The translations under genes were made by a program, and so were the position numbers. This document shows, piece after piece, positions 1-57,728 of a stretch of DNA of 57,728 bases. Source of the DNA: Caulobacter sp. (GTDB lineage: Bacteria > Pseudomonadota > Alphaproteobacteria > Caulobacterales > Caulobacteraceae); NCBI GenBank assembly GCA_019636175.1, contig JAHBYC010000014.1, positions 1 through 57,728 on the forward strand, given 5' to 3'. The notes beneath the pieces were generated by a model. The model made no database searches, was not told where the DNA came from, and worked only from the letters and a program-made list of their open reading frames with translations. The first letter of the stretch is position 1; every line of letters starts with the position of its first letter.

Positions 1-627
1 GGTCGACAGATAGACCGGGTACTTGCGGGCCAGGCCGTAGGCGAAGCTGGCGCGGGCGAAGTCGCGGATCGAGTCATCGAGGTTGTACATGGCCATGGCC
101 ACGCCGCTGCCGGGGGCGTCGAACACTTCCTTCTCGATCACCTCGCCGTCCTCGCCGACGAACTTGATGGTCAGCTTGCCGGGGCCGGGGAACAGGAAGT
201 CGGTGGCGCGGTACTGGTCGCCGAAGGCGTGACGGCCGACGATGATCGGCTGGGTCCAGCCCGGCACCAGGCGGGGCACGTTCTCGCAGATGATCGGCTC
301 ACGGAAGATCACGCCGCCGAGGATGTTGCGGATGGTGCCGTTGGGGCTGCGCCACATCTTCTTGAGGCCGAATTCCTCAACCCGGGCCTCGTCGGGGGTG
401 ATGGTGGCGCATTTGACGGCGACGCCGTGGCGCTTGGTGGCGTTGGCCGCGTCGATGGTCACCTGGTCGTCGGTGGCGTCGCGGTTTTCGACCGACAGGT
501 CGTAGTAGTCGAGTTCAAGGTCGAGGTAGGGGAAGATCAGTTTGTCTTTGATGAGCTTCCAGATGATGCGGGTCATTTCATCGCCGTCCATATCGACGAC
601 GGGATTGGCGACCTTGATCTTGGCCAT
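1..627 (-). CDS. icd: NADP-dependent isocitrate dehydrogenase, N-terminal part (runs off left edge)
   Basis: TCA-cycle enzyme, cytoplasmic, converting isocitrate to 2-oxoglutarate with NADP. The first 209 codons are present and the frame is open to the window edge. The N-terminus reads [20 protein letters not shown], the conserved opening of the dimeric (eukaryote-like) IDH family. Later segments include the substrate-binding stretch around [20 protein letters not shown] and the following [21 protein letters not shown] block. The start at 627 is the conserved Met. The promoter must lie in the 160 bp up to the divergent TetR gene. Family assignment is very secure; only the C-terminal 45-50 percent is missing. 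Confidence 0.96.
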
Positions 628-788
628 GAAGGGAGTCTCCCAGAGGGGTTGGCGCGCTGAGGGCGGGCGGACACAGGCCGCGCCGCTTCGCGCGAGGCGT
701 GAGGGCTATAGCCGCAATTGCGCGGGACGGAAACAGGCCCGGGACCAGAGTCTTCAACCCGGCGGGCGAGGCATAGTAGAACAGGGCC

Positions 789-1382
789 ATGAGTGAGACG
801 ATCGACGCCCGTCGCGCCGCGCCTTCCGATGAGGAGGCCACCCTCGCCGCCGCCCGCCGGGTCTTCACCGAGCGGGGGTTCGAGGCGGCGACCTTCGCGG
901 AACTGGCTGCCGCCGCCGGTCTGGCGCCGTCAGTCCTCGCCGAACGCTATCCCGACAAGCTGGCCCTGTTCACGGCGGTGCTGGTGTCGCTGGAAAAGGC
1001 CCTGGACGACCATTGCCGCGCCGCGTCCTCGGCGGCGTTTGGTCGGCCGATGGACATCTTCATGGCCGGCTGCCGCGCCGCCGCCGAATTCGCCGGGCGA
1101 CGGGATTTCGCCCGTATCGTGATGATCGAGGGACCGGCGGTGCTGGGCGAGGAGGCCTGGCTGAAGATCGACCACGGGCTGGGTCTTCCTACGCTCAGCA
1201 ACGGGCTGCGGTTTCTCAATCCGTCCGTCACCGAAGCGGCGTTGAAGCCGATGTCGCTGATGATCATGGGGGCGATGAACGAGATCATCCTGGCCCTGGC
1301 GCGCGGCGACGAGGGGGTGGAGATCGAGTCCAGCCTGGCGGTTCTGGAAGGCTTGTTGCGGACCTGGGCCGAGCCGCGCTGA
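789..1382 (+). CDS. TetR/AcrR family transcriptional regulator
   Basis: 197-residue protein with a TetR-type helix-turn-helix at about residues 15-60: an AARRVFTERGFEAATFAELA segment, then AAAGLAPSVLAERYPDKLAL, where the usual YYHF recognition motif is degenerate. The C-terminal two thirds is the variable ligand-binding and dimerisation domain, and the ligand cannot be read from the sequence. It is divergent from icd and convergent with the Crp/Fnr gene. Its target could be its own promoter region, but I see no clear operator. Confidence 0.85.
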   Translation: MSETIDARRAAPSDEEATLAAARRVFTERGFEAATFAELAAAAGLAPSVLAERYPDKLALFTAVLVSLEKALDDHCRAASSAAFGRPMDIFMAGCRAAAEFAGRRDFARIVMIEGPAVLGEEAWLKIDHGLGLPTLSNGLRFLNPSVTEAALKPMSLMIMGAMNEIILALARGDEGVEIESSLAVLEGLLRTWAEPR

Positions 1383-1415
1383 GCGCTACGCCCGCCGCGT
1401 CAGGTCAGCGCCTCG

Positions 1416-2135
1416 TCAGCGTCTGGCGAAGCTGCCGGGAAGCAGGCGCTCGTAGACTCCGCGGACGGCGCCGTAGCACTCGCAGGCCGCCGCCTCGAGG
1501 CCGGCCCGGTCGAGGATGTCGACGACGCCGCGACGATAACGGATCAGCCCGCGCTGCTGCAGGATGCCCGCAACGGCGGTGACGGTGGTGCGCTGCACGC
1601 CCAGCATGTCGGCGAGAAACTCCTGCGTCAGGGTGACAGTGTCGGCGTCGATCCTGTCACGGCAGGACAGTAGCCAGCGGCAGAAGCGCGCCTCCACCGA
1701 ATGCAGGGCATTGCAGGCCACCGACTGGATGACATGGCCGAACATGGCCTCGCCATAGCGCTCCGCCAGATCGGCCAACGGGGCGCTCTGCTTGCCGAGG
1801 CGGGCAAACTGGGTGGCGGGCATGCGGGCGGCGTCGCCGGAAATCTGCACCACCAGGCGCGACAGCGACTCCCGCGGCGCGCGCGACCCCATCAGGCCCA
1901 CGGCCCCTTCACGACCGATGGTCATGGACTCAATGGCGGCGCCGCTGTCCAGCAACGTCATCATCGAGACCACGCAGTCATGCGGGAAATAGACCGTGTC
2001 GATCAGATCGCCCGGCTCATACAGCAGCCGACCCTTTTCCAGGTAGACCGGAACAAGGTGGGGCGTCAGCCTTTCGAGGTCGTCCGGAGACAGTCCGGTC
2101 AGCAAACGGTTTTCCAAGCGCAACAGGCTCTTCAT
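1416..2135 (-). CDS. Crp/Fnr family transcriptional regulator
   Basis: 239-residue protein. Residues about 20-135 form a cyclic-nucleotide-binding-like beta-roll (LLYEPGDLIDTVYFPHDCVV, later TIGREGAVG). Residues about 168-207 form the winged HTH (LTQEFLADMLGVQRTTVTAV, then GILQQRGLIRYRRGVVDI). It lacks an N-terminal cysteine cluster, so it is not an FNR-type Fe-S oxygen sensor. This divergent Crp/Fnr subgroup is abundant in Caulobacterales and is often linked to stress responses. The effector is unknown. Confidence 0.9.
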   Translation of the reverse strand: MKSLLRLENRLLTGLSPDDLERLTPHLVPVYLEKGRLLYEPGDLIDTVYFPHDCVVSMMTLLDSGAAIESMTIGREGAVGLMGSRAPRESLSRLVVQISGDAARMPATQFARLGKQSAPLADLAERYGEAMFGHVIQSVACNALHSVEARFCRWLLSCRDRIDADTVTLTQEFLADMLGVQRTTVTAVAGILQQRGLIRYRRGVVDILDRAGLEAAACECYGAVRGVYERLLPGSFARR

Positions 2136-2259
2136 GGCGAATCAAAACGCCGGTCAGCCGGCCGGGTTGCAAACTAACGGGAAGAACAGCCGCCCACTGT
2201 CAGATGGGCGACATAGTCTCTCCCGGGTATCGACGTTATTTCGAGAGGATGAAAAGCTT

Positions 2260-2300
2260 GCTCCCGGGCAGGCTCTTTTTGACTGTTCCTGCCCGGGAGC
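2260..2300 (-). terminator. 13-bp perfect inverted repeat, candidate terminator of the PNPOx-like gene
   Basis: Left arm 2260-2272 (GCTCCCGGGCAGG) and right arm 2288-2300 are perfect reverse complements around a 15-base loop containing a run of five T. It lies 85 bp downstream of the minus-strand PNPOx-like gene. On that strand the stem is followed by AAGCTTTTC, a weak U-rich tail. It is also upstream of the Crp/Fnr gene and could act in its leader instead. Confidence 0.5.
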
Positions 2301-2385
2301 GCCGTCCCGGTGATCTGGGGCAATTCTGTGTCAGACTGTTCGTGTCCGCGCAGGTTAAGTTGCGGAATTCTTGAGTGATAACGGA

Positions 2386-2892
2386 TCAGTTCAGGGAAAC
2401 GTCGGACCGACCGCCAAGATCGGGCATGTGACCCGTCGCGTTGGCCTTGGCCACTTCCCAGAGATAGCGAACCGGGCCGGCCTCGCTGATCCACACCCGG
2501 GCCTCGTGGCATTGCAGCCGCAGCAGACGCAGGTCCGGATCGTCCTTGCCGGCGGGATACCAGGCGGCGACCATCGGGTTCCAGAACCGCGCGATCGTCT
2601 CACGGTCCATCTCGACGGTCATGTCGCCGGCGATGCAGGCCTGCAGTTCGCGGTCCTTGGTCTGGAGGACGAACATCGCCTGACGGGCGCCGTGGCTGGC
2701 GTCACGGGCCAGGTCGGTTTCGGCGCGGGTATAGAACCAGATGTCGCCGCTGTCGGGATCGGCGAAGGCGGTCATCGGCTGGAAATGCTGCGGCTGGCCA
2801 TCGACGATGGCCAGCATGCCAAGGCCGGACTTGCCGATTTCCGCCCATAGGCGCTTGGCGACGTCCTTGTCGTTGTGAATGTCGGTGCTCAT
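2386..2892 (-). CDS. Pyridoxamine 5'-phosphate oxidase-like (general stress protein 26) family protein
   Basis: 168-residue split-barrel FMN-binding protein. Visible features are an N-terminal helix (DVAKRLWAEIGKSGLGMLAI), the barrel strands QPMTAFADPDSGDIWFYTRA, and the ETIARFWNPMVAAWYPAGKD segment typical of the stress-protein-26 subfamily, where the barrel is followed by a PDLRLLRL strand. Members of this family bind flavin or related cofactors, and their physiological substrates are mostly unknown. An AGGAG sits 6 bases before the ATG, inside a hairpin that is described separately. Confidence 0.85.
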   Translation of the reverse strand: MSTDIHNDKDVAKRLWAEIGKSGLGMLAIVDGQPQHFQPMTAFADPDSGDIWFYTRAETDLARDASHGARQAMFVLQTKDRELQACIAGDMTVEMDRETIARFWNPMVAAWYPAGKDDPDLRLLRLQCHEARVWISEAGPVRYLWEVAKANATGHMPDLGGRSDVSLN

Positions 2893-2898
2893 CAGGGG

Positions 2899-2925
2899 CT
2901 CCTGCTTCTAGGGGTGAAGCAGGAG
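2899..2925 (-). promoter_or_regulatory. 10-bp hairpin enclosing the ribosome-binding site of the PNPOx-like gene
   Basis: Plus-strand arms CTCCTGCTTC (2899-2908) and GAAGCAGGAG (2916-2925) are perfectly complementary with a 7-base loop. On the transcribed minus strand one arm contains the AGGAG (2903-2899) that is correctly spaced from the ATG at 2892. The stem would hide the ribosome-binding site. It could equally serve as a terminator for the CsgG-like gene ending at 2960, though there is no U-tract. Confidence 0.45.
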
Positions 2926-2959
2926 AACCCCTCGGGGAGGCGTGATGTTCCGGTCCGGG

Positions 2960-3910
2960 CTAGCGGGGCGTGGCGAAGGCCGAGCTGATCCAGCCGCGAT
3001 TGCCGTTCTCGTCGTCGACTTCCATCCAGACCCCGTTGCGGGCGCCGGTCGGATAGACCAGCACGCCCTGGCCGAGCGTCAGGACCGCCTTGGCCTGAGG
3101 CGAGGGGCTTTGGCGCATGACGACCGCCTTGGTGGTCACCTGGGCGACCGGACCGGCGTTGGCCTTGGCCTCGGTCGTGCCCGCGACGCCCCCGGCCTGG
3201 ATGTAGTTCACCAGATCGACAAAGGCGTTGAAGTAGGCGGCGCTGATGATCTTGCCGATGTCGGTGTCGCTGTAGCCGCCGCCGACCGCCCCGATGAGGC
3301 CGCCCAGACCGCCGGCCCCGCCGCCGGCGGCAAAGCTGATGTCGCGCTTCTGGGCCGTGCCTTCGGCGACATAGACCTGTTCGGTGGTGCGGCTGTCGAC
3401 CAGGGTGATCAGGGCCTGGGCTTCCATGTTGCGGGTGCGCAGCCCCCCGACCAGACCGCCGGCGCGGCCGCCGATCAACCCGCCGACCACGCCGGCCACG
3501 GCCCCGCCGCCGGTGTTGTCATCGGCGTTGGCGAGATCGGGGATGATGAAGTAGTCGGCGGCCTTGACCTGACCGCGACCGATCTGGCTGTCGCGGCGCA
3601 GTTCACCGCTGTCGCCGAGCGAGCGTTCGCTTCTGCGCATCTCCAGGCCCGCGCCCCGGTCGACCACCCGCAGGCAGTTGGAGCGCGAGGCGAACAGCTT
3701 CAGCAGCTTTTCGGGGCTGGAGAGGCCGTAGGAACGCCACCACTGGGTCTCCGGCTCCTGGATCGCCACGGTGGCGATCGGCTGGGCGCAATGGGGAAGC
3801 TCTGGCGTCGCCGCCTTGGGCGCCGGCTTGGCGCCATACTGGGCGTAGGCCGGGGCCGACAGGGCCGCGGTCATGCCGAGGGCGACCAGGGTGGTGACGA
3901 GTTTGCGCAT
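2960..3910 (-). CDS. CsgG/HfaB-like secreted protein with C-terminal SH3-type domain
   Basis: 316 residues with a cleavable signal peptide (residues 1-23, ending APAYA). The central part resembles the CsgG/HfaB family of outer-membrane assembly lipoproteins: ADYFIIPDLANA, glycine-rich hairpins, and QALITLVDSRTTEQVYVAEG followed by IGKIISAAYFNAFVDLVNYI. Residues about 245-316 look like a bacterial SH3 domain (VVMRQSPSPQAKAVLTLGQG, ending GNRGWISSAFA). There is no lipobox cysteine at the cleavage site, unlike canonical CsgG. HfaB itself helps secrete the Caulobacter holdfast anchor, but I see no hfa genes nearby, so the function is only inferred as envelope-related. Confidence 0.7.
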   Translation of the reverse strand: MRKLVTTLVALGMTAALSAPAYAQYGAKPAPKAATPELPHCAQPIATVAIQEPETQWWRSYGLSSPEKLLKLFASRSNCLRVVDRGAGLEMRRSERSLGDSGELRRDSQIGRGQVKAADYFIIPDLANADDNTGGGAVAGVVGGLIGGRAGGLVGGLRTRNMEAQALITLVDSRTTEQVYVAEGTAQKRDISFAAGGGAGGLGGLIGAVGGGYSDTDIGKIISAAYFNAFVDLVNYIQAGGVAGTTEAKANAGPVAQVTTKAVVMRQSPSPQAKAVLTLGQGVLVYPTGARNGVWMEVDDENGNRGWISSAFATPR

Positions 3911-4080
3911 GACGACCTCCCGATGTGTTCCCCGGGACGGTAGCGACTGGCGTAACGCGGATCAATCAGCGGCGAGGCGGCGGGCGTGAAGATTTCGCGA
4001 TGGGAGAGGGGGTGGGGGCGGTTATTCGGCCAGACGCAACCTCGGCCGTCAGCTTTCCGTCCCCCATTCACCACCGAACC

Positions 4081-4119
4081 CAACCGTCACCACCGGAACA
4101 GGTCCGGTGGTGACGGTTG
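4081..4119. terminator. 17-bp perfect inverted repeat downstream of acyl-CoA dehydrogenase
   Basis: Left arm 4081-4097 (CAACCGTCACCACCGGA) and right arm 4103-4119 are perfect reverse complements around the loop ACAGG. It lies between the minus-strand acyl-CoA dehydrogenase stop (4177) and the start of the CsgG-like gene (3910), which suits a terminator for the former. No T-run follows on either strand. Confidence 0.55.
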
Positions 4120-4176
4120 TGGGGGCGGTGGCGCGATTGAGCGCCCGGAACAATTCCGGGGAACTGTAGCGCGTCC

Positions 4177-5304
4177 CTAGAAGCCCGAGACCCGGGCGTA
4201 GCGGTCCTTGTGGTAGCTGGCGCCGCCGAACAGTTGCTCGGCCACCCGGGCGCGCTTCATGTAGAAGCCGGCGTCGTGGGCGTCGGTCATGCCGATGCCG
4301 CCGTGCATCTGCACCATCTCGTTGGTCACCAGATGCACCAGTTCGCTGGCCTTGTACTTGGCCAGGGAGGCGGCGGCGCGGTGGTCGTCGCCGCCGGCGT
4401 CGAGCCCTTCCAGGGCCGCCTCGATGGCCGAGCGGCTCATCTCCAGGTCGGTGAACATTTTGGCCGCGCGATGCTGCAGCGATTGGAATGTGCCGATGAC
4501 CTGGCCGAACTGGGTGCGGGTCTTGAGGTAGTCGAGAGTGATCTCGAAGGCCTGCATCGACTGGCCCAGCATCTCGGCCGCCAGGCCGATCCGGGCGCGG
4601 TCGAGCACCGACTCCAGCACCGGCCAGCCCTTGCCGGCTTCGCCCAGCAGCTCGCCGGGCGTGGCCTCCAGGGTGATCCGCGCCGCGCCCCGGCTGTCGG
4701 CCAGGCCCAGATGGTCGGCCTTGAGGCCGGCCGCGCCTTTCTCGACCAGGAACAGGCTGATGCCGTCGGTGTCGCCGGGCTTTCCCCCGGTCCGGGCGGC
4801 GACGATCAGCAGGTCGGCGACATCACCGTCGATGACGAAGGTCTTGGAGCCGGTCAGGCCGTAGCCTTCACCGCTCTTGACGGCCGCCAGCGCGGTCTTC
4901 TCGGGAGCATGGTGCGGGCCCTCGTCGACGGCCAGGGCGGTGACGATCCCGCCGGCGGCGATCTTCGGCAGCCACTGCGACTTCTGGGCGTCGGATCCGC
5001 CGAGCATCAGGGCGCTGGCGCCGATCAGGGCGGTGGAGAGCAGCGGGCTGGCGGTCAGGGTCCGGCCGGTTTCCTCCAGGATCAGCCCGAGGCTGAGATA
5101 GCCGAAGGCCGAGCCGTCGTAGTCTTCCGGCACGATCACCCCGGCCCAGCCCATCTGTCCCATCTCCGCCCAGGCGGCCGGATCGAAAGGCAGGTTCTTG
5201 CCGCTGTCGCGCAGGGCCCGCAGCTTGCCGACCGGGGAGGTTTCCTGCGTCCAGCCCTTGGCGGCGTCGCGGAGCATGGTCTGTTCTTCGTTCAGGACGG
5301 CCAT
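4177..5304 (-). CDS. Acyl-CoA dehydrogenase family protein (375 aa)
   Basis: FAD-dependent acyl-CoA dehydrogenase, alpha,beta-desaturating a CoA thioester. Visible blocks are EMGQMGWAGVIVPEDYDGSA (N-terminal helical domain), the middle beta-domain with LTGSKTFVIDGDVADLLIVA, and a C-terminal domain with TRTQFGQVIGTFQSLQHRAA and QMHGGIGMTDAHDAGFYMKR. At the C-terminus, where medium-chain enzymes have the catalytic Glu in an EGT motif, this protein reads LFGGAS. That suggests a non-canonical or accessory subunit like those of heteromeric steroid or bile-acid side-chain dehydrogenases. A second homologue lies at 6390-7598 on the same strand. Confidence 0.93.
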   Translation of the reverse strand: MAVLNEEQTMLRDAAKGWTQETSPVGKLRALRDSGKNLPFDPAAWAEMGQMGWAGVIVPEDYDGSAFGYLSLGLILEETGRTLTASPLLSTALIGASALMLGGSDAQKSQWLPKIAAGGIVTALAVDEGPHHAPEKTALAAVKSGEGYGLTGSKTFVIDGDVADLLIVAARTGGKPGDTDGISLFLVEKGAAGLKADHLGLADSRGAARITLEATPGELLGEAGKGWPVLESVLDRARIGLAAEMLGQSMQAFEITLDYLKTRTQFGQVIGTFQSLQHRAAKMFTDLEMSRSAIEAALEGLDAGGDDHRAAASLAKYKASELVHLVTNEMVQMHGGIGMTDAHDAGFYMKRARVAEQLFGGASYHKDRYARVSGF

Positions 5305-5418
5305 ATCGGTGTTTCCTACAGCTTGAAGACGGGTTTGCGGGCGTCGACATGCGCCCTTGGCGGGGCGCGGTTCAGCCTGATGAAGGAGGGGCGGGGGTCA
5401 GACCCAGAGACCTCCGCC

Positions 5419-5520
5419 TTCCCGGCGACGGCCGGGATCCAGCTTGTCTCGCCGTATGTTCGGGCGTGATTTCCGGGTTCGGCGGCAGACTCTGGGCCCC
5501 GGCGTTCGCCGGGGAGGCGG
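5419..5520. repeat. Facing pair of CCGGCGAAGGCCGGG-type palindromes
   Basis: TTCCCGGCGACGGCCGGGAT begins at 5419, and GGGCCCCGGCGTTCGCCGGG begins at about 5494, followed by GAGGCGG to 5520. The second unit is an inverted copy of the first, so each is a small hairpin and the pair could also fold together. The same arrangement recurs at 8486-8590. It is intergenic, between the acyl-CoA dehydrogenase and the isomerase gene. Confidence 0.7.
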
Positions 5521-5563
5521 GATTGGGGCCGAATGTCGGCAAGACCGGTCGAAGCCCGCGCGC

Positions 5564-6172
5564 TCACGCCGTCATCTCGCGATGCCGAACCGCCCACTCA
5601 AGGGCCTGTTCGAGGCGGTCGTTGCCCCAGAAGAGCTCGCCGTCGGCGGTGATGAAGCTGGGGGAGCCGAAGACGCCGCGGGCGCCGGCCTGGTCGCCCA
5701 GGTCCTTGAGCCGGGCCTTGACCGGCTCGGACTGCGCCGCCTCGAGCACCGCGTCAGGCGCGGCCCCGACCTCGGCCAGCAGGGGCCTCAGAACCTCCGG
5801 ATCGCCGATGTCGGCGTCGGCGACGAAGTTGGCCTGGTAGACCGCCTTGCTGAAGGCCGGGGTCCAGCCGTCTTCCAGCCCGATAACGGCGCAGCGGGCG
5901 GCCAGAAGGGTGCGGCGGGGAAACTGGCTGGGGTGGGTCAGCGGCAGGCCCTCGGCCTCGCAGACCCGCTCCATGTCGCGCCACATGTACCTGCCCTTGA
6001 CCGGGACCACATTGAACGGGCTGTCGGTCATGCCCTGATGCCGGTGCAGCAGGGGGCCCAGCGGAAACGGCCGCCAGGCCACCGCCACCCCGGCCGCGGC
6101 CGCCAGCCCCTCGATCCGCATCGCGGCCGGGTAGCTGTAGGTCGAGGCGAATTCGTACCAGAATTCAAGCAT
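5564..6172 (-). CDS. 2-hydroxychromene-2-carboxylate isomerase, DsbA/GST-kappa-like
   Basis: 202-residue protein of the glutathione-dependent HCCA isomerase family (thioredoxin fold with helical insertion). The N-terminus FWYEFASTYSYPAAMRIEGL carries the family's (D/E)xxSPYSY-like active-site loop with the catalytic serine. WRPFPLGPLL, GRYMWRDMERVCEAEGLPL and the C-terminal GVFGSPSFITADGELFWGND are typical. The family isomerises a naphthalene-pathway intermediate, but many members act on unknown substrates. Its placement between two acyl-CoA dehydrogenases suggests catabolism of an aromatic or steroid-like compound, which is inference. Confidence 0.9.
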   Translation of the reverse strand: MLEFWYEFASTYSYPAAMRIEGLAAAAGVAVAWRPFPLGPLLHRHQGMTDSPFNVVPVKGRYMWRDMERVCEAEGLPLTHPSQFPRRTLLAARCAVIGLEDGWTPAFSKAVYQANFVADADIGDPEVLRPLLAEVGAAPDAVLEAAQSEPVKARLKDLGDQAGARGVFGSPSFITADGELFWGNDRLEQALEWAVRHREMTA

Positions 6173-6199
6173 GGGTCGCGCTCCGCGCGGGCCATGCGT

Positions 6200-6387
6200 T
6201 TCCTCCCCCTCTGGGGGAGGGGGACCCCGCGCGGATATGCGCGGGGTGGAGGGGGCAGCGCCGGCCCAGGCCGATGCTCCTCGTTCTGGCGCGTTCAGCG
6301 CAGGCGTTCATATTCACGATCATCGACCGGTTCTGCCCTCATCCGAGCCCTTCGGGCCCACCTTCTCCCGGCGAGCGGGAGAAGGAC
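6200..6387. repeat. Intergenic palindromic repeats, two families
   Basis: At 6200-6256, CCTCCCCCTCTGGGGGAGGG is followed by CCCCGCGCGG...GCGCGGGG, a double hairpin. At 6336-6387 is a copy of the CTCATCCG(A)...CCACCTTCTCCC...GGGAGAAGG unit also found at 7746, 9560, 10531 and 10656. No gene is visible in this gap. Confidence 0.7.
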
Positions 6388-6389
6388 GG

Positions 6390-7598
6390 TCACTGGTGAT
6401 CCAGCAGTCCGAGGACCCGCTTGGCGATGACGTTCAGGTTCACCTCGCTGGTGCCGCCCTCGATGGAATTGGCCTTGGCCCGCAGCATGGAACGGATGGT
6501 CCCCAGTTCGGCGGGGGAGAAGCCCTCGCCCTCCCAGCCCAGGCCCTGCAGGCCCATGGCCTCGACCAGCAGCTCGGTGCGCTCCTGGTTGAGCTTGGCG
6601 GCGGCGTATTTGATGATCGAGGTCGCGGCGCTGGGCCCCGCGCCCTGTTTGCTCTCGGCCTCGGCGCGGCGGATGGTCAGGCCGAAGCAGGCCTGCTCCA
6701 TCTTGTAGGCGGCGATCCGCCCGCGCAGGTCGGCGTCCTCGATCCGCCCGGCCTCATCGACCCCGACGTATTTCTTCGCCGCATCGGCCACGTCCAGACC
6801 ACCGGCCCCGCCGAACCCGCCGGCCGAGATGTTCTGCCGCTCATACTGCAACAGGCGCTTGGCGATCTCCCACCCGCCGTTCAGCCGCCCGACCAGCTGG
6901 TCCTTGGGCACCTTCACATCGGTGAAGAAGGTCTCGCAGAAGGGCGACGATCCGCTGATCAGCTTGATCGGCCGGGTCTCGACGCCCGGGGTGGTCATGT
7001 CGAACAGCACAAAGGAAATCCCCTCGTGCTTCTTGGTCGTATCGGTCCGCACCAGGCAGAAGATCCAGTCGGCGTGGTTGGCGTAGCTGGTCCACACCTT
7101 CTGGCCATTGATCAGAAAGTGGTCGCCCTTGTCCTCGCAGCGGGTCTGCAGCCCGGCCAGGTCGGACCCCGCGCCCGGCTCGCTGTAGCCCTGGCACCAG
7201 CGGATCTTGCCCTTGACGATGTCGGGCAGGAACTTCTGCTTCTGTTCCTCGGTGGCGTATTCCAGCAGCACCGGCCCCAGCATCCAGATACCGAAGCTGG
7301 ACAGCGCCGGCCGCGCCTTGATGCGCCGCAGCTCGCTCTCGAGGATCTTGTTCTGCTCCTTGGACAGACCGCCGCCGCCATAGGCCTTGGGCCACATCGG
7401 CGCGGTCCAGCCCTTCTCCGCCATCCGGTCCATCCACAGCTGGATGTCGGGATTGGAATAGCTGGCGTTGCGCCCGCCCCAGGGGGTGTCGTCCTCGGAG
7501 GTCATCGGCGCGTGCAGCGACGGCGGATAGTTGGCCTCCAGCCAGGCCCGGGTTTCCGCGCGGAAGGTATCGAGGTCGGTGGCGCCGAAGTCGGCCAT
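6390..7598 (-). CDS. Acyl-CoA dehydrogenase family protein (402 aa)
   Basis: FAD-dependent acyl-CoA dehydrogenase of the FadE17/FadE29-like branch. It has an N-terminal DTFRAETRAWLEANYPPSL, the mid-domain SEPGAGSDLAGLQTRCEDKG and GDHFLINGQKVWTSYANHAD (the FAD/substrate-lining WTS motif), and a C-terminal NSIEGGTSEVNLNVIAKRVL. The position equivalent to the medium-chain catalytic Glu is Gly, as in other members of this branch that place the base elsewhere. It lies upstream of the isomerase and the 375-residue paralogue on the same strand, and together they may form a catabolic set with a heteromeric dehydrogenase. Confidence 0.94.
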   Translation of the reverse strand: MADFGATDLDTFRAETRAWLEANYPPSLHAPMTSEDDTPWGGRNASYSNPDIQLWMDRMAEKGWTAPMWPKAYGGGGLSKEQNKILESELRRIKARPALSSFGIWMLGPVLLEYATEEQKQKFLPDIVKGKIRWCQGYSEPGAGSDLAGLQTRCEDKGDHFLINGQKVWTSYANHADWIFCLVRTDTTKKHEGISFVLFDMTTPGVETRPIKLISGSSPFCETFFTDVKVPKDQLVGRLNGGWEIAKRLLQYERQNISAGGFGGAGGLDVADAAKKYVGVDEAGRIEDADLRGRIAAYKMEQACFGLTIRRAEAESKQGAGPSAATSIIKYAAAKLNQERTELLVEAMGLQGLGWEGEGFSPAELGTIRSMLRAKANSIEGGTSEVNLNVIAKRVLGLLDHQ

Positions 7599-7745
7599 GG
7601 CGTGGGTCTCCCGCGATGTGATGGCGTCCGGCGTTTGGCGGCCGGTTCGGGAAGGGAGATTAGCGGGGGAGGCGGGGAGGGGGAAGGGGATTCAAACGGA
7701 TGTTTGGGACAAGGGATTGCTGAAGGCCCGTGCACCGCTGGCGCG

Positions 7746-7795
7746 ACCCCTCATCCGACCTGCTTCGCAGGCCACCTTCTCCCTCAAGGGGAGTA
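7746..7795. repeat. CTCATCCG-type extragenic palindromic repeat
   Basis: CCCCTCATCCGACCTGCTTC, then GCAGGCCACCTTCTCCCTCA, then AGGGGAG. Two small palindromes (CCTGC-TTC-GCAGG, and CTCCC..GGGGAG) in the same order as the copies at 6336 and 10656. It is intergenic, just downstream of the gene ending at 7801. Confidence 0.75.
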
Positions 7796-7800
7796 GGGCC

Positions 7801-8397
7801 CTAGTTCGCCGCCCACACCGCCGAGCACCCTTTCAGAATGTCGGGCTTGGCGGCCTCGACGGCTTCGACGAGGGAGATGTTGAGGGAGCCGATGGCTTCG
7901 CCGGAGGTGCTGGCCCAGTTCATCGAGGCCTTGCCGCCGCGATAGATGCTCTCGCCCAGCGACTTGCCGCCGTGGCTGTAGTGGACGCGGAATACGACGG
8001 TCGCCAGTTTCGAGGTGCTGGCGGACGGGGCGACGTAGCTTTTCAGCAGGTCGACGTTGAGTTCCAGTTCGGCGGCCTCGGCGGTGTCGACCACGTCGAA
8101 CCGGGCGTCGCCGATCAGGGTGATGAAGCCGGCGCGAACCCAGCCGGGGACGTCCTCGGCGTAGAGGGTGTTGCCGAGCGATCCCATGGTGGAGGGATCC
8201 TGCCGCAGATCCTTGATGCCGGCGATGAAGACGCGGCAGATCGGCCGTGGCTTCTGGCCCTTGCGGGGCCTGGGCTGTGACGGCCGCATCGGCGCCTTTG
8301 GCCCGGTCTCCGCCGAGATGGTCAGCGGCTCGGCGACCGCGGTGGACGTGGCCATCATGGCGATGGCGGCGGACAGCATCAGGGATCTGATGAGCAT
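7801..8397 (-). CDS. Secreted protein of unknown function (198 aa)
   Basis: Not recognised as a named family. It has a signal peptide at residues 1-22 (cleavage after STAVA) and then a short proline/arginine-rich stretch (RPSQPRPRKGQKPRP). A mixed alpha/beta periplasmic domain follows, containing CRVFIAGIKDLRQDPSTMGS, ELELNVDLLKSYVAPSASTS and VVFRVHYSHGGKSLGESIYR. The hydrophobic-strand pattern and the phrase about linear strands ending in a C-terminal cysteine resemble envelope proteins of the DUF4136/YajG type, but I cannot assign one. It lies next to another exported protein (8609-9412) on the same strand, with similar length of mature domain. Confidence 0.75.
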   Translation of the reverse strand: MLIRSLMLSAAIAMMATSTAVAEPLTISAETGPKAPMRPSQPRPRKGQKPRPICRVFIAGIKDLRQDPSTMGSLGNTLYAEDVPGWVRAGFITLIGDARFDVVDTAEAAELELNVDLLKSYVAPSASTSKLATVVFRVHYSHGGKSLGESIYRGGKASMNWASTSGEAIGSLNISLVEAVEAAKPDILKGCSAVWAAN

Positions 8398-8485
8398 TGG
8401 CGCGAACTCCGGGCCTCTCGGGGCGGGGACTGGAAGGGCGGCGGGGATTGTCCGCGCGCCCTTCCTTCAAAGACCTTTCGCCGCG

Positions 8486-8590
8486 TTCCCGGCGAAGGCC
8501 GGGACCCAGATTATGAGGCGCTTGCTGCGAACGGGGTGACGGGTCCGGCAGCGCCTCTGGACCCCGGCCTTCGCCGGGGAGGCGGTCTGA
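8486..8590. repeat. Facing pair of CCGGCGAAGGCCGGG-type palindromes
   Basis: TTCCCGGCGAAGGCCGGGAC starting at 8486 and its inverted counterpart TCTGGACCCCGGCCTTCGCC starting near 8556 and ending GGGGAGGCGG. The two units are about 75 bases apart and complementary, as in the pair at 5419-5520. It fills the gap between the two secreted-protein genes. Confidence 0.75.
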
Positions 8591-8608
8591 AAGGGCGGTC
8601 GATCGGGC

Positions 8609-9412
8609 CTATTTCGCCGGCGCCGGCAGGACCGGCGGCGGGGGCTGCTGGATGTCGCGGGCCAGCTTGCCCGCCACCTCGGCCGAACCCTGGGCCAGGG
8701 CCTTGCGCAGCTTGGCGCCGCCGTCGGCGGACCAGGCGGCGACGTTGGTCTCCCGCTTGCCGGTGGGCGTGTCCAACGGGATCATGGCGATGAACTTGCC
8801 GCGATACAGCGCATTGCCGACGCCGCTGACGTTCTTGGCGTCGCCGCCCTTGGCCGGCTTGAAGGCGTCCATGGTCGGGCTGCTGGAGAACAGGTTGGCG
8901 TAGAGGGTCACCGTCACGCTCGAGGCGTCGGTGGACAGCTGGTAGTCGGCGGCGGTCATCAGCACCGCGTCACGCGGCGAGTTGGTGATCGAGCCGTTGA
9001 TGCTGGCCAGGGAGATGTCCTTGACCACCCGCACGCCATCCACCTTGAGGAAGCTGACCTGGGACAGCGAGGACTGCAGGTCCTGACGCAGGGTTTCGTC
9101 GAAATTGAAGTCGATGATCGCGTCGCGGGCGGGCTTGACCGCCTCTTCCGCCGCGCTGGCGTTGCCGGCCTCGATACCGGCGGCGACCAGCGCCCCGATC
9201 AGACCGCCCTGGCCGCCGGTGTTGACCGGGGCGACATAGATGTAGATTTCGCTCTGGCGGATCGGCGCGACGACCTCGGTCGAGGTCAGGGCCTCACGGG
9301 CGGCGCCGGACAGCGGCACATACTCCGGAACCGCCGTGACGCAGGCGCTGAGCGACATGCCGCCGGCGCCCAGGGCGCAGGTCAGCGCCAGTGATTTGAG
9401 AAAACGAGACAT
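8609..9412 (-). CDS. Putative lipoprotein of unknown function (267 aa)
   Basis: The start is set at 9412 because MSRFLKSLALTCALGAGGMS begins a lipoprotein signal peptide with lipobox LSAC (Cys24). A longer in-frame reading exists but would bury the signal. The mature part includes EIYIYVAPVNTGGQGGLIGA, a glycine/alanine segment, SLSQVSFLKVDGVRVVKDIS, ADYQLSTDASSVTVTLYANL, and a C-terminal Pro-rich tail. The order of strands suggests an outer-membrane-associated periplasmic domain. Not recognised as a named family. Confidence 0.78.
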   Translation of the reverse strand: MSRFLKSLALTCALGAGGMSLSACVTAVPEYVPLSGAAREALTSTEVVAPIRQSEIYIYVAPVNTGGQGGLIGALVAAGIEAGNASAAEEAVKPARDAIIDFNFDETLRQDLQSSLSQVSFLKVDGVRVVKDISLASINGSITNSPRDAVLMTAADYQLSTDASSVTVTLYANLFSSSPTMDAFKPAKGGDAKNVSGVGNALYRGKFIAMIPLDTPTGKRETNVAAWSADGGAKLRKALAQGSAEVAGKLARDIQQPPPPVLPAPAK

Positions 9413-9559
9413 GGGGCCCCCTGGCCATGAATAGACTTGCTGACAGCGCCCGGAACAGCCCTGCGCCCGAGGCGAAGCTAGATTGGCCGCAACCGCTGGC
9501 AAGAGGGATTCTCATCGACCCTTGGTTGTTGGATTCTGGCCTGGAAAAGACCCTGAAAT

Positions 9560-9584
9560 CCTTCTCCCGGCGAGCGGGAGAAGG
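9560..9584. repeat. CTTCTCCCGGCGAGCGGGAGAAGG hairpin
   Basis: A single palindromic unit, CTTCTCCCG-GCGAG-CGGGAGAAG, identical in core to the distal part of the 6336-6387 repeat. It lies between divergent genes (the lipoprotein and the spermidine-synthase-like protein). Confidence 0.7.
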
Positions 9585-9653
9585 ACGCGAAGCCTCCCTC
9601 GCGTCGAAGATGCGGGCTATAGCGAATGCCCTTTCCCCTGCGAGCCGCGCGAC

Positions 9654-10328
9654 ATGATCCCCTGGGTGCATCTTTCCACCGCGACCATGCCTGGCGGCGG
9701 CGGTGATCTGCGGCTGATGCAGCGGGGCGCGGAGTTCTCGATCATGGCCGAGGGCGGCATCGAGTTGATGAACAGCCGGCTCAGCGGCTCCGAGCAGGCC
9801 CTGGCCGAGCTGACCCTCGAGCGGCTTGGCGGTCGGCCGGCGCCGCATCTGCTGATCGGAGGCCTGGGCATGGGCTTCACCCTTCGGGCGGCCCTGGCGG
9901 CGCTGGGGCCGGACGGGCGGATCACCGTGGGCGAACTGGTTCCGGAGGTGGTTGACTGGGCGAGGGGGCCGATGGCGCCGGTGCATGGCGACAGCCTGGA
10001 TGATCCGCGGGTCAGCATCCGCCTGGGCGATGTGGGCGCGCTGATCGCCGACGCCCGGGCCGCCTTCGACGCCATCCTGCTGGACGTCGACAATGGACCG
10101 GAAGGCCTGACCCGGCGCGCCAACGACGGGCTGTATGACGCCGCCGGCCTGGCCGCCGCGCGCCGCGCCCTGACTCCCGGGGGCGTGCTGGCCGTCTGGT
10201 CCAGCGCCCCCCACGCCGCCTTTGCCGCCCGGCTCAGACGCTCGGGTTTTCGCAGCGAGGAAATCCGCGTCAAGGCCGGCCCCGGTCGTCGCAAGGCGAG
10301 CCATGTGATCTGGCTGGGGGTGAACTGA
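9654..10328 (+). CDS. Spermidine synthase-like SAM-dependent protein
   Basis: 224 residues with a Rossmann methyltransferase fold of the spermidine-synthase superfamily. LLIGGLGMGFTL (residues 66-77) is the nucleotide-binding glycine loop, VGELVPEVVDW (92-102) carries the acidic residue that binds the ribose, and AILLDVDNGPEGL (140-152) is the substrate-side loop. YDAAGLAAARRALTPGGVLA is the usual methyltransferase motif III/IV region. The polyamine-binding residues are not obvious, so the reaction is uncertain. The start at 9654 is chosen because upstream codons overlap the repeat at 9560. Confidence 0.83.
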   Translation: MIPWVHLSTATMPGGGGDLRLMQRGAEFSIMAEGGIELMNSRLSGSEQALAELTLERLGGRPAPHLLIGGLGMGFTLRAALAALGPDGRITVGELVPEVVDWARGPMAPVHGDSLDDPRVSIRLGDVGALIADARAAFDAILLDVDNGPEGLTRRANDGLYDAAGLAAARRALTPGGVLAVWSSAPHAAFAARLRRSGFRSEEIRVKAGPGRRKASHVIWLGVN

Positions 10329-10354
10329 CGGCCGGAGGCGGGGGCGGGGGGGCG

Positions 10355-10513
10355 CCTGACCTGGACGCAGTACGGGACCTGTGGCTTCGCGAGGAGGGCT
10401 ATCGGGTCCTTCGGTTTCGCAATGAGGACATCGCCCTGCGGACGGACTGGGTGATCGACGAAATCCGCCGCGCCGTTGGAGGACGCGCTCTGCCCAAGGG
10501 TGTGTTGGAGTAG
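10355..10513 (+). pseudogene. Remnant of a DUF559 (endonuclease-like) gene
   Basis: No good start codon is present, but the frame ending at the TAG at 10511-10513 reads LDAVRDLWLREEGYRVLRFR, then NEDIALRTDWVIDEIRRAVG. This is the C-terminal part of DUF559 proteins (Vsr-like PD-(D/E)XK fold; typical ending GYRVLRFWNNEVLEN...I). The N-terminal catalytic half is missing; the reading frame dissolves into a G-rich stretch just after the preceding gene. Probably a decayed gene, flanked downstream by inverted extragenic repeats. Confidence 0.6.
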
Positions 10514-10530
10514 ATGGGCGAGCCCGACTT

Positions 10531-10584
10531 TCCTTCTCCCACTTGGGGGAGAAGGTGTCGGCGCAGCCGACGGATGAGGGGTTG
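10531..10584 (-). repeat. CTCATCCG-type extragenic repeat, reverse orientation
   Basis: CCTTCTCCCACTTGGGGGAG, then AAGGTGTCGGCGCAGCCGAC, then GGATGAGGGG. This is the reverse complement arrangement of the copy at 10656-10708, so the two form an inverted pair about 70 bases apart. Confidence 0.75.
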
Positions 10585-10655
10585 CGCCGGTGTTGCAGGG
10601 TGTTTCCTGGTCAGTTGCCCGGGAAGCAGGCTGCGATTGCATCTAGAGTGGCGCG

Positions 10656-10708
10656 ACCCCTCATCCGACGCCCAACGGGCGCCACCTTCTCCCCCAAGGG
10701 GAGAAGGA
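10656..10708 (+). repeat. CTCATCCG-type extragenic repeat, forward orientation
   Basis: ACCCCTCATCCGACGCCCAA, then CGGGCGCCACCTTCTCCCCC, then AAGGGGAGAAGG. Together with 10531-10584 it fills most of the 450-bp gap between the spermidine-synthase-like gene and the enoyl-CoA hydratase. The remainder of the gap is the DUF559 remnant and a short leader. Confidence 0.78.
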
Positions 10709-10780
10709 TGAGCAGGATCGCCCCCTTGCCGACCGCCGCGTAAACCGGTCCATGCTCAGCCAAACATCGGGAGAGCCGCC

Positions 10781-11584
10781 ATGAATGATCGCGTCACCAT
10801 CGACATCCAGGACGGCGTCGCCGACGTCCGCATGATCCGGGTCGACAAGATGAACGCCCTGGACGACGCCATGTTCTCCGCCCTGATCGCGGCCGGCGAG
10901 CGACTGAAGACCGAGAAGGGGGTGCGCTGCGTGGTGCTGTCGGGGGAGGGCAGGGCCTTCTGCGCCGGTCTCGACATGGGCAACTTTGGCAAGATGGCGT
11001 CCGGGGCCCGCAAGGGCGGCGATGGCCTGGTCGACACCCCGCGCACCGAGAGCGGGGCCAATCGGGCGCAGAACGCCGCCATGGTCTGGCGCGACCTTCC
11101 GGTTCCGGTGATCGCGGCGGTGCACGGGGTGGCCCTGGGCGGCGGCTTCCAGGTCTGTCTGGGAGCGGACATGCGCTACGTGACCCCCGACGTGAAGATG
11201 GCGGTTCTGGAGATCAAATGGGGCCTGGTGCCGGACATGGCGGGCGTCGCCCTGCTGCGCGGACTGGTCCGTGACGACGTGGCCAGGGAGCTGACCTACA
11301 CCGGGCGCATCTTCAGCGGCGAGGAGGCCCTGGCGATGGGCATCGCCACCCGCGTCTGCGACGATCCCCGCGCCGAGGCCCTGGCGGTGGCCCGGGAGAT
11401 CGCCTCCAAGAACCCGGCGGCCATTCGCGGCGACAAGCGGCTGATGAACCTGATGGCCGACGGCGATCAGGCCGCCATCCTGCTGGCCGAAAGCATCGAG
11501 CAGGGGGCGCTGATCGGCTCGCCGGGCAATGTCGAGGCGGTGATGGCCAATATGGAAAAGCGCGCCCCGGTGTTCGAGGACTGA
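10781..11584 (+). CDS. Enoyl-CoA hydratase/isomerase (crotonase) family protein
   Basis: 267-residue crotonase-fold enzyme. The first oxyanion-hole segment is GRAFCAGLDMGNFGKM (about residues 56-71). The second is VHGVALGGGFQVCLGADMRY (about 108-127). The end of the core reads LLAESIEQGALIGSPGNVEA. The typical first catalytic Glu of hydratases sits after the GGG helix; here the region is VCLGADMRYVTPDVKMAVLE, so hydratase versus isomerase activity cannot be decided. It stands alone between the repeats and the MprF-like gene. Confidence 0.9.
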   Translation: MNDRVTIDIQDGVADVRMIRVDKMNALDDAMFSALIAAGERLKTEKGVRCVVLSGEGRAFCAGLDMGNFGKMASGARKGGDGLVDTPRTESGANRAQNAAMVWRDLPVPVIAAVHGVALGGGFQVCLGADMRYVTPDVKMAVLEIKWGLVPDMAGVALLRGLVRDDVARELTYTGRIFSGEEALAMGIATRVCDDPRAEALAVAREIASKNPAAIRGDKRLMNLMADGDQAAILLAESIEQGALIGSPGNVEAVMANMEKRAPVFED

Positions 11585-11660
11585 GCCGGCGAGGCCGTGA
11601 TCTCTGGCGGCGTCGCGTGACTCCCGGTAAGCGTCGGGCGTTGTCCGCCGAAGGGACCTG

Positions 11661-13379
11661 ATGCGAACGTCCGAGTTCAAGACCGCCGCCCTGTCCGTCG
11701 CGCCGACCCTGTCGGCGGTATCGGCGCTGGTCGGCGGCATGGTTCTGCTGGCGTCGGGCGCCACCCCGACCGATCCCGAGCGGTTGGGCCTGCTGCTGCG
11801 GCTGTCGCCCGAGGCCCTGATCGACGCCAGCCACTTCGTCTCCTCGCTTCTGGGTCTGTTTCTGATCCTGCTGGCGTTCGGTCTGCGGGCCCGGCTGGGC
11901 GCCGCCTGGATGGGCGCGGTGACCTGCCTGGCCGTGGCCGCCGCCCTGGCCCCGCTCAAGGGCCTGAACGTTGAAGAGACCGGCATTCTGGTCCTGCTGC
12001 TGGCGCTGGTCGCGCCCTTCCGCTCCGCCTTCACCCGCACCGCCCGCCTCAGCCGGATGGAGATCACGCCCGGATGGCTGCTGTCGGCGGCGGCGGCGGT
12101 GGCCGGGGCCGGGCTGCTGGGCTGGTGGTCCTTCAGCAACGCCGACTACGGCGACCGGCAGGTCTGGCGGATGATGTTCGACGCCGATATCGAGCGGGCC
12201 ATCCGCAGCTCGGTCGGAGCCGGGGTGCTGTTGCTGGCGGTCGGGGTCTGGCGGCTGTTCGCCACCGCCGCGACGCCGGGCGTGGCGGGCGAGGACGACC
12301 CGGACTTCGCCCGCGTGCGCTGCATTCTTGGCAAGGCTGAAAGCGCCGAGCCGGAGTCCAACCTGGCCCTGCTGGGCGACAAGCGCTTCCTGTTCTCGGC
12401 GAGCGGCGAGACCTTCCTGATGTTCGGGGTTCGCGGGCGCTCCTGGGTGGCGATGGGTCCGCCGGTCGGCCGCCGCAATGAGCATTTGGAGCTGTTGTGG
12501 AAGTTCCGGGAGATGGCCGACGCCCACGCCGCCCGGCCCTGCATCTATGCTCTGGAGCCGGAAGACCTGGTCGATGTGGTGGAACTGGGATTCCACATCC
12601 AGAAGACCGGCGAGTCCGCCTCGGTGCCGCTGCAGGAATTCACCCTGGCCGGTCGCCGCCGCGAGGTGCTGCGCCGCAACTGGCGCAAGGCCGGGGAGAG
12701 CGGGGCGACCTTCGAGGTTGCGGCGCCAGGCGAGGCGCCGATGGACCAGCTGCAGCGCATTTCCGATGCCTGGCTGAAAACCCATTCCGGCGGCGAGAAG
12801 AGCTTTTCCCTGGGCGGCTTCATTCCGCGCTACGTCGCCGAGTTCCCGGTGGCCCTGGTGCGGTCGGGCGGACAGATCGTCGCCTTCGCCACCCTGTGGC
12901 CGACGGCCTCGCGCACCAGCCTGTCGATGGATCTGATGCGCTATGGCGAGGATGCGCCCAAGAACATCATGGACTTCCTGTTCGTCGAACTGCTGACCTG
13001 GGGGCGGGAGCAGGGTTATCTGGCGTTCGATTTCGGGGTCGCGCCTCTGGCCGGACTGGAGGACCGACCCCTGGCGCCGATCCTCAGCCGGGTCGGACGC
13101 CTGCTCTTCGAGCGGGGCGAGGAGTTCTATAATTTCAGGGGCGTGCGCCGGTACAAGGACAAGTACGACCCGCTTTGGCGGCCCCGATACATGGCCTGTC
13201 CGCACAAGTGGCAGGTGCCCTTCCTGCTGGCGGATGTCGGCCTGCTGTCGTCCGGCGGCATGACCGGCCTTGGTCGAAGGCCCAGGAAGGAAACGCCGGC
13301 CAGGCCCGCGCCGGACCCCTGTCCTGAAGGCGCGGCAAAGTCTCTTGAACTGGAGGGGCAGGCGTCGCGCCAGGGCTAG
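11661..13379 (+). CDS. MprF-like protein (DUF2156, phosphatidylglycerol lysyltransferase C-terminal domain)
   Basis: 572 residues. The N-terminal ~210 residues hold about six hydrophobic segments, far fewer than the flippase half of full MprF (about 850 residues). Residues about 220-540 match the DUF2156 double-GNAT synthase domain: LLGDKRFLFSASGETFLMFG, LRRNWRKAGESGATFEVAAP, SLSMDLMRYGEDAPKNIMDF, and NFRGVRRYKDKYDPLWRPRY near the end. Family members transfer amino acids from aminoacyl-tRNA to phosphatidylglycerol, lowering membrane charge. The last ~40 residues are a Pro/Arg-rich tail. The stop TAG overlaps the stop of the convergent small gene (CTAG). Confidence 0.82.
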   Translation: MRTSEFKTAALSVAPTLSAVSALVGGMVLLASGATPTDPERLGLLLRLSPEALIDASHFVSSLLGLFLILLAFGLRARLGAAWMGAVTCLAVAAALAPLKGLNVEETGILVLLLALVAPFRSAFTRTARLSRMEITPGWLLSAAAAVAGAGLLGWWSFSNADYGDRQVWRMMFDADIERAIRSSVGAGVLLLAVGVWRLFATAATPGVAGEDDPDFARVRCILGKAESAEPESNLALLGDKRFLFSASGETFLMFGVRGRSWVAMGPPVGRRNEHLELLWKFREMADAHAARPCIYALEPEDLVDVVELGFHIQKTGESASVPLQEFTLAGRRREVLRRNWRKAGESGATFEVAAPGEAPMDQLQRISDAWLKTHSGGEKSFSLGGFIPRYVAEFPVALVRSGGQIVAFATLWPTASRTSLSMDLMRYGEDAPKNIMDFLFVELLTWGREQGYLAFDFGVAPLAGLEDRPLAPILSRVGRLLFERGEEFYNFRGVRRYKDKYDPLWRPRYMACPHKWQVPFLLADVGLLSSGGMTGLGRRPRKETPARPAPDPCPEGAAKSLELEGQASRQG

Positions 13380-13588
13380 TTTGGCGTAATCACCCCGATC
13401 AGCACCGCCGCATGGGCGCCCAGCATGGCGGCGCCGGCCGCCGAGCCGACCATGATGGCGCGCCAGGGGATCATTCTGGGTCCCTTGATGAGATCCGGCG
13501 GCCGCGCGCCGCGCCAGCCGGCGAGCACCGTCGTTGCGATCAGGGCGGCGGTCAGCCAGAGGGTCAGCGAGAGCGACATGGGCCGCAT
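13376..13588 (-). CDS. Small membrane protein of unknown function (70 aa)
   Basis: The start is placed at 13588 (MRPMSLSLTLWLTAALIATT) because the upstream in-frame extension is Pro/Ser-rich and looks non-coding; 13579 is an alternative. Two transmembrane helices are visible (LTLWLTAALIATTVLAGW and MVGSAAGAAMLGAHAAVLIG), separated by a basic loop RGARPPDLIKGPRMIPWR. Not recognised by name. It is convergent with the MprF-like gene and shares a CTAG at the stops. Confidence 0.65.
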   Translation of the reverse strand: MRPMSLSLTLWLTAALIATTVLAGWRGARPPDLIKGPRMIPWRAIMVGSAAGAAMLGAHAAVLIGVITPN

Positions 13589-13781
13589 GTGCGGCGAGGG
13601 CGACGAGGGCGCAAGGGCCGATGTGGAGGTCGTGGCGCAGTGAGGCGCGGGCGCTACAGCCGGCGCGTCGCGCTTCCCGGAAATCAACGCTTCGTTAACC
13701 CTGTTGGCCGCGGAATCGGCCGGCAGGCGGCGTCAAGGGCCATCCGTCCACAGGATATCGCCCTCAACGCAAGATATAGTG

Positions 13782-13796
13782 TTAACGCCACGTTTA
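13782..13796. promoter_or_regulatory. CtrA-like site upstream of podJ
   Basis: TTAA (13782-13785), seven bases, TTTA (13793-13796): seven of eight positions of the CtrA consensus TTAA-N7-TTAA. It lies 56 bp before the podJ ATG. GANTC sites (GAATC) occur at 13713-13717 and 13845-13849. In Caulobacter, podJ transcription is cell-cycle controlled (CtrA/DnaA/GcrA with CcrM methylation of GANTC). The match is by eye only. Confidence 0.45.
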
Positions 13797-13851
13797 CACA
13801 CAAGGGCTCGGTGGCTAGCGTTTGCCCTTGCGTGCCGGGAGAACGAATCGA

Positions 13852-16821
13852 ATGACGGCGGGGGCGCCCTGGAGCGTTAAGGGTATCGACCCCAAGGCGA
13901 GAGAGATCGCAAAGGATCTCGCGCGCCGCTCCGGCATGACGCTCGGTGAATGGCTCAACCACATGATCGTCGAGGGCGAGGCGCCCGAGGACGACGCGCC
14001 CTCGTCGGACGACCAGCGCGGCTGGACCGATCCCACCATTCTGGAAACCCCTCGCGCCGACGCCCCGGCCCGCTATGAGGCCGTGCAGCATCCGGCCGAC
14101 GAGGTCGGCAAGGTGGCCGACGCCATCGAGCGGCTGACAGCGCGTATCGAGGCCGCCGAGCAGCGCTCCACTCTGGCTATCAGCGGCATCGACCAGTCCG
14201 TGCGCGGCGCCCTGTCCCGACTGGAAGGCGCCGAACGCGAGCAGAACTCCGTGGCCGCCCGCTTCGAGGGCGCGGTGGACGAGCTGAAGACCGAACAGGC
14301 CCGCGCCCTGGAACGGCTTCGCCGCATTGAGGCCGAGGCCGCGGGGCCGCGTTCCGCCGACGCCCTGAAGGCGCTCGAAGGCTCGGTCGGCAAGGTGGCC
14401 GGTCACGTCTATGACGCCGAGGCGCGGACCCGCGACGCCCTGGCCGCCATGGAAGGCAAGATCGCCGCCATCGAGGCCGCGGCGGCGACGCCCGTCGAGA
14501 TGCCCGAGCTGCCGGACGCCGGCATCCTGGCCGATGAGGTCGTGGCCCGGGTGGCCGGCCGGCTGGAGACCGCCGAGGCCCGCACCAACGAGGCGATCCG
14601 CGATCTCGGCTTCAGCTTCGTCAAGCTGGACGGTCGGCTGCGCAAGATCGAGGGGGCCGACAACACCGCCGCCCTGCAGACCCTGTCGCACACCCTGAAC
14701 AACCGCCTGGAAGATGTCCGGCGCGAGATGGCCCAGAGCCTGCGCCAGATGTCCGACAGCCGCTTCGACCGGGTTGAGCACAAGCTGTCGGAAATGACCG
14801 CCCATGTGCAGGCCGCTGAACAGCGCTCGGCGATGGCGATCGAACGTATGGGCCGGGAGATGGTCAGCATGGCCGACAATCTCAGTCGCCGGGTTCAGTC
14901 GGTCGAGGGGCGCAGCGCCCAGGCCGTGGAACAGGTCGGCAGCGAGGTTTCCCGCATCGCGGGGCTGGTGGAGCAGCGCCTGGCGCACAACGATGGCTCC
15001 CAGGCCCAGGCGCTGGAGAAGCTGGGATCGGAGATCGCCCGCATCACCGAGCGGCTGGCCGAGCGCATCGCCAACAGCGAGCGGCGCAGCGCCCAGGCAA
15101 TCGACGACGTCGGCGAGCAGGTGGCCCGCGTCACCGAACGGATCAGCCAGCGGCAGGAGCGGGCCTCGACCGATCTGGCCGAGCGCATCCGCCAGAGCGA
15201 GGAGCGCACCGCCCGCCTGCTGGACGAGGCGCGCGAGAAAATCGACGCCAGCATGACCAACGCCACCCGGCGGCTGGTCGATCAGGTGTCGCAGCCGGCG
15301 CCGGCGCCCAGCCCGCCGCCGGTCGCTCCGGCCGTGCGGCAGCCCGAGCCGACGATGGATCCCTTCGCGCCCGATCCCTTCGCTTCCCGCGGCCAGGCCA
15401 TCCCGGAAGACACCTTCCAGCCCCGCGCGTTCGGGGCCGACGCCGGCTTCGGGGCCGCCGAGCCTGGTTTCGAGGCCGATGACTTCCCGGCGCGGGACGA
15501 GGGACCGGCGCCCTTCTCCGATGACGATTTCGACGCGGCCGATGAGTTCGTCGCCCTGTCCGACGATGCCGACGGAGTCGAGGCCGATCCCGAGCCGGTG
15601 TTCGAGGCGCCGTCCGCGGCGCGCCCGCTGAGCACGCGGGAGGTGATCGAACAGGCTCGCGCCGCGGCCCGGGTCGGCGGGGCCAGCGAGGCCAAGCCGT
15701 CCGCAAAGTCTTCCGGCAAGGCGCCCGGCCGAAGCCTCTTCGGAACCAAGGAAAAGGCTCCGAAGAAGCGCGCCAGCTCCGCCATGACGACCGCTCTGGC
15801 CGTCACCGGCGTGCTGGCCTTCTCCGGCGTGGGCCTGGTGGGCTGGAGCCTGATGAACGCCGGCAAGGGCGACGGCTCGGTCGACCGCATCGCCAAGGCC
15901 CTGAAGCTGCGCGAAGCCGATCGCAAGGAGATCATGACGGCGGAGGCGGACACCACGCCGTCCCAAGCGATCGAGCCCCGCGTCGCCATGGCGGTCACCG
16001 AAACGAGCCCCGAGACCTCGGCCGAACCCTCGACGACTGAAATTCCGGCCCCGGCGGCGGCGGCGCCCGTGACGCCGGCCAGTCTCTATGCCGACGCGGT
16101 CCGGAGGCTGGAAGCCAAGCAGAAGGGCGGCCTCGAGGACCTGCGCAAGGCCGCAAACCAGGGCTATGCCCCGGCCCAGTTCTATCTCGCCAAGCTCTAT
16201 GAGAACGGCGAGGGGGGCGTTTCGAAGGATATGGCCGAGGCCCGCCGCTGGACCGAGCGCGCCGCCCAGGGCGGCGACCGCAAGGCCATGCACAACCTGG
16301 GTCTCTACAACTACGACGGCGTCGGCGGCCCGAAGAACCAGACCGCCGCGGCGCAGTGGTTCCGCCGGGCGGCGGACCTGGGCCTGACTGACAGCCAGTA
16401 TAATCTGGGCAAGATCTACGAGATCGGCGCCGGGGTGACCCAGAACAGCGCCGAGGCCTACAAGTGGTATCTGATCGCCGCCAAGGCCGGCGACGCCGAG
16501 GCCCGCTCCAGCGCGGAGACCATCCGCGCCAGCCTCAGCCCTGATTCCAGAGCGGTCGCCGAGCGGGCCGCCGCCGGCTATCGCGCAGCCGCGCCCAATC
16601 CGTCGGCCCAGGCGCAACTTTCGGGGGACCCGGCCGGCGGCGCGGCCAGCAAGGCGCAGCGGGCGCTGTCGCGTCTGGGCTATTACCAGGGGCCGCAGGA
16701 CGGTCGGTCCTCGCCGGCCCTGGTGGGGGCGATCAAGGCCTATCAGCGGGATCAGAACCTGCCGGCCACGGGCGCGCTGGACGCGCAGACCTCGGCCAGC
16801 CTGGCGATCTACGCGCAGTAG
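13852..16821 (+). CDS. podJ: PodJ-like polar organelle development / localization factor
   Basis: 989 residues (Caulobacter PodJ is 974). The N-terminus MTAGAPWSVKGIDPKAREIA then KDLARRSGMTLGEWLNHMIV is the hallmark start of the family, so 13852 is preferred to the upstream 13822. A very long coiled-coil region follows (about residues 75-490, repeated AEQRS..AI..M/V blocks), then an acidic Pro-rich linker. One transmembrane helix lies at about 645-667. The periplasmic part has Sel1/TPR repeats (about 743-890, e.g. GYAPAQFYLAKLYENGEGGV and AMHNLGLYNYDGVGG) and a C-terminal peptidoglycan-binding domain (about 930-989, ALSRLGYYQGPQDGR). It organises pole-specific signalling and pili. Known CtrA/GcrA-type control is consistent with sites upstream. 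Confidence 0.87.
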   Translation: MTAGAPWSVKGIDPKAREIAKDLARRSGMTLGEWLNHMIVEGEAPEDDAPSSDDQRGWTDPTILETPRADAPARYEAVQHPADEVGKVADAIERLTARIEAAEQRSTLAISGIDQSVRGALSRLEGAEREQNSVAARFEGAVDELKTEQARALERLRRIEAEAAGPRSADALKALEGSVGKVAGHVYDAEARTRDALAAMEGKIAAIEAAAATPVEMPELPDAGILADEVVARVAGRLETAEARTNEAIRDLGFSFVKLDGRLRKIEGADNTAALQTLSHTLNNRLEDVRREMAQSLRQMSDSRFDRVEHKLSEMTAHVQAAEQRSAMAIERMGREMVSMADNLSRRVQSVEGRSAQAVEQVGSEVSRIAGLVEQRLAHNDGSQAQALEKLGSEIARITERLAERIANSERRSAQAIDDVGEQVARVTERISQRQERASTDLAERIRQSEERTARLLDEAREKIDASMTNATRRLVDQVSQPAPAPSPPPVAPAVRQPEPTMDPFAPDPFASRGQAIPEDTFQPRAFGADAGFGAAEPGFEADDFPARDEGPAPFSDDDFDAADEFVALSDDADGVEADPEPVFEAPSAARPLSTREVIEQARAAARVGGASEAKPSAKSSGKAPGRSLFGTKEKAPKKRASSAMTTALAVTGVLAFSGVGLVGWSLMNAGKGDGSVDRIAKALKLREADRKEIMTAEADTTPSQAIEPRVAMAVTETSPETSAEPSTTEIPAPAAAAPVTPASLYADAVRRLEAKQKGGLEDLRKAANQGYAPAQFYLAKLYENGEGGVSKDMAEARRWTERAAQGGDRKAMHNLGLYNYDGVGGPKNQTAAAQWFRRAADLGLTDSQYNLGKIYEIGAGVTQNSAEAYKWYLIAAKAGDAEARSSAETIRASLSPDSRAVAERAAAGYRAAAPNPSAQAQLSGDPAGGAASKAQRALSRLGYYQGPQDGRSSPALVGAIKAYQRDQNLPATGALDAQTSASLAIYAQ

Positions 16822-16941
16822 AGCTCTCGCAGTCGTGGCGGCGTGGCGCGGGAAGCACGATCCGGGTGCAGCCTGCCGCGAAAGGACAGTTTAGGCCGCC
16901 CGCCGCCTATGAACCGCGGGCCGATGCGAGCTAGGTAAGGC

Positions 16942-17862
16942 GTGGATCTGTATCTCCCGATCGCCGAGGTTTCGGTCAACGCGCCCTTGCTGGTGGCGCT
17001 TGGAGCGGCTGTCGGATTCATCTCCGGCCTGTTCGGCATCGGCGGCGGGTTCCTGATGACTCCCGTGCTGGTGTTTCTGGGCATTCCGCCGACGGTCGCG
17101 GTGGCCAGCGAGTCCAACCACGTCGCCGCCAGCTCGGTCTCCAGCGTCATCGCCTACAGCCGCCGACGCGCGGTCGACTTCAGGATGGGGGCCGTCCTGG
17201 CCAGCGGCGGCGTTGTTGGGGCCATCATTGGCGTCGAGGTGTTTCGCTTCCTGCTGCTGCTGGGCCAGGCCGACCTGGTGGTTTCGGTCTCCTACCTGCT
17301 GTTTCTGGGCGCCATCGGCAGCCTGATGCTGTGGGAGTCCCTGGGCACGGTGCTGCGGCGGCGGCGTGGAGAGATGCCCAAGCCGCGACGGGACCGCCGG
17401 CCAATGTGGCTCTACGCCCTGCCGCTCAAGGTCAGGTTCCCCCGCTCGCGGCTGTACATCAGCATCATTCCGCCGATTGTCCTGGGTCTTGGCGTCGGCA
17501 TCCTGTCGGCGATCATGGGGATCGGGGGCGGGTTTATCCTGGTTCCGGCGATGATCTACATCCTGCGGATGCCGGCGGGGGTGGTGGTCGGCACCAGCCT
17601 GTTCCAGATCATCATTACCACTTCGCTTACCAGCATGCTGCAGGCGGGCCGCAACCAGACCGTCGACATCGTCCTCTCGACCCTGCTGCTGATCGGCGGG
17701 GTGCTTGGCGCGCAGCTGGGCGCCCGGGCCTCTGCGCGGTTCCGGGCCGAGGAGTTGCGGGCCATCCTGGCGCTGATCGTGCTGCTGGTCGGCCTGCGGA
17801 TGGGCCTCAGCCTGTTCATCAATCCGGACGATCCCTTCGTCATCCTGTCGGGAGCCGGATGA
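16942..17862 (+). CDS. Sulfite exporter TauE/SafE family membrane protein
   Basis: 306 residues starting with GTG (16942). It has about eight transmembrane helices in two homologous halves, each marked by a glycine motif: LFGIGGGFLMTPVLVFLGIP (about residues 31-50) and IMGIGGGFILVPAMIYILRM (about 192-211). The family exports sulfite/sulfonates or other organic anions across the inner membrane. The gene overlaps the TIGR02186 gene by ATGA, the usual partner arrangement in alphaproteobacteria. Confidence 0.93.
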   Translation: MDLYLPIAEVSVNAPLLVALGAAVGFISGLFGIGGGFLMTPVLVFLGIPPTVAVASESNHVAASSVSSVIAYSRRRAVDFRMGAVLASGGVVGAIIGVEVFRFLLLLGQADLVVSVSYLLFLGAIGSLMLWESLGTVLRRRRGEMPKPRRDRRPMWLYALPLKVRFPRSRLYISIIPPIVLGLGVGILSAIMGIGGGFILVPAMIYILRMPAGVVVGTSLFQIIITTSLTSMLQAGRNQTVDIVLSTLLLIGGVLGAQLGARASARFRAEELRAILALIVLLVGLRMGLSLFINPDDPFVILSGAG

Positions 17863-18626
17863 TGGCCGAGATGCCCGCCGTTGAGACGCCGCAAGCCCAG
17901 GTCTCCGCCGTCCTGACCCAGTCCGAGGTCAAGGTGACCTCCGGTTTTCGCGGGGTGACCATCTCCGTCTATGGCGCGGTGTTCGATCCCGAGGGCAAGC
18001 CGGCCGATGTGGTGGTCACCCTGCGCGGGCCGGACCAGCCGGTGCGGATCGCCCGCAAGGTGCGCATCGCCGGGGTCTGGCTGAACAGCCGGCCGGTCGT
18101 GTTTCAGGGCGCGCCCGGCTACTACCACGTCTCCTCGTCCCGGACGCTGAACGATCTTGGCCGGTTCGCCGCCCTGCGCCAGCTGGGCCTTGGCATCGAT
18201 CACCTCGCCATCGCAGCCCCGGCGGAACGGCGCACCGAGACCCGCTATGGCATCCGCGACATGGTCGTCAGCAGCCTGGGCGCCGACTATTACGACTGGC
18301 GCAGCGCGGTGGTGCGGCTGAAAGCGGCGGGCGGACTTTACGCGGCCGACGAGAGGGGCGTGCGGTTTGTCGACAAGGGCCTGTTCCGGGCCGATATCCA
18401 GCTGCCGGCTGGCGCGCCCACGGGCCGCTACCAGGCCCAGATCGTGCTGTTCCAGGATGGCCAGCCGGTCTCGGTGCGCGAGCGGGTGCTGACGGTGGAA
18501 AAGGCCGGGGCCGAGCGGGCCCTCTATCTGTTCGCCCATGAGCGGCCCTGGCTCTATGGGCTGGTGTCGGTGATCATCGCCCTGGGCGCCGGCTGGCTGG
18601 CCTCAAGGCTGTTCCGCCGAAGCTAG
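17859..18626 (+). CDS. TIGR02186 family membrane-anchored protein
   Basis: 255 residues. The start is ATG at 17859, overlapping the TauE/SafE stop (ATGA). The extracytoplasmic beta-rich domain contains VTSGFRGVTISVYGAVFDPE and GYYHVSSSRTLNDLGRFAAL, the C-terminal beta domain contains LFRADIQLPAGAPTGRYQAQ, and a single transmembrane helix (LYGLVSVIIALGAGWLASRL) sits near the C-terminus. There is no clear N-terminal signal peptide in this frame; the short AVETPQAQV start is unusual for the family. It is presumed to work with the transporter. Its TAG stop is the first CTAG of the repeat element at 18623. Confidence 0.85.
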   Translation: MMAEMPAVETPQAQVSAVLTQSEVKVTSGFRGVTISVYGAVFDPEGKPADVVVTLRGPDQPVRIARKVRIAGVWLNSRPVVFQGAPGYYHVSSSRTLNDLGRFAALRQLGLGIDHLAIAAPAERRTETRYGIRDMVVSSLGADYYDWRSAVVRLKAAGGLYAADERGVRFVDKGLFRADIQLPAGAPTGRYQAQIVLFQDGQPVSVRERVLTVEKAGAERALYLFAHERPWLYGLVSVIIALGAGWLASRLFRRS

Positions 18627-18740
18627 ACCCTTTCATGTTTTGATGTACGCATCAAAACCTGATCAAAAGGGTCTAGAATCAAACATTTAGAGCATGTTCG
18701 GGCGGGCGAACCGCGTACACTTCGCCCTGACATGCTCTAG
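18623..18740. repeat. CTAG-bounded double-hairpin element, copy 1
   Basis: Bounded by CTAG at both ends. Hairpin 1: outer arms TAGACCCTTT/AAAGGGTCTA and inner arms GTTTTGATG/CATCAAAAC. Linker: GAATCAAACATT. Hairpin 2: TAGAGCATGT/ACATGCTCTA with an inner CGGGCG/CGCCC. It lies between convergent genes. The left CTAG contains the stop of the TIGR02186 gene (TAG 18624-18626) and the right CTAG contains the stop of pdeM (CTA 18737-18739 on the plus strand). Copy 3 (50778) is almost identical; copy 2 (22395) has other arm sequences but the same architecture. Confidence 0.88.
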
Positions 18741-19462
18741 TCGCCGCCGAGCATCGACCAGCTGAGCGGATGGGCGCGGTCCTTGCCGAGAGCCACGGCC
18801 AGGGGCGGGCCGGTGAACATGCCTGCATAGGCCTTGTCGCGGATGTTGAGGCCCCCGGCATAGGCGCCGAAGGCCGGCAGGATGACCCGCTCCCCATCCG
18901 TCACAAAGCAGCGCCGCCGCACGGCCCGGCCGCGACCCAGCAGGCGGGCGCAGGGGTGCAGGTGGCCGGCGACCTCTCCGGCCTGGCGACCGGCAAGGGG
19001 CTCGTGTCGCAGGATCAGGCGGCCGATGGCGATCTCGTCGGCCAGGTCGCCCGGCAGGTCCCTTGGCCCGTCGGCGTCGTGGTTGCCGACGACCCAGATC
19101 AGCCGGCGCCCGCGCGCCAGGCCGGCGATGCGGCCGGCGTGGGCGCCGGCCAGGCGGTCCTCGGCTCGGCTGTCGTGGAAACTGTCGCCCAGCAGGACCA
19201 CCGTGCGGGCGGCGGTCGCGTCGATCTCCGCCTCCAGTCGACGCAAGGTCTCGGCGGTGTCGTAGGGCGGCAGCAGCTGGCCGCGCTCGGCATAGGCGCT
19301 GCCCTTCTCGAAATGCAGGTCGGCGACGATCAGCATGCCTTCGTCGGCCAGCCAAAGGGCGCCGGACGGCCGCATGACCGCCGGCTGTCCATTGATCGCC
19401 ATGGCCACCCCGCCGCAGGGGCTCTGGGCGAAAAGACGTTCCTTCAGGGCGGCGGCGTTCAA
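18737..19462 (-). CDS. pdeM: Ligase-associated DNA damage response endonuclease PdeM
   Basis: 241-residue metallophosphatase-fold protein. The metal-ligand motifs are in order: VADLHFEKG (Asp/His, about 47-55), LLGDSFHD (about 90-97), VVGNHD (about 124-129), RHEP (about 152-155) and GHLHP (about 166-170). In the family, PdeM is one of four genes (exonuclease, ATP-dependent ligase, DEXH helicase, PdeM). Here it overlaps the helicase stop by 4 nt (ATGA), so the two are co-transcribed. Confidence 0.93.
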   Translation of the reverse strand: MNAAALKERLFAQSPCGGVAMAINGQPAVMRPSGALWLADEGMLIVADLHFEKGSAYAERGQLLPPYDTAETLRRLEAEIDATAARTVVLLGDSFHDSRAEDRLAGAHAGRIAGLARGRRLIWVVGNHDADGPRDLPGDLADEIAIGRLILRHEPLAGRQAGEVAGHLHPCARLLGRGRAVRRRCFVTDGERVILPAFGAYAGGLNIRDKAYAGMFTGPPLAVALGKDRAHPLSWSMLGGD

Positions 19463-21960
19463 GACAGGGCCTCGGCGATCAGGTCATCGGCGGCCTCGGC
19501 GAGAATCATCTCGGCGGCGTCGCCCTCGACCCGTTCCTTGCCGATTTCCAGCAGGATGGGAACGGCGAAGGGCGAAACGTGATCGAGCGGCGCGTGCAGG
19601 ATGGCGCCCTTGATCCGGGCCAGCATCTGGCCGACCCGGGCGACGTCGATCATGCCGCTGGCCGCGTCGGCGCGGGCGCAGCGCAGCAACAGATGGTCGG
19701 GCTGGTGGCGGCGCAGCACGTCGTGGATCAGGTCAGTGGAGAAGGTGACCTGGCGGCCCGACTTCTCGCCGCCGGGACTGCGCCGCTCGATCAGGCCGGA
19801 GATCAGCGCGCAGTTCTTGAAGGCGCGCTTCATCATGAAACTCTCGTCCAGCCAGGCCTCCAGGTCGTCGCCCAGCATGTCCTGGTCAAACAGGGCGCCA
19901 TGGTCGATGTCGTCCATGGGTTTGAGCGCCCAGATCGCCATCGCGTAGTCGTTGACCACAAAGCCCAGCGGGCCGACGCCGAGCCGGTCCAGCCGCCGGG
20001 TCAGCAGCATCGCCAGGGTGGTGTGCGCCAGCCGCCCCTCGAACGGATAGCAGACCAGGAAGTGCCGGCGGCCTCGTGAAAAGGTCTCCAGAAGCATCTG
20101 ATCCGACGAGGGAATCTTCGACTTGTCCTGCTGCACCATCAGCCATTCGCGGACATCGTCGGGCAGGTCGCGCCAGCTGTCAGGGTCCGACATCATCCGC
20201 CGCACCTTGGCGGCCAGGAAGGTGGAGATGGCGAACTTGCTGCCGCCCCAGCTGGGCAGCTTGGGGTCGTCGCCGTGGCCCGGGGTGACCAGGGCGTCGG
20301 TCGCGGTGATGCCCTGCAGCCGCCAGACGCCGCCGGCGAAGATGAAGGTGTCGCCGGGCTCCAGCATCTCCAGATACCCTTCCTCGACCTCGCCGATCTT
20401 GCGGCCGGGCTGGCCGCGTCGGCCCGCCAGGCGGATGTTGAGCACCGCCGGAGAGAGGATGGCGCCGACGTTCATGCGATGACGCTGGGCGACCTGGGCG
20501 GTGCGCACCCGCCAGAGGCCGTCCTGGCCCTGGACGATGCGCCGGAAGCGATCATAGGTGCGCAGGGCGTAGCCGCCGGTGGAGACGAATTCGACGACCG
20601 CCTCGAAATCCTCCCAGGCGAGGTCACGGTAGGGGCCGGCCCCGCGGATCTCGTCATACAGCGAGAGCAGGTCGAAGGGCTCTGAAATGGCGCAGCCCAT
20701 GACGTGCTGGGCCAAGACATCGAGGGCGCCGGTCCGGGGAATTTCGGCGTCGAAGGCGTTTTCGGCGATGGCCTCCCGGGCCGCCTCGCATTCCAGCACC
20801 TCGAAGCGGTTGGCGGGGACGAAAATGGCCTTCGACGGCTCGTCCAGCCGGTGATTGGCCCGGCCGATCCGCTGCACCATCCGCGAGGCGCCCTTCGGCG
20901 CGGCCAGCTGGATGACCAGGTCGACGTCGCCCCAGTCGATCCCGAGGTCGAGGGTCGAGGTGCAGACCACCGCGCGCAGATGGCCCCGCGCCATCGCCGC
21001 CTCGACCTTGCGCCTCTGCTCGGCGGCCAGGCTGCCGTGGTGCAGGGCGATGGGCAGGCTCTCGTCGTTCAGCTTCCACAGTTCCTGAAAGGCGAACTCG
21101 GCCTGGAAGCGCGTGTTGACGAAGATCAGCGAGGTGCGGTGGCGTTTGATCACCTCATAGACGTCGTTCATGGCGTGCTGGGCCGTGTGTCCCGCCCAGG
21201 GCACCCGGCCCTCCGAGATCAGCACCTCGACGCGGGGCAGGGGCCCCGGCGGACCGCGCACCAGACGGACGGCGTCGGCGGGGTCAGCCAATCCTCCTCC
21301 GTCGCGAAGCGGCGGGGGAGGATTGGGGGGCGTTGGGCTCAGCCAGCGGCGGATGACGTCGGGGTCGTCGACGGTCGCCGACAGGCCGACGCGCCGCATG
21401 GTTGGGGCGAACTGCTGCAGGCGGGCGAGGTCGAGCGCCAGCAGATCGCCGCGCTTGGAGGGCCAGAGGGAATGCACCTCGTCGATGATCACGCAGCGCA
21501 GGTCCTCGAAATAGCGCCGGGCCCCCTCCCAGGCGCAGAACAGCGCCAGCTGCTCGGGCGTGGTCAGCAGGATGTCGGGCGGCTTGATCCGCTGGCGCTG
21601 CTTGCGCGCCTCGCCGGTGTCGCCGGTGCGGGACTCGGCGACGATGTTCAGCCCCATCTGGCTGATCGGGGTCATCAGGTTGCGCTCGACATCGACGGCC
21701 AGCGCCTTGAGGGGCGAGATGTAGAGGGTGTGGACCCCGCGCGGGGTGTTGGGCGCCGGCCGCTCGGCAAGCTCGATCAGGCTGGGCAGGAACCCGGCCA
21801 GGGTCTTGCCGCCGCCGGTGGGCGCGATCAGCAGGGCGTGCCGGTCGGCCCGCGCCGCCGCCACCATCTCCAGCTGATGGGTGCGGGGCGCCCAGCCCCG
21901 TCCGGCGAACCAGGCTTCGAAGCGGTCAGGGAGGAGCGCGGGGGGCGCGGCGGCGTCCAT
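19459..21960 (-). CDS. Ligase-associated DNA damage response DEXH-box helicase (Lhr-like)
   Basis: 833 residues. The start at 21960 (MDAAAPPALLPDRFEAWFAG) matches family openings; longer in-frame readings overlap DUF4180. Motif I is APTGGGKTLAGFLPSLIELA (about 46-65), motif II is VIIDEVHSLWPSKRGDLLAL, motif III is GLSATVDDP, and motif VI is MVQRIGRANHRLDEPSKAIF. The Lhr-like C-terminal domains follow (DTFIFAGGVWRLQGI, GRRHFLVCYPFEGRLAH). A 39-bp palindrome is inserted in frame at 21288-21326, giving PPNPPPPLRDGGGLADPAD at about residues 208-229, a loop between motif III and motif IV. It is upstream of and overlaps pdeM. Confidence 0.92.
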   Translation of the reverse strand: MDAAAPPALLPDRFEAWFAGRGWAPRTHQLEMVAAARADRHALLIAPTGGGKTLAGFLPSLIELAERPAPNTPRGVHTLYISPLKALAVDVERNLMTPISQMGLNIVAESRTGDTGEARKQRQRIKPPDILLTTPEQLALFCAWEGARRYFEDLRCVIIDEVHSLWPSKRGDLLALDLARLQQFAPTMRRVGLSATVDDPDVIRRWLSPTPPNPPPPLRDGGGLADPADAVRLVRGPPGPLPRVEVLISEGRVPWAGHTAQHAMNDVYEVIKRHRTSLIFVNTRFQAEFAFQELWKLNDESLPIALHHGSLAAEQRRKVEAAMARGHLRAVVCTSTLDLGIDWGDVDLVIQLAAPKGASRMVQRIGRANHRLDEPSKAIFVPANRFEVLECEAAREAIAENAFDAEIPRTGALDVLAQHVMGCAISEPFDLLSLYDEIRGAGPYRDLAWEDFEAVVEFVSTGGYALRTYDRFRRIVQGQDGLWRVRTAQVAQRHRMNVGAILSPAVLNIRLAGRRGQPGRKIGEVEEGYLEMLEPGDTFIFAGGVWRLQGITATDALVTPGHGDDPKLPSWGGSKFAISTFLAAKVRRMMSDPDSWRDLPDDVREWLMVQQDKSKIPSSDQMLLETFSRGRRHFLVCYPFEGRLAHTTLAMLLTRRLDRLGVGPLGFVVNDYAMAIWALKPMDDIDHGALFDQDMLGDDLEAWLDESFMMKRAFKNCALISGLIERRSPGGEKSGRQVTFSTDLIHDVLRRHQPDHLLLRCARADAASGMIDVARVGQMLARIKGAILHAPLDHVSPFAVPILLEIGKERVEGDAAEMILAEAADDLIAEALS
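21288..21326. repeat. Palindromic repeat inside the DEXH helicase coding sequence
   Basis: Left arm CCAATCCTCCTCCGTCGC (21288-21305), loop GAA, right arm GCGGCGGGGGAGGATTGG (21309-21326). 16 of 18 positions pair by Watson-Crick rules and the other two would be G-U in RNA. The length is 39 bp, a multiple of three, so the frame is kept. It resembles the short GC-rich extragenic palindromes found between genes elsewhere in this window. Confidence 0.75.
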
Positions 21961-22029
21961 TTCCGCGATATAGCATGTTCCCGTTCTGTTTCGAGCGCAT
22001 CTGTTAGGATGGCGCCGATGGAGGTCGAT

Positions 22030-22398
22030 ATGGACGAGATCAGGGACATTGCCGGGGTGACGGTTCTGATGGCGGCGGCGGACGGACCGCCGGTCGCCAC
22101 CGAAGGCGATGCGACCGACCTGATCGGCGAGGCCCTGGGCGGCCGGGCGGAGATGATCGTCATGCCGGTAGCCCGGCTGCACCCCGATTTCCTGGATCTG
22201 TCCACGCGCATGGCCGGCCTGGTGATCCAGAAGTTCACCAACTACCGCCTGCGCGCCGCCATCCTGGGCGATATCGGCGCGTTCCTCGACCGCAGCGAGG
22301 CCTTGCGGGCCTTTGTGGTGGAATCCAACCGGGGCCAGGGGCTTTGGTTCGTCGCCGACGAGGCGGCGCTGGCGGCGCGCCTTCGGACAGACGGCTAG
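22030..22398 (+). CDS. DUF4180 domain-containing protein
   Basis: 122 residues. The start is set at 22030 (MDEIRDIAGVTVLMAAADGP) because GGAGG at 22020-22024 is 5 bases upstream; 22009 and 22018 are alternatives in the same frame. IGEALGGRAEMIVMPVARLH, PDFLDLSTRMAGLVIQKFTN and FVVESNRGQGLWFVADEAAL match the single-domain DUF4180 family, which has no established function. It is divergent from the helicase gene and its TAG stop is the first CTAG of repeat copy 2. Confidence 0.85.
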   Translation: MDEIRDIAGVTVLMAAADGPPVATEGDATDLIGEALGGRAEMIVMPVARLHPDFLDLSTRMAGLVIQKFTNYRLRAAILGDIGAFLDRSEALRAFVVESNRGQGLWFVADEAALAARLRTDG

Positions 22399-22505
22399 AG
22401 CCTGTTCCCTTTTGGCGGCCCGCCAAAAGGGTAAAACAGGCTCTAAACTAAACATTTAGAGCACGATGCGATTAGACGGTTCCGTCTAATCGCATCGTGC
22501 TCTAG
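22395..22505. repeat. CTAG-bounded double-hairpin element, copy 2 (divergent arms)
   Basis: Hairpin 1: TAGAGCCTGTT/AACAGGCTCTA enclosing CCCTTTTGGCGG/CCGCCAAAAGGG. Linker AACTAAACATT. Hairpin 2: TAGAGCACGATGCGATTAGA.../...CATCGTGCTCTA, a perfect stem of 23 bp with loop TT. The arm sequences differ from copies 1 and 3 on both sides of each stem, so pairing is kept by compensating changes while the linker and the CTAG ends are conserved. The left CTAG holds the DUF4180 stop; the right end is 12 bp before the esterase stop. Confidence 0.85.
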
Positions 22506-22516
22506 AGGGGCCGGCG

Positions 22517-23416
22517 CTACATCGCGAACAGCTGTCGCAGTCCGGTCGAGAAGCAGGCGGGAAAGATGCTGGCGTGGGTCTCGTCCTCGAACACCCGGTG
22601 GGCGACCCGCAAATTGGGATCGCCCCGTGCGGCCAGGGCGGCCGCATAGGCGGTGAGGTTGGCGACCATGTGGTTGGGGTTGCCCGGCTGCTCTTCCAGG
22701 GCCCCGACGCCCAGATAGACCCGGGTGGTGGCGGCGAGGGGCCTGTGCGGCCCGGCGGCCTCAAGCCGGGGGACGTGGCGGTCGGCGTACCAGAGCGAGG
22801 GGCTGACCATCAGATAGCGGGCGAAGGCGTCGGGGCGGGTTTCGAGAACCCAGGCGGCGAACAGGCCGCCGAAGGAATGGCCGACCAGCGTCGCGTCCTG
22901 ACGATCGGCGGGATAGCGACCGGCGATCAGCGGCAGGATTTCCTCGGTCAGCACCTTGAGGAAGGCCGGCCCGCCGCCGGACGCCTTCTGATATTCCGGC
23001 CCATAGCCGCCCTCGGCCACGAAGACGGGCGTGTAGTCGCGGCTGCGGTTGCGGCGATAGCCGGCGGGGTCCTCGCCGTTGCCGGGATAGGCGACGGAGA
23101 CCAGGATCGCCTGCGGGGCCTGGGCGGCGCGATTGGCCAGATGCTCAAGGTGAACCGCGCAGAGGGGGAATGAATAGTCAGCGTCGAGGGTGACGATGAC
23201 CGGCAACAGGCCGCTGCCAGCCGCGGCCGGGGCCGGCGTGCGGACATAGAGGACGTAGTCGACCCCATTGATCGCGGACCGCATCGGCAGGACCTCGGAG
23301 CGGGGCAGGTGATAGGCCGTCCCGGTCTCCGCAACGGCGCCCGCCGCCGCCAGGCCGCCCCCGCCGGCGATCGCGCCGAACAGGGCGGCGCGCCGGGTGG
23401 TGTTGATCAAGGTCAT
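22517..23416 (-). CDS. Alpha/beta-hydrolase, esterase (IroE/Fes-like) with Tat-type signal
   Basis: 299 residues. The N-terminus MTLINTTRRAALFGAIAGGG has a twin-arginine-like signal followed by a hydrophobic stretch, so periplasmic export by Tat is likely. VIVTLDADYSFPL, ILVSVAYPGNGEDP and GHSFGGLFAAWVL (nucleophile elbow, Ser at about 178) give the serine hydrolase fold of the putative-esterase family. DETHASIFP near residue 280 supplies the catalytic His. The family includes siderophore esterases and feruloyl-type esterases; no iron-transport genes lie nearby, so the substrate is not inferred. Confidence 0.87.
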   Translation of the reverse strand: MTLINTTRRAALFGAIAGGGGLAAAGAVAETGTAYHLPRSEVLPMRSAINGVDYVLYVRTPAPAAAGSGLLPVIVTLDADYSFPLCAVHLEHLANRAAQAPQAILVSVAYPGNGEDPAGYRRNRSRDYTPVFVAEGGYGPEYQKASGGGPAFLKVLTEEILPLIAGRYPADRQDATLVGHSFGGLFAAWVLETRPDAFARYLMVSPSLWYADRHVPRLEAAGPHRPLAATTRVYLGVGALEEQPGNPNHMVANLTAYAAALAARGDPNLRVAHRVFEDETHASIFPACFSTGLRQLFAM

Positions 23417-23561
23417 CGCTGAGTCCCCCTTTGCCCATCGCCAGACTGGGGGCCCAGGGGGCCGAAAATGAGGCGGCAGGGCTACCCTTCCTCGACAAAC
23501 CGCAATGCAGGCGGTCCGCGTTCTCCTTTCGTTTCCGGGCGGAACGGGCTAGGAGTCGGGC

Positions 23562-26381
23562 GTGAACGCGCTCTCCACGACATTTGACCTGGCCGCCGCC
23601 CTGGTGGTGCTGCCGGGGCCCCGTTGCGCCGTCGCCGACGGGGAGGGGGCGCGCGAGCTGCGGCCGCCGGCGGCGCGGCAGCTGGCCGAGGCCGGCCCGG
23701 TGCTGGTGGTCCATGCCGGCATGACGGCCAGGCGGCTGGGCCTCAACACCCCGCCCAGGGCGCGGGGCATCTTCGATGCGCTCGAGCTGTTCGCCTTTGC
23801 CCGTCCGGCGCAGTTCACCGCGCCCTCGGCGGTGGGGCTGGCCCAGGCTCTGGGCCTTGCCGAGCCGAAGGGGGCGGCGGACCAGGCGAGGACCCTGCGC
23901 GAGGCCTGCGGGCAGCTGCTGGCCGAGCTGGCCGAACGCCCCTGGCCGTCGCGCGAGGAATGCCTGAACCTCGCCGAGACCATGGACCGGGCCGGTTGGG
24001 CCTGGGGACCGGCGGTGGTCGGCGCCCTGCGCAGCCGCACCGTGGGCGAGGCGGGGCGGCGAGGGTCCGGCCTCGACGTCTGGGCGCGGGTTTCGGAGTG
24101 GGACGACCAGGCGCCGCCGGGCGAACCCGGTTCCCGCCCGGTGACCCCGGAAGCCGCCGAGGCGCGGCTGGTCGATCTGCTGGGGCGCTCGGGCCTGCAG
24201 GAGGCGCGGCCGATGCAGGCTGTCTATGCCGCCGAGACCGCCTTCGCCTTCGCCCCACGGGATCGCGAGGGCGAGCCGCGCATGGTGCTGGCCGAGGCGG
24301 GCACCGGCGTCGGCAAGACCCTCGGCTATCTGGCCCCGGCCTCGATCTGGGCCGAGGAGAACGGGCCGTCGGTGTGGATCAGCACCTATACCCGCGCTCT
24401 GCAGCGTCAGATCGAGCGGGAAAGCGCGGCGATCTTTCCTGATCCCGCGGTGCGGGCCCGCAAGGCCGTCGTGCGAAAAGGTCGCGAGAACTATCTGTGT
24501 CTGTTGAACTTTCAGGAGCAGGTTCAGACCGCCCAACTGGGCAACGGCGATGTCATCGGCATGGGGCTGGCGGCGCGCTGGGTGCGGGCCAGCCGCGACG
24601 GCGACATGACCGGCGGCGATTTTCCCGCCTGGCTGCCCGGCCTGTTCGCCGTGCCGCCGTCGGCCCAGGCCAGCGCCGCCAATCTGGTTGACCGGCGGGG
24701 GGAGTGCGTTCACGCCGCCTGCAGCCACTACCGCGCCTGCTTTGTCGAGAAGGCCATACGCGGCAGCCGTCGGGCCGATCTGGTCATCGCCAACCACGCC
24801 CTGGTGCTGACCCAGGCCGCCTTCGACGGCGCCCGCCGGGCGCGGGGTTCGAAGGCCGATGTCGAGACCGCCTCACTCAAGCGGATCGTCTTTGACGAGG
24901 GCCACCATCTGTTCGACGCCGCCGACAGCGCCTTCTCGGCCGCCCTGTCCGGCGCCGAGGCCGCCGAGCTGCGACGCTGGATTCGCGGGCCGGAGTCGCG
25001 CGGGCGACGGGGCAGGGGGCTGGAGCATCGGCTGCTGGATGTGCTGGGCGACCGCGAGGAGGCCCGCGAGGCGCTGCACCAGGTGACCCGTGCGGCCGGC
25101 GTTCTCCCGGGCGAGGGCTGGTCAGGGCGCATCGCGCCGCCCAACGGTGAGATCAATCCGATCGGCCCGGTCGAGGCCTTTCTCGCCGCGGTGCTCGAAC
25201 AACTGCGGGCCCGCAACAGCGAGCGCAATGGCGGGGCGCCGGACATCGGCATGGAATGCGCCGCCCGGCCGGCCATCGACCGGGTTCGGGAGACGGCGGC
25301 GGACGCGGCCTCGGCCCTGGCCTCGGTCGAGGCGCCGTTGCTGGCGCTGGCGCGCCACCTTGAGGACGTGCTCGACGACGAGGCCGACGAGTTGGGGCCG
25401 TCGGAGCGGGCGCGGATCGAGGGGGCCTTGCGCGGGCTCGACCGCCGGGCGCGGATGACCCTGCCGGCCTGGCGCTCCATGCTCAAGGCGATCGAGGAAG
25501 ACGCCGACGACGACCCCGATTTCGTCGACTGGTTCGACGCCACCTTCCTCTATGGCCGGGTGGTCGACGCGGCCAGCCGTCGCCACTGGATCGACCCGAC
25601 CGAGCCGTTGGCCGCCGCGGTGATCGCTCCGGCCCATGGCGTGTTGGTGACCAGCGCCACCCTGACAGACCCGGCGTCGGAGGACCCCTTCGCCCTGGCC
25701 GAGATGCGCACCGGCGCGGCGCGGTTGCCCGACCGCCCCAAGACCCTGAAGCTGACCTCGCCCTTCGACTATGCGCGGCAGGCGCGGGCCTTCGTGGTCA
25801 CCGATGTGGCCAAGGACGACGCCCGTCAGGTGGCGGCGGCGATGCGCGAGCTGTTCCTGGCCGCCGGGGGTGGGGGGGTCGGCCTGTTCACCGCCATCCG
25901 CAGGCTGCGGGCGGTGCATGAGAGGATCGCCGCGCCCCTGGCCGACAAGGGCCTGGCCCTCTACGCCCAGCACGTCGATCCGCTGGAGGTCGGGGCGCTG
26001 GTCGACATCTTCCGCGCCGAGGAGGACAGCTGCCTGCTCGGCACCGACGCGGTGCGCGACGGGGTCGATGTGCCGGGCCGCTCCCTGCGGCTGCTGGCCT
26101 TCGACCGGGCGCCCTGGCCAAGACCGGATATCCTGCACAAGGCGCGGCGGGCGCGGTTCGGCGGCAAGAGCTATGACGACGCGGTGGCCCGAAACCGCAT
26201 CGCCCAGGCCTTTGGCAGGCTGATCCGGCGCGAGGACGACAAGGGCGTGTTCGTTATGCTCGATGCGGCCTCGCCGACAAGGCTGTTCGCGGGGTTGCCC
26301 GAGGGCGTGGAGATCCAGCGGGTCGGACTGGTCGAGGCGATCGAGGCGACGGCGGAGTTTCTGAAGGAAGGCGGCGGCTGA
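23562..26381 (+). CDS. DinG/Rad3-family ATP-dependent DNA helicase with Fe-S cluster
   Basis: 939 residues, GTG start with AGGAG 8 bases upstream. Motif I AGTGVGKT is at about residues 246-253. Cysteines for an Fe-S cluster are at about residue 313 (ENYLCLLNF) and 383-394 (GECVHAACSHYRACF). Motif II VFDEGHHLF is at about 443-451. The C-terminal motor has LVTSATLTDP and GTDAVRDGVDVPGRSLRLLA. The first ~230 residues are an N-terminal extension without recognised domains (VLPGPRCAVADGEGARELRP). Family function: 5'-3' unwinding of damaged or structured DNA. Confidence 0.93.
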   Translation: MNALSTTFDLAAALVVLPGPRCAVADGEGARELRPPAARQLAEAGPVLVVHAGMTARRLGLNTPPRARGIFDALELFAFARPAQFTAPSAVGLAQALGLAEPKGAADQARTLREACGQLLAELAERPWPSREECLNLAETMDRAGWAWGPAVVGALRSRTVGEAGRRGSGLDVWARVSEWDDQAPPGEPGSRPVTPEAAEARLVDLLGRSGLQEARPMQAVYAAETAFAFAPRDREGEPRMVLAEAGTGVGKTLGYLAPASIWAEENGPSVWISTYTRALQRQIERESAAIFPDPAVRARKAVVRKGRENYLCLLNFQEQVQTAQLGNGDVIGMGLAARWVRASRDGDMTGGDFPAWLPGLFAVPPSAQASAANLVDRRGECVHAACSHYRACFVEKAIRGSRRADLVIANHALVLTQAAFDGARRARGSKADVETASLKRIVFDEGHHLFDAADSAFSAALSGAEAAELRRWIRGPESRGRRGRGLEHRLLDVLGDREEAREALHQVTRAAGVLPGEGWSGRIAPPNGEINPIGPVEAFLAAVLEQLRARNSERNGGAPDIGMECAARPAIDRVRETAADAASALASVEAPLLALARHLEDVLDDEADELGPSERARIEGALRGLDRRARMTLPAWRSMLKAIEEDADDDPDFVDWFDATFLYGRVVDAASRRHWIDPTEPLAAAVIAPAHGVLVTSATLTDPASEDPFALAEMRTGAARLPDRPKTLKLTSPFDYARQARAFVVTDVAKDDARQVAAAMRELFLAAGGGGVGLFTAIRRLRAVHERIAAPLADKGLALYAQHVDPLEVGALVDIFRAEEDSCLLGTDAVRDGVDVPGRSLRLLAFDRAPWPRPDILHKARRARFGGKSYDDAVARNRIAQAFGRLIRREDDKGVFVMLDAASPTRLFAGLPEGVEIQRVGLVEAIEATAEFLKEGGG

Positions 26382-26390
26382 GCTCTTTTC

Positions 26391-26434
26391 TCCCTTCCCC
26401 CTGGAGGGGGGAAGGGCCGGGGATGGGGGTGGAG
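26391..26434 (+). repeat. Palindromic repeat (CCCTTCCCCCTGGAGG type), forward
   Basis: TCCCTTCCCCCTGGAGGGGG, then GAAGGGCCGGGGATGGGGGT, then GGAGG. The core CCCTTCCCCC/GGGGGGAAGGG is a hairpin. An inverted copy follows at 26536-26579 and the two flank about 100 bp without a gene, just after the helicase stop. Confidence 0.7.
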
Positions 26435-26535
26435 GTGTTTCCGCCAAACTGTCTCTGCGAGCATATTCTCAATCTTCCGGGCCAGACTTTTCCTGTCTTT
26501 CGCCGCTCCTCCTCGAGCACCGCGCGAGTTGAACG

Positions 26536-26579
26536 CCCTCCACCCCCATCCCAACCCTTCCCCCCTCCAGGGGGAAGGG
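26536..26579 (-). repeat. Palindromic repeat (CCCTTCCCCCTGGAGG type), inverted copy
   Basis: CCCTCCACCCCCATCCCAAC, then CCTTCCCCCCTCCAGGGGGA, then AGGG. It is the reverse complement, with a few changes, of the unit at 26391-26434 and lies immediately upstream of the O-methyltransferase ribosome-binding site. Confidence 0.7.
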
Positions 26580-26612
26580 CTCTATTGTCGGTCTCGCCTC
26601 TGGAGAATCCCT

Positions 26613-27278
26613 ATGACCCAACCTCTCTGGACCGCCGTCGACAGCTATTTCAACGACAGCCTGGGCGCCAATGACGCCGCGCTCGACCATGCCCTGGCGG
26701 CCAGTCGCGGGGCCGGGCTGCCGCCCATCGCCGTCGCCGCCAACCAGGGCAAGCTGCTGCAGATCCTTGCTTTGTCGATCGGCGCCCGCCGCATTCTCGA
26801 GGTGGGGACGCTCGGGGGTTACAGCACAATCTGGCTGGCCCGGGCCCTGCCGGCGGACGGGCGGCTGATCAGCCTGGAGATCGACCCTCACCATGCGGAA
26901 GTGGCCCGCAAGAACCTGGCGTTCGCGGGCCTGGACGCCGTGGCCGAGGTGCGGACGGGCGCCGGGATCGACCTGTTGCCCGCCCTGGCGGCGGAAGGCG
27001 GACCGCCGCTGGACCTGACCTTCATCGACGCCGACAAGCCGTCCAACCCGGACTACTTCGCCTGGGCGCTGAAGATGACCCGGCCCGGCGGGTTGATCAT
27101 TGTCGACAATGTGGTGCGCGGCGGGGCGGTCGTCGACGAGAACGGCGACGCCAGCGTGCAGGGCGTCCGGCGACTGGCGGAACTGATCGCCGATGAGCCG
27201 CGGGTCAGCGCCACGGCCCTGCAGACCGTTGGCGACAAGGGCTATGACGGCCTGTTGATTGCCAGGGTTGAAACCTGA
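26613..27278 (+). CDS. Class I SAM-dependent O-methyltransferase
   Basis: 221 residues. The start is ATG 26613 with TGGAG upstream; the longer in-frame reading runs through the palindromic repeat and is rejected. RRILEVGTLGGYSTIWLARA is the SAM-binding motif I, GRLISLEIDPHHAEVARKNL motif II, and LDLTFIDADKPSNPDYFAWA the post-I/metal-binding Asp motif of the catechol/caffeoyl-CoA O-methyltransferase family. GGLIIVDNVVRGGAVVDENG is typical too. Substrate unknown. Confidence 0.92.
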   Translation: MTQPLWTAVDSYFNDSLGANDAALDHALAASRGAGLPPIAVAANQGKLLQILALSIGARRILEVGTLGGYSTIWLARALPADGRLISLEIDPHHAEVARKNLAFAGLDAVAEVRTGAGIDLLPALAAEGGPPLDLTFIDADKPSNPDYFAWALKMTRPGGLIIVDNVVRGGAVVDENGDASVQGVRRLAELIADEPRVSATALQTVGDKGYDGLLIARVET

Positions 27279-27384
27279 TTGTCAGCTTGCGGATAAAGCG
27301 CCAAGTCTTTGACTTAAAACGGTCGTCTTGCCGCACAATCGATCCGCTACATCGTCGTCAGGCCGGGGAACTGGGAGAGACGAC

Positions 27385-27660
27385 ATGAGCTTGATGCTGC
27401 ATCCCGACCTGCCGATCGACGCCGCCGCGCCGCCTCGCGACAGCCTCTGCGCCCGCGCCCTGGTGCAAAGGGTGCGCTGGGGAACGGGCCTCAGCCAGGA
27501 CGCCTTCGCCCGCACCTTCGGTCTCGACGTTGAAGCCCTCTGCGAGATCGAGGCCGGCCGGGCGCTGCCCGACACGGCGCTGCTGGCCTATCTGCGGGTG
27601 ATCGAATGGCGGCCGGAAGCGGTGCTGGATGCGCTGGATCCGCACGGCCGGTTTGGTTAG
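27385..27660 (+). CDS. Helix-turn-helix (XRE-like) transcriptional regulator
   Basis: 91 residues; start chosen at 27385, preceded by GGGAGAG. The single HTH domain spans about residues 23-65: ALVQRVRWGTGLSQDAFART, FGLDVEALCEIEAGRALPDT, then LLAYLRVIEWRPEAVLDAL. The length and the absence of another domain suggest a solitary DNA-binding protein, possibly of a toxin-antitoxin-like or chromosomal stress type, but no toxin gene lies beside it. Confidence 0.82.
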   Translation: MSLMLHPDLPIDAAAPPRDSLCARALVQRVRWGTGLSQDAFARTFGLDVEALCEIEAGRALPDTALLAYLRVIEWRPEAVLDALDPHGRFG

Positions 27661-27707
27661 CGCCCCTTGCCACGCCTTCCGGAACGAGCGAGCCGGGACC
27701 AGATGAT

Positions 27708-27737
27708 TTGACAGGCAACCAAATGGTTGCCTAAAGT
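27708..27737 (+). promoter_or_regulatory. Promoter and palindromic operator of the ArsR-SRPBCC operon
   Basis: TTGACA (27708-27713) with a weak -10 TAAAGT (27732-27737) about 18 bases downstream. Between them lies the palindrome AGGCAACCA-AA-TGGTTGCCT (27713-27732), nine perfect base pairs around AA. It overlaps the -35 and reaches the -10, ideal for repression by the ArsR-type protein encoded directly downstream (27746). Autoregulation of ArsR-SRPBCC operons through GGCAACCAN-type palindromes is known in alphaproteobacteria; binding here is inference. Confidence 0.78.
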
Positions 27738-27745
27738 TCTTGTCG

Positions 27746-28075
27746 ATGGATACGGACGCAGTCTTTCGCGCGCTCGCCGATCCCAGTCGGCGAAGCCTGC
27801 TGGACAGCCTGTTCGCGAGGAATGGCCAGACGCTTCTGGAGCTCTGCGAGGGCCTGACGATGTCGCGTCAGGCGGTGAGCAAGCATCTGGGACTGCTGGA
27901 GGCCGCCAATCTGGTCACCGCCGTGAGGCGGGGGCGGGAGAAGCTGCACTATCTCAACCCGGTGCCCATCGCCCAGATCGCCGACCGCTGGATCGGCAAG
28001 TTCGAACGTGCGCGGGTCGAAGACCTGGTGGCGTTCAAGACCCAACTCGAGAGCCCAGAAGGGGACACCGAATGA
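27746..28075 (+). CDS. ArsR-family winged-helix transcriptional regulator
   Basis: 109 residues from the ATG at 27746 (a TTG at 27740 in the same frame is less likely). MDTDAVFRALADPSRRSLLD and LFARNGQTLLELCEGLTMSR, QAVSKHLGLLEAANLVTAVR give a winged HTH; REKLHYLNPVPIAQIADRWI is the wing and C-terminal helix. It lacks the CxC metal site of ArsR/SmtB sensors, as expected for the SRPBCC-linked subfamily. It overlaps the next gene by ATGA. Confidence 0.92.
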   Translation: MDTDAVFRALADPSRRSLLDSLFARNGQTLLELCEGLTMSRQAVSKHLGLLEAANLVTAVRRGREKLHYLNPVPIAQIADRWIGKFERARVEDLVAFKTQLESPEGDTE

Positions 28076-28497
28076 GCGACCCGGCCTTTGTCTATGTCAT
28101 CTATATCCGCACCACGCCGCAGAAGCTGTGGGACGCGCTGCTGGATCCGGAGGTCCGGCCGAAGATCTGGTTTGGCCGGACTGTAGAGAGCGACTGGCAG
28201 GTCGGCTCGCGCCATGTGCTGACCGCGCCGGACGGCAGCATCGACTTCCAGGGGGTGGTGCTGGAGAGCGATCCGCCGAGGAAGCTCAGCTACAGCTTCG
28301 AGACGGCCTCGCCGACGACGACGGTGACCTATCTGCTGGAGCCGGTCGAGGGCAGTGTCCGTCTGACCGTCACCCACGACGGCTTCCCGGACAACAGCGA
28401 GCAGCGCAAGGGCGTCAGCAACGGCTGGCCGGCGATCATGTCGGCGCTGAAGAGCCTGCTGGAAAACGGCGAACCGACGCCGCAGGTCATGCCCTAG
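28072..28497 (+). CDS. SRPBCC (AHSA1-like) family protein, first copy
   Basis: 141 residues, START/Bet v1-like fold of the AHSA1 subgroup: VYVIYIRTTPQKLWDALLDP, VESDWQVGSRHVLTAPDGSI, LSYSFETASPTTTVTYLLEP and NGWPAIMSALKSLLE near the C-terminus. Such proteins bind small hydrophobic ligands. ATG 28072 overlaps the TGA of the ArsR gene, so they are translationally coupled. Confidence 0.9.
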   Translation: MSDPAFVYVIYIRTTPQKLWDALLDPEVRPKIWFGRTVESDWQVGSRHVLTAPDGSIDFQGVVLESDPPRKLSYSFETASPTTTVTYLLEPVEGSVRLTVTHDGFPDNSEQRKGVSNGWPAIMSALKSLLENGEPTPQVMP

Positions 28498-28504
28498 GGA
28501 GGCG

Positions 28505-28978
28505 ATGATGGTTGAAGCGAAAGCCCAGACGATGATCCGGGCGCCGGTGTCGAAGGTGTTTCAGGCCTTCGTCGATCCGGCGGTGACGACGAAGTTCTGG
28601 TTCAGCCGATCGAGTGGGCCCCTAAGGGCCGGCGAGACAGTGCGCTGGGACTGGGAGATGTACGGCCACGCCGACGATATCCATGTCCGTGAGGTCGAGG
28701 ACGGTCGACGCATTGTCTACGACTGGGGCGGGGAGGACAATCTGTCCCGGGTCGAGATGACCTTCTCCGAGATCGACGGCGGGACCTTCGTGGAAGCGAC
28801 CAACAGCGGCTTCCATGGCGATGCGGCGTTGGTGATCGCCCAGGCCCTGGACAGCAACGGCGGCTTCACCACTGTGCTCTGTGCGGCCAAGGTCTGGCTG
28901 GAGCATGGGATCAATGCGCGGCTTGTCGAGGACAAATATCCGCCGGCGCTCCGGGCGGACTGGAAAGGGCGGGACTAA
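28505..28978 (+). CDS. SRPBCC (AHSA1-like) family protein, second copy
   Basis: 157 residues; ATG at 28505 or 28508. MIRAPVSKVFQAFVDPAVTT, KFWFSRSSGPLRAGETVRWD, YGHADDIHVREVEDGRRIVY and ALDSNGGFTTVLCAAKVWLE show the AHSA1 type of START-like fold. It is a paralogue of the upstream gene with which it shares the ArsR promoter. It follows seven bases after the stop of the first copy. Confidence 0.9.
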   Translation: MMVEAKAQTMIRAPVSKVFQAFVDPAVTTKFWFSRSSGPLRAGETVRWDWEMYGHADDIHVREVEDGRRIVYDWGGEDNLSRVEMTFSEIDGGTFVEATNSGFHGDAALVIAQALDSNGGFTTVLCAAKVWLEHGINARLVEDKYPPALRADWKGRD

Positions 28979-28989
28979 GCCTCATTCCT

Positions 28990-29021
28990 CCGCTCATCCC
29001 GACTGTCGTCGGGATGAGCGG
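28990..29021. terminator. 14-bp perfect inverted repeat between convergent operons
   Basis: Left arm CCGCTCATCCCGAC (28990-29003), loop TGTC, right arm GTCGGGATGAGCGG (29008-29021). It follows the second SRPBCC gene by 11 bp and lies before the rtcB stop, so it could terminate both strands. A poly-T run is lacking. Confidence 0.65.
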
Positions 29022-29071
29022 TGATTGGGGGGCGCCTCGTTCACATCCAGGTGGGCTCGGAGCAACGAGAA

Positions 29072-29099
29072 ATGCCGCCGGAGTTTCCTCCGACGGCAT
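29072..29099 (-). terminator. Intrinsic terminator-like hairpin after rtcB
   Basis: ATGCCGCCGGAG / CTCCGACGGCAT with loop TTTC: 11 of 12 pairs. Read on the minus strand, the stem is followed by TTTCTCG. It is 3 bp past the rtcB stop (29103). Confidence 0.6.
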
Positions 29100-29102
29100 C
29101 CC

Positions 29103-30320
29103 TCAGCCCTTGACGCATACCACCTGCCGAAGCGTGTGGACGATGTCGACCAGGTCGGCTTGCGCCGCCATGACCGCGTCGATGTCCTTGTAGGCCATCG
29201 GCGTTTCGTCGATCACTTCCGCGTCCTTCCGGCATTCGACGCCGGCGGTGGCCGCCACGTGGTCTTCCACGGTGAACCGCCGCTTGGCTTCGGTCCGGCT
29301 CATCGCCCGGCCGGCGCCGTGCGAGCAGGTGCAGAAGCTGTCCGGGTTACCCTTCCCCCGCACGATGAAGGACTTGGCCCCCATCGAACCCGGGATGATC
29401 CCCAGCTCACCGTCCTTCGCCGACACCGCGCCCTTCCGGGTGATGAAGACGTCCTTGCCGAAGTGCCTCTCTTTGGTGACGTAGTTGTGGTGGCAGTTCA
29501 CCGCTTCCTTCGTCACTTCGAGAGTGGGGAACAGGGTCCGCAGAACGCCCAGAACCTGCTCCATCATCACCTCACGGTTGGCCCGCGCGTACTTCTGCGC
29601 CCAGCTGACCGCCCGGATGTAGTCAACGAAGCCTTCCGACCCTTCCGGGAAGTAGGCCAGGTCGTCATCCGGCAGGTTGATGAACCACCGCCGCATGTCG
29701 TGCTTCGCCCGCTCGATGAAGTAGGACCCGAACCTGTTTCCTACGCCCCGCGAGCCGGAATGCAGCATCACCCACACGTCGCCGGCTTCATCGAGGCAGA
29801 GCTCGATGAAGTGGTTGCCGGTGCCCAGCGTCCCCAGGTGGCCGAAGCCCCGCGGGTGCGCCGCCTTCGGGTGCTTGTCGACGACGGCGTTATAGCCGGC
29901 CTCCAGCTCGGCCCACCGGGTCGCGGCCGCTTGCGGCGGTTCGGTCTGCCAGGCCCCGACGTCGTTGCGGCCCCCGTTGTCGGTCCGGCCGTGCGGCACC
30001 GCCGCCTCGATCAGCGACCGGATCTCGAACAGGTTGTCCGGCAGGTGCTCGGCCCGGATGCTGGTCCGCGCCGCCATCATGCCGCAGCCGATGTCGACCC
30101 CTACCGCCGCCGGGATGATCGCACCGACGGTCGGGATTACCGACCCGACGGTCGCGCCCCGGCCCCAGTGCACGTCCGGCATGACGGCCAGGTGCTTGTG
30201 GATGAACGGCAGGCTGGCGACGTTGCGCAGCTGCCGCATGGCCGCGTCCTCAATGGGAACGCCTTTCGTCCACGCCTTGATGTGGACCTTTTCGCCTTCA
30301 AACGCTTGGAAGCCGCTCAT
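29103..30320 (-). CDS. rtcB: RtcB-type RNA ligase
   Basis: 405 residues (E. coli RtcB 408). The start is 30320 (MSGFQAFEGEKVHIKAWTKG) with AAGGAGG at 30332-30326; 30341 is an upstream in-frame alternative that would overlap that site. Motifs: MPDVHWGRGATVGSVIP, VGVDIGCGMMAARTSIR, GFGHLGTLGTGNHFIEL (metal site), MLHSGSRGVGNRFG, and FCTCSHGAGRAMSR with the His that forms the GMP adduct. RtcB joins 2',3'-cyclic-phosphate and 5'-OH RNA ends. No archease, RtcA or RtcR gene is nearby. Confidence 0.96.
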   Translation of the reverse strand: MSGFQAFEGEKVHIKAWTKGVPIEDAAMRQLRNVASLPFIHKHLAVMPDVHWGRGATVGSVIPTVGAIIPAAVGVDIGCGMMAARTSIRAEHLPDNLFEIRSLIEAAVPHGRTDNGGRNDVGAWQTEPPQAAATRWAELEAGYNAVVDKHPKAAHPRGFGHLGTLGTGNHFIELCLDEAGDVWVMLHSGSRGVGNRFGSYFIERAKHDMRRWFINLPDDDLAYFPEGSEGFVDYIRAVSWAQKYARANREVMMEQVLGVLRTLFPTLEVTKEAVNCHHNYVTKERHFGKDVFITRKGAVSAKDGELGIIPGSMGAKSFIVRGKGNPDSFCTCSHGAGRAMSRTEAKRRFTVEDHVAATAGVECRKDAEVIDETPMAYKDIDAVMAAQADLVDIVHTLRQVVCVKG

Positions 30321-30383
30321 CGGCCTTCCTCCTTCTTCCATCCCCTCCCGGCGTCACGGACTGGATGGAGAACCTCATAAACG

Positions 30384-30418
30384 AGGAACCCCTCCAGGCC
30401 GGGCCGGGAGGGGTTCCT
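30384..30418 (-). promoter_or_regulatory. 12-bp hairpin in the rtcB leader (possible terminator/attenuator)
   Basis: Arms AGGAACCCCTCC (30384-30395) and GGAGGGGTTCCT (30407-30418), with an inner GGCC pair. On the minus strand it follows the small GTG-start ORF by 28 bp and is followed by CGTTTATGAGG. The rtcB start lies about 65 bp further on. It could terminate the small ORF or attenuate rtcB. Confidence 0.55.
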
Positions 30419-30445
30419 TCGTACAATCTCAAGGCTCGAATGCCC

Positions 30446-30544
30446 CTAGACGTTGGTCCCTTCCCACGCGCAGCCGCCATCGCGCTCCGGCTGATTGCCG
30501 AGCGAGACAGGATTGCCGAACATGGTCAGGGCGGTGTGCGCCAC
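30446..30544 (-). CDS. Small ORF (32 aa) upstream of rtcB
   Basis: GTG start at 30544, AAGGAG at 30558-30553 with a near-ideal 8-base spacing, and stop at 30446. The peptide is (M)AHTALTMFGNPVSLGNQPE followed by RDGGCAWEGTNV. It has no transmembrane helix. Its position, between the divergent SRPBCC gene and the hairpin that precedes rtcB, suggests a leader peptide or a small stand-alone gene. There is no homology information in the sequence alone. Confidence 0.45.
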   Translation of the reverse strand: MAHTALTMFGNPVSLGNQPERDGGCAWEGTNV

Positions 30545-30682
30545 GGGTGTCTCTCCTTGAGGGCGGCGCCGATAACACGGGATTCCGCGCCGCGCCAAGG
30601 GATAAATCCGCCGCCGGCGCCATCCGCTGGGGCCGTCCTCCCGTAGCTTGACCATCAGGTCGGGGCGAGAGGGACTGAGTCT

Positions 30683-31258
30683 ATGCGTCTTAATCTACTG
30701 TTTTCACTTGTCTTTGGCCTGAGCCTGGCTGCCGGGGCAGCGGGCGCGCGGCCTCTGCCGGCTTCGGCTGAAACAACCCTGAGGGCCGGCAAGCCCTGGG
30801 TCACGGTCGCCGCCTCGGGCGAGGCCACGGCGATTCTCGGCGCCATCGACATCGAGGCGACGCCAAAGGAGGTGTGGGCGGTGCTGGTCGACTGCGGGCA
30901 GGCCCGGCGGATCATCAGCAACCTCAAGCTCTGCCGCGTGGTCGACCGGGGCCCGGGCTGGGACGTGCGCGAGCAGGTCACCGCGGGCAACATGTTCGTG
31001 CCTGACCTGCGAAACGTCTTTCGTGCGGAATATCAACCCTATAGCCGGATAACCTTCCACCGCACCGGCGGCGATCTGAAGGTCATGCGGGGGGAGTGGC
31101 GGCTGGAGCCGCTGGATGGCGGCAGCCGCACCCGGGTCATCTACGAGAACCGTGTCGACGCCGAGGTCAACCTGCCCGACGGCATCGTCCGCGCCGGCAT
31201 CAAGACCGACTGCGGCAAGGTGCTGGTCAACCTGCGGCGGGTGGTGACCAAAGGCTAA
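30683..31258 (+). CDS. Secreted SRPBCC family (polyketide cyclase/dehydrase-like) protein
   Basis: 191 residues, signal peptide 1-22 (LLFSLVFGLSLAAGAAGARP). GEATAILGAIDIEATPKEVW begins a START-like domain, followed by ALLVDCGQARRI, WDVREQVTAGNMF, SRITFHRTGGDLKVMRGEWR and LEPLDGGSRTRVIYENRVDA. Such exported START-like domains are found in alphaproteobacterial cell envelopes with unknown ligands. Its TAA stop overlaps that of the convergent dehydrogenase gene (CTAA). Confidence 0.85.
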   Translation: MRLNLLFSLVFGLSLAAGAAGARPLPASAETTLRAGKPWVTVAASGEATAILGAIDIEATPKEVWAVLVDCGQARRIISNLKLCRVVDRGPGWDVREQVTAGNMFVPDLRNVFRAEYQPYSRITFHRTGGDLKVMRGEWRLEPLDGGSRTRVIYENRVDAEVNLPDGIVRAGIKTDCGKVLVNLRRVVTKG

Positions 31259-32193
31259 TGCTTGCCGCGGTCGCGGCCGAAGTTCGGCTCGGCGCTTTCC
31301 TGGCCCAGGGCGATGACCCCGCGGCGGATTTCGCGGGTGCGGGTGAACAGCTCATGCAGCTTGTCGGCCTCGCCCCAGCGGATGGCGCGGGAGAGGGCCT
31401 GCAGGTCCTCGGTGAAGCGACCCAGGATTTCCAGCACCGCCTCGCGATTGGCCACGAAGATGTCGCGCCACATGGTCGGGTCGGAGGCGGCGATCCGGGT
31501 AAAATCCCGGAAGCCCCCGGCGGAGTATTTCATCACCTCGGCCTGGGTCACTTCCTCCAGGTCGGCGGCGGTGCCGACGATGTTGTAGGCGATAAGGTGG
31601 GGCAGGTGGCTGGTGACGGCCAGGACCAGGTCGTGATGCCGCTCGTCCATCTGCTCGACCTGGGCGCCGAGGGCGCGCCAGAAACGGGACAGCTGGGCCA
31701 CGGCCTGGGCGTAGGCGTCGTCGGTGCGCGAGGCGAGCGGGGTGAGGATGGTCCAGCGGCCCTGGAACAGCTCGGCGAAGCCGGCGTCGGGCCCCGACTG
31801 CTCGGTGCCGGCGATCGGGTGACCGGGAATGATGTGGACGCCGGCGGGGGCGGCCGTCTGCATCGCCTCGGAGACCGAGCCCTTGACCGATCCGACGTCG
31901 GAGATCACCGCGCCCGGCTTCAGGTGCGGAGCGATGGCCGCCATCACTTCGCCCATGGCCAGGACCGGGGTGGCGAAGATGACCAGATCGGCGTCGCTCA
32001 CCGCCGCGGCGAGGTCGGGCAGGGCGGCGTCGGCGATGCCGAGGGCCGTGACCCGGTCCAGGACGGTCTGGTTGGCGTCGGCGACGGTGATGTGGCTGAC
32101 GGCGCCGCTCTCGCGGGCGGCGCGGACCACGGAAGAGCCGATCAGGCCACAGCCGATGACCGTAAGGCGCTCGAAGACAGGGGCAGGGGTCAT
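31255..32193 (-). CDS. Prephenate/arogenate dehydrogenase (TyrA/TyrC-like)
   Basis: 312 residues, NAD(P)-dependent step of tyrosine synthesis. LTVIGCGLIGSSVVRAARES is the dinucleotide-binding loop (about residues 10-29). VISDVGSVKGSVSEAMQ and HIIPGHPIAGTEQSGPDAGF hold catalytic residues, including the conserved His. It overlaps hisC by ATGA at its start. The enzyme may act on prephenate or arogenate, which cannot be told from sequence alone. Confidence 0.95.
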   Translation of the reverse strand: MTPAPVFERLTVIGCGLIGSSVVRAARESGAVSHITVADANQTVLDRVTALGIADAALPDLAAAVSDADLVIFATPVLAMGEVMAAIAPHLKPGAVISDVGSVKGSVSEAMQTAAPAGVHIIPGHPIAGTEQSGPDAGFAELFQGRWTILTPLASRTDDAYAQAVAQLSRFWRALGAQVEQMDERHHDLVLAVTSHLPHLIAYNIVGTAADLEEVTQAEVMKYSAGGFRDFTRIAASDPTMWRDIFVANREAVLEILGRFTEDLQALSRAIRWGEADKLHELFTRTREIRRGVIALGQESAEPNFGRDRGKH

Positions 32194-33299
32194 CGGCTCA
32201 TGAACTCCGCCAGACCATCGACGACGGCGCGGTTGTGCTGCTCAAGGCCGATGGTGATGCGCAGGTGATCCGGCAGGCCGTAGTTGCCCACGCCGCGGGT
32301 CAAGAGGCCCTTGCTCGCCAGGAAGGCCTCGGCGTCGACGGCGGTCTTGCCGGGCGCGGCGGGGAAGCCGACGAGGACGAAGTTGGCGGCCGAGGGGACC
32401 ACATCGAGGCCCAGGCCGCTGATCTGCTGGGTCAGCCAGGGGCGCCACTGTTCAACCAGGGCGACCGAGCGGGCGGCGAAGTCGTCGTCATGCAGGGAGG
32501 CGACGGCAGCCAGCTGGGCGGGAATGTTGATGTTGAAGGGCAGGCGGATGCGATCGACCGCCGCGGCCATCTCGGTGGGCATGTAGCTCCAGCCGACCCG
32601 CAGGGCGGCCAGGCCGTGGATCTTGGAGAAGGTGCGGGTGACGACGATGTTTTCGGCGTTGCGGGCCAGGGACAGGCCGTCCTCGTAGCCGGGATCGGTG
32701 TTGAACTCCGCATAGGCGCCGTCGAGCACCAGGACGACGGAGGCCGGCAGGGACTCGTGCAGGCGGCGCACCTCGTCCGCGTCGATAAAGGTGCCGGTCG
32801 GATTCGCAGGATTGGCCACGAAGATCAGCCGGGTTCGCTCGTCGACCTGTTCGAGCAGGGCGTCGACGTCGATGCGGTAGTCCTTCTCCGGCGCGTATTT
32901 GACGATCCCCTGGCAGGCGCGGGCCCCGATGGCGTAAGCGGCGAAGCCGTGGGCGCCCTGGATCATGTTGTCGCCGGGCTCGAGGAAGGTCTGGTTGAGC
33001 AGCTGGAAGATCTCGTCCGAGCCGCAGCCGAACAGCAGCCGTTCGGGTTCGAGACCGTATTTCTCGGCGATGGCGCCGCGCAGGATATCGGCGCGCCCGG
33101 CAGGGTAGAGGTTCAGCTGGCCGGCGGCCTCGGCATAGGCGGCGCGGGCCTTTTCGGAACTGCCGAGGATGTTCTCATTGGCCGACAGCTTGACCGGATC
33201 GACTACACCCTCGGCAGCGGCCTTGCCGGGCTTGTAGGGGGCGATATCGAGGATGCCGGGCTTGGGAACGGGGCGGGGCGCGGCGAAACGGTCGGTCAT
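32190..33299 (-). CDS. hisC: Histidinol-phosphate aminotransferase
   Basis: 369 residues; start 33299. PLP-dependent class I/II transaminase. VKLSANENILGSSEKARAAY, LFGCGSDEIFQLLNQTFLEP, FVANPANPTGTFIDADEVRR, and VTRTFSKIHGLAALRVGWSY (lysine at about 226) are the family motifs. In many alphaproteobacteria this enzyme also transaminates aromatic precursors, which fits its position with chorismate mutase and prephenate dehydrogenase. Confidence 0.95.
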   Translation of the reverse strand: MTDRFAAPRPVPKPGILDIAPYKPGKAAAEGVVDPVKLSANENILGSSEKARAAYAEAAGQLNLYPAGRADILRGAIAEKYGLEPERLLFGCGSDEIFQLLNQTFLEPGDNMIQGAHGFAAYAIGARACQGIVKYAPEKDYRIDVDALLEQVDERTRLIFVANPANPTGTFIDADEVRRLHESLPASVVLVLDGAYAEFNTDPGYEDGLSLARNAENIVVTRTFSKIHGLAALRVGWSYMPTEMAAAVDRIRLPFNINIPAQLAAVASLHDDDFAARSVALVEQWRPWLTQQISGLGLDVVPSAANFVLVGFPAAPGKTAVDAEAFLASKGLLTRGVGNYGLPDHLRITIGLEQHNRAVVDGLAEFMSR

Positions 33300-33382
33300 G
33301 GCGGGTCTTTTTGCTGGGCGCGCTCCCCAACGCCAAACCGGCAGGCACTTTGGCGGGAGCGCTTGATCGAAGGCCCGCGTGT

Positions 33383-34186
33383 TTACACGTCGAATGGCTC
33401 GGGTGCAGCCCCGATGACGCCGGAAAGTCGTCCAGGGGCGCGGGCCAGGCGCTCGTCGTTCTTCTGATAGAAGCCCGCGAGGCTGAACAGCGTCAGGCCG
33501 CCCGACTGTAGCATGGGAGCGGCGGCGACCCCGTCGCGGCTGAGGGCCCCGACAATGACCTCGACGCTGTCGGGCGCGTCCGTAACCCAAAGCGTCTGAT
33601 CGGCCCCCGTCGGCTCGACCGGGACGGCGGCGACGGCCAGCGCCCGGGTTGGCCCCCATTGCGCCAGACAGGGCAGGGTGGCGAAGACCTGGATGTTCGG
33701 CTCGGCCAGAAGGCGCCCCCACCAGCTGGAGTCGGGGGTGAGGGCCAGTACGCCGACGCCTCCCCGCTGACGGGCCCCGGCCAGAGCGTCCTCGGGTTTG
33801 CTGACCATGGTCACGGGCGGGGCGACACCGAACCGCTGGCGAGCGGCTTCCAGAGTCTGGGCTTCGGCCCGCCCGCCCCAGACGGCGACGTTGAACGGCC
33901 CCTGACGAGACAGGCTGTCGCCGATCAGTTCGCGCCAGATTCGGACAATCAGGGCCGGGGTGGCGGCCTGGCGTTCCCGGCCCAGCAGCCGGCGCATGAC
34001 CTGGGCCTCGCGACCGGGACGCAGGCCAAAGCGATCGCCATCGCCCGCGGCGCGCTTGGCCTCCGCCACCGCCGTGGCCAGTGAGGCGCGTTCGTCGATC
34101 AGGCGCAGCAGTTCACCATCGATCTGGTCGATGCGGGCCCGGACAGCGTCCAGGGTCGGCGGTGCGGAGGGAAGGTCCCGGCCCAT
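33383..34186 (-). CDS. Chorismate mutase (AroQ-type) with an extra C-terminal domain
   Basis: 267 residues. The AroQ helical domain is residues about 10-95: LDAVRARIDQIDGELLRLID, RASLATAVAEAKRA and PALIVRIWRELIGDSL. Residues about 95-267 form an additional alpha/beta domain (FNVAVWGGRAEAQTLEAARQ ... VGVLALTPDSSWWG ... TRALAVAAVPVEP) that resembles a degenerate prephenate-dehydratase-like fold without its TRF motif. It lies upstream of hisC on the same strand. Confidence 0.88.
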   Translation of the reverse strand: MGRDLPSAPPTLDAVRARIDQIDGELLRLIDERASLATAVAEAKRAAGDGDRFGLRPGREAQVMRRLLGRERQAATPALIVRIWRELIGDSLSRQGPFNVAVWGGRAEAQTLEAARQRFGVAPPVTMVSKPEDALAGARQRGGVGVLALTPDSSWWGRLLAEPNIQVFATLPCLAQWGPTRALAVAAVPVEPTGADQTLWVTDAPDSVEVIVGALSRDGVAAAPMLQSGGLTLFSLAGFYQKNDERLARAPGRLSGVIGAAPEPFDV

Positions 34187-34279
34187 TTGTTCCTCAAATC
34201 CAGCTATCGCGCGTAAGGCCTTGCGAGCGACGATGCAATACCCCGCATCTCGCGCAAGAAACTTGCGTCGAAACCGGTC

Positions 34280-35236
34280 TCAATAGAGGCGGGGAGACGG
34301 ACCGATCACCAGCGGGCCGAGACTGGCCTTGCCGTCCTGCAGCCGGACCGAGCCGTTCAGGCTCTGGCCCGAACCGGTGATGTCGCCGAGGGTGGCGTCA
34401 AGCTGGCCTTCCAGCCGGCCGTCGGCGCCGGGGCGCAGCACCCCTCCGCGCGCCTCGAGCCGCGCCGCGCCGCCGGTGACGGCGGCCTGGCGCACCTGAA
34501 TCTCGCCGCCGCCCTGGCCCCAGGCCCGGGCCGCGGTCGCCCAGTCGGGCCCGTTGAAGGCGCTGACCCTGGCCAGGGTCAGATTGAGGTCGAAGTCGAC
34601 CAGACCGCCTTCGGTAGCCCGCGCCGCCAGGCCCTGCAGCGCCATGCGCGCTCCGCCGACGTGCAGCAGCACGCCGCCCAGGTCGTCGGGTCCGGGGATC
34701 AGCCGGACATTCAGCTGTCGGGCCGCCGAGAGGAAGTAGGGGCTGGCGCCGGCTTCGGGCGAGAAGGTCAGGTCGGCGCCCTCGATGGCGATGCGCGGCG
34801 GGCGCTTGTCGAAGTCGCTCAAGGTGGCGCGCAGGGCCTTGCCGCCGACGATCACCGCGCCGCCGTCCGGCCGGGTGAAGGTAACGCCCTGCGGCGCGAC
34901 GACCACCCAGTGATCGATGGCGTAGGCGTAGGCCTCTCCCTTGAGGGCGGGCGCGGTCAGGGCCCAGCCGGACGGCTCGGCCAGGCGCACATCGGTCAGA
35001 TCGACATCAAGGCGGAAGGGATAGCCGCCGACGGCGCGCTGGCCCCATTCGAGCCGGTAGCCCTGCCTGGCCAGATCGGCGGCGGTCTGGTCCATCCGCC
35101 GAACCGTCTCGCCGCGCAGCCACAGCCAGCCCACGGACCAGGCGGCGGCGACGATCAGCAGCAGGATGAAGGGAAAGGCGATGCCGGGACCACGGCGTTT
35201 GCGACCGGAAGCGGGATCGGGCAGGGTCATCGGCAA
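34280..35236 (-). CDS. DUF2125 domain-containing inner-membrane protein
   Basis: 318 residues. The first 40 residues contain a transmembrane helix (IAFPFILLLIVAAAWSVGWL); the rest is a repetitive beta domain: YRLEWGQRAVGGYPFRLDVD, GWALTAPALKGEAYAYAIDH, VVVAPQGVTFTRPDGGAVIV and DGRLEGQLDATLGDITGSGQ. DUF2125 proteins of alphaproteobacteria are single-spanning and of unknown function. The alternative start MTLPD is at 35230. It is divergent from the gamma-glutamylcyclotransferase. Confidence 0.9.
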   Translation of the reverse strand: MPMTLPDPASGRKRRGPGIAFPFILLLIVAAAWSVGWLWLRGETVRRMDQTAADLARQGYRLEWGQRAVGGYPFRLDVDLTDVRLAEPSGWALTAPALKGEAYAYAIDHWVVVAPQGVTFTRPDGGAVIVGGKALRATLSDFDKRPPRIAIEGADLTFSPEAGASPYFLSAARQLNVRLIPGPDDLGGVLLHVGGARMALQGLAARATEGGLVDFDLNLTLARVSAFNGPDWATAARAWGQGGGEIQVRQAAVTGGAARLEARGGVLRPGADGRLEGQLDATLGDITGSGQSLNGSVRLQDGKASLGPLVIGPSPRLY

Positions 35237-35267
35237 AGGGCGCTCTCTACAGGTCAGCTTGGACAGT

Positions 35268-35810
35268 ATGGATCAGACGCGCGGCGAGGGCCGCTGGGTG
35301 TTCGGGTATGGATCGCTTATGTGGCGGCCCGGGTTCCCGTATGTAGACCGGAAGGCGGCGGTTCTCCACGGGCGGCGGCGCGCCTTCTGCATCTATTCGG
35401 TGCATCATCGCGGGACCTATGAGCGGCCGGGCCTGGTGCTGGGCCTGGCGCCGGGAGGGTCGGTGCGCGGGGCGGCCTACCGGGTCGCCGAGACCGACTG
35501 GCCGGAAACCTACGCCTATCTGCGCGAACGCGAGCAGCCGACGGAGACCTATGTCGAGGCCTGGCGGGAGGCGCGGCTGGAGGGCGGACAGCGGGTCGAC
35601 TGCCTGGTCTTCCTGTCGGACAAGGATCACCCGCAATGGGCCGGAGCGCTCAGCCTCGAGCGGCAGGCGCAGCTGATCACCGGGGCGGTCGGGCTGTCGG
35701 GCCGGAACGAGGATTACCTGGCTGACCTGGTCGAGCATCTCCGCGCCGAGGGCATCCGGGATGAGGGGATGGAACGGTTGCTGGCGATGGTGACCCCTTC
35801 CTCCTCATGA
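35268..35810 (+). CDS. Gamma-glutamylcyclotransferase (ChaC-like)
   Basis: 180 residues from ATG 35268; upstream extension in the same frame is rejected. WVFGYGSLMWRPGFPYVDRK is the family's YGSLM substrate-binding loop, YSVHHRGTYERPGLVLGLAP the second block, and LREREQPTETYVEAW carries the conserved catalytic Glu. The reaction is release of 5-oxoproline from glutathione or gamma-glutamyl peptides. Confidence 0.92.
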   Translation: MDQTRGEGRWVFGYGSLMWRPGFPYVDRKAAVLHGRRRAFCIYSVHHRGTYERPGLVLGLAPGGSVRGAAYRVAETDWPETYAYLREREQPTETYVEAWREARLEGGQRVDCLVFLSDKDHPQWAGALSLERQAQLITGAVGLSGRNEDYLADLVEHLRAEGIRDEGMERLLAMVTPSSS

Positions 35811-35822
35811 AGGGGCGAGAGG

Positions 35823-36539
35823 TCAGCGGTCTTCGGCCACCAGGCGGGCGCAGGCGGTTTCGATGGAGGATTCCAGCTGGCGCATGAACTCGGCGCGCTT
35901 GAGGCCGGGCGGGATCGGCGGCTGGAATTCGAAGACGATTGTCCCGGGCCGCATGACGAAGCCGTGGGCGACGTTCCAGTGCAGGCCGGTGTTCAGCGCC
36001 AGCGGGGTCACCGGCAGTTCCAGCTCGCGATAGAGGGCGGCGATGCCGGGCTTGTAGTCGCCGGCCTCGCCGGGCTCCTTGCGGGTGCCTTCCGGGAAGA
36101 TGGCCAGCTGGCGGTCCTCCTTCATCCGGTCCTGAGCGTCGGCGACCAGCTTGCGCAGGGCGGCCGAGTGGCCCTCGCGGTCGACGACGATCATTTTCGA
36201 CCGCAGGGCCCACCATCCGAAGAAGGGGATGTTCACCAGTTCCTTCTTCAGCACGAAACAGGCGTCGGGCAGGAAGGCGAAGGCGCCGAAGATGTCGAAC
36301 ATCCGCTGGTGCTTGGTGGCGATCAGGGCGGCGCCGGGCGGCAGGTGCTCCAGGCCGCGAACCTCGACCTTCACGCCGCAGATCACCCGCAGCATGCCGG
36401 TGACCAGCTTGCCCCAGAGGTTCATCACCGCCATCAGCGGCTTGCGCGGACCCAGCAGCAGGGGCGAGAGGCCGATCGCGAGCACGGCCGACACCAGATA
36501 GAAGACAACCAGAAAGACGAGGGAGCGAAAGACGGTCAC
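35823..36539 (-). CDS. 1-acyl-sn-glycerol-3-phosphate acyltransferase (PlsC family)
   Basis: 238 residues. The start is GTG 36539, overlapping the TGA of the YdcF gene (GTGA); a longer reading exists but no in-frame ATG has context. Hydrophobic anchor 1-30 (FRSLVFLVVFYLVSAVLAIG). TKHQRMFDIFGAFAF holds the HX4D catalytic motif, LAIFPEGTRKEPGEAGDY the FPEGTR motif, and VTPLALNTGLHW the third block. It makes phosphatidic acid from lysophosphatidic acid. The end is convergent with the cyclotransferase. Confidence 0.92.
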   Translation of the reverse strand: MTVFRSLVFLVVFYLVSAVLAIGLSPLLLGPRKPLMAVMNLWGKLVTGMLRVICGVKVEVRGLEHLPPGAALIATKHQRMFDIFGAFAFLPDACFVLKKELVNIPFFGWWALRSKMIVVDREGHSAALRKLVADAQDRMKEDRQLAIFPEGTRKEPGEAGDYKPGIAALYRELELPVTPLALNTGLHWNVAHGFVMRPGTIVFEFQPPIPPGLKRAEFMRQLESSIETACARLVAEDR

Positions 36540-37153
36540 GAGGCCTTGGTCCCGGTCTTGGCGGGCGCCTTGCGGAACAGGCCGGCGACCGATTCCTGCA
36601 CCAGAACCGCCAGATACTTGCAGTATTCCAGGGTCATGCGGCGGATCTGGGTCTGGTCGCGCCACCAGTGGGTGGCGTCCAGCGCCTCGGTGCGGATGGG
36701 ATAGGCGATCAGCTTCGCGCCCGGCATCTTGCCCCTCAGCTCAAGCATCGAGCGCGGCATGTGGTAGTCGGCGGTGACGACGATGATCTGGTGGAAGCCG
36801 TGCTTTTCGGCCCAGGCCGCGATCTCCTGGGCGTTGCCTTTGGTGTCGGCGGCCTCGAAACCCAGGTCGACGCAGCACTGATAGATCGGCTTCCAGGCCC
36901 CGGTGACCTCGAGCAGGTCGTCGCGGGTCACCTCATTGTTGACGCCCGACACCAGCAGGCGGCGGCCCTTGCCGTTCTCCAGCAGGGCGACCCCGGTCTT
37001 GAGGCGCTGGGTCGAGGCGCCGGTCAGCACGGCGACCGCGTCCGACACCGGCGGTTCGGCGGCGGGGGTCAGGGTCTGGATCCGGCCGGCGAAGGCCAGA
37101 AGGCCGACGAACCAGACCAGAATCAGGATCACGAGCAGGGACAGGCGACGCAT
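36536..37153 (-). CDS. YdcF family protein (DUF218)
   Basis: 205 residues with an N-terminal transmembrane helix (LLVILILVWFVGLLAFAG). DAVAVLTGASTQRLKTGVAL, RRLLVSGVNNEVTRDDLL, TKGNAQEIAAWAEKHGFHQI and IVVTADYHMPRSMLELRGKM are the SanA/YdcF motifs. These proteins are linked to envelope or lipid processing (e.g. ElyC) but are not well defined. Co-transcribed with the acyltransferase. Confidence 0.92.
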   Translation of the reverse strand: MRRLSLLVILILVWFVGLLAFAGRIQTLTPAAEPPVSDAVAVLTGASTQRLKTGVALLENGKGRRLLVSGVNNEVTRDDLLEVTGAWKPIYQCCVDLGFEAADTKGNAQEIAAWAEKHGFHQIIVVTADYHMPRSMLELRGKMPGAKLIAYPIRTEALDATHWWRDQTQIRRMTLEYCKYLAVLVQESVAGLFRKAPAKTGTKAS

Positions 37154-37162
37154 GGTCCCGTT

Positions 37163-38059
37163 CTAACCCATTTCCCGCAAAATCGCCGCAGCCGAGAGAC
37201 GGGCGGCGACGGCGGCGGTCAGGGCGGCCATCAGCGGGGCGGGCAGCAGCGCCAGCAGGTCGATCCAGGCCAGCGGCAGGACGGGGGACAGGCCCTGGCC
37301 GCCGCCGGCGAGACGGGCCAGGGCGGCGATGGCCGCCGCCGATCCCGCGCCGAACAGTCCCGCCAGTCCGGCGGCGGTGGCGAAGCGGGACTGGAACAGC
37401 CGGGCGACAAAGCCGGTCTCGGCGCCGGACAGATGCAGCACCTCGATGACATCGCGGTGGGCGGCCAGGCCCGCGCGGGTGGCGAAGCCGATCACCGCGG
37501 CCGCGGCGGCGATGATCAGCAGGCAGACCGAAAGGGCGAACCAGCGGGCGACGCCGGCGGCGTGCCGGATGTCGGCGATCCAGACGCTGTGGTCATCGAC
37601 GGTGGCCTGGACTCCGGCCGCCTTGAGGGCGCGATCGAGATCGCCGGCCTTGGCGGGGGCCTTGGGATCCAGTTCGACCGCGACCAGCCGTGGCACGGGC
37701 AGGTCGTCGAGCAGGGCCTCCCGGCCCAGCCAGGGCTCCAGCAGCGCCTCGGCCTTTTCCTTCTCCAGGGCGCGGGCCTCGGTGACGCCCTTGACCCCGG
37801 CCAGGGCTTCGGCGGCGCGGGCGGCGGCGGTGTCGGGGCTTTCGGCGCCGTGCGGCTGGATCACCACGGTGGCGGAGTCCGACAGCTGGCTGGTCCAGCC
37901 CTGGGCGGCGCGGTTGGCGGCCAGGGCGCCGATGGCGGTCAGGCAGGCGAGGAAACAGAGCACGGAGACGACGAAGACAAGGGCCCCGTCGCGGGCGTCG
38001 CGGCGCGGCAGCAGGGGGCCCGGCCGCCAGCGCTGGACATCGAACATCGCCTCGCTCAC
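37163..38059 (-). CDS. ftsX: Cell division protein FtsX
   Basis: 298 residues. GTG at 38059 overlaps the ftsE stop (GTGA); an in-frame ATG at 38047 is an alternative. Four transmembrane segments: ALVFVVSVLCFLACLTAIGA near the N-terminus, a large periplasmic loop (to about residue 160), then three C-terminal helices (FALSVCLLIIAAAAAVIGFA; AGLAGLFGAGSAAAIAALAR; LLALLPAPLMAALTAAVAAR). LHLSGAETGFVARLFQSRFA is the typical coupling loop. With FtsE it regulates peptidoglycan hydrolysis at the division site. Confidence 0.93.
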   Translation of the reverse strand: MSEAMFDVQRWRPGPLLPRRDARDGALVFVVSVLCFLACLTAIGALAANRAAQGWTSQLSDSATVVIQPHGAESPDTAAARAAEALAGVKGVTEARALEKEKAEALLEPWLGREALLDDLPVPRLVAVELDPKAPAKAGDLDRALKAAGVQATVDDHSVWIADIRHAAGVARWFALSVCLLIIAAAAAVIGFATRAGLAAHRDVIEVLHLSGAETGFVARLFQSRFATAAGLAGLFGAGSAAAIAALARLAGGGQGLSPVLPLAWIDLLALLPAPLMAALTAAVAARLSAAAILREMG

Positions 38060-38778
38060 TGGCCCGCCCCCCGGCCATAGTGTCGAAGGCGGCCGTTATC
38101 GAGATGCAGAACCGGCTTGCCGCTGCGGGCGACCAGGTCCTCGTCATGGGTGGCGATCAGGACGGTGGTTCCCAGGCGATTGAGCTCGACGAACAGGCGC
38201 AGGATGCGCAGGGCGTGGCCCTGGTCGACGTTGCCGGTCGGCTCGTCGGCCAGAAGAATGTCGGGCCGGCCGACCACCGCGCGGGCGATGGCCAGGCGCT
38301 GCTTCTCACCACCGGACAGGGTGGCGGGCAGGGCGTGCATGCGGCTCCTGAGGCCCACCCAGTTCAGCAGTTCGGCGACGTCGCCCCGATACTGGTCCGG
38401 CTTGCCGCCGGCGATCCGCAGCGGCAGGGCGCAGTTGTCGAAGGCCGACAGATGCTCGAGCAGGCGGAACTCCTGGAACACCACGCCGATGCGGCGACGC
38501 AGGAAGGGCCGGTCCGCCGCGGCGACCGCCTCGATGTCGCGCCCGAACAGCTCGATGCGCCCCCGCGACGCCTGTTCGGCCATGTAGATCAGCTTGAGAA
38601 GACTGGACTTTCCCGCTCCCGAGGCGCCGGTCAGGAAATGGAACGACCCCGGCGCCAGGTCGAAGGTCACATCCTTCAGAACCTCGGGCGAGCGACCGTA
38701 ACGCATGCCGACGCCGGCAAAACGCAAAACGGGACCAGCGACCTCATCGGTCGGAAAGGCGTCAGGGTTGGTGGACAT
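38056..38778 (-). CDS. ftsE: Cell division ATP-binding protein FtsE
   Basis: 240-residue ABC ATPase. Walker A LTGASGAGKSSLLKLIY (about 51-67), signature LSGGEKQRLAIARAVVGRPD (about 157-176), Walker B ILLADEPTGNVD (about 177-188). Upstream of and overlapping ftsX; the divergent MJ0042 gene shares the promoter region of 57 bp. Confidence 0.95.
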   Translation of the reverse strand: MSTNPDAFPTDEVAGPVLRFAGVGMRYGRSPEVLKDVTFDLAPGSFHFLTGASGAGKSSLLKLIYMAEQASRGRIELFGRDIEAVAAADRPFLRRRIGVVFQEFRLLEHLSAFDNCALPLRIAGGKPDQYRGDVAELLNWVGLRSRMHALPATLSGGEKQRLAIARAVVGRPDILLADEPTGNVDQGHALRILRLFVELNRLGTTVLIATHDEDLVARSGKPVLHLDNGRLRHYGRGAGQ

Positions 38779-38834
38779 GAGAGCCGAAATCGGCGACCTC
38801 GTAGGAGGTTGCGGGAGCGTCCGATTCGCCAGCC

Positions 38835-39734
38835 ATGATACTGACCTGTCCTGAGTGCGCCACCCGGTATTTCGTCGGCGACGATCAGGTCGGCGCGTCC
38901 GGCCGAACTGTCAAGTGCGCGGCCTGCGGAAACCGGTGGACGGCCCACCGCGAACCCGATCTCGAACTGTCGATCAGCGGGGATGAAGGCGCCCTGGCCC
39001 ACGAGCCCGAGGCTCTGAAGCCCGAGCCCGCGCCTCTGGACAAACTGCCGGGCGAGGAACTTCCCAAGGCGTTCCGGGCCAAGGCCCAGAACGAGAAGAA
39101 GGTCCGCGAGGCGGCCACCGTCGGGGTGGTCTGGGCGGGGATGACAGCCGCGTTGCTTGTGCTGGTCGGCGGCAGTTTCGTCATGCGCGAGAATGTCGTG
39201 CGGATCTGGCCGCAGACGGCTTCGGTCTTCGCGGCCGTCAATGGTCGGGTCAACATGGTAGGGCTGGAGATCGAGGACATCCGCGCCGAGCCGGCCCTGC
39301 AGGACGGTCATGCGGCCCTGTCGGTGTCCGGGGTGATCCGCAACGTCCGGGCCCGGACGGTGACCGCCCCGCCGCTGCAGATCAGCCTGATCAACAAGGA
39401 AAACAAGCGGGTGATGGCCAAGATCGCCCAGGCGGCCGACCCCAGCATACCCGCCGGCGAGACCCGCCATTTCGCCGTGGTCCTGCTCGATCCGCCCAAG
39501 ACCGCCTCGACGCTGGAGGTGTCCTTCGTCACCGACAAGGGCGCGGCGCCCGGCAAGGCCAAGGCGCCGGTGAAGAAGACGCACGAAGAGACCAGCGCCA
39601 AGCTGCGCGGTCCGGCCGAGCCGGGGCCCGTGGCGGCGCCGCAGGTCGAGGAGGCCCATCCGCTGGCGCCTGATGATCCCAACGCCTTGCCGAACGCCGC
39701 CTCGGGCGCGCATCCGGCGGAGGATCATCATTGA
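38835..39734 (+). CDS. MJ0042-type zinc-ribbon protein with a DUF3426-like domain
   Basis: 299 residues. The N-terminal zinc ribbon CPECATRYFVGDDQVGASGR...VKCAACGNRW carries four Cys (about 5-34). A single transmembrane helix (VVWAGMTAALLVLVGGSF) lies at about 98-115. The C-terminal beta domain (DGHAALSVSGVIRNVRARTV ... RHFAVVLLDPPKTASTLEVS) matches DUF3426-type extracytoplasmic domains. It commonly sits next to ftsE in Caulobacterales; its role is unknown. Confidence 0.9.
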   Translation: MILTCPECATRYFVGDDQVGASGRTVKCAACGNRWTAHREPDLELSISGDEGALAHEPEALKPEPAPLDKLPGEELPKAFRAKAQNEKKVREAATVGVVWAGMTAALLVLVGGSFVMRENVVRIWPQTASVFAAVNGRVNMVGLEIEDIRAEPALQDGHAALSVSGVIRNVRARTVTAPPLQISLINKENKRVMAKIAQAADPSIPAGETRHFAVVLLDPPKTASTLEVSFVTDKGAAPGKAKAPVKKTHEETSAKLRGPAEPGPVAAPQVEEAHPLAPDDPNALPNAASGAHPAEDHH

Positions 39735-40258
39735 GCCGCGCGACGCCCGAGGTGCTGGTGTCGGAGGCGGGGATCGCCGAGGCTGTCGAGGCCCTGGCCG
39801 CGAAGATCGCGCCGCGCATCGATGATGAAACGGTGGTGGTCTGCCTGTTGACCGGCGGCATCTGGTTCGGCGCCGACCTGACCCGGGCGCTGGCGCGGGC
39901 CGGCCGGATGGTTCATTTCGACGCCCTGTGGCTGTCGTCCTATCGCGACGCCCGCCAGTCCTATGGCCGTTGCGAGGTGCGGGCCGACCTGCAAAGGCCG
40001 GTGGTGGGGCGCAAGACCCTGATCGTCGACGACGTGTTCGACACCGGCCTGTCGCTGAGCGAGGCGGCGCGGCTGGTGCGCGACGCGGGCGCCTCCGAGG
40101 TGCTGACCGCGGTCTTCGCCCGCAAACCCTGGCCCGAGAAGAGGGTGCTGGACCCCGATTTCGTCGCCTGGGAGGCCCCGGCGCGGTTCCTGGTCGGCTA
40201 CGGCATGGACGTCTCCGGCGGCATGCGCGGCCTGCCCTACATCGGGGCGATGGACTGA
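39731..40258 (+). CDS. Phosphoribosyltransferase (hypoxanthine/xanthine-type)
   Basis: 175 residues, TTG start at 39731 overlapping the previous TGA (TTGA). PRPP-binding motif TLIVDDVFDTGLSLSEAARL at about residues 97-116; VVCLLTGGIWFGADLTRALA at about 36-55 and FDALWLSSYRDARQSYG for the flexible loop; the end has LVGYGMDVSGGMRGLPYIGA. The family salvages purine bases with PRPP. Confidence 0.88.
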   Translation: MSRATPEVLVSEAGIAEAVEALAAKIAPRIDDETVVVCLLTGGIWFGADLTRALARAGRMVHFDALWLSSYRDARQSYGRCEVRADLQRPVVGRKTLIVDDVFDTGLSLSEAARLVRDAGASEVLTAVFARKPWPEKRVLDPDFVAWEAPARFLVGYGMDVSGGMRGLPYIGAMD

Positions 40259-40339
40259 CGCCACGTCATACTTGCCGCGCGCGGAAAGGGCCGACAGGCT
40301 GAACCCGCACGGCCCGCGAGAGGCCGGCGGGAGAGCGAC

Positions 40340-41182
40340 ATGGCCTATGAAACCCTTCTCAGCGACCTGAGCGACGGCGTTCTGACGCTGACCCTCAACC
40401 GTCCCGACCACCTCAACGCCTATACCGCCCAGATGGGGATCGATCTGGCGGACGCCTTTGTCGCGGCGGACCAGGACGACGCGGTGCGGGTCATCGTGGT
40501 CACCGGCGCGGGACGGCACTTCTGCGCCGGGGCTGACATGGGGTCGGGCTCTGACAGTTTCGCCGGCGACGGCGACAGGCTGTTCGGCGCCCGCAAGGCG
40601 CCCGGCCCCAAGGGCGGGTTCGTCGGGGCCATCTTCGCCTGCCGAAAGCCGTCCATCGCCGCGATCAACGGGGCGGCTGTGGGGGTGGGGGCGACCATGA
40701 CCCTGCCGATGGACATCCGCATCACCTCGGACAAGGGCAAGTTCGGCTTCGTCTTCGCGCGGCGCGGGCTGGCCCCGGAGGCGGGCTCGGCCTGGTTCCT
40801 GCCCAGGCTGGTTGGCCTGCCGCAGGCGCTGAAGTGGTGTTATCGGGCCGATGTGTTTGACGCGGCGGAGGCCCTCCGCGGCGGGCTGGTCAGCGAGGTG
40901 GTCGCGCCCGACGACCTGCTGGCCAGGGCGCGGGAGATGGCCCGGGAGATCGCCGAGGAAACCTCGCCGGTGTCGATCGCCATGGTGCGCCAACTGCTGT
41001 GGCGCGCGGTCGGCGAGCCTGACCTGTTCAAGGTGCTGGCGGTCGATGGGCCGGCCAATATGGCGATGGGGGCGAGCCCGGACGTGAAGGAGGGGGTGGC
41101 GGCGTTTCTCGAGAAGCGGAAGCCGGCCTTTCCCGGAAAGGTTTCATCCGACATGCCGCCGCAGTATCCTTGGTGGGAGTAG
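40340..41182 (+). CDS. Enoyl-CoA hydratase/isomerase (crotonase) family protein
   Basis: 280 residues. VVTGAGRHFCAGADMGSGSD (first oxyanion block, about 52-71), AAINGAAVGVGATMTLPMDI (second, about 109-128), and FVFARRGLAPEAGSAWFLPR with the second Glu of active hydratases. An extra insertion rich in Asp/Gly lies after the first block. GAGAC-containing leader with GGAGAG before ATG. It is a paralogue of the gene at 10781. Confidence 0.92.
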   Translation: MAYETLLSDLSDGVLTLTLNRPDHLNAYTAQMGIDLADAFVAADQDDAVRVIVVTGAGRHFCAGADMGSGSDSFAGDGDRLFGARKAPGPKGGFVGAIFACRKPSIAAINGAAVGVGATMTLPMDIRITSDKGKFGFVFARRGLAPEAGSAWFLPRLVGLPQALKWCYRADVFDAAEALRGGLVSEVVAPDDLLARAREMAREIAEETSPVSIAMVRQLLWRAVGEPDLFKVLAVDGPANMAMGASPDVKEGVAAFLEKRKPAFPGKVSSDMPPQYPWWE

Positions 41183-41194
41183 CGGGGAACAGTC

Positions 41195-41791
41195 GTGATC
41201 AGGTCATTCGCACACGGGCTTTCGGGACTGACACGATTTTCCGGAAGGGACGCGCGCGGCGTGTTCTGGCCCTATGCCTTGCTCGTCGTGATCCTGACGC
41301 TAGGCGCCGTGACGCTGGTGATGGGGTCGGAAATTTCGGGCAGCTTTGAACGGACCGCCAAATATGCGCTCGAGCACCCTGACCAGGCCCAAGTGACCTA
41401 CTCGACGGGCGGCGTTGCGATCGAGGTCCGCGGCAATCATCCTGAATTGATGCCAGACATGGGCAGGACGGTGGGGAGCACGGCGGCCGTCGTCGTCGCC
41501 CTTGTCGTGCTGCTGGGCGCCGCCGTCAGCCGCCGGCTGCACGATACCGGCAGAACAGGTCTGTGGGGGCTGCCGCCCGTGCTCTTTCTTGGTGTGGGTG
41601 TCAGCCTGTTTCCCAGACTGATGGCGACGTTCCAGACCGGGGACATGCCGGACATGCGCCTGTTCTTCCTGCTGTTCGCCAACAACCTGATTTATCTTGG
41701 AACGCTCGGCCTGTTGATCGCCTTCCTGGCGCAGTCGGGAAAGGCCGACGCCAATCGCTACGGTCCACCGACTGGCGCCGGGGCCGCGTAG
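41195..41791 (+). CDS. DUF805 family membrane protein
   Basis: 198 residues, GTG start 12 bp after the hydratase stop. GLSGLTRFSGRDARGVFWPY then four transmembrane helices (LLVVILTLGAVTLVMGSEIS; AAVVVALVVLLGAAVSRRLH; LWGLPPVLFLGVGVSLFPRL; LLFANNLIYLGTLGLLIAFL). RRLHDTGRTGLWGLPPV is the DUF805 signature. Function unknown; a large non-membrane loop (about 50-80) lies between helices 1 and 2. Confidence 0.9.
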   Translation: MIRSFAHGLSGLTRFSGRDARGVFWPYALLVVILTLGAVTLVMGSEISGSFERTAKYALEHPDQAQVTYSTGGVAIEVRGNHPELMPDMGRTVGSTAAVVVALVVLLGAAVSRRLHDTGRTGLWGLPPVLFLGVGVSLFPRLMATFQTGDMPDMRLFFLLFANNLIYLGTLGLLIAFLAQSGKADANRYGPPTGAGAA

Positions 41792-41800
41792 AAGCGTACG

Positions 41801-42193
41801 GTGAGCCAGGAAATGCCGGCAGCAGCGTCGCTCAAATACCCGCAAATCCGAATTGAGCTGATTTCCGAGCTTGAGGATCTTCGCCGAAGCGACCTGGCCG
41901 ACGAGTGGAAGCGGCAAGCCAATGCCGGTCTGGTCGCAGGCATCGATCAGGTCTTTCACTTCTTTTTCGACGACCACGACTTTGACGCCGGCGACATTGG
42001 CTACGTGCTTTTCGACGAGCGGGAAGTCACAGCCGTCAAGGCGGTCAAGCGCGCGCTTGAGCACATTCTTGAGACGAACAGGGACGGCGGCGACGCCTAC
42101 TTTCTCGGCCATCCGGAGTGGTCAAAAGTGGCGTCGGCCGCTGCGGCCGCGCATGCGCTCCTGACCGACCGTGATCGAGGAACGCGGCGCTAA
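41801..42193 (+). CDS. Small soluble protein, SCO4402-like
   Basis: 130 residues, GTG start. PQIRIELISELEDLRRSDLA, FDAGDIGYVLFDEREVTAVK and YFLGHPEWSKVASAAAAAHA resemble the SCO4402 family (soluble, length about 125-135 residues, function unknown); the assignment is by pattern only. Its TAA overlaps the lysA stop (CTAA at 42190-42193). Confidence 0.7.
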   Translation: MSQEMPAAASLKYPQIRIELISELEDLRRSDLADEWKRQANAGLVAGIDQVFHFFFDDHDFDAGDIGYVLFDEREVTAVKAVKRALEHILETNRDGGDAYFLGHPEWSKVASAAAAAHALLTDRDRGTRR

Positions 42194-43461
42194 AGCCACT
42201 CCGCCGGCGTCTCGTCGGCCAGCATTTCCTCGTAGGTCGGGCGGCGGCGGATGACGGCGAACCTGTCGCCGTTGACCAGCACTTCCGGAACCAGGGGGCG
42301 GCTGTTGTATTCGCTGGCCATGGCCGCGCCGTAGGCGCCGGCGCTCATGAAGGCCACCAGGGCGCCGCTGTCGAGGGCGGGCAGAGAGCGGCCCTGGGCG
42401 AAGGTGTCGCCGGTCTCGCAGACCGGTCCGACCACATCCATCGGCTCGGGCGCGGCGTTGGTGGCCAGGACCGGGCGGATGTCGTGGAAGCTCTCGTACA
42501 TGGCCGGGCGGATCAGGTCGTTCATCGCCGCATCGAGAACCAGGAATTTGCGCCCCTCCGGCCGTTCATGGCGATGGATGACCCGGGCGACGAGGGCCCC
42601 GGCGTTGGCGGCGATCATCCGGCCCGGCTCGAAGGCCAGGCGAACATCCAGCCCCTCCACGACCCGGGCGACCATGGCGGCGTAGTCGGCCGGGGTCGGG
42701 GGCTCGGGGGCGTCGAAATAGGGCACGCCCAAACCGCCGCCCAGATCGAGGCGTTCGACGGTGCGGCCATCGGCGCGCAGGTCCTCGACCAGGCCGCGCA
42801 TCTTGCGGAAGGCGGCCTCGAAGGGGGCCAGATCGGTGATCTGGCTGCCGATGTGGCAGGCGACGCCCAGCGGATTGAGGTGCGGGTGGGCGGCCGCGGC
42901 GGCATAGAGGCGACGGGCCTCGCTGAAGGAGACGCCGAACTTGTTCTCTGCCTTGCCGGTGGCGATCTTGGCGTGGCCGCCGGCCTCGACGTCGGGATTG
43001 ACCCGGAAGACGACGGGGGCCTGCAGGGTCAGCTGCTCGGCCACGGCGGCGATCAGCGTCAGTTCCGGCTCGGACTCGACATTGATCTCGCAGACGCCGG
43101 CGCGAAGGGCGAACTCGATCTCCTCGCGGCGCTTGCCCACCCCGGAGAAGACGATGCGATCGGCTGGAATGCCGGCGGCCAGGGCGCGGCGGATCTCTCC
43201 CTCCGAGACGGTGTCGGCCCCGGCCCCCAGGGCGGCGAGGACGCGCAGGACCGAGACATTGCTGTTGGCCTTGACCGCGTAGGCGATCAGCGGCTCGCCC
43301 AGGGCGGCATGGGCGTGCAGGGCCTGTCGGAAGACGTTGAAGTGCCGTTCGAGCGTCGCCTGGCTGTAGACATAGACCGGGGTCCCGACCGCATCGGCGA
43401 TGCGGGTCAGGGGCACGTCCTCACAGTGGAGCTCGCCGGAGCGGACTTCGAAGTGGTTCAC
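42190..43461 (-). CDS. lysA: Diaminopimelate decarboxylase
   Basis: 423 residues. GTG start 43461 overlaps the TGA of lptM (GTGA). PLP lysine in LIAYAVKANSNVSVLRVLAA (about residue 60); GVCEINVESEPELTLIAAVA; GSQITDLAPFEAAFRKMRGL; LDLGGGLGVPYF; EPGRMIAANAGALVARVI; and VVGPVCETGDTFAQGRSLPA (catalytic Cys at about residue 337). Last step of lysine synthesis, part of the argH-lptM-lysA operon. Confidence 0.97.
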   Translation of the reverse strand: MNHFEVRSGELHCEDVPLTRIADAVGTPVYVYSQATLERHFNVFRQALHAHAALGEPLIAYAVKANSNVSVLRVLAALGAGADTVSEGEIRRALAAGIPADRIVFSGVGKRREEIEFALRAGVCEINVESEPELTLIAAVAEQLTLQAPVVFRVNPDVEAGGHAKIATGKAENKFGVSFSEARRLYAAAAAHPHLNPLGVACHIGSQITDLAPFEAAFRKMRGLVEDLRADGRTVERLDLGGGLGVPYFDAPEPPTPADYAAMVARVVEGLDVRLAFEPGRMIAANAGALVARVIHRHERPEGRKFLVLDAAMNDLIRPAMYESFHDIRPVLATNAAPEPMDVVGPVCETGDTFAQGRSLPALDSGALVAFMSAGAYGAAMASEYNSRPLVPEVLVNGDRFAVIRRRPTYEEMLADETPAEWL

Positions 43462-43736
43462 TGAGGCGGCTTGCCGAAGGGGTCGTTGGTTCCGGCGATC
43501 GGCTGCTGGCGGATCGTCGCGCTGCTGGAGGCCGGGTCGCGGACTTCCTGCAGAGAGCCCGGGCGCGAGGGCTTGTTGGCGATTTCCGAGGCAGCCCGCT
43601 TCTCGGCTTCCGCCTTGGCCCGCTCCTGCGGCCCCCACAGCGGGGCGGGGCGTTCGAGGTCGCCGACCTTGCCGCAGGCGGTCACGGCCGCGGCGGCCAG
43701 GAACAGGGCGATCAGGGCGGGGGCGCGAAGGGTCAT
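43458..43736 (-). CDS. lptM: LptM/YifL-like small lipoprotein
   Basis: 92 residues from the ATG at 43736, one base before the end of the argH stop. Signal peptide with lipobox AVTAC (Cys21), then GKVGDLERPAPLWGPQERAK and a Pro/Ser tail. The CGxxGxLxxP core is the LptM signature; family members help assemble LptD, and the gene sits next to lysA in many proteobacteria. Confidence 0.83.
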   Translation of the reverse strand: MTLRAPALIALFLAAAAVTACGKVGDLERPAPLWGPQERAKAEAEKRAASEIANKPSRPGSLQEVRDPASSSATIRQQPIAGTNDPFGKPPQ

Positions 43737-45157
43737 CACAGTCTCTCTTTCCAGCGCGCGATCTGGACGCGCACCTGATCGGGGGCGGTCCCGCCGTAGC
43801 TGCGCCGGCTGGCGGCGGAGGCTGCGGGGGTCAGGACGCTATAGACGCCATCGGTGATGCGCGGGTCCAGAGACTTCAACTGTTGCAGCGTCAATTCGGC
43901 CAGATCGAGACCCAGACCCTCGGCCATCTTGACCGCGGCGCCGGTCAGGTGATGGGCCTGGCGGAAGGGCAGGTCCAGCTCGCGGACCAGCCAGTCGGCG
44001 AAGTCGGTGGCGGTGGAGAAACCGGCGCCGGCGGCGGCGGCCATCCGCTCACGGTTCGGCTCCAGGTCGGCGACCATCCCGGCCATGGCCAGCAGGGCCA
44101 ACTCCAGGCTGTCGAAGGCCTCGAAGGCCGGGACCTTGTCTTCCTGCATGTCCTTGGAATAGGCCAGCGGCAGCCCCTTCATCACCACCGTCAGGCTGGT
44201 CAGCGCGCCCAGGATGCGCCCGACCTTGGCCCGCACCAGTTCGGCGGCGTCCGGGTTCTTCTTCTGCGGCATGATCGAACTGCCGGTGGTGAAGGCGTCG
44301 CTGAGCTTGATGAAGCCGAACTGCGGCGTCATCCAGACGACGATCTCTTCGGCCAGACGCGAAAGGTGGGTGGAACAGATGGTCGCCGCCGACAGGGCCT
44401 CCAGGGCGAAGTCGCGGGACGAGACGCTGTCGAGGCTGTTGGCTGTGGGCCGGTCGAAGCCGAGGGCCGAGGCGGTGCGTTCGCGGTCGATAGGGAAGGG
44501 TGAGCCGGCCAGGGCGGCGGCGCCGAGGGGGCATTCGTTCATCCGCGCGCGGGCGTCGGCGAAACGGGCGGCGTCGCGGCCGAACATCTCCACATAGGCC
44601 ATCAGGTGGTGGCCGAAGGTCACCGGCTGGGCCGGCTGCAGATGGGTGAAGCCGGGCATCAGGGCGTCGGCGTGGGCCTCGGCCTTGGCCAGCAGGGCCC
44701 GTTGCAGGGCCTGAAGCTGTTGATGGGTGCGGTCGCAGGCCTCACGAACCCAGAGGCGGAAATCCAGCGCCACCTGGTCATTGCGCGAGCGGGCGGTGTG
44801 CAGCCGGCCGGACGGCTCGCCGATCAGCTCGCTCAGCCGGGCCTCCACATTCATGTGGATGTCTTCGTATTCGTCGCGGAACGGGAAGGTCCCGTCGGCC
44901 ATCTCCGCCTCGATGGCGGCAAGTCCGTGCTGGATTTGCGCCTCATCCTCGCTAGATATCGCCCCTACGGCGGCCAGCATGGCGGCATGGGCCTTTGAAC
45001 CGGCCAGATCCTGGGCAGCCAGGCGGCGGTCGAAGCCGATGGAGACATTGATGGCCTGCATCAGGTCCGCCGGCCTGGCGCTGAACCGTCCGCCCCACAT
45101 GGCCTGCCCCCCGGATGATCCCTGGGCCTGGCCGGATTTCGAGGAGTCGTCTGTCAT
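43736..45157 (-). CDS. argH: Argininosuccinate lyase
   Basis: 473 residues. Signature [20 protein letters not shown] (about residues 290-309). [20 protein letters not shown] begins at residue 20, so the first 19 residues ([18 protein letters not shown]) may not be translated and the true start could be 45100. Core blocks: [40 protein letters not shown]. Cleaves argininosuccinate to arginine and fumarate. Confidence 0.97.
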
Positions 45158-45775
45158 ATGAACGAGGTTTCCGGGGCCGGTCGGCGGCCCGATCTGTTGC
45201 GGTGGGCGATAGCGGTGGCGGTCCTGGCGGGCGCGCTGGCGGTTCTATATGTCATCCTCAGCGCGGTCATCAAACCGGCGGGACCGACCGACCTCAATTC
45301 GCTGAAAAAAGGCGGCCTGACCAAGCTTGAGGTGGTCACCGCGCCGCGACCGGCGCCGACCGCGCCGTTCAAGGACGCCGACGGCAAGGACCTGACCCTG
45401 GCCGACTTCAAGGGCAAGGTGGTGGTGGCCAATTTCTGGGCGACCTGGTGCGCGCCCTGCAAGGTGGAAATGCCGACCCTGTCGCGCCTGGCGGCGACCT
45501 ATGAAGGCCAGCCGGTGGCGGTGGTGGCGATCAGCATCGACCGGGACGACAAGGACGCCGAGGCCCGCGCCTTCATCGCCGCCAACAGGCCGCTGAAATA
45601 CTATCGCGACGCCTCCGGCGCGCTGCCCTTTCTCCTGCAGCCGCAAGCCCAGGGCATGCCGACCACGGTGATCTACGACAAGCAGGGCGTGGAGAGGGCG
45701 CGACTGGCGGGCGGCGCCGACTGGGCCAGTCCCGAGGCGATGGATCTGGTGAAGGTGCTGCTGGAGGAGAAGTAG
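45158..45775 (+). CDS. TlpA-type thioredoxin/disulfide reductase
   Basis: 205 residues. The N-terminal membrane anchor [20 protein letters not shown] is at about residues 13-32. Thioredoxin motif [13 protein letters not shown] (WCAPC at about 97-101), with [20 protein letters not shown] before it. It ends [11 protein letters not shown]. Periplasmic reductase; the divergent gene is argH. Confidence 0.92.
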
Positions 45776-45886
45776 GGCGCTGAGCCAAGGAGCGTGCAGG
45801 CTTCGGATCGAGACCGGCAGCCGCTAAATGCGGGGGCGCGATCCGCGAGGATCGTATGTCCAGGCACGCAAGCTGAGAGCCGCCGT

Positions 45887-46627
45887 ATGACCCCCGCCGA
45901 GATCGAGCAACTTGAACGGATCGCCGACCGGGCCTGGCCGGCGGTCGAGCGGGCGAGCCTGGGCGGCTGGATTCTCAACGCCGCATCGGGGTTTTCGGGA
46001 CGACTGAACGCCTGTTGGCCGCTGGGACCCGCGCCGGGGGGAATGGAGGCGGCGATCGATGCGGTCGAGGCCTGGTATGGCGCCCGGAACATGACGCCGA
46101 TCTTCAAACCCGCCGGACCGCAGCCTGACCTGGAGGCGGCGCTGGCCGCGCGGGGCTATCGGTCGCGAACTCCGACCTTGATGATGACCGCCGAACTGGC
46201 CGCCGCGCCGGCGTCTCCCCGACGGGTTGCGGTTTCGGATGAGGCAGACGCGGCCTTCGAGCAGGTCTTCCTCGGCAGCCAGGCCGATCCGCTGGACGCC
46301 GCCGAGCGGATCGGGGCGTTTCGCAGGGTCTCGCCGCTGCGCCTGTTCGCGAGGATCGACATCGACGGGGCCCCGGCGGCGATCGGCGGCTCGGCCGTCG
46401 AGGGAGAATGGGCCGGGGTGTTCGGGATGCGGACTCTTGGCGCGCATCGCCGCCAGGGGCTGGCGCGGGACATCGTCGCCGCCCTGCTGGCCGGCGCCTG
46501 GCAGGCCGGGGCGCGGCGGGCCTATCTGCAGGTCGAGGCGCCCAACGCGCCGGCGATCGCCCTCTATGAGGGGTTCGGCTTCTCGCCGGTCTTTTCCTAC
46601 GCCTACTGGGACAGGGCGGCGGCCTGA
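45887..46627 (+). CDS. GNAT family N-acetyltransferase
   Basis: 246 residues from ATG 45887; the longer reading is rejected because its start has no context. The C-terminal GNAT fold has VEGEWAGVFGMRTLGAHRRQ, GLARDIVAALLAGAWQAGAR (R/Q-x-x-G-x-A pyrophosphate-binding loop) and RAYLQVEAPNAPAIALYEGF. The N-terminal ~125 residues are a second, degenerate domain. The last 25 bp overlap the end of the EamA gene on the other strand. Confidence 0.85.
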   Translation: MTPAEIEQLERIADRAWPAVERASLGGWILNAASGFSGRLNACWPLGPAPGGMEAAIDAVEAWYGARNMTPIFKPAGPQPDLEAALAARGYRSRTPTLMMTAELAAAPASPRRVAVSDEADAAFEQVFLGSQADPLDAAERIGAFRRVSPLRLFARIDIDGAPAAIGGSAVEGEWAGVFGMRTLGAHRRQGLARDIVAALLAGAWQAGARRAYLQVEAPNAPAIALYEGFGFSPVFSYAYWDRAAA

Positions 46628-47541
46628 TCGGCCCGGCGCTGGTCGCGGGAGGCCGCCCACTGCGCCAGGGCCACTCCCGCCAGGGCGCCCAGCGCCCCCA
46701 GGCCCTGCAACGGGGTCATGGCCTCGCCGAAGATCATCCAGCCCAGCAGGGCCGCGACGGCGGGCTGGACCAGCACCACGACCGAGGCGGTGGCGGTGGG
46801 CAGTCGGCCGAGAGCCCAGGCGATCGCCCCCTGGCCGGTGACATGGGCCAGGGCGAGACCCACACAGGCCGCCCAGCCGCCCGGGCCGGCGGGAATGATC
46901 TGTTCTCCCAGCGCCAGCATTACGCCGGCCAGGCAGACCGCTCCGACCAGGCTGGACCAGAACATCACCGCCATGGTCCCGAAACGGGCCCGGGCCTGGC
47001 GCACGCTCAGAAAGTAGGCGGCGTACCAGAGGGCGGTGGCGGCCGAGAGGATGTCGCCAAGCGGCGGGTTCGTTCCGGGCGCGATGGCGCCCCGTCCTTC
47101 GGCCATGGTCCAGGCGCCCAGCAGGCCCAGCGTCATGCCGGCGAGGAAGATCGGGCCGACCCGCTCGCGGAAGAAGACAAAGCCGATGACCACCACAACG
47201 ATGGGGGTGAGGTTGGCCAGCACCGTGGCATTGGCGACCGAGGTCATGCCGATGCCGTAGTGCCAGAAGGCCAGATCGGCGGCGAAGAACACCCCGGCCA
47301 GCAGCATGGCCAGGCTTGGTTTCGCGGGATTGGCGGGCGCCGGTTCGTCGCTCGAAGCCGAGCCGCGGCGGAACACGAAGGGAGCCATCAGCGGCAGGGC
47401 CAAGGCCAGGCGCCAGAAGCCGCCCGCCGCCGGTCCTGCCTCGGTCAGGCGCACGAAGATCGGCACGAAGCCTATCGTGCAGGCGCCGGCCAGCAGGGCG
47501 ACCAGGGGCCAGGGGAAGCGGCGGGGGCCGGCCAGGCTCAT
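46603..47541 (-). CDS. EamA/DMT superfamily transporter
   Basis: 312 residues with ten predicted membrane helices in two EamA repeats (VALLAGACTIGFVPIFVRLT ... and ADLAFWHYGIGMTSVANATV in repeat 1; FGTMAVMFWSSLVGAVCLAG ... and AVAALLGWMIFGEAMTPLQG in repeat 2). Substrate unknown. Its ATG overlaps the TGA side of gluQRS, so the two are co-transcribed with EamA first. Confidence 0.93.
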   Translation of the reverse strand: MSLAGPRRFPWPLVALLAGACTIGFVPIFVRLTEAGPAAGGFWRLALALPLMAPFVFRRGSASSDEPAPANPAKPSLAMLLAGVFFAADLAFWHYGIGMTSVANATVLANLTPIVVVVIGFVFFRERVGPIFLAGMTLGLLGAWTMAEGRGAIAPGTNPPLGDILSAATALWYAAYFLSVRQARARFGTMAVMFWSSLVGAVCLAGVMLALGEQIIPAGPGGWAACVGLALAHVTGQGAIAWALGRLPTATASVVVLVQPAVAALLGWMIFGEAMTPLQGLGALGALAGVALAQWAASRDQRRADQAAALSQ

Positions 47542-48395
47542 CGTGAAAATCCAAGCTCCCGGCGCAGATCGGACGCGGTGACGCCGCTCTGGCGAATCTC
47601 TCTCAGGGTCTGGGCCCTGTCGCGCTTTGCGTAGCGCTTGCCGTCCGGTCCGACCAGCAGCGGATGATGCCGATAGACCGGGGCGGGCAGATCGAGGAGG
47701 GCCTGCAGCAGGCGCTGGACGTGACAGGCGGCGAACAGGTCCTGGCCCCGCACCACATGGCTGACCTGCTGGCGGGCGTCGTCGACCACCACGGCCAGAT
47801 GGTAGGCGACGCCGACGTCCTTGCGCGCCAGCACGATGTCGCCGCCCGGCCAGGGATCGACGGCGATCTCGCCGGTCTCGCCGTCCGGACCGGCGCCGGC
47901 TTCCGTAAAGCTCAGATGGTCGAAGCCGCCCAGCCTGTCCTCCGCCGCCGCCAGCGACAGTCGCCAGGCGAACGGCCTTCCCTGTTGCAGCAGCCGGGCC
48001 TCCTCGGCCGCGGGCAGGGGGCCGCCAGGGGTGGCGGGGGCGGCGCCATGGGGCGCGCTCTGGGCGGCCAGGGTCAGTTCGCGCCGGGTGCGGAAGCAGC
48101 GGTAGGCGAGACCGTCGGCGCGCAGCCGCTCCAGCGCCGCCTCATAGTCGGCAAGATGCTCGGACTGGCGCAGGACCGGCTGTTCCCAGCCAAGGCCTAG
48201 CCAGGTCAGGTCCTCGACGATGGCCGCCTCATAGTCGGGGCGGCAGCGGGTTACGTCGATGTCCTCGATACGCAGAAGAAAGCGCCCGCCGGCCGCGCGG
48301 GCCGTCTCAAAGGCGGTCAGCGCCGAATAGGCGTGGCCCCGGTGCAGATAGCCGGTCGGGGAGGGGGCGAAACGGGTGACGAAGGCAGCGCTCAC
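47538..48395 (-). CDS. gluQRS: Glutamyl-Q tRNA(Asp) synthetase
   Basis: 285 residues. TRFAPSPTGYLHRGHAYSAL carries the HIGH-like motif and KRYAKRDRAQTLREIRQ the KMSKS-like site. Only the catalytic domain is present, as expected for GluQRS, which glutamylates queuosine-34 of tRNA(Asp). Of the zinc-binding cysteines in the E. coli enzyme, only one (YRCFRTRREL) seems to be kept. It overlaps EamA by four bases. Confidence 0.92.
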   Translation of the reverse strand: MSAAFVTRFAPSPTGYLHRGHAYSALTAFETARAAGGRFLLRIEDIDVTRCRPDYEAAIVEDLTWLGLGWEQPVLRQSEHLADYEAALERLRADGLAYRCFRTRRELTLAAQSAPHGAAPATPGGPLPAAEEARLLQQGRPFAWRLSLAAAEDRLGGFDHLSFTEAGAGPDGETGEIAVDPWPGGDIVLARKDVGVAYHLAVVVDDARQQVSHVVRGQDLFAACHVQRLLQALLDLPAPVYRHHPLLVGPDGKRYAKRDRAQTLREIRQSGVTASDLRRELGFSR

Positions 48396-48457
48396 CCGCC
48401 AGTCATAGACCGGCGGCGCGCCGCCCGCATCAGGCTTGCCGGCTCAGTTGTTGGCCA

Positions 48458-48880
48458 TCAGTTGTTGGAGGGCGCCTCGGAAATGTCCTCGAGGATGGCG
48501 CCGGCCTTGCGGGCCGAGGCCTCCTGGGCGAGGTCGCCGAGCGAGACGATGCCGGTCAGCCGCTTCTTCTCGTCGACGATGAGGATGCGGCGCACCTCCT
48601 TGTCGGTCATCTGGAAGATGACATCGGCGATGGAGGCTTCCTGGCTGCAGGTCTGGACGTCGGTGCTCATCACCTCGCCGACCGGCGTATCGAAGCTGCG
48701 CTTCTCGCCGACCACCCGCAGGGCGATGTCGCGGTCAGTGATCAGGCCGCGGATCTCATCGTCCTCGACGACGGGAATGACGCCGCTCTCGATCTCGGTC
48801 ATGCGTCGGGCGACCTCGGCGACGGTGTCGCTGGGCTTGGCGACCTTGGGATTGCGGGTCATCACTTCAGAGACTTGCAT
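48458..48880 (-). CDS. CBS-domain protein
   Basis: 140 residues with two CBS domains: SEVMTRNPKVAKPSDTVAEV to about 60, and GEVMSTDVQTCSQEASIADV to about 125. VRRILIVDEKKRLTGIVSLG closes the second. Such tandem-CBS proteins bind adenosine nucleotides. No enzyme partner is in the window. Confidence 0.93.
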   Translation of the reverse strand: MQVSEVMTRNPKVAKPSDTVAEVARRMTEIESGVIPVVEDDEIRGLITDRDIALRVVGEKRSFDTPVGEVMSTDVQTCSQEASIADVIFQMTDKEVRRILIVDEKKRLTGIVSLGDLAQEASARKAGAILEDISEAPSNN

Positions 48881-48999
48881 GGGGTGGGCTCGCTTCCGTT
48901 TGACAGGTCAGTCTAACGGGCTGGCGCGAGGGTCGTTCCGCGCGCCGGAGCGCCAATCCAGGGGCCAATGCGATCCCGGCGGAGAGGCGCGTCGGCGAT

Positions 49000-49638
49000 C
49001 TATTCCGCCGGGTCCTGCCTCAGATTGCCAAAGCTGCCCAGGTGGCTGAGAACGCCGCGCAGGAAGGCCTCATCGCCGCCAAGCGCCTCACGCAGAGGAT
49101 TGAACTGGGCAAAGCCGCTCATCTCGGCCAGGCCATGGGCCGCGCACCAGGCGGCGATTGTGGCCAGTTCGATATCGACATCGGCGACCTCGGGGCCGGC
49201 CACCTTCTTGAAGGTCTCCCGAACCAGGCAGTAGGCGCTGTCTTCCTTGTCCTGCATGCCCTCGGGCAGGGCGTCCTTGTCGCGCGAGCGATCATACATC
49301 ACCCGGTAGAGGGCCGGATGGCGCTGGGAGAAGCAGACATAGGCGACGCCCAGTTCGGTCATCAGGCTCTGGACGTCGGCGCCCTTGTCGCGAACATCGA
49401 GCATGGCTTCGCCGAGGGCTTCCCAGCCCACATGGGCGACGGCCTCCAGCAGCTCATTCTTGTCCTTGAAGTGGTGATAGGGGGCGGCGGGGCTGACGCC
49501 GGCCTCGCGGGCGACGGCGCGCAGCGACAGGGCGCTGGGCCCCTCGCGCTCGAGAATGCGGGCGGCGGCGTCGACCAGCGCACGGCGGAGATCGCCGTGG
49601 TGGTAGGGGCGGGTGTCGGCAACTGCGGCTGTGCTCAT
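49000..49638 (-). CDS. TetR/AcrR family transcriptional regulator (WHG-type C-terminus)
   Basis: 212 residues. HTH at about 12-60: YHHGDLRRALVDAAARILER, then ALSLRAVAREAGVSPAAPYH, then HFKDKNELLEAVAHVGWEAL. The C-terminal domain (YVCFSQRHPALYRVMYDRSR ... LATIAAWCAAHGLAEM) is the WHG type. It is divergent from the small membrane protein gene and the palindrome at 49699-49717 between them is a likely operator. Confidence 0.92.
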   Translation of the reverse strand: MSTAAVADTRPYHHGDLRRALVDAAARILEREGPSALSLRAVAREAGVSPAAPYHHFKDKNELLEAVAHVGWEALGEAMLDVRDKGADVQSLMTELGVAYVCFSQRHPALYRVMYDRSRDKDALPEGMQDKEDSAYCLVRETFKKVAGPEVADVDIELATIAAWCAAHGLAEMSGFAQFNPLREALGGDEAFLRGVLSHLGSFGNLRQDPAE

Positions 49639-49682
49639 TGCGTACCTGTATAAACTTTCATCCGAACGCCGTAAAGATCATC

Positions 49683-49717
49683 TTGACACCGCTTAGATCG
49701 GTGTTATCTAAACACCG
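49683..49717 (+). promoter_or_regulatory. Promoter and TetR-type operator before the small membrane protein
   Basis: TTGACA (49683-49688) with TATCTA (49705-49710) 16 bases later. Palindrome CGGTGTT-ATCTA-AACACCG (49699-49717), seven perfect pairs. Partial repeats CTTAGATCGG and CCAGATCGG flank it. The site overlaps the -10 and lies 45 bp before the divergent TetR start, fitting TetR binding and autoregulation. Binding is inference. Confidence 0.65.
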
Positions 49718-49819
49718 TCCAGATCGGACAGCCCCCGCTCGCCCCTCCCCGGGCAGGGCCGGGGATCAACCATGGGGGGCTCCCGATAACAGGGGCCCAA
49801 ACTTGAAAGATTGTGTGTC

Positions 49820-49933
49820 ATGACCACCTCGAAACTCTCCGCCTTCGAACGCTTCTTCGACCGTTCCGTTTCCGTCTTCTTCCTGAGCCTTGGTCTGGTT
49901 CTGGCCGGCGCGACGGCTTTCATCGGCGCCTAG
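49820..49933 (+). CDS. Small membrane protein (37 aa) in its own transcription unit
   Basis: ATG 49820 to TAG 49933: MTTSKLSAFERFFDRSVSVF, then FLSLGLVLAGATAFIGA. One transmembrane helix (about 18-36) after a charged amphipathic N-terminus. The ribosome-binding site is weak (GAAAGA about 11 bases upstream). It is preceded by a promoter/operator palindrome at 49683-49717 and followed by an intrinsic terminator at 50037-50063, so it looks like a separate unit. Function unknown. Confidence 0.72.
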   Translation: MTTSKLSAFERFFDRSVSVFFLSLGLVLAGATAFIGA

Positions 49934-50036
49934 AAGCTTCCATCAAGGCCCCGAGCGACCTGGACCGGGTCGCCAGGGACCTGAGACCTCCTCGATCCAT
50001 GCCATCGCCCCTCGAAGCGAAGGCAAAAGACCTCCA

Positions 50037-50063
50037 GGGACGCGAAAGCGTCCCTTTTCTTTT
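50037..50063 (+). terminator. Intrinsic terminator with GAAA tetraloop
   Basis: GGGACGC (50037-50043), loop GAAA, GCGTCCC (50048-50054), then TTTTCTTTT. A canonical rho-independent terminator on the plus strand, 103 bp after the small membrane protein stop. The 103 bp contain no ORF that I can support; a small RNA is possible. The HNH gene promoter must follow it. Confidence 0.85.
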
Positions 50064-50220
50064 GTCGGAATGGCGGCTGTCGCGAACCAGCGTCTTGGAC
50101 CTGTCGCGTATCGGCGCCATCTTCGGAAGGTCATCGGGGATGCAGGCGATTCCCGTAGCGACAGAAAGGCAGGCGGGTCTTCAGTCCGATTGCAGCTTTC
50201 ATATCGCGGGAGCTCCGCGC

Positions 50221-50781
50221 ATGCAGATAACCCCTCATGCGCCGTCCGGCTGGCCCGCCCTGGTGCTGAACGCCGACTTCAGGCCGCTCAGCTATTATCC
50301 CCTGTCGATCTGGCCCTGGCAGGATGTGATCAAGGCGGTGTTCCTTGACCGCGTCGATGTCATTTCGACCTATGACGAGGTGATCCGCAGTCCATCGTTC
50401 GAGATGAAGCTGCCCAGCGTCGTGTCGCTGAAGCAGTATGTCTCGCAGGACCGGCCCCCCGCCTTCACCCGCTTCAACCTGTTCCTGCGCGACTCCTTCA
50501 GCTGTCAGTATTGCGGCCGGGCCGAGGATCTGACGTTCGACCATGTGCTGCCCCGCTCGCGCGGCGGGCGGACCACCTGGGAAAACATCGTCACCGCCTG
50601 CGCCCCCTGCAACTTGACCAAGGGCGGCCGCACGCCGCGGGAGGCGGGCATGCATCCCTATCGCGCGCCAAGACGCCCCAGCATGCATGAACTGCAGGAA
50701 CGCGGCCGCCGCTTCCCGCCCGGCCACCTGCACGAAAGCTGGCTCGACTACCTGTACTGGGACATCGAGCTGGAAGCCTAG
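50221..50781 (+). CDS. HNH endonuclease
   Basis: 186 residues from ATG 50221, with GGGAG 8 bases upstream; 50140 is an in-frame alternative. The core starts PALVLNADFRPLSYYPLSIW and includes FSCQYCGRAEDLTFDHVLPR and WENIVTACAPCNLTKGG, an HNH motif with two CxxC zinc pairs. The family is common in alphaproteobacteria as a stand-alone chromosomal nuclease of unknown role. Its TAG stop is the left CTAG of repeat copy 3. Confidence 0.93.
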   Translation: MQITPHAPSGWPALVLNADFRPLSYYPLSIWPWQDVIKAVFLDRVDVISTYDEVIRSPSFEMKLPSVVSLKQYVSQDRPPAFTRFNLFLRDSFSCQYCGRAEDLTFDHVLPRSRGGRTTWENIVTACAPCNLTKGGRTPREAGMHPYRAPRRPSMHELQERGRRFPPGHLHESWLDYLYWDIELEA

Positions 50782-50895
50782 ACCCTTTCAGGTTTTGAAG
50801 TACGCATCAAAACCTGATCAAAAGGGTCTAGAATCAAACATTTAGAGCATGTCCGGGCGGGCGGACCGCGTGCACTTCGCCCTGACATGCTCTAG
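50778..50895. repeat. CTAG-bounded double-hairpin element, copy 3
   Basis: Hairpin 1: TAGACCCTTT/AAAGGGTCTA enclosing AGGTTTTGA.../...TCAAAACCT. Linker GAATCAAACATT. Hairpin 2: TAGAGCATGT/ACATGCTCTA enclosing CGGGCG/CGCCC. Nearly identical to copy 1, with few base changes. The left CTAG holds the HNH stop (TAG 50779-50781) and the right CTAG the stop of the sulfotransferase-like gene (CTA 50892-50894 on the plus strand). Confidence 0.88.
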
Positions 50896-51944
50896 GCGAG
50901 GCCGCCCTGATGGCGGGCCAGCAGGGTCTCCACGACCGGAAACCGCCGCGCGGCGTCGTCCAGCCAGGCCTGGCCCCTGGCGATCTCCCGCGCGTTGGTC
51001 AGCCGCGAGGTCGCCAGGAGAGTCTGGCGGGTCGCGGTGTCGAAGGCCTGTTGCGGGCGCTTGGAATAACGGGTCATCAGGGGGCTCGCGATGACCTCTT
51101 CGATCTGCGGGTCGGCGGCCGTCTGGCCAAGGTGGTCAAGGGTCCGGGCCAATCCCTCGGCCGGGCGCGCGAGGAAGGCGTCGAAATCGACCCACAGCAG
51201 CCGGTCGGGGGCGACGCGTTCAGCCTCGTCCAGGTTCAGCATTTCCGACAGCCAGACCATCGCCGTCCGCTCGCCGGTCGACAGGCGGTGGAGACGCCAG
51301 GGTGTTTCGCCAAGCCGGGCGTGCAGCCGGGCCAGGGCGGGGGAGGCGGCGGCGCGGATGTCGGCCCGCCCTCCCGAACTGCAGAGGATGGCGGCCAGAT
51401 AGGCCGCCGGAGTCACGGTCATGGCGATGGCGCGGGGCCGGCTGGGCCTGGCCATCAGGCTGGGAGCGAGGCCCCCGGCCCAGCTCGTGGCCTTGACCAG
51501 GCTGGTCTGGCCCGAATGAAAGGTGCGCGACCACAGGCCAAGACAGAGGGTAAGCCAGGCCTCATAGCGGTCCGGAGACCACAGGCTCTCGGGGCGCGCC
51601 AGCCCGGACCGGATGTCGGCCAGGGTGGGGAGGGGCGAGGGCTCTCGCAGGCAATGCAGGCCATCGAAGGCGCCCAGCAGGCGCGACAGCAGCGTTGAGC
51701 CGACATGGCCGACATGAAAGATGAAGTCGCAGCGCTCGTTGATATTGGCCGCGTCGGCGGACAGTTCCTCGAACGTCGACCAGACGCCGGTCATGCCGGG
51801 GGTGATCAGCCGGTCGTCGAGAAAGCTGGCCGCCGCATACTGGCCCGGCGACAGGCGAAGCATGAAGGCGGCCTCGTTCAGCGGGTCGAGCTTCTGGGGA
51901 TAGTATTCCGGCGTCTCCGCCAGGGCCCTTCCGAAACTCGCCAT
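50892..51944 (-). CDS. Sulfotransferase-like P-loop protein
   Basis: 350 residues. The start is 51944 (MASFGRALAETPEYYPQKLD); 13 upstream residues are cysteine-rich and look non-coding. CDFIFHVGHVGSTLLSRLLG is the PAPS-binding P-loop-like motif (HxGSTLLSR), with a downstream LWVDFDAFLARPAEGLARTL. These proteins are usually single-domain, about 350 residues, in alphaproteobacteria. Activity unproven. It lies convergent to the HNH gene across the repeat. Confidence 0.75.
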   Translation of the reverse strand: MASFGRALAETPEYYPQKLDPLNEAAFMLRLSPGQYAAASFLDDRLITPGMTGVWSTFEELSADAANINERCDFIFHVGHVGSTLLSRLLGAFDGLHCLREPSPLPTLADIRSGLARPESLWSPDRYEAWLTLCLGLWSRTFHSGQTSLVKATSWAGGLAPSLMARPSRPRAIAMTVTPAAYLAAILCSSGGRADIRAAASPALARLHARLGETPWRLHRLSTGERTAMVWLSEMLNLDEAERVAPDRLLWVDFDAFLARPAEGLARTLDHLGQTAADPQIEEVIASPLMTRYSKRPQQAFDTATRQTLLATSRLTNAREIARGQAWLDDAARRFPVVETLLARHQGGLA

Positions 51945-52064
51945 TGCAACCGACTCGCACAAACACCAACACGCTGGTCCCATACAGCTGATGGCTGTGT
52001 TGCGGATTTCAGCTCTGCAATGGTCCCGAAACTCTAACGCTCGCGAGGGGCATATCCGTCGCGA

Positions 52065-52265
52065 TCAGGGGGTCGGCTTTTCCGCGGCCAGTCGGCGGAT
52101 GGCCTCTTCGATGATCAACCGCCGGGCGCGGCCCAGTCTTGGCCGGGCGACCCGCTCGCGCGACATGGCCAGGGCCTGATCACCATAGAGGTCGCGCATG
52201 TAGGCGATTTCGCGCCGGACCTCGCGGTCGAAAGCGATCTTGCCGGGTCTGTTGAAGCCGAACAT
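52065..52265 (-). CDS. Small hypothetical protein (66 aa)
   Basis: 66 residues from ATG 52265: MFGFNRPGKIAFDREVRREI, AYMRDLYGDQALAMSRERVA, RPRLGRARRLIIEEAIRRLA. Basic, helical, no signal peptide. It looks like a small alphaproteobacterial housekeeping-associated protein. Not recognised. It is divergent from the PilZ gene. Confidence 0.65.
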   Translation of the reverse strand: MFGFNRPGKIAFDREVRREIAYMRDLYGDQALAMSRERVARPRLGRARRLIIEEAIRRLAAEKPTP

Positions 52266-52379
52266 CGGGGCGCATCCTGTCTGAGCAGGCAATCTAGTCT
52301 GCTTCGCCGACCCTTTCAGCCCCTGCGGTGCGACGTAGCGTCAACGGCTTGGAAACAAGATGGGCGGTAGGCTGTCGCC

Positions 52380-52727
52380 ATGAGTTCCGCGATGCCCGCT
52401 CCCGCCGAAGATCGCCGCCGCGCAAAGCGGCAGCGCGCCCTGCTGGCCGGCAAACTGGCCACCGGCGACGCCAGCCTGACCTTCGATTGCGTGATCCGCA
52501 ACATCAGCGCCGACGGGGCCCTGGTGGAGACCACCTCGCCGCATCTGGCCCCGGCTGAAATGCATCTGCTGCAGGTGACCGAGGGCATCGCCTGGGACGC
52601 CCGGGTGATCTGGCGCAACGGCAACCGGCTGGGCCTTGAACTGCTCGACCGCCACGACCTCAAGGAAAGCCGGGAGGCGCAGCTGACCGCCCTGCGGCGC
52701 ATCTGGACGCACCTGGTCGGGCACTAG
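52380..52727 (+). CDS. PilZ-domain protein
   Basis: 115 residues, single PilZ domain. DRRRAKRQRALLAGKL holds the RxxxR c-di-GMP motif and CVIRNISADGALVETTSPHL the (D/N)xSxxG motif. VTEGIAWDARVIWRNGNRLG is the barrel close. Probable c-di-GMP receptor. Convergent with coq7. Confidence 0.9.
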   Translation: MSSAMPAPAEDRRRAKRQRALLAGKLATGDASLTFDCVIRNISADGALVETTSPHLAPAEMHLLQVTEGIAWDARVIWRNGNRLGLELLDRHDLKESREAQLTALRRIWTHLVGH

Positions 52728-52753
52728 GCAAGGCGGCGCCGGAGCGCGGCGGC

Positions 52754-53317
52754 TCAGATTTTTTCGCTGATCTTGATGGCCGCCCGGCATCCGGCGCGGA
52801 TCACCGCCGCCAGCATCGGATAGCCCGGGGCCTGGCGGGCGCCTTCGTCGCGGGCCAGGTCGCGGTGAGCCAGCTCGTCATCACGGAACTGGGTCAGCTC
52901 TGCTGCCAGCTCCGGCTCGCGCGTCTCCAGTTCGGCGATCTGACCGGCGTAGTGCTGCTCGATCACCGTTTCGACCGCTTCGGTGCAGGCGTGGGCCGCC
53001 TTCTCGCCGAGCAGGGCGGTGCCGGCGCCCAGGGCGAAACCGGCGGCGCGCCAAAGGGGCGACATCAGGGTCGGCCGCACGCCGCGTTCGTTGAGAATTT
53101 CGTCGAAGCGGGCCAGGTGCACCGCCTCATGGGCCTCCATCTCGGCCAGCTGGCCGGCGATGCGCTCGCGGCCGGGCGCCCGGTCGATCACGGCGCGCTG
53201 GCCGCGATAGATGTGGACGGCGGCCAGTTCGCCGGCCTGGTCAACCCGCAGCAGTTCGGCCAGCCGGCCGGCGACGGCGCCGCGGCCGGGGCGAGGCGGG
53301 AGCGGCTTGACGCTCAT
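52754..53317 (-). CDS. coq7: Demethoxyubiquinone hydroxylase
   Basis: 187 residues. Di-iron ligands: LRVDQAGELAAVHIYRGQRA (Glu), EMEAHEAVHLARFDEILNER (ExxH), EAVETVIEQHYAGQIAELET (Glu), and DDELAHRDLARDEGA (ExxH). Fits COQ7, the 6-hydroxylation step of ubiquinone synthesis. ATG overlaps the dsbB stop. Confidence 0.95.
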   Translation of the reverse strand: MSVKPLPPRPGRGAVAGRLAELLRVDQAGELAAVHIYRGQRAVIDRAPGRERIAGQLAEMEAHEAVHLARFDEILNERGVRPTLMSPLWRAAGFALGAGTALLGEKAAHACTEAVETVIEQHYAGQIAELETREPELAAELTQFRDDELAHRDLARDEGARQAPGYPMLAAVIRAGCRAAIKISEKI

Positions 53318-53856
53318 GCGGCGATCCTCCCTGCGCGCCGGGCCGTGATCGCGGCGATCACGCTCCAGACGGCGAGTTTCAGCGATACCAGCACATTCCA
53401 GCCGGCCATGGACAGCCCCAGGAACACCCAGGCGGCCTTGTCACAGGCGGGACCGGCGGCGTTGGTTCCATTCAGCAGGGCGCGCATCTGCTCGGCGCTG
53501 GTTCCCGTTCCGCCCCCGCCGGAGGCGCAGGTGGTGGGGCCGGGCCACCATTTCCACTCGACTCCGGCGTGGTAGGCGGCCAGCCCCGCGCCATAGAGAA
53601 AGATCAGGCCCAGCAGCGCGTTCATCCAGGGCGCGGCGCGGGGCCCCAGCGGCGTGCGGCGAATGACGATGGCGACGGCCGCGACCGCCATGGCCGCCCA
53701 GTAGACCTCGCGCTGCTTGAGGCAGAGGGTGCAGGGCATCAGGTGGCCGAAGGTCTCGAAGGCGTGGGCGATCCCCAGCATCAGGGCGGCCGACAACAGC
53801 GCCGTCTCCGGCCAGTGGCGCAGGACCAGATCGATCAGGCGCTTGAGTGCAGGCAT
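53314..53856 (-). CDS. dsbB: Disulfide bond formation protein B
   Basis: 180 residues. The start is 53856 (MPALKRLIDLVLRHWPETAL). Four transmembrane helices, first cysteine pair HLMPCTLCLKQREVYWAAMA, second pair in the next periplasmic loop (TTCASGG... and ...GPACDKAAWVFL). It oxidises DsbA and passes electrons to quinone. It follows yqaA by 10 bp and overlaps coq7. Confidence 0.93.
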   Translation of the reverse strand: MPALKRLIDLVLRHWPETALLSAALMLGIAHAFETFGHLMPCTLCLKQREVYWAAMAVAAVAIVIRRTPLGPRAAPWMNALLGLIFLYGAGLAAYHAGVEWKWWPGPTTCASGGGGTGTSAEQMRALLNGTNAAGPACDKAAWVFLGLSMAGWNVLVSLKLAVWSVIAAITARRAGRIAA

Positions 53857-53866
53857 CAGGCGTTCC

Positions 53867-54466
53867 TCAGCAGGCGGCGGCGGACCCGCCCCCAAGATAG
53901 TGGCTGGCGACCAGACCGCCCACCAGCAGGACTATGGCGATCCCGGCGATCAGGGCCAGACGGCGCTCGATGACCGGCAGCATGGCCGGGCCGAACACCT
54001 TGATCACCCCGGCGACCAGGAAGAACCGCGCCGCCCGGGTTACCACCGAGGCGACGATGAACATGACAAAGCTGAATTGCGCCAATCCCGAGGCGATGGT
54101 CACCAGCTTGTAGGGGATCGGCGTCACCCCCTTGGCCAGGATCACCCAGACGCCGTAGCGGTCATACCAGCACTTGAACTGCTCGAGCCCGCCGGCGTGG
54201 CCGGTGAGGGCCATCAGCCAATGGCCGAAATCCTGCAGGAAATAGCCGATCGCATAGCCGAGCACGCCGCCCAGAACCGACGCCAGGGTGCAGAGGGTCG
54301 CATAGAACCAGGCCCGGTCGGGGCGCTTGAGCACCATCGGCGCCAGCATCACGTCCGGCGGGATGGGGAAGAAGGAGCTCTCCGCGAAGGAGATGGCGAA
54401 CAGGGCGGAGGGCGCGTGACGCGAGCCGGCGAGGCCCATGACCCAGTCGTAGAGTTTGCGGAGCAT
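53867..54466 (-). CDS. YqaA/DedA (SNARE-associated) family membrane protein
   Basis: 199 residues. FAESSFFPIPPDVMLAPMVL is the YqaA/DedA motif (E..F.PxPxD), plus YDRYGVWVILAKGVTPIPYK and VITRAARFFLVAGVIKVFG-type regions. Four to five membrane helices. The family includes VTT-domain lipid scramblase-like proteins. First gene of the yqaA-dsbB-coq7 group. Confidence 0.93.
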   Translation of the reverse strand: MLRKLYDWVMGLAGSRHAPSALFAISFAESSFFPIPPDVMLAPMVLKRPDRAWFYATLCTLASVLGGVLGYAIGYFLQDFGHWLMALTGHAGGLEQFKCWYDRYGVWVILAKGVTPIPYKLVTIASGLAQFSFVMFIVASVVTRAARFFLVAGVIKVFGPAMLPVIERRLALIAGIAIVLLVGGLVASHYLGGGSAAAC

Positions 54467-54544
54467 GACCCTCTGCTAGAGCCATGCAGGCCAAAGGGGA
54501 AGCGGGATTTGTCGTCGCCCCCGGCGGCGGCGATGTTGCGCCAG

Positions 54545-54562
54545 TAGTTTCATATGATACTA
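54545..54562. promoter_or_regulatory. CATATG-centred palindrome in the hppD promoter
   Basis: TAGTTTCATATGATACTA: 8 of 9 pairs match around the centre (54553/54554). It lies 42 bp before the hppD ATG, in the divergent gap with yqaA. The form resembles MarR- or IclR-type operators for aromatic catabolism, such as those before homogentisate genes; this is inference. Confidence 0.55.
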
Positions 54563-54603
54563 TCCGCGCCAACTGTTTCCCCCAGATTGCGGAAGGCCCT
54601 GCC

Positions 54604-55701
54604 ATGAACGCTCCGACCCCGACCCCCCAGGCCGCCGGCGACCTGTTCGACAATCCGCTCGGCACCGACGGCTTCGAGTTTGTCGAGTTCACCTCGCCCG
54701 ATCCGGACTCCCTGAAGACCCTCTGGGAGCTGATGGGCTTTGTGGCCGTGGGCCGGCACCGCTCGAAGAACGTGCTGCACTTCCGTCAGGGCGACATCAA
54801 TTTCATCCTCAACATGGAGCCTGTCGGCCAGTCGGCGGAGTTCCGCGGCGCCCACGGCCCCTCGGCCAACGCCATGGCGTTCCGGGTGCGGGACGCGGCC
54901 AAGGCCTTCAAGCTGGCGGTCGAGCGCGGCGCCAAGCCGGTCCAGGGTCTGGTCGGGCCGATGGAGTTGAACATCCCGGCCATCGAGGGCATCGGCGGCA
55001 GCAACCTGTACCTGGTCGACCGCTACGGGGCCCAGCAGATCTATGACGTCGACTTCGTGCCGATCGAGGGCGCGGCGGAGAAGGCGGCGAACAGCGCGGT
55101 CGGCCTGACCTATCTGGACCACCTGACCCACAATGTGTTCCGCGGCAACATGGCCAAGTGGGCCGACTTCTACGAGCGGGTCTTCAACTTCCGCGAAATC
55201 CGCTACTTCGACATCGAGGGCAAGGTGACGGGCCTGTTCTCCAAGGCCATGACCAGCCCGGACGGCAAGATCCGCATCCCGCTGAACGAAAGCCAGGACG
55301 ACAAGAGCCAGATCGAGGAGTTCCTGCGCGACTACAAGGGCGAGGGCATCCAGCACCTCGCGTTCGGCACCGAAGACATCTACGAGACCGTCGAGACCCT
55401 GCGGGCGCGGGGCGTGAAGTTCCAGCAGACTCCCGACAGCTACTACGAACTGCTCGACGCCCGGGTGCCGGGCCATGGCGAGAACCTGCAGCGCCTGCAG
55501 GCGGACGACATCCTGGTCGACGGCGCTCCGACAGAGGGGCAGGGGCTGCTGCTGCAGATCTTCACCGAGAACCTGATCGGCCCGATCTTCTTCGAGATCA
55601 TCCAGCGCAAGGGCAACGAGGGCTTCGGCGAGGGCAACTTCAAGGCCCTGTTCGAAAGCATCGAACTCGACCAGATCCGCCGCGGGGTGGTTGAGGCCTG
55701 A
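54604..55701 (+). CDS. hppD: 4-hydroxyphenylpyruvate dioxygenase
   Basis: 365 residues. Fe(II) ligands: LDHLTHNVFRGNMAKWADFY (His at about 173), GIQHLAFGTEDIYETVETLR (His at about 251), and LIGPIFFEIIQRKGNEGFGE (Glu at about 330). Starts at 54604 (MNAPTPTPQAAGDLFDNPLG); an upstream in-frame reading is rejected. Converts 4-hydroxyphenylpyruvate to homogentisate, the substrate of hmgA two genes downstream. Confidence 0.96.
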   Translation: MNAPTPTPQAAGDLFDNPLGTDGFEFVEFTSPDPDSLKTLWELMGFVAVGRHRSKNVLHFRQGDINFILNMEPVGQSAEFRGAHGPSANAMAFRVRDAAKAFKLAVERGAKPVQGLVGPMELNIPAIEGIGGSNLYLVDRYGAQQIYDVDFVPIEGAAEKAANSAVGLTYLDHLTHNVFRGNMAKWADFYERVFNFREIRYFDIEGKVTGLFSKAMTSPDGKIRIPLNESQDDKSQIEEFLRDYKGEGIQHLAFGTEDIYETVETLRARGVKFQQTPDSYYELLDARVPGHGENLQRLQADDILVDGAPTEGQGLLLQIFTENLIGPIFFEIIQRKGNEGFGEGNFKALFESIELDQIRRGVVEA

Positions 55702-55716
55702 GGTCAGGGTCCTTGT

Positions 55717-55800
55717 CCCTTCGCCCCGCGCGGGAGAAGGTGACGCGAACCTCATTCGTCGCCATGGGCGACGCCGCCGTCCCCGCCCGGGGGCGGTGGA
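55717..55800. repeat. Degenerate extragenic repeat
   Basis: TCCCTTCGCCCCGCGCGGGA, then GAAGGTGACGCGAACCTCAT. It resembles the CTTCTCCC..GGGAGAAGG units at 6336 and 9560, followed by GGGCGACGCCGCCGTCCCCG. It fills the gap between hppD and the isoaspartyl peptidase. Confidence 0.5.
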
Positions 55801-55816
55801 GCCTCCGGAGCCGACC

Positions 55817-56878
55817 GTGAAGCCTGTCCTTCTGTTGATCGCCATGGTTCTGGGCCTTGCCGGGCCCGCCGCCGCCGAAACCGCAAAGCCGGCGACGCCG
55901 AAATGGGCCATCGTGATTCACGGCGGAGCCGGGGTCATCGAACGCAGCAGCATGGATGCGGCGACGGAGGCGGCCTATCGCGAGGCCATGACCGCCGCCC
56001 TGGCCGAGGGTCAGCGGGTCCTTGAGCGGGGTGGATCGGCGATGGACGCCGTCGAGGCGACCATCAACCTCATGGAAGACAATCCGCTGTTCAACGCCGG
56101 GCGCGGGGCGGTGTTCACGGCCGAGGGGCGCAACGAACTCGATTCCTCGATCATGGATGGCGCCAGCCTGAAGGCCGGGGCGGTCGCCGGGGTGACCCGC
56201 ACGCGTCACCCCATCAGCCTGGCCCGGGCGGTGCTGGAAAAGTCGCCCCACGTGATGCTGACCGGGGCCGGCGCTGACGCCTTTTCGCTGGCCAGCGGTC
56301 TTGAGCAGGTCGATCCGGCCTGGTTCTTCACCGAGCGCCGGTGGAGCGGGCTGGAGAAGGAGTTGAACGCGCGGCGTCTGCCGATCCCGACCCGGCCCAG
56401 CAACGCCCCGCCGCCGTCGGCCAATATCTCCACCGGTCCGCTGATCGACGACCACAGGTTCGGCACCGTCGGGGTGGTGGCGCTGGACAACGCCGGCAAC
56501 ATCGCCGCCGGCACCTCGACCGGCGGCACCACGGCCAAGCGCTGGGGCCGGGTGGGGGATTCGCCGGTCATCGGCGCCGGCACCTATGCCGATAACAGGA
56601 GCTGCGCCGTCTCGGCGACCGGGACCGGCGAGTATTTCATCCGCCTGACCATCGCCCGGACCATCTGCGCCCGGGTCCAGTACAGGGGCGAGACCCTTCA
56701 GACGGCCGCCGATGAGGTGATCCAGCAGGAGCTGACGGCGCTGGGCGGGGACGGCGGGATCATTGCCCTGACCGCCGACGGCCAGCTGGTCTGGAGCTTC
56801 AACACGCCGGGAATGTACCGCGCCCGCGCGGCGGAGGGGCAGGCCCCGGTGATCAGCATCTACAAGGACGAGCCGTAG
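55817..56878 (+). CDS. Isoaspartyl peptidase/L-asparaginase (Ntn hydrolase)
   Basis: 353 residues from GTG 55817 (GGAG 8 bases upstream). Signal peptide 1-20 (LLLIAMVLGLAGPAAAETAK). WAIVIHGGAGVIERSSMDAA, NPLFNAGRGAVFTAEGRNEL and FGTVGVVALDNAGNIAAGTS (nucleophile Thr after autocleavage) then TGGTTAKRWGRVGDSPVIGA. Periplasmic. It sits between hppD and hmgA without an obvious part in tyrosine catabolism. Confidence 0.93.
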   Translation: MKPVLLLIAMVLGLAGPAAAETAKPATPKWAIVIHGGAGVIERSSMDAATEAAYREAMTAALAEGQRVLERGGSAMDAVEATINLMEDNPLFNAGRGAVFTAEGRNELDSSIMDGASLKAGAVAGVTRTRHPISLARAVLEKSPHVMLTGAGADAFSLASGLEQVDPAWFFTERRWSGLEKELNARRLPIPTRPSNAPPPSANISTGPLIDDHRFGTVGVVALDNAGNIAAGTSTGGTTAKRWGRVGDSPVIGAGTYADNRSCAVSATGTGEYFIRLTIARTICARVQYRGETLQTAADEVIQQELTALGGDGGIIALTADGQLVWSFNTPGMYRARAAEGQAPVISIYKDEP

Positions 56879-56885
56879 AGGGCAC

Positions 56886-57728
56886 ATGAGCAAGCGAAAC
56901 TGGATTCCCGTTCGCGGCGCGCAGGGCGCCCACAGCCGGCAGGCCCATGCCGACCTGCCGGAAGGGACCTATGAGCGGGAGATGTCGAAGGAGGGCTTCT
57001 TCGGCCCGGCGGCGTTTCTCTATCACCCCAAGCCGCCCACCGGCTGGAGCCGGTTCGAGGGGCCGCTACGCCCCCGGGCCTTTGATCTCAACCGGCTGAA
57101 TGAGCCTCAGGCCGCGCCGTGGGACGCGCCGGTGGTGCTGCACAACAACGCCACCGAGATGCGCTTCTGGAAGCCGGACGGGGCGCTGACCGACCTGGCC
57201 CGCAACGCCGATGGTGACCAGCTGCTGTTCATCCACGCCGGCGCTGGCGACCTGTTCTGCGATTTCGGACGGATCGGCTATGTCGCCGGCGACTACCTCT
57301 ATCTGCCGCGCGGAACCATGTGGCGGCTGGCCCCGACCCAGGCGACGGCGGTTCTGACCATCCAGGCGACCAACAGCCACTTCACCCTGCCCGACAAGGG
57401 GCTGCTTGGCCCGCACGCCATCTTCGATCCTGCGGTGATGGACACGCCGGTGATGGACGAGGCCTTCCGCGATCATCAGGCGACCACCGGCGAATTCCCG
57501 GTCCGGATCAAGAAGGCCGGCCATGTCTCGGTGGCGACCTATGACTACAACCCGCTCGATGCGGTCGGCTGGCACGGCGAACTCAGCCCCGCGCGGCTGA
57601 ACGTCAAGGATATCCGGCCGGTGGTCAGCCATCGCTACCACCTGCCGCCCAGCGTCCACACCACCTTCCTCAGCGACCGGTTCGTGGTTTGCACCTTCAC
57701 GCCGCGGCCGTTCGAGACCGATCCGGGG
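56886..57728 (+). CDS. hmgA: Homogentisate 1,2-dioxygenase, N-terminal part (runs off right edge)
   Basis: 281 codons, open to the right edge. Start 56886 (MSKRNWIPVRGAQGAHSRQA). Cupin-type blocks QLLFIHAGAGDLFCDFGRIG, YVAGDYLYLPRGTMWRLAPT and SHFTLPDKGLLGPHAIFDPA, then GHVSVATYDYNPLDAVGWHG. The Fe ligands (His, Glu, His) lie in the last third, cut off or just at the edge. Cleaves the homogentisate ring; forms the tyrosine degradation pathway with hppD. Confidence 0.94.
   Translation, partial: MSKRNWIPVRGAQGAHSRQAHADLPEGTYEREMSKEGFFGPAAFLYHPKPPTGWSRFEGPLRPRAFDLNRLNEPQAAPWDAPVVLHNNATEMRFWKPDGALTDLARNADGDQLLFIHAGAGDLFCDFGRIGYVAGDYLYLPRGTMWRLAPTQATAVLTIQATNSHFTLPDKGLLGPHAIFDPAVMDTPVMDEAFRDHQATTGEFPVRIKKAGHVSVATYDYNPLDAVGWHGELSPARLNVKDIRPVVSHRYHLPPSVHTTFLSDRFVVCTFTPRPFETDPG

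Follow-up and report, generated by a model that had tools for sequence, protein, structure and literature searches.

The window analysed here is a stretch of 57,728 bp from the draft genome of a Caulobacter species (3.17 Mb, 91 contigs, 87% complete). Two convergent genes in this window, a gene of the Alph_Pro_TM/TIGR02186 type and pdeM, are separated by an element that runs from CTAG to CTAG over 118 bp (18623-18740). The sequence-only reading of this locus described a two-hairpin repeat with a conserved linker and CTAG ends, the left CTAG being the stop of the TIGR02186 gene and the right one that of pdeM, and reported a nearly unchanged recurrence at 50778-50895. All of this was borne out by the analysis. 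The two copies are 96% identical, and each forms two hairpins with plus-strand folds of -56.4 and -62.3 kcal/mol (z = -9.59 and -8.95; 0 of 200 shuffles fold equally well). The upstream gene scores 172 bits against TIGR02186, which is under the model's own cut-off of 255. The ends of the second copy likewise carry both stops, that of an HNH gene (end at 50781) and that of the opposite gene (end at 50892). The HNH endonuclease gene (50263-50781, plus strand) has a weak similarity to an IscB model (1e-11, below the cut-off).

The same reading counted three copies. Two of them are true copies, and the third (22395-22505) is a relative of the 18623-18740 element and not a copy. It has CTAG ends and the linker with 3 mismatches in 20 (mean of 0 in shuffles), and its hairpins are different. 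The stop of its left gene lies inside the left CTAG, and the stop of the right neighbour is located 11 bp outside. The window also holds an unoccupied CTAG of the kind used by the element as a target (Table 1). Further direct or inverted repeats are present at 7739-7797 and 10649-10707, at 8481-8585, and at 26392-26579; by eye they are unlike the element. An Rfam search at gathering scores gave no match across the window.

Table 1. Features of the window around the two element copies, the related element and an unoccupied target
Feature	Position	Strand	Remarks
Unoccupied CTAG	13376..13379	.	carries the stops of both members of a predicted convergent gene pair, of which the right one is weakly predicted
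Alph_Pro_TM / TIGR02186-like gene	17859..18626	+	stop in the element's left TAG; PF09608 2.9e-69
Left TA of target duplication	18624..18625, inside CTAG 18623-18626	.	read from sequence; empty-site comparison at other copies
Hairpin 1, copy 1	18626..18673	+	core start GACC; first G finishes the upstream gene's TAG stop
Conserved linker TAGAATCAAACATTTA, copy 1	18674..18689	+	mean pairwise identity 0.92, against 0.69-0.70 in the hairpins
Hairpin 2, copy 1	18690..18737	+	core end GCTC; last C finishes pdeM's minus-strand TAG stop
Right TA of target duplication	18738..18739, inside CTAG 18737-18740	.	
pdeM	18737..19462	-	stop in the element's right TAG; TIGR04123 2e-65
Second-family element core, 105 bp	22398..22502	+	hairpins 22398-22443 and 22459-22502; linker 22444-22458; CTAG at 22395 and 22502
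Copy 2 core, 112 bp	50781..50892	+	hairpins 50781-50828 and 50845-50892; linker 50829-50844
TA pairs beside copy 2 core	50779-50780 and 50893-50894		

The first family is represented in the draft genome by 27 near-full copies, two copies cut by contig ends, and one contig-end tail, with 92-100% identity to the window copy. The second family has been found at six places, two of which are partial. A search for carriage of the element by plasmids or phages gave no match. Among the 75 genomes of the genus, 22 contain the 13-base linker, and the exact sites number 22 in the genome of origin and 41 in another genome (G089); the reversed linker pattern gives one site in all 75. The exact linker is absent from the close relatives G064, G060, and G062. 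Beyond the genus, a sample of 385 alphaproteobacterial genomes, drawn without other genomes of the genus, contains the linker plus closing arm in one genome only, the genome of origin. In a pattern scan of named genomes, the matches listed include numerous Caulobacter records and some further alphaproteobacteria, along with isolated sites in unrelated genera; among those for linker plus arm are several contigs belonging to a single record set with the title Xanthobacteraceae. The single linker-plus-arm places in unrelated genera are probably due to chance, and there is no more than a hint of a broader relationship to rhizobial repeats.

The two parts of the element differ in conservation. Among 62 elements distinct in inner sequence, the linker has a mean identity of 92%, in contrast to 69-70% in the hairpins. 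The hairpins fall into 7 and 6 clusters, and representatives of all 13 clusters fold. Since the clusters are combined in several ways, the hairpins have apparently been swapped or replaced as modules. Two elements from C. vibrioides OR37 / G089 (L223, L151) join a hairpin 1 of one kind to a hairpin 2 of another, their halves seemingly having been swapped, and three G089 sites (L136, L137, L140) are one-sided truncations that keep the linker and hairpin 2 with no matching hairpin 1. Unlike classical MITEs, the elements do not pair simply from end to end. To judge from its bases, each hairpin resembles a single transposon end joined to an inverted copy of itself.

The boundaries of the element were examined at 142 linker sites. 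Both ends were located in 74 of these, with TA required on both sides; this tally counts each site once, and the set of 62 elements merges sites with identical inner 70 bases. The first base of the core is G at 74/74 sites and the last base is C at 73/74. The base before the left TA is C at 64 sites, T at 8, and G at 2, and the base after the right TA is G at 55, A at 15, T at 3, and C at 1. The bases beyond the TAs are variable and the G and C of the element are not, and for this reason the duplication is read as TA rather than CTAG. A 4-bp duplication of CTAG was considered and rejected: 21 of the 74 sites read CTAG/CTAA or TTAG/CTAG, which fits TA and not 4 bp. By eye, TA is found on both sides of 26/27 near-full copies in the genome of origin, the left side of the remaining one (L022) being TG. 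The most suitable reading of the unit is a core of 105-116 bp (GA[GC]C...GCTC) with a copy of the duplicated TA on either side, the target being YTAR and mostly CTAG.

Empty sites have been obtained from related genomes. The joined flanks of the sites in the genome of origin (29/30 usable) were searched in four relatives, and 40 matching stretches were aligned. The comparison with G064 took in 25 of the 29 sites. At two of them (C16:36390 and C23:65460) G064 has the predicted single CTAG where the genome of origin has CTAG-core-CTAG, and G019 also has a single shared CTAG at the site orthologous to C23:65460. In all three empty sites, the two overlapping reading frames stay open as far as the retrieved stretch extends. 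Together with the flank bases, these sites support the proposal of the sequence-only reading that the element inserts at CTAG, more exactly at the TA inside CTAG, with duplication of TA. That no more than two of the 25 G064 sites are clean in this way speaks against the MITE reading. At 19 of the 25 sites the element is absent and the aligned flanks are -27 to 36 bp apart, and the remaining four carry 86-568 bp of different sequence. When the 25 G064 stretches were searched by BLAST with both element families, no match was obtained at E 0.1. At the pdeM site of G064, both genes keep the same last codons across a 9-bp gap with no CTAG. Truncation of genes by the insertion is disfavoured at TIGR02186/pdeM, C16:36390, and C23:65460 because the sister genes align up to the edge of the element and have the same last codon.

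Some orthologous sites are occupied by other sequences. The G064 ortholog of C35:17155 (L173, on C15), one of the four sites with different sequence, is CTAG-bounded and folds as two hairpins, and the G014 ortholog (L194, on C155) holds a third, one-hairpin kind that is also CTAG-bounded. In G060 the same site (L195) has a single CTAG, with its right side unaligned. Also, the G060 ortholog of C15:4216 (L176, C646:7024-7410) is an element-free site that reads CTAGCTAG. This could be the excision scar of such an element, although it is a single case and may be a chance occurrence.

The placement of the element relative to genes was scored with a simple codon-based gene caller for 29 complete elements of the genome of origin (26 of the first family and 3 of the second), leaving out one contig-end copy, L055, and the partial copies L028, L029, L056, and L058. 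In this set 25 elements lie between convergent genes, three between tandem genes, and one between divergent, weakly predicted genes; by comparison, 8/58 of the other gene pairs in the window are convergent. Including the left-out copies where possible gives 27 convergent, 4 tandem, and 1 divergent of 32, with three more at contig edges. The two outcomes against which the sequence-only reading had set its proposal, only two or three copies per genome or random placement, did not occur, the copies numbering about 29. A facing gene stops on the terminal TAG in 17/26 cases on the left and in 19/27 on the right, with an offset of 3 or 4 bases allowed. At least one stop coincides with an element end in 24/29 elements, compared with 9/32 for other CTAGs (Fisher p = 3e-5), and both stops do so in 12/29 compared with 1/32 (Fisher p = 3e-4). 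These other CTAGs were taken from the window and flanking loci, and 5/32 of them are inside genes. CTAG is rare in the window, with 27 observed against 67 or 166 expected. This rarity accounts for part of the excess of stops. Since the excess surpasses the availability of CTAG, target choice alone is an insufficient explanation, and purifying selection or true targeting must account for the rest. In the relatives, where 22 incomplete elements were set aside and 20 of the 41 G089 sites were retrieved by place, 26 complete elements comprise 11 convergent, 15 tandem, and no divergent placements, and gene stops fall at the element end in 16/20 left-facing and 9/17 right-facing cases. Elements are generally placed at the 3' ends of genes, and the bias towards convergent pairs is most pronounced in the genome of origin.

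A candidate enzyme for this target was found in transposons of the IS630 family. The IS630 transposase (PF13358) is present in 16/75 genomes of the genus. Both ends were located for 14 of 27 IS630 loci (six in G046), and their cores measure 1041-1050 bp. These transposons have GAGC ends directly after YTA, with CTAG as the target at 12 loci and TTAG at two. The end search asked for TAGAGC/T, and an inverted-repeat search returned the same ends unasked at one locus (L313). In the six G046 copies the shared sequence stops exactly between CTA and GAGC with no motif imposed. The open frame of the G019 IS630 has 326 codons and encodes DDE_3 and HTH_Tnp_IS630 domains. No hit came from searching the PDB with the sequence of the IS630 protein.

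The ends of the transposons and of the elements have been compared base by base. The right end of the G019 IS630 matches that of family A in 12/12 bases, yet in only 13/20 over a longer stretch, a level also reached by 20 other 20-mers of the window. The left end matches in 15/20 bases, and no other 20-mer of the window gets to 15. A second matching family of elements (MAG_BA202, 7 sites) agrees with the G074 IS630 end in 12/12 bases, and 26 of the 74 element right ends have an exact 12/12 match to IS630. Outside family A, the right end seen most often is GAGCGTGATAGC (23/74 sites), and it has no match among the IS630 ends found. Seven of eight classifiable IS630 copies lie between convergent genes, six of the 14 not being classifiable, and 8/14 are located off stop codons. 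On the other hand, PF13358 has no match in the genome of origin (an 87%-complete draft) or in G089, which carries the most linker sites, and element and IS630 occur together in 5 genomes against about 4.7 expected in a hand tally of the 75 genomes. The assignment of IS630 as the enzyme is drawn from the shared ends, target, and placement.

The element is most likely a non-autonomous, CIR-like two-hairpin MITE moved by a transposase of the IS630/Tc1-mariner type, to which we give a probability of roughly 0.8. An IS630-type transposase, now absent or missing from the draft, would have pasted the core into the TA within YTAR, preferably CTAG, and the TA would have been duplicated on insertion. 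CTAG is infrequent in the genome of origin and is found mostly outside coding sequence, partly as TAG stops. Where two convergent genes have four bases in common at their ends, a single CTAG holds both stops; after insertion, the upstream gene would end in TA+G, giving TAG, and the downstream gene in C+TA, which is TAG on the opposite strand. With G as the first and C as the last base of the core, the stops on either strand would be rebuilt and both proteins would keep their ends. Hits on shared convergent stops would therefore be cheap and would persist. Insertion at rebuilt stops probably does little harm, and the rebuilding may be the cause of this tolerance. The hairpins would serve transposition rather than the host. 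A bolder version, which we regard as tentative and rather doubtful, is that the IS630 lineage and its miniatures live in a stop-codon-safe manner, with the enzyme or the DNA context actively favouring convergent ends. If so, the host would acquire a hairpin spacer that separates genes which had overlapped before.

The sequence-only reading left open whether the element is mobile or a terminator, and the evidence above favours the mobile element. A bidirectional terminator or stabiliser of mRNA 3' ends, selected between convergent genes and also supplying their stops, would explain the strong hairpins on both strands and the 25/29 elements between convergent genes, and the folding of all 13 cluster representatives despite their differing sequences agrees with it. 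However, in the first copy, which was scanned, no T-run terminator-like site overlaps the element, and the two sites that were found lie outside it. The orthologous gene pairs of G064 also do without the element, the copies are nearly identical and lineage-specific as in a recent spread, 15/26 of the relatives' elements are tandem, and IS630 elements occupy the same kind of place. Host function of this kind is an unlikely account of the repeat.

Two other enzymes have been weighed against IS630. The earlier reading suggested a RAYT (IS200/IS605) partner, under which the repeat would belong to the REP/BIME-like elements, a Y1 transposase would move it, and CTAG would be the tetranucleotide at the hairpin foot. 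The paired hairpins have such a tetranucleotide and the genome of origin has two Y1 matches, but this suggestion is not supported. G089, with its 41 exact-linker sites, has no Y1 match, and neither have G082 and G056, while G064, G060, and G062 have Y1 matches and are all without the exact linker. Y1 and linker occur together in 7 genomes against 6.5 expected (hand tally, 75 genomes). The Y1 class is not known to make a target duplication, so the observed duplication of TA does not fit it, and we consider this origin very improbable. The second candidate is a transposase of the IS5 family (DUF4096, IS427-like), which would have moved the element as a MITE. IS711 is a member of this family. The available text of PMC2266754 gives a YTAR target with duplication of TA for IS711, which is the same target as that of our element, and IS5-type elements of the genus and order also have CTAG-adjacent ends. 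On the other hand, these ends start with GGGTCTG, GGTCGTAG, or GGTTATGG and not with GAGC (some loci judged by eye), and no IS5-type element with GAGCATGTCAGG ends was seen. PF13340 has no match in the genome of origin, G089, G082, or G056, and it occurs together with the linker in 8 genomes against 7.3 expected (hand tally). An IS5-type mover is accordingly judged quite unlikely.

Five loci of the genus and order (L066, L065, L067, L068, and L318) carry IS5-type (DUF4096) elements with CTAG at some of their ends, so this target may be shared by another family of transposons. G019 has six places of identical PF13340 score, which appear to be six similar IS5-type elements and are perhaps recently active.

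For CIR-like elements, these results provide a target site with its duplication, empty sites, and, in a sister species, an open gene for a candidate enzyme. They offer a concrete case of selfish DNA for which overlapping stops provide a low-cost landing place in a compact, GC-rich genome. Also, an enrichment at convergent gene ends need not imply a terminator function.

Several known systems resemble parts of this picture. According to the portions of PMC2170065 available, IS630-family transposases duplicate TA, and a preference of IS630 for TA in CTAG is stated in the title of Tenzen and Ohtsubo 1991, cited there. IS630 of Shigella and ISY100 share the TA duplication; they are autonomous, and the same portions make no claim of convergent stops for them. 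The accessible part of PMC9208149 lists IS630 among the families over-represented between convergent genes. The RUP element of pneumococcus, as presented in the available sections of the review PMC2229807, is a 107-bp MITE tied to IS630-Spn1 by similar ends and TA targets; it belongs to a different host and is not described in those sections as two-armed or as located in shared stop codons. Among the short palindromic repeats of the alphaproteobacteria, Bru-RS (103-118 bp) is likened to the element by its description in the available parts of PMC2266754 and PMC2267715, and RIME1 by a reference title. A literature search with few subscription papers in scope brought up two reviews (PMC10969869, PMC2229807) and two surveys of genomes, and no paper that links such repeats to IS630.

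The closest relatives are the CIR repeats, which are likewise about 110 bp long and multicopy, have two hairpin arms, a linker, and terminal TA, and occur in the same genus. In the sections of PMC2229807 available, which cite Chen and Shapiro 2003, CIR repeats are described with GANTC at the terminal loop. In contrast, GANTC was found in the hairpins of 0/21 elements of the genome of origin and at the junction in 10/21. Because of this absence from the hairpins, the elements are termed CIR-like rather than CIR by strict definition. Over the 74 sites, GANTC is present in hairpin 1 at 36, in hairpin 2 at 7, and at the junction at 16, the position within the hairpin not being scored. In those sections, the 2007 review gives the CIR target duplication as "?" and the mechanism of mobility as needing more information. 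Beside that description, the additions made here are the target, the TA duplication, a candidate enzyme, and insertion at convergent stops with a geometry that would rebuild them.
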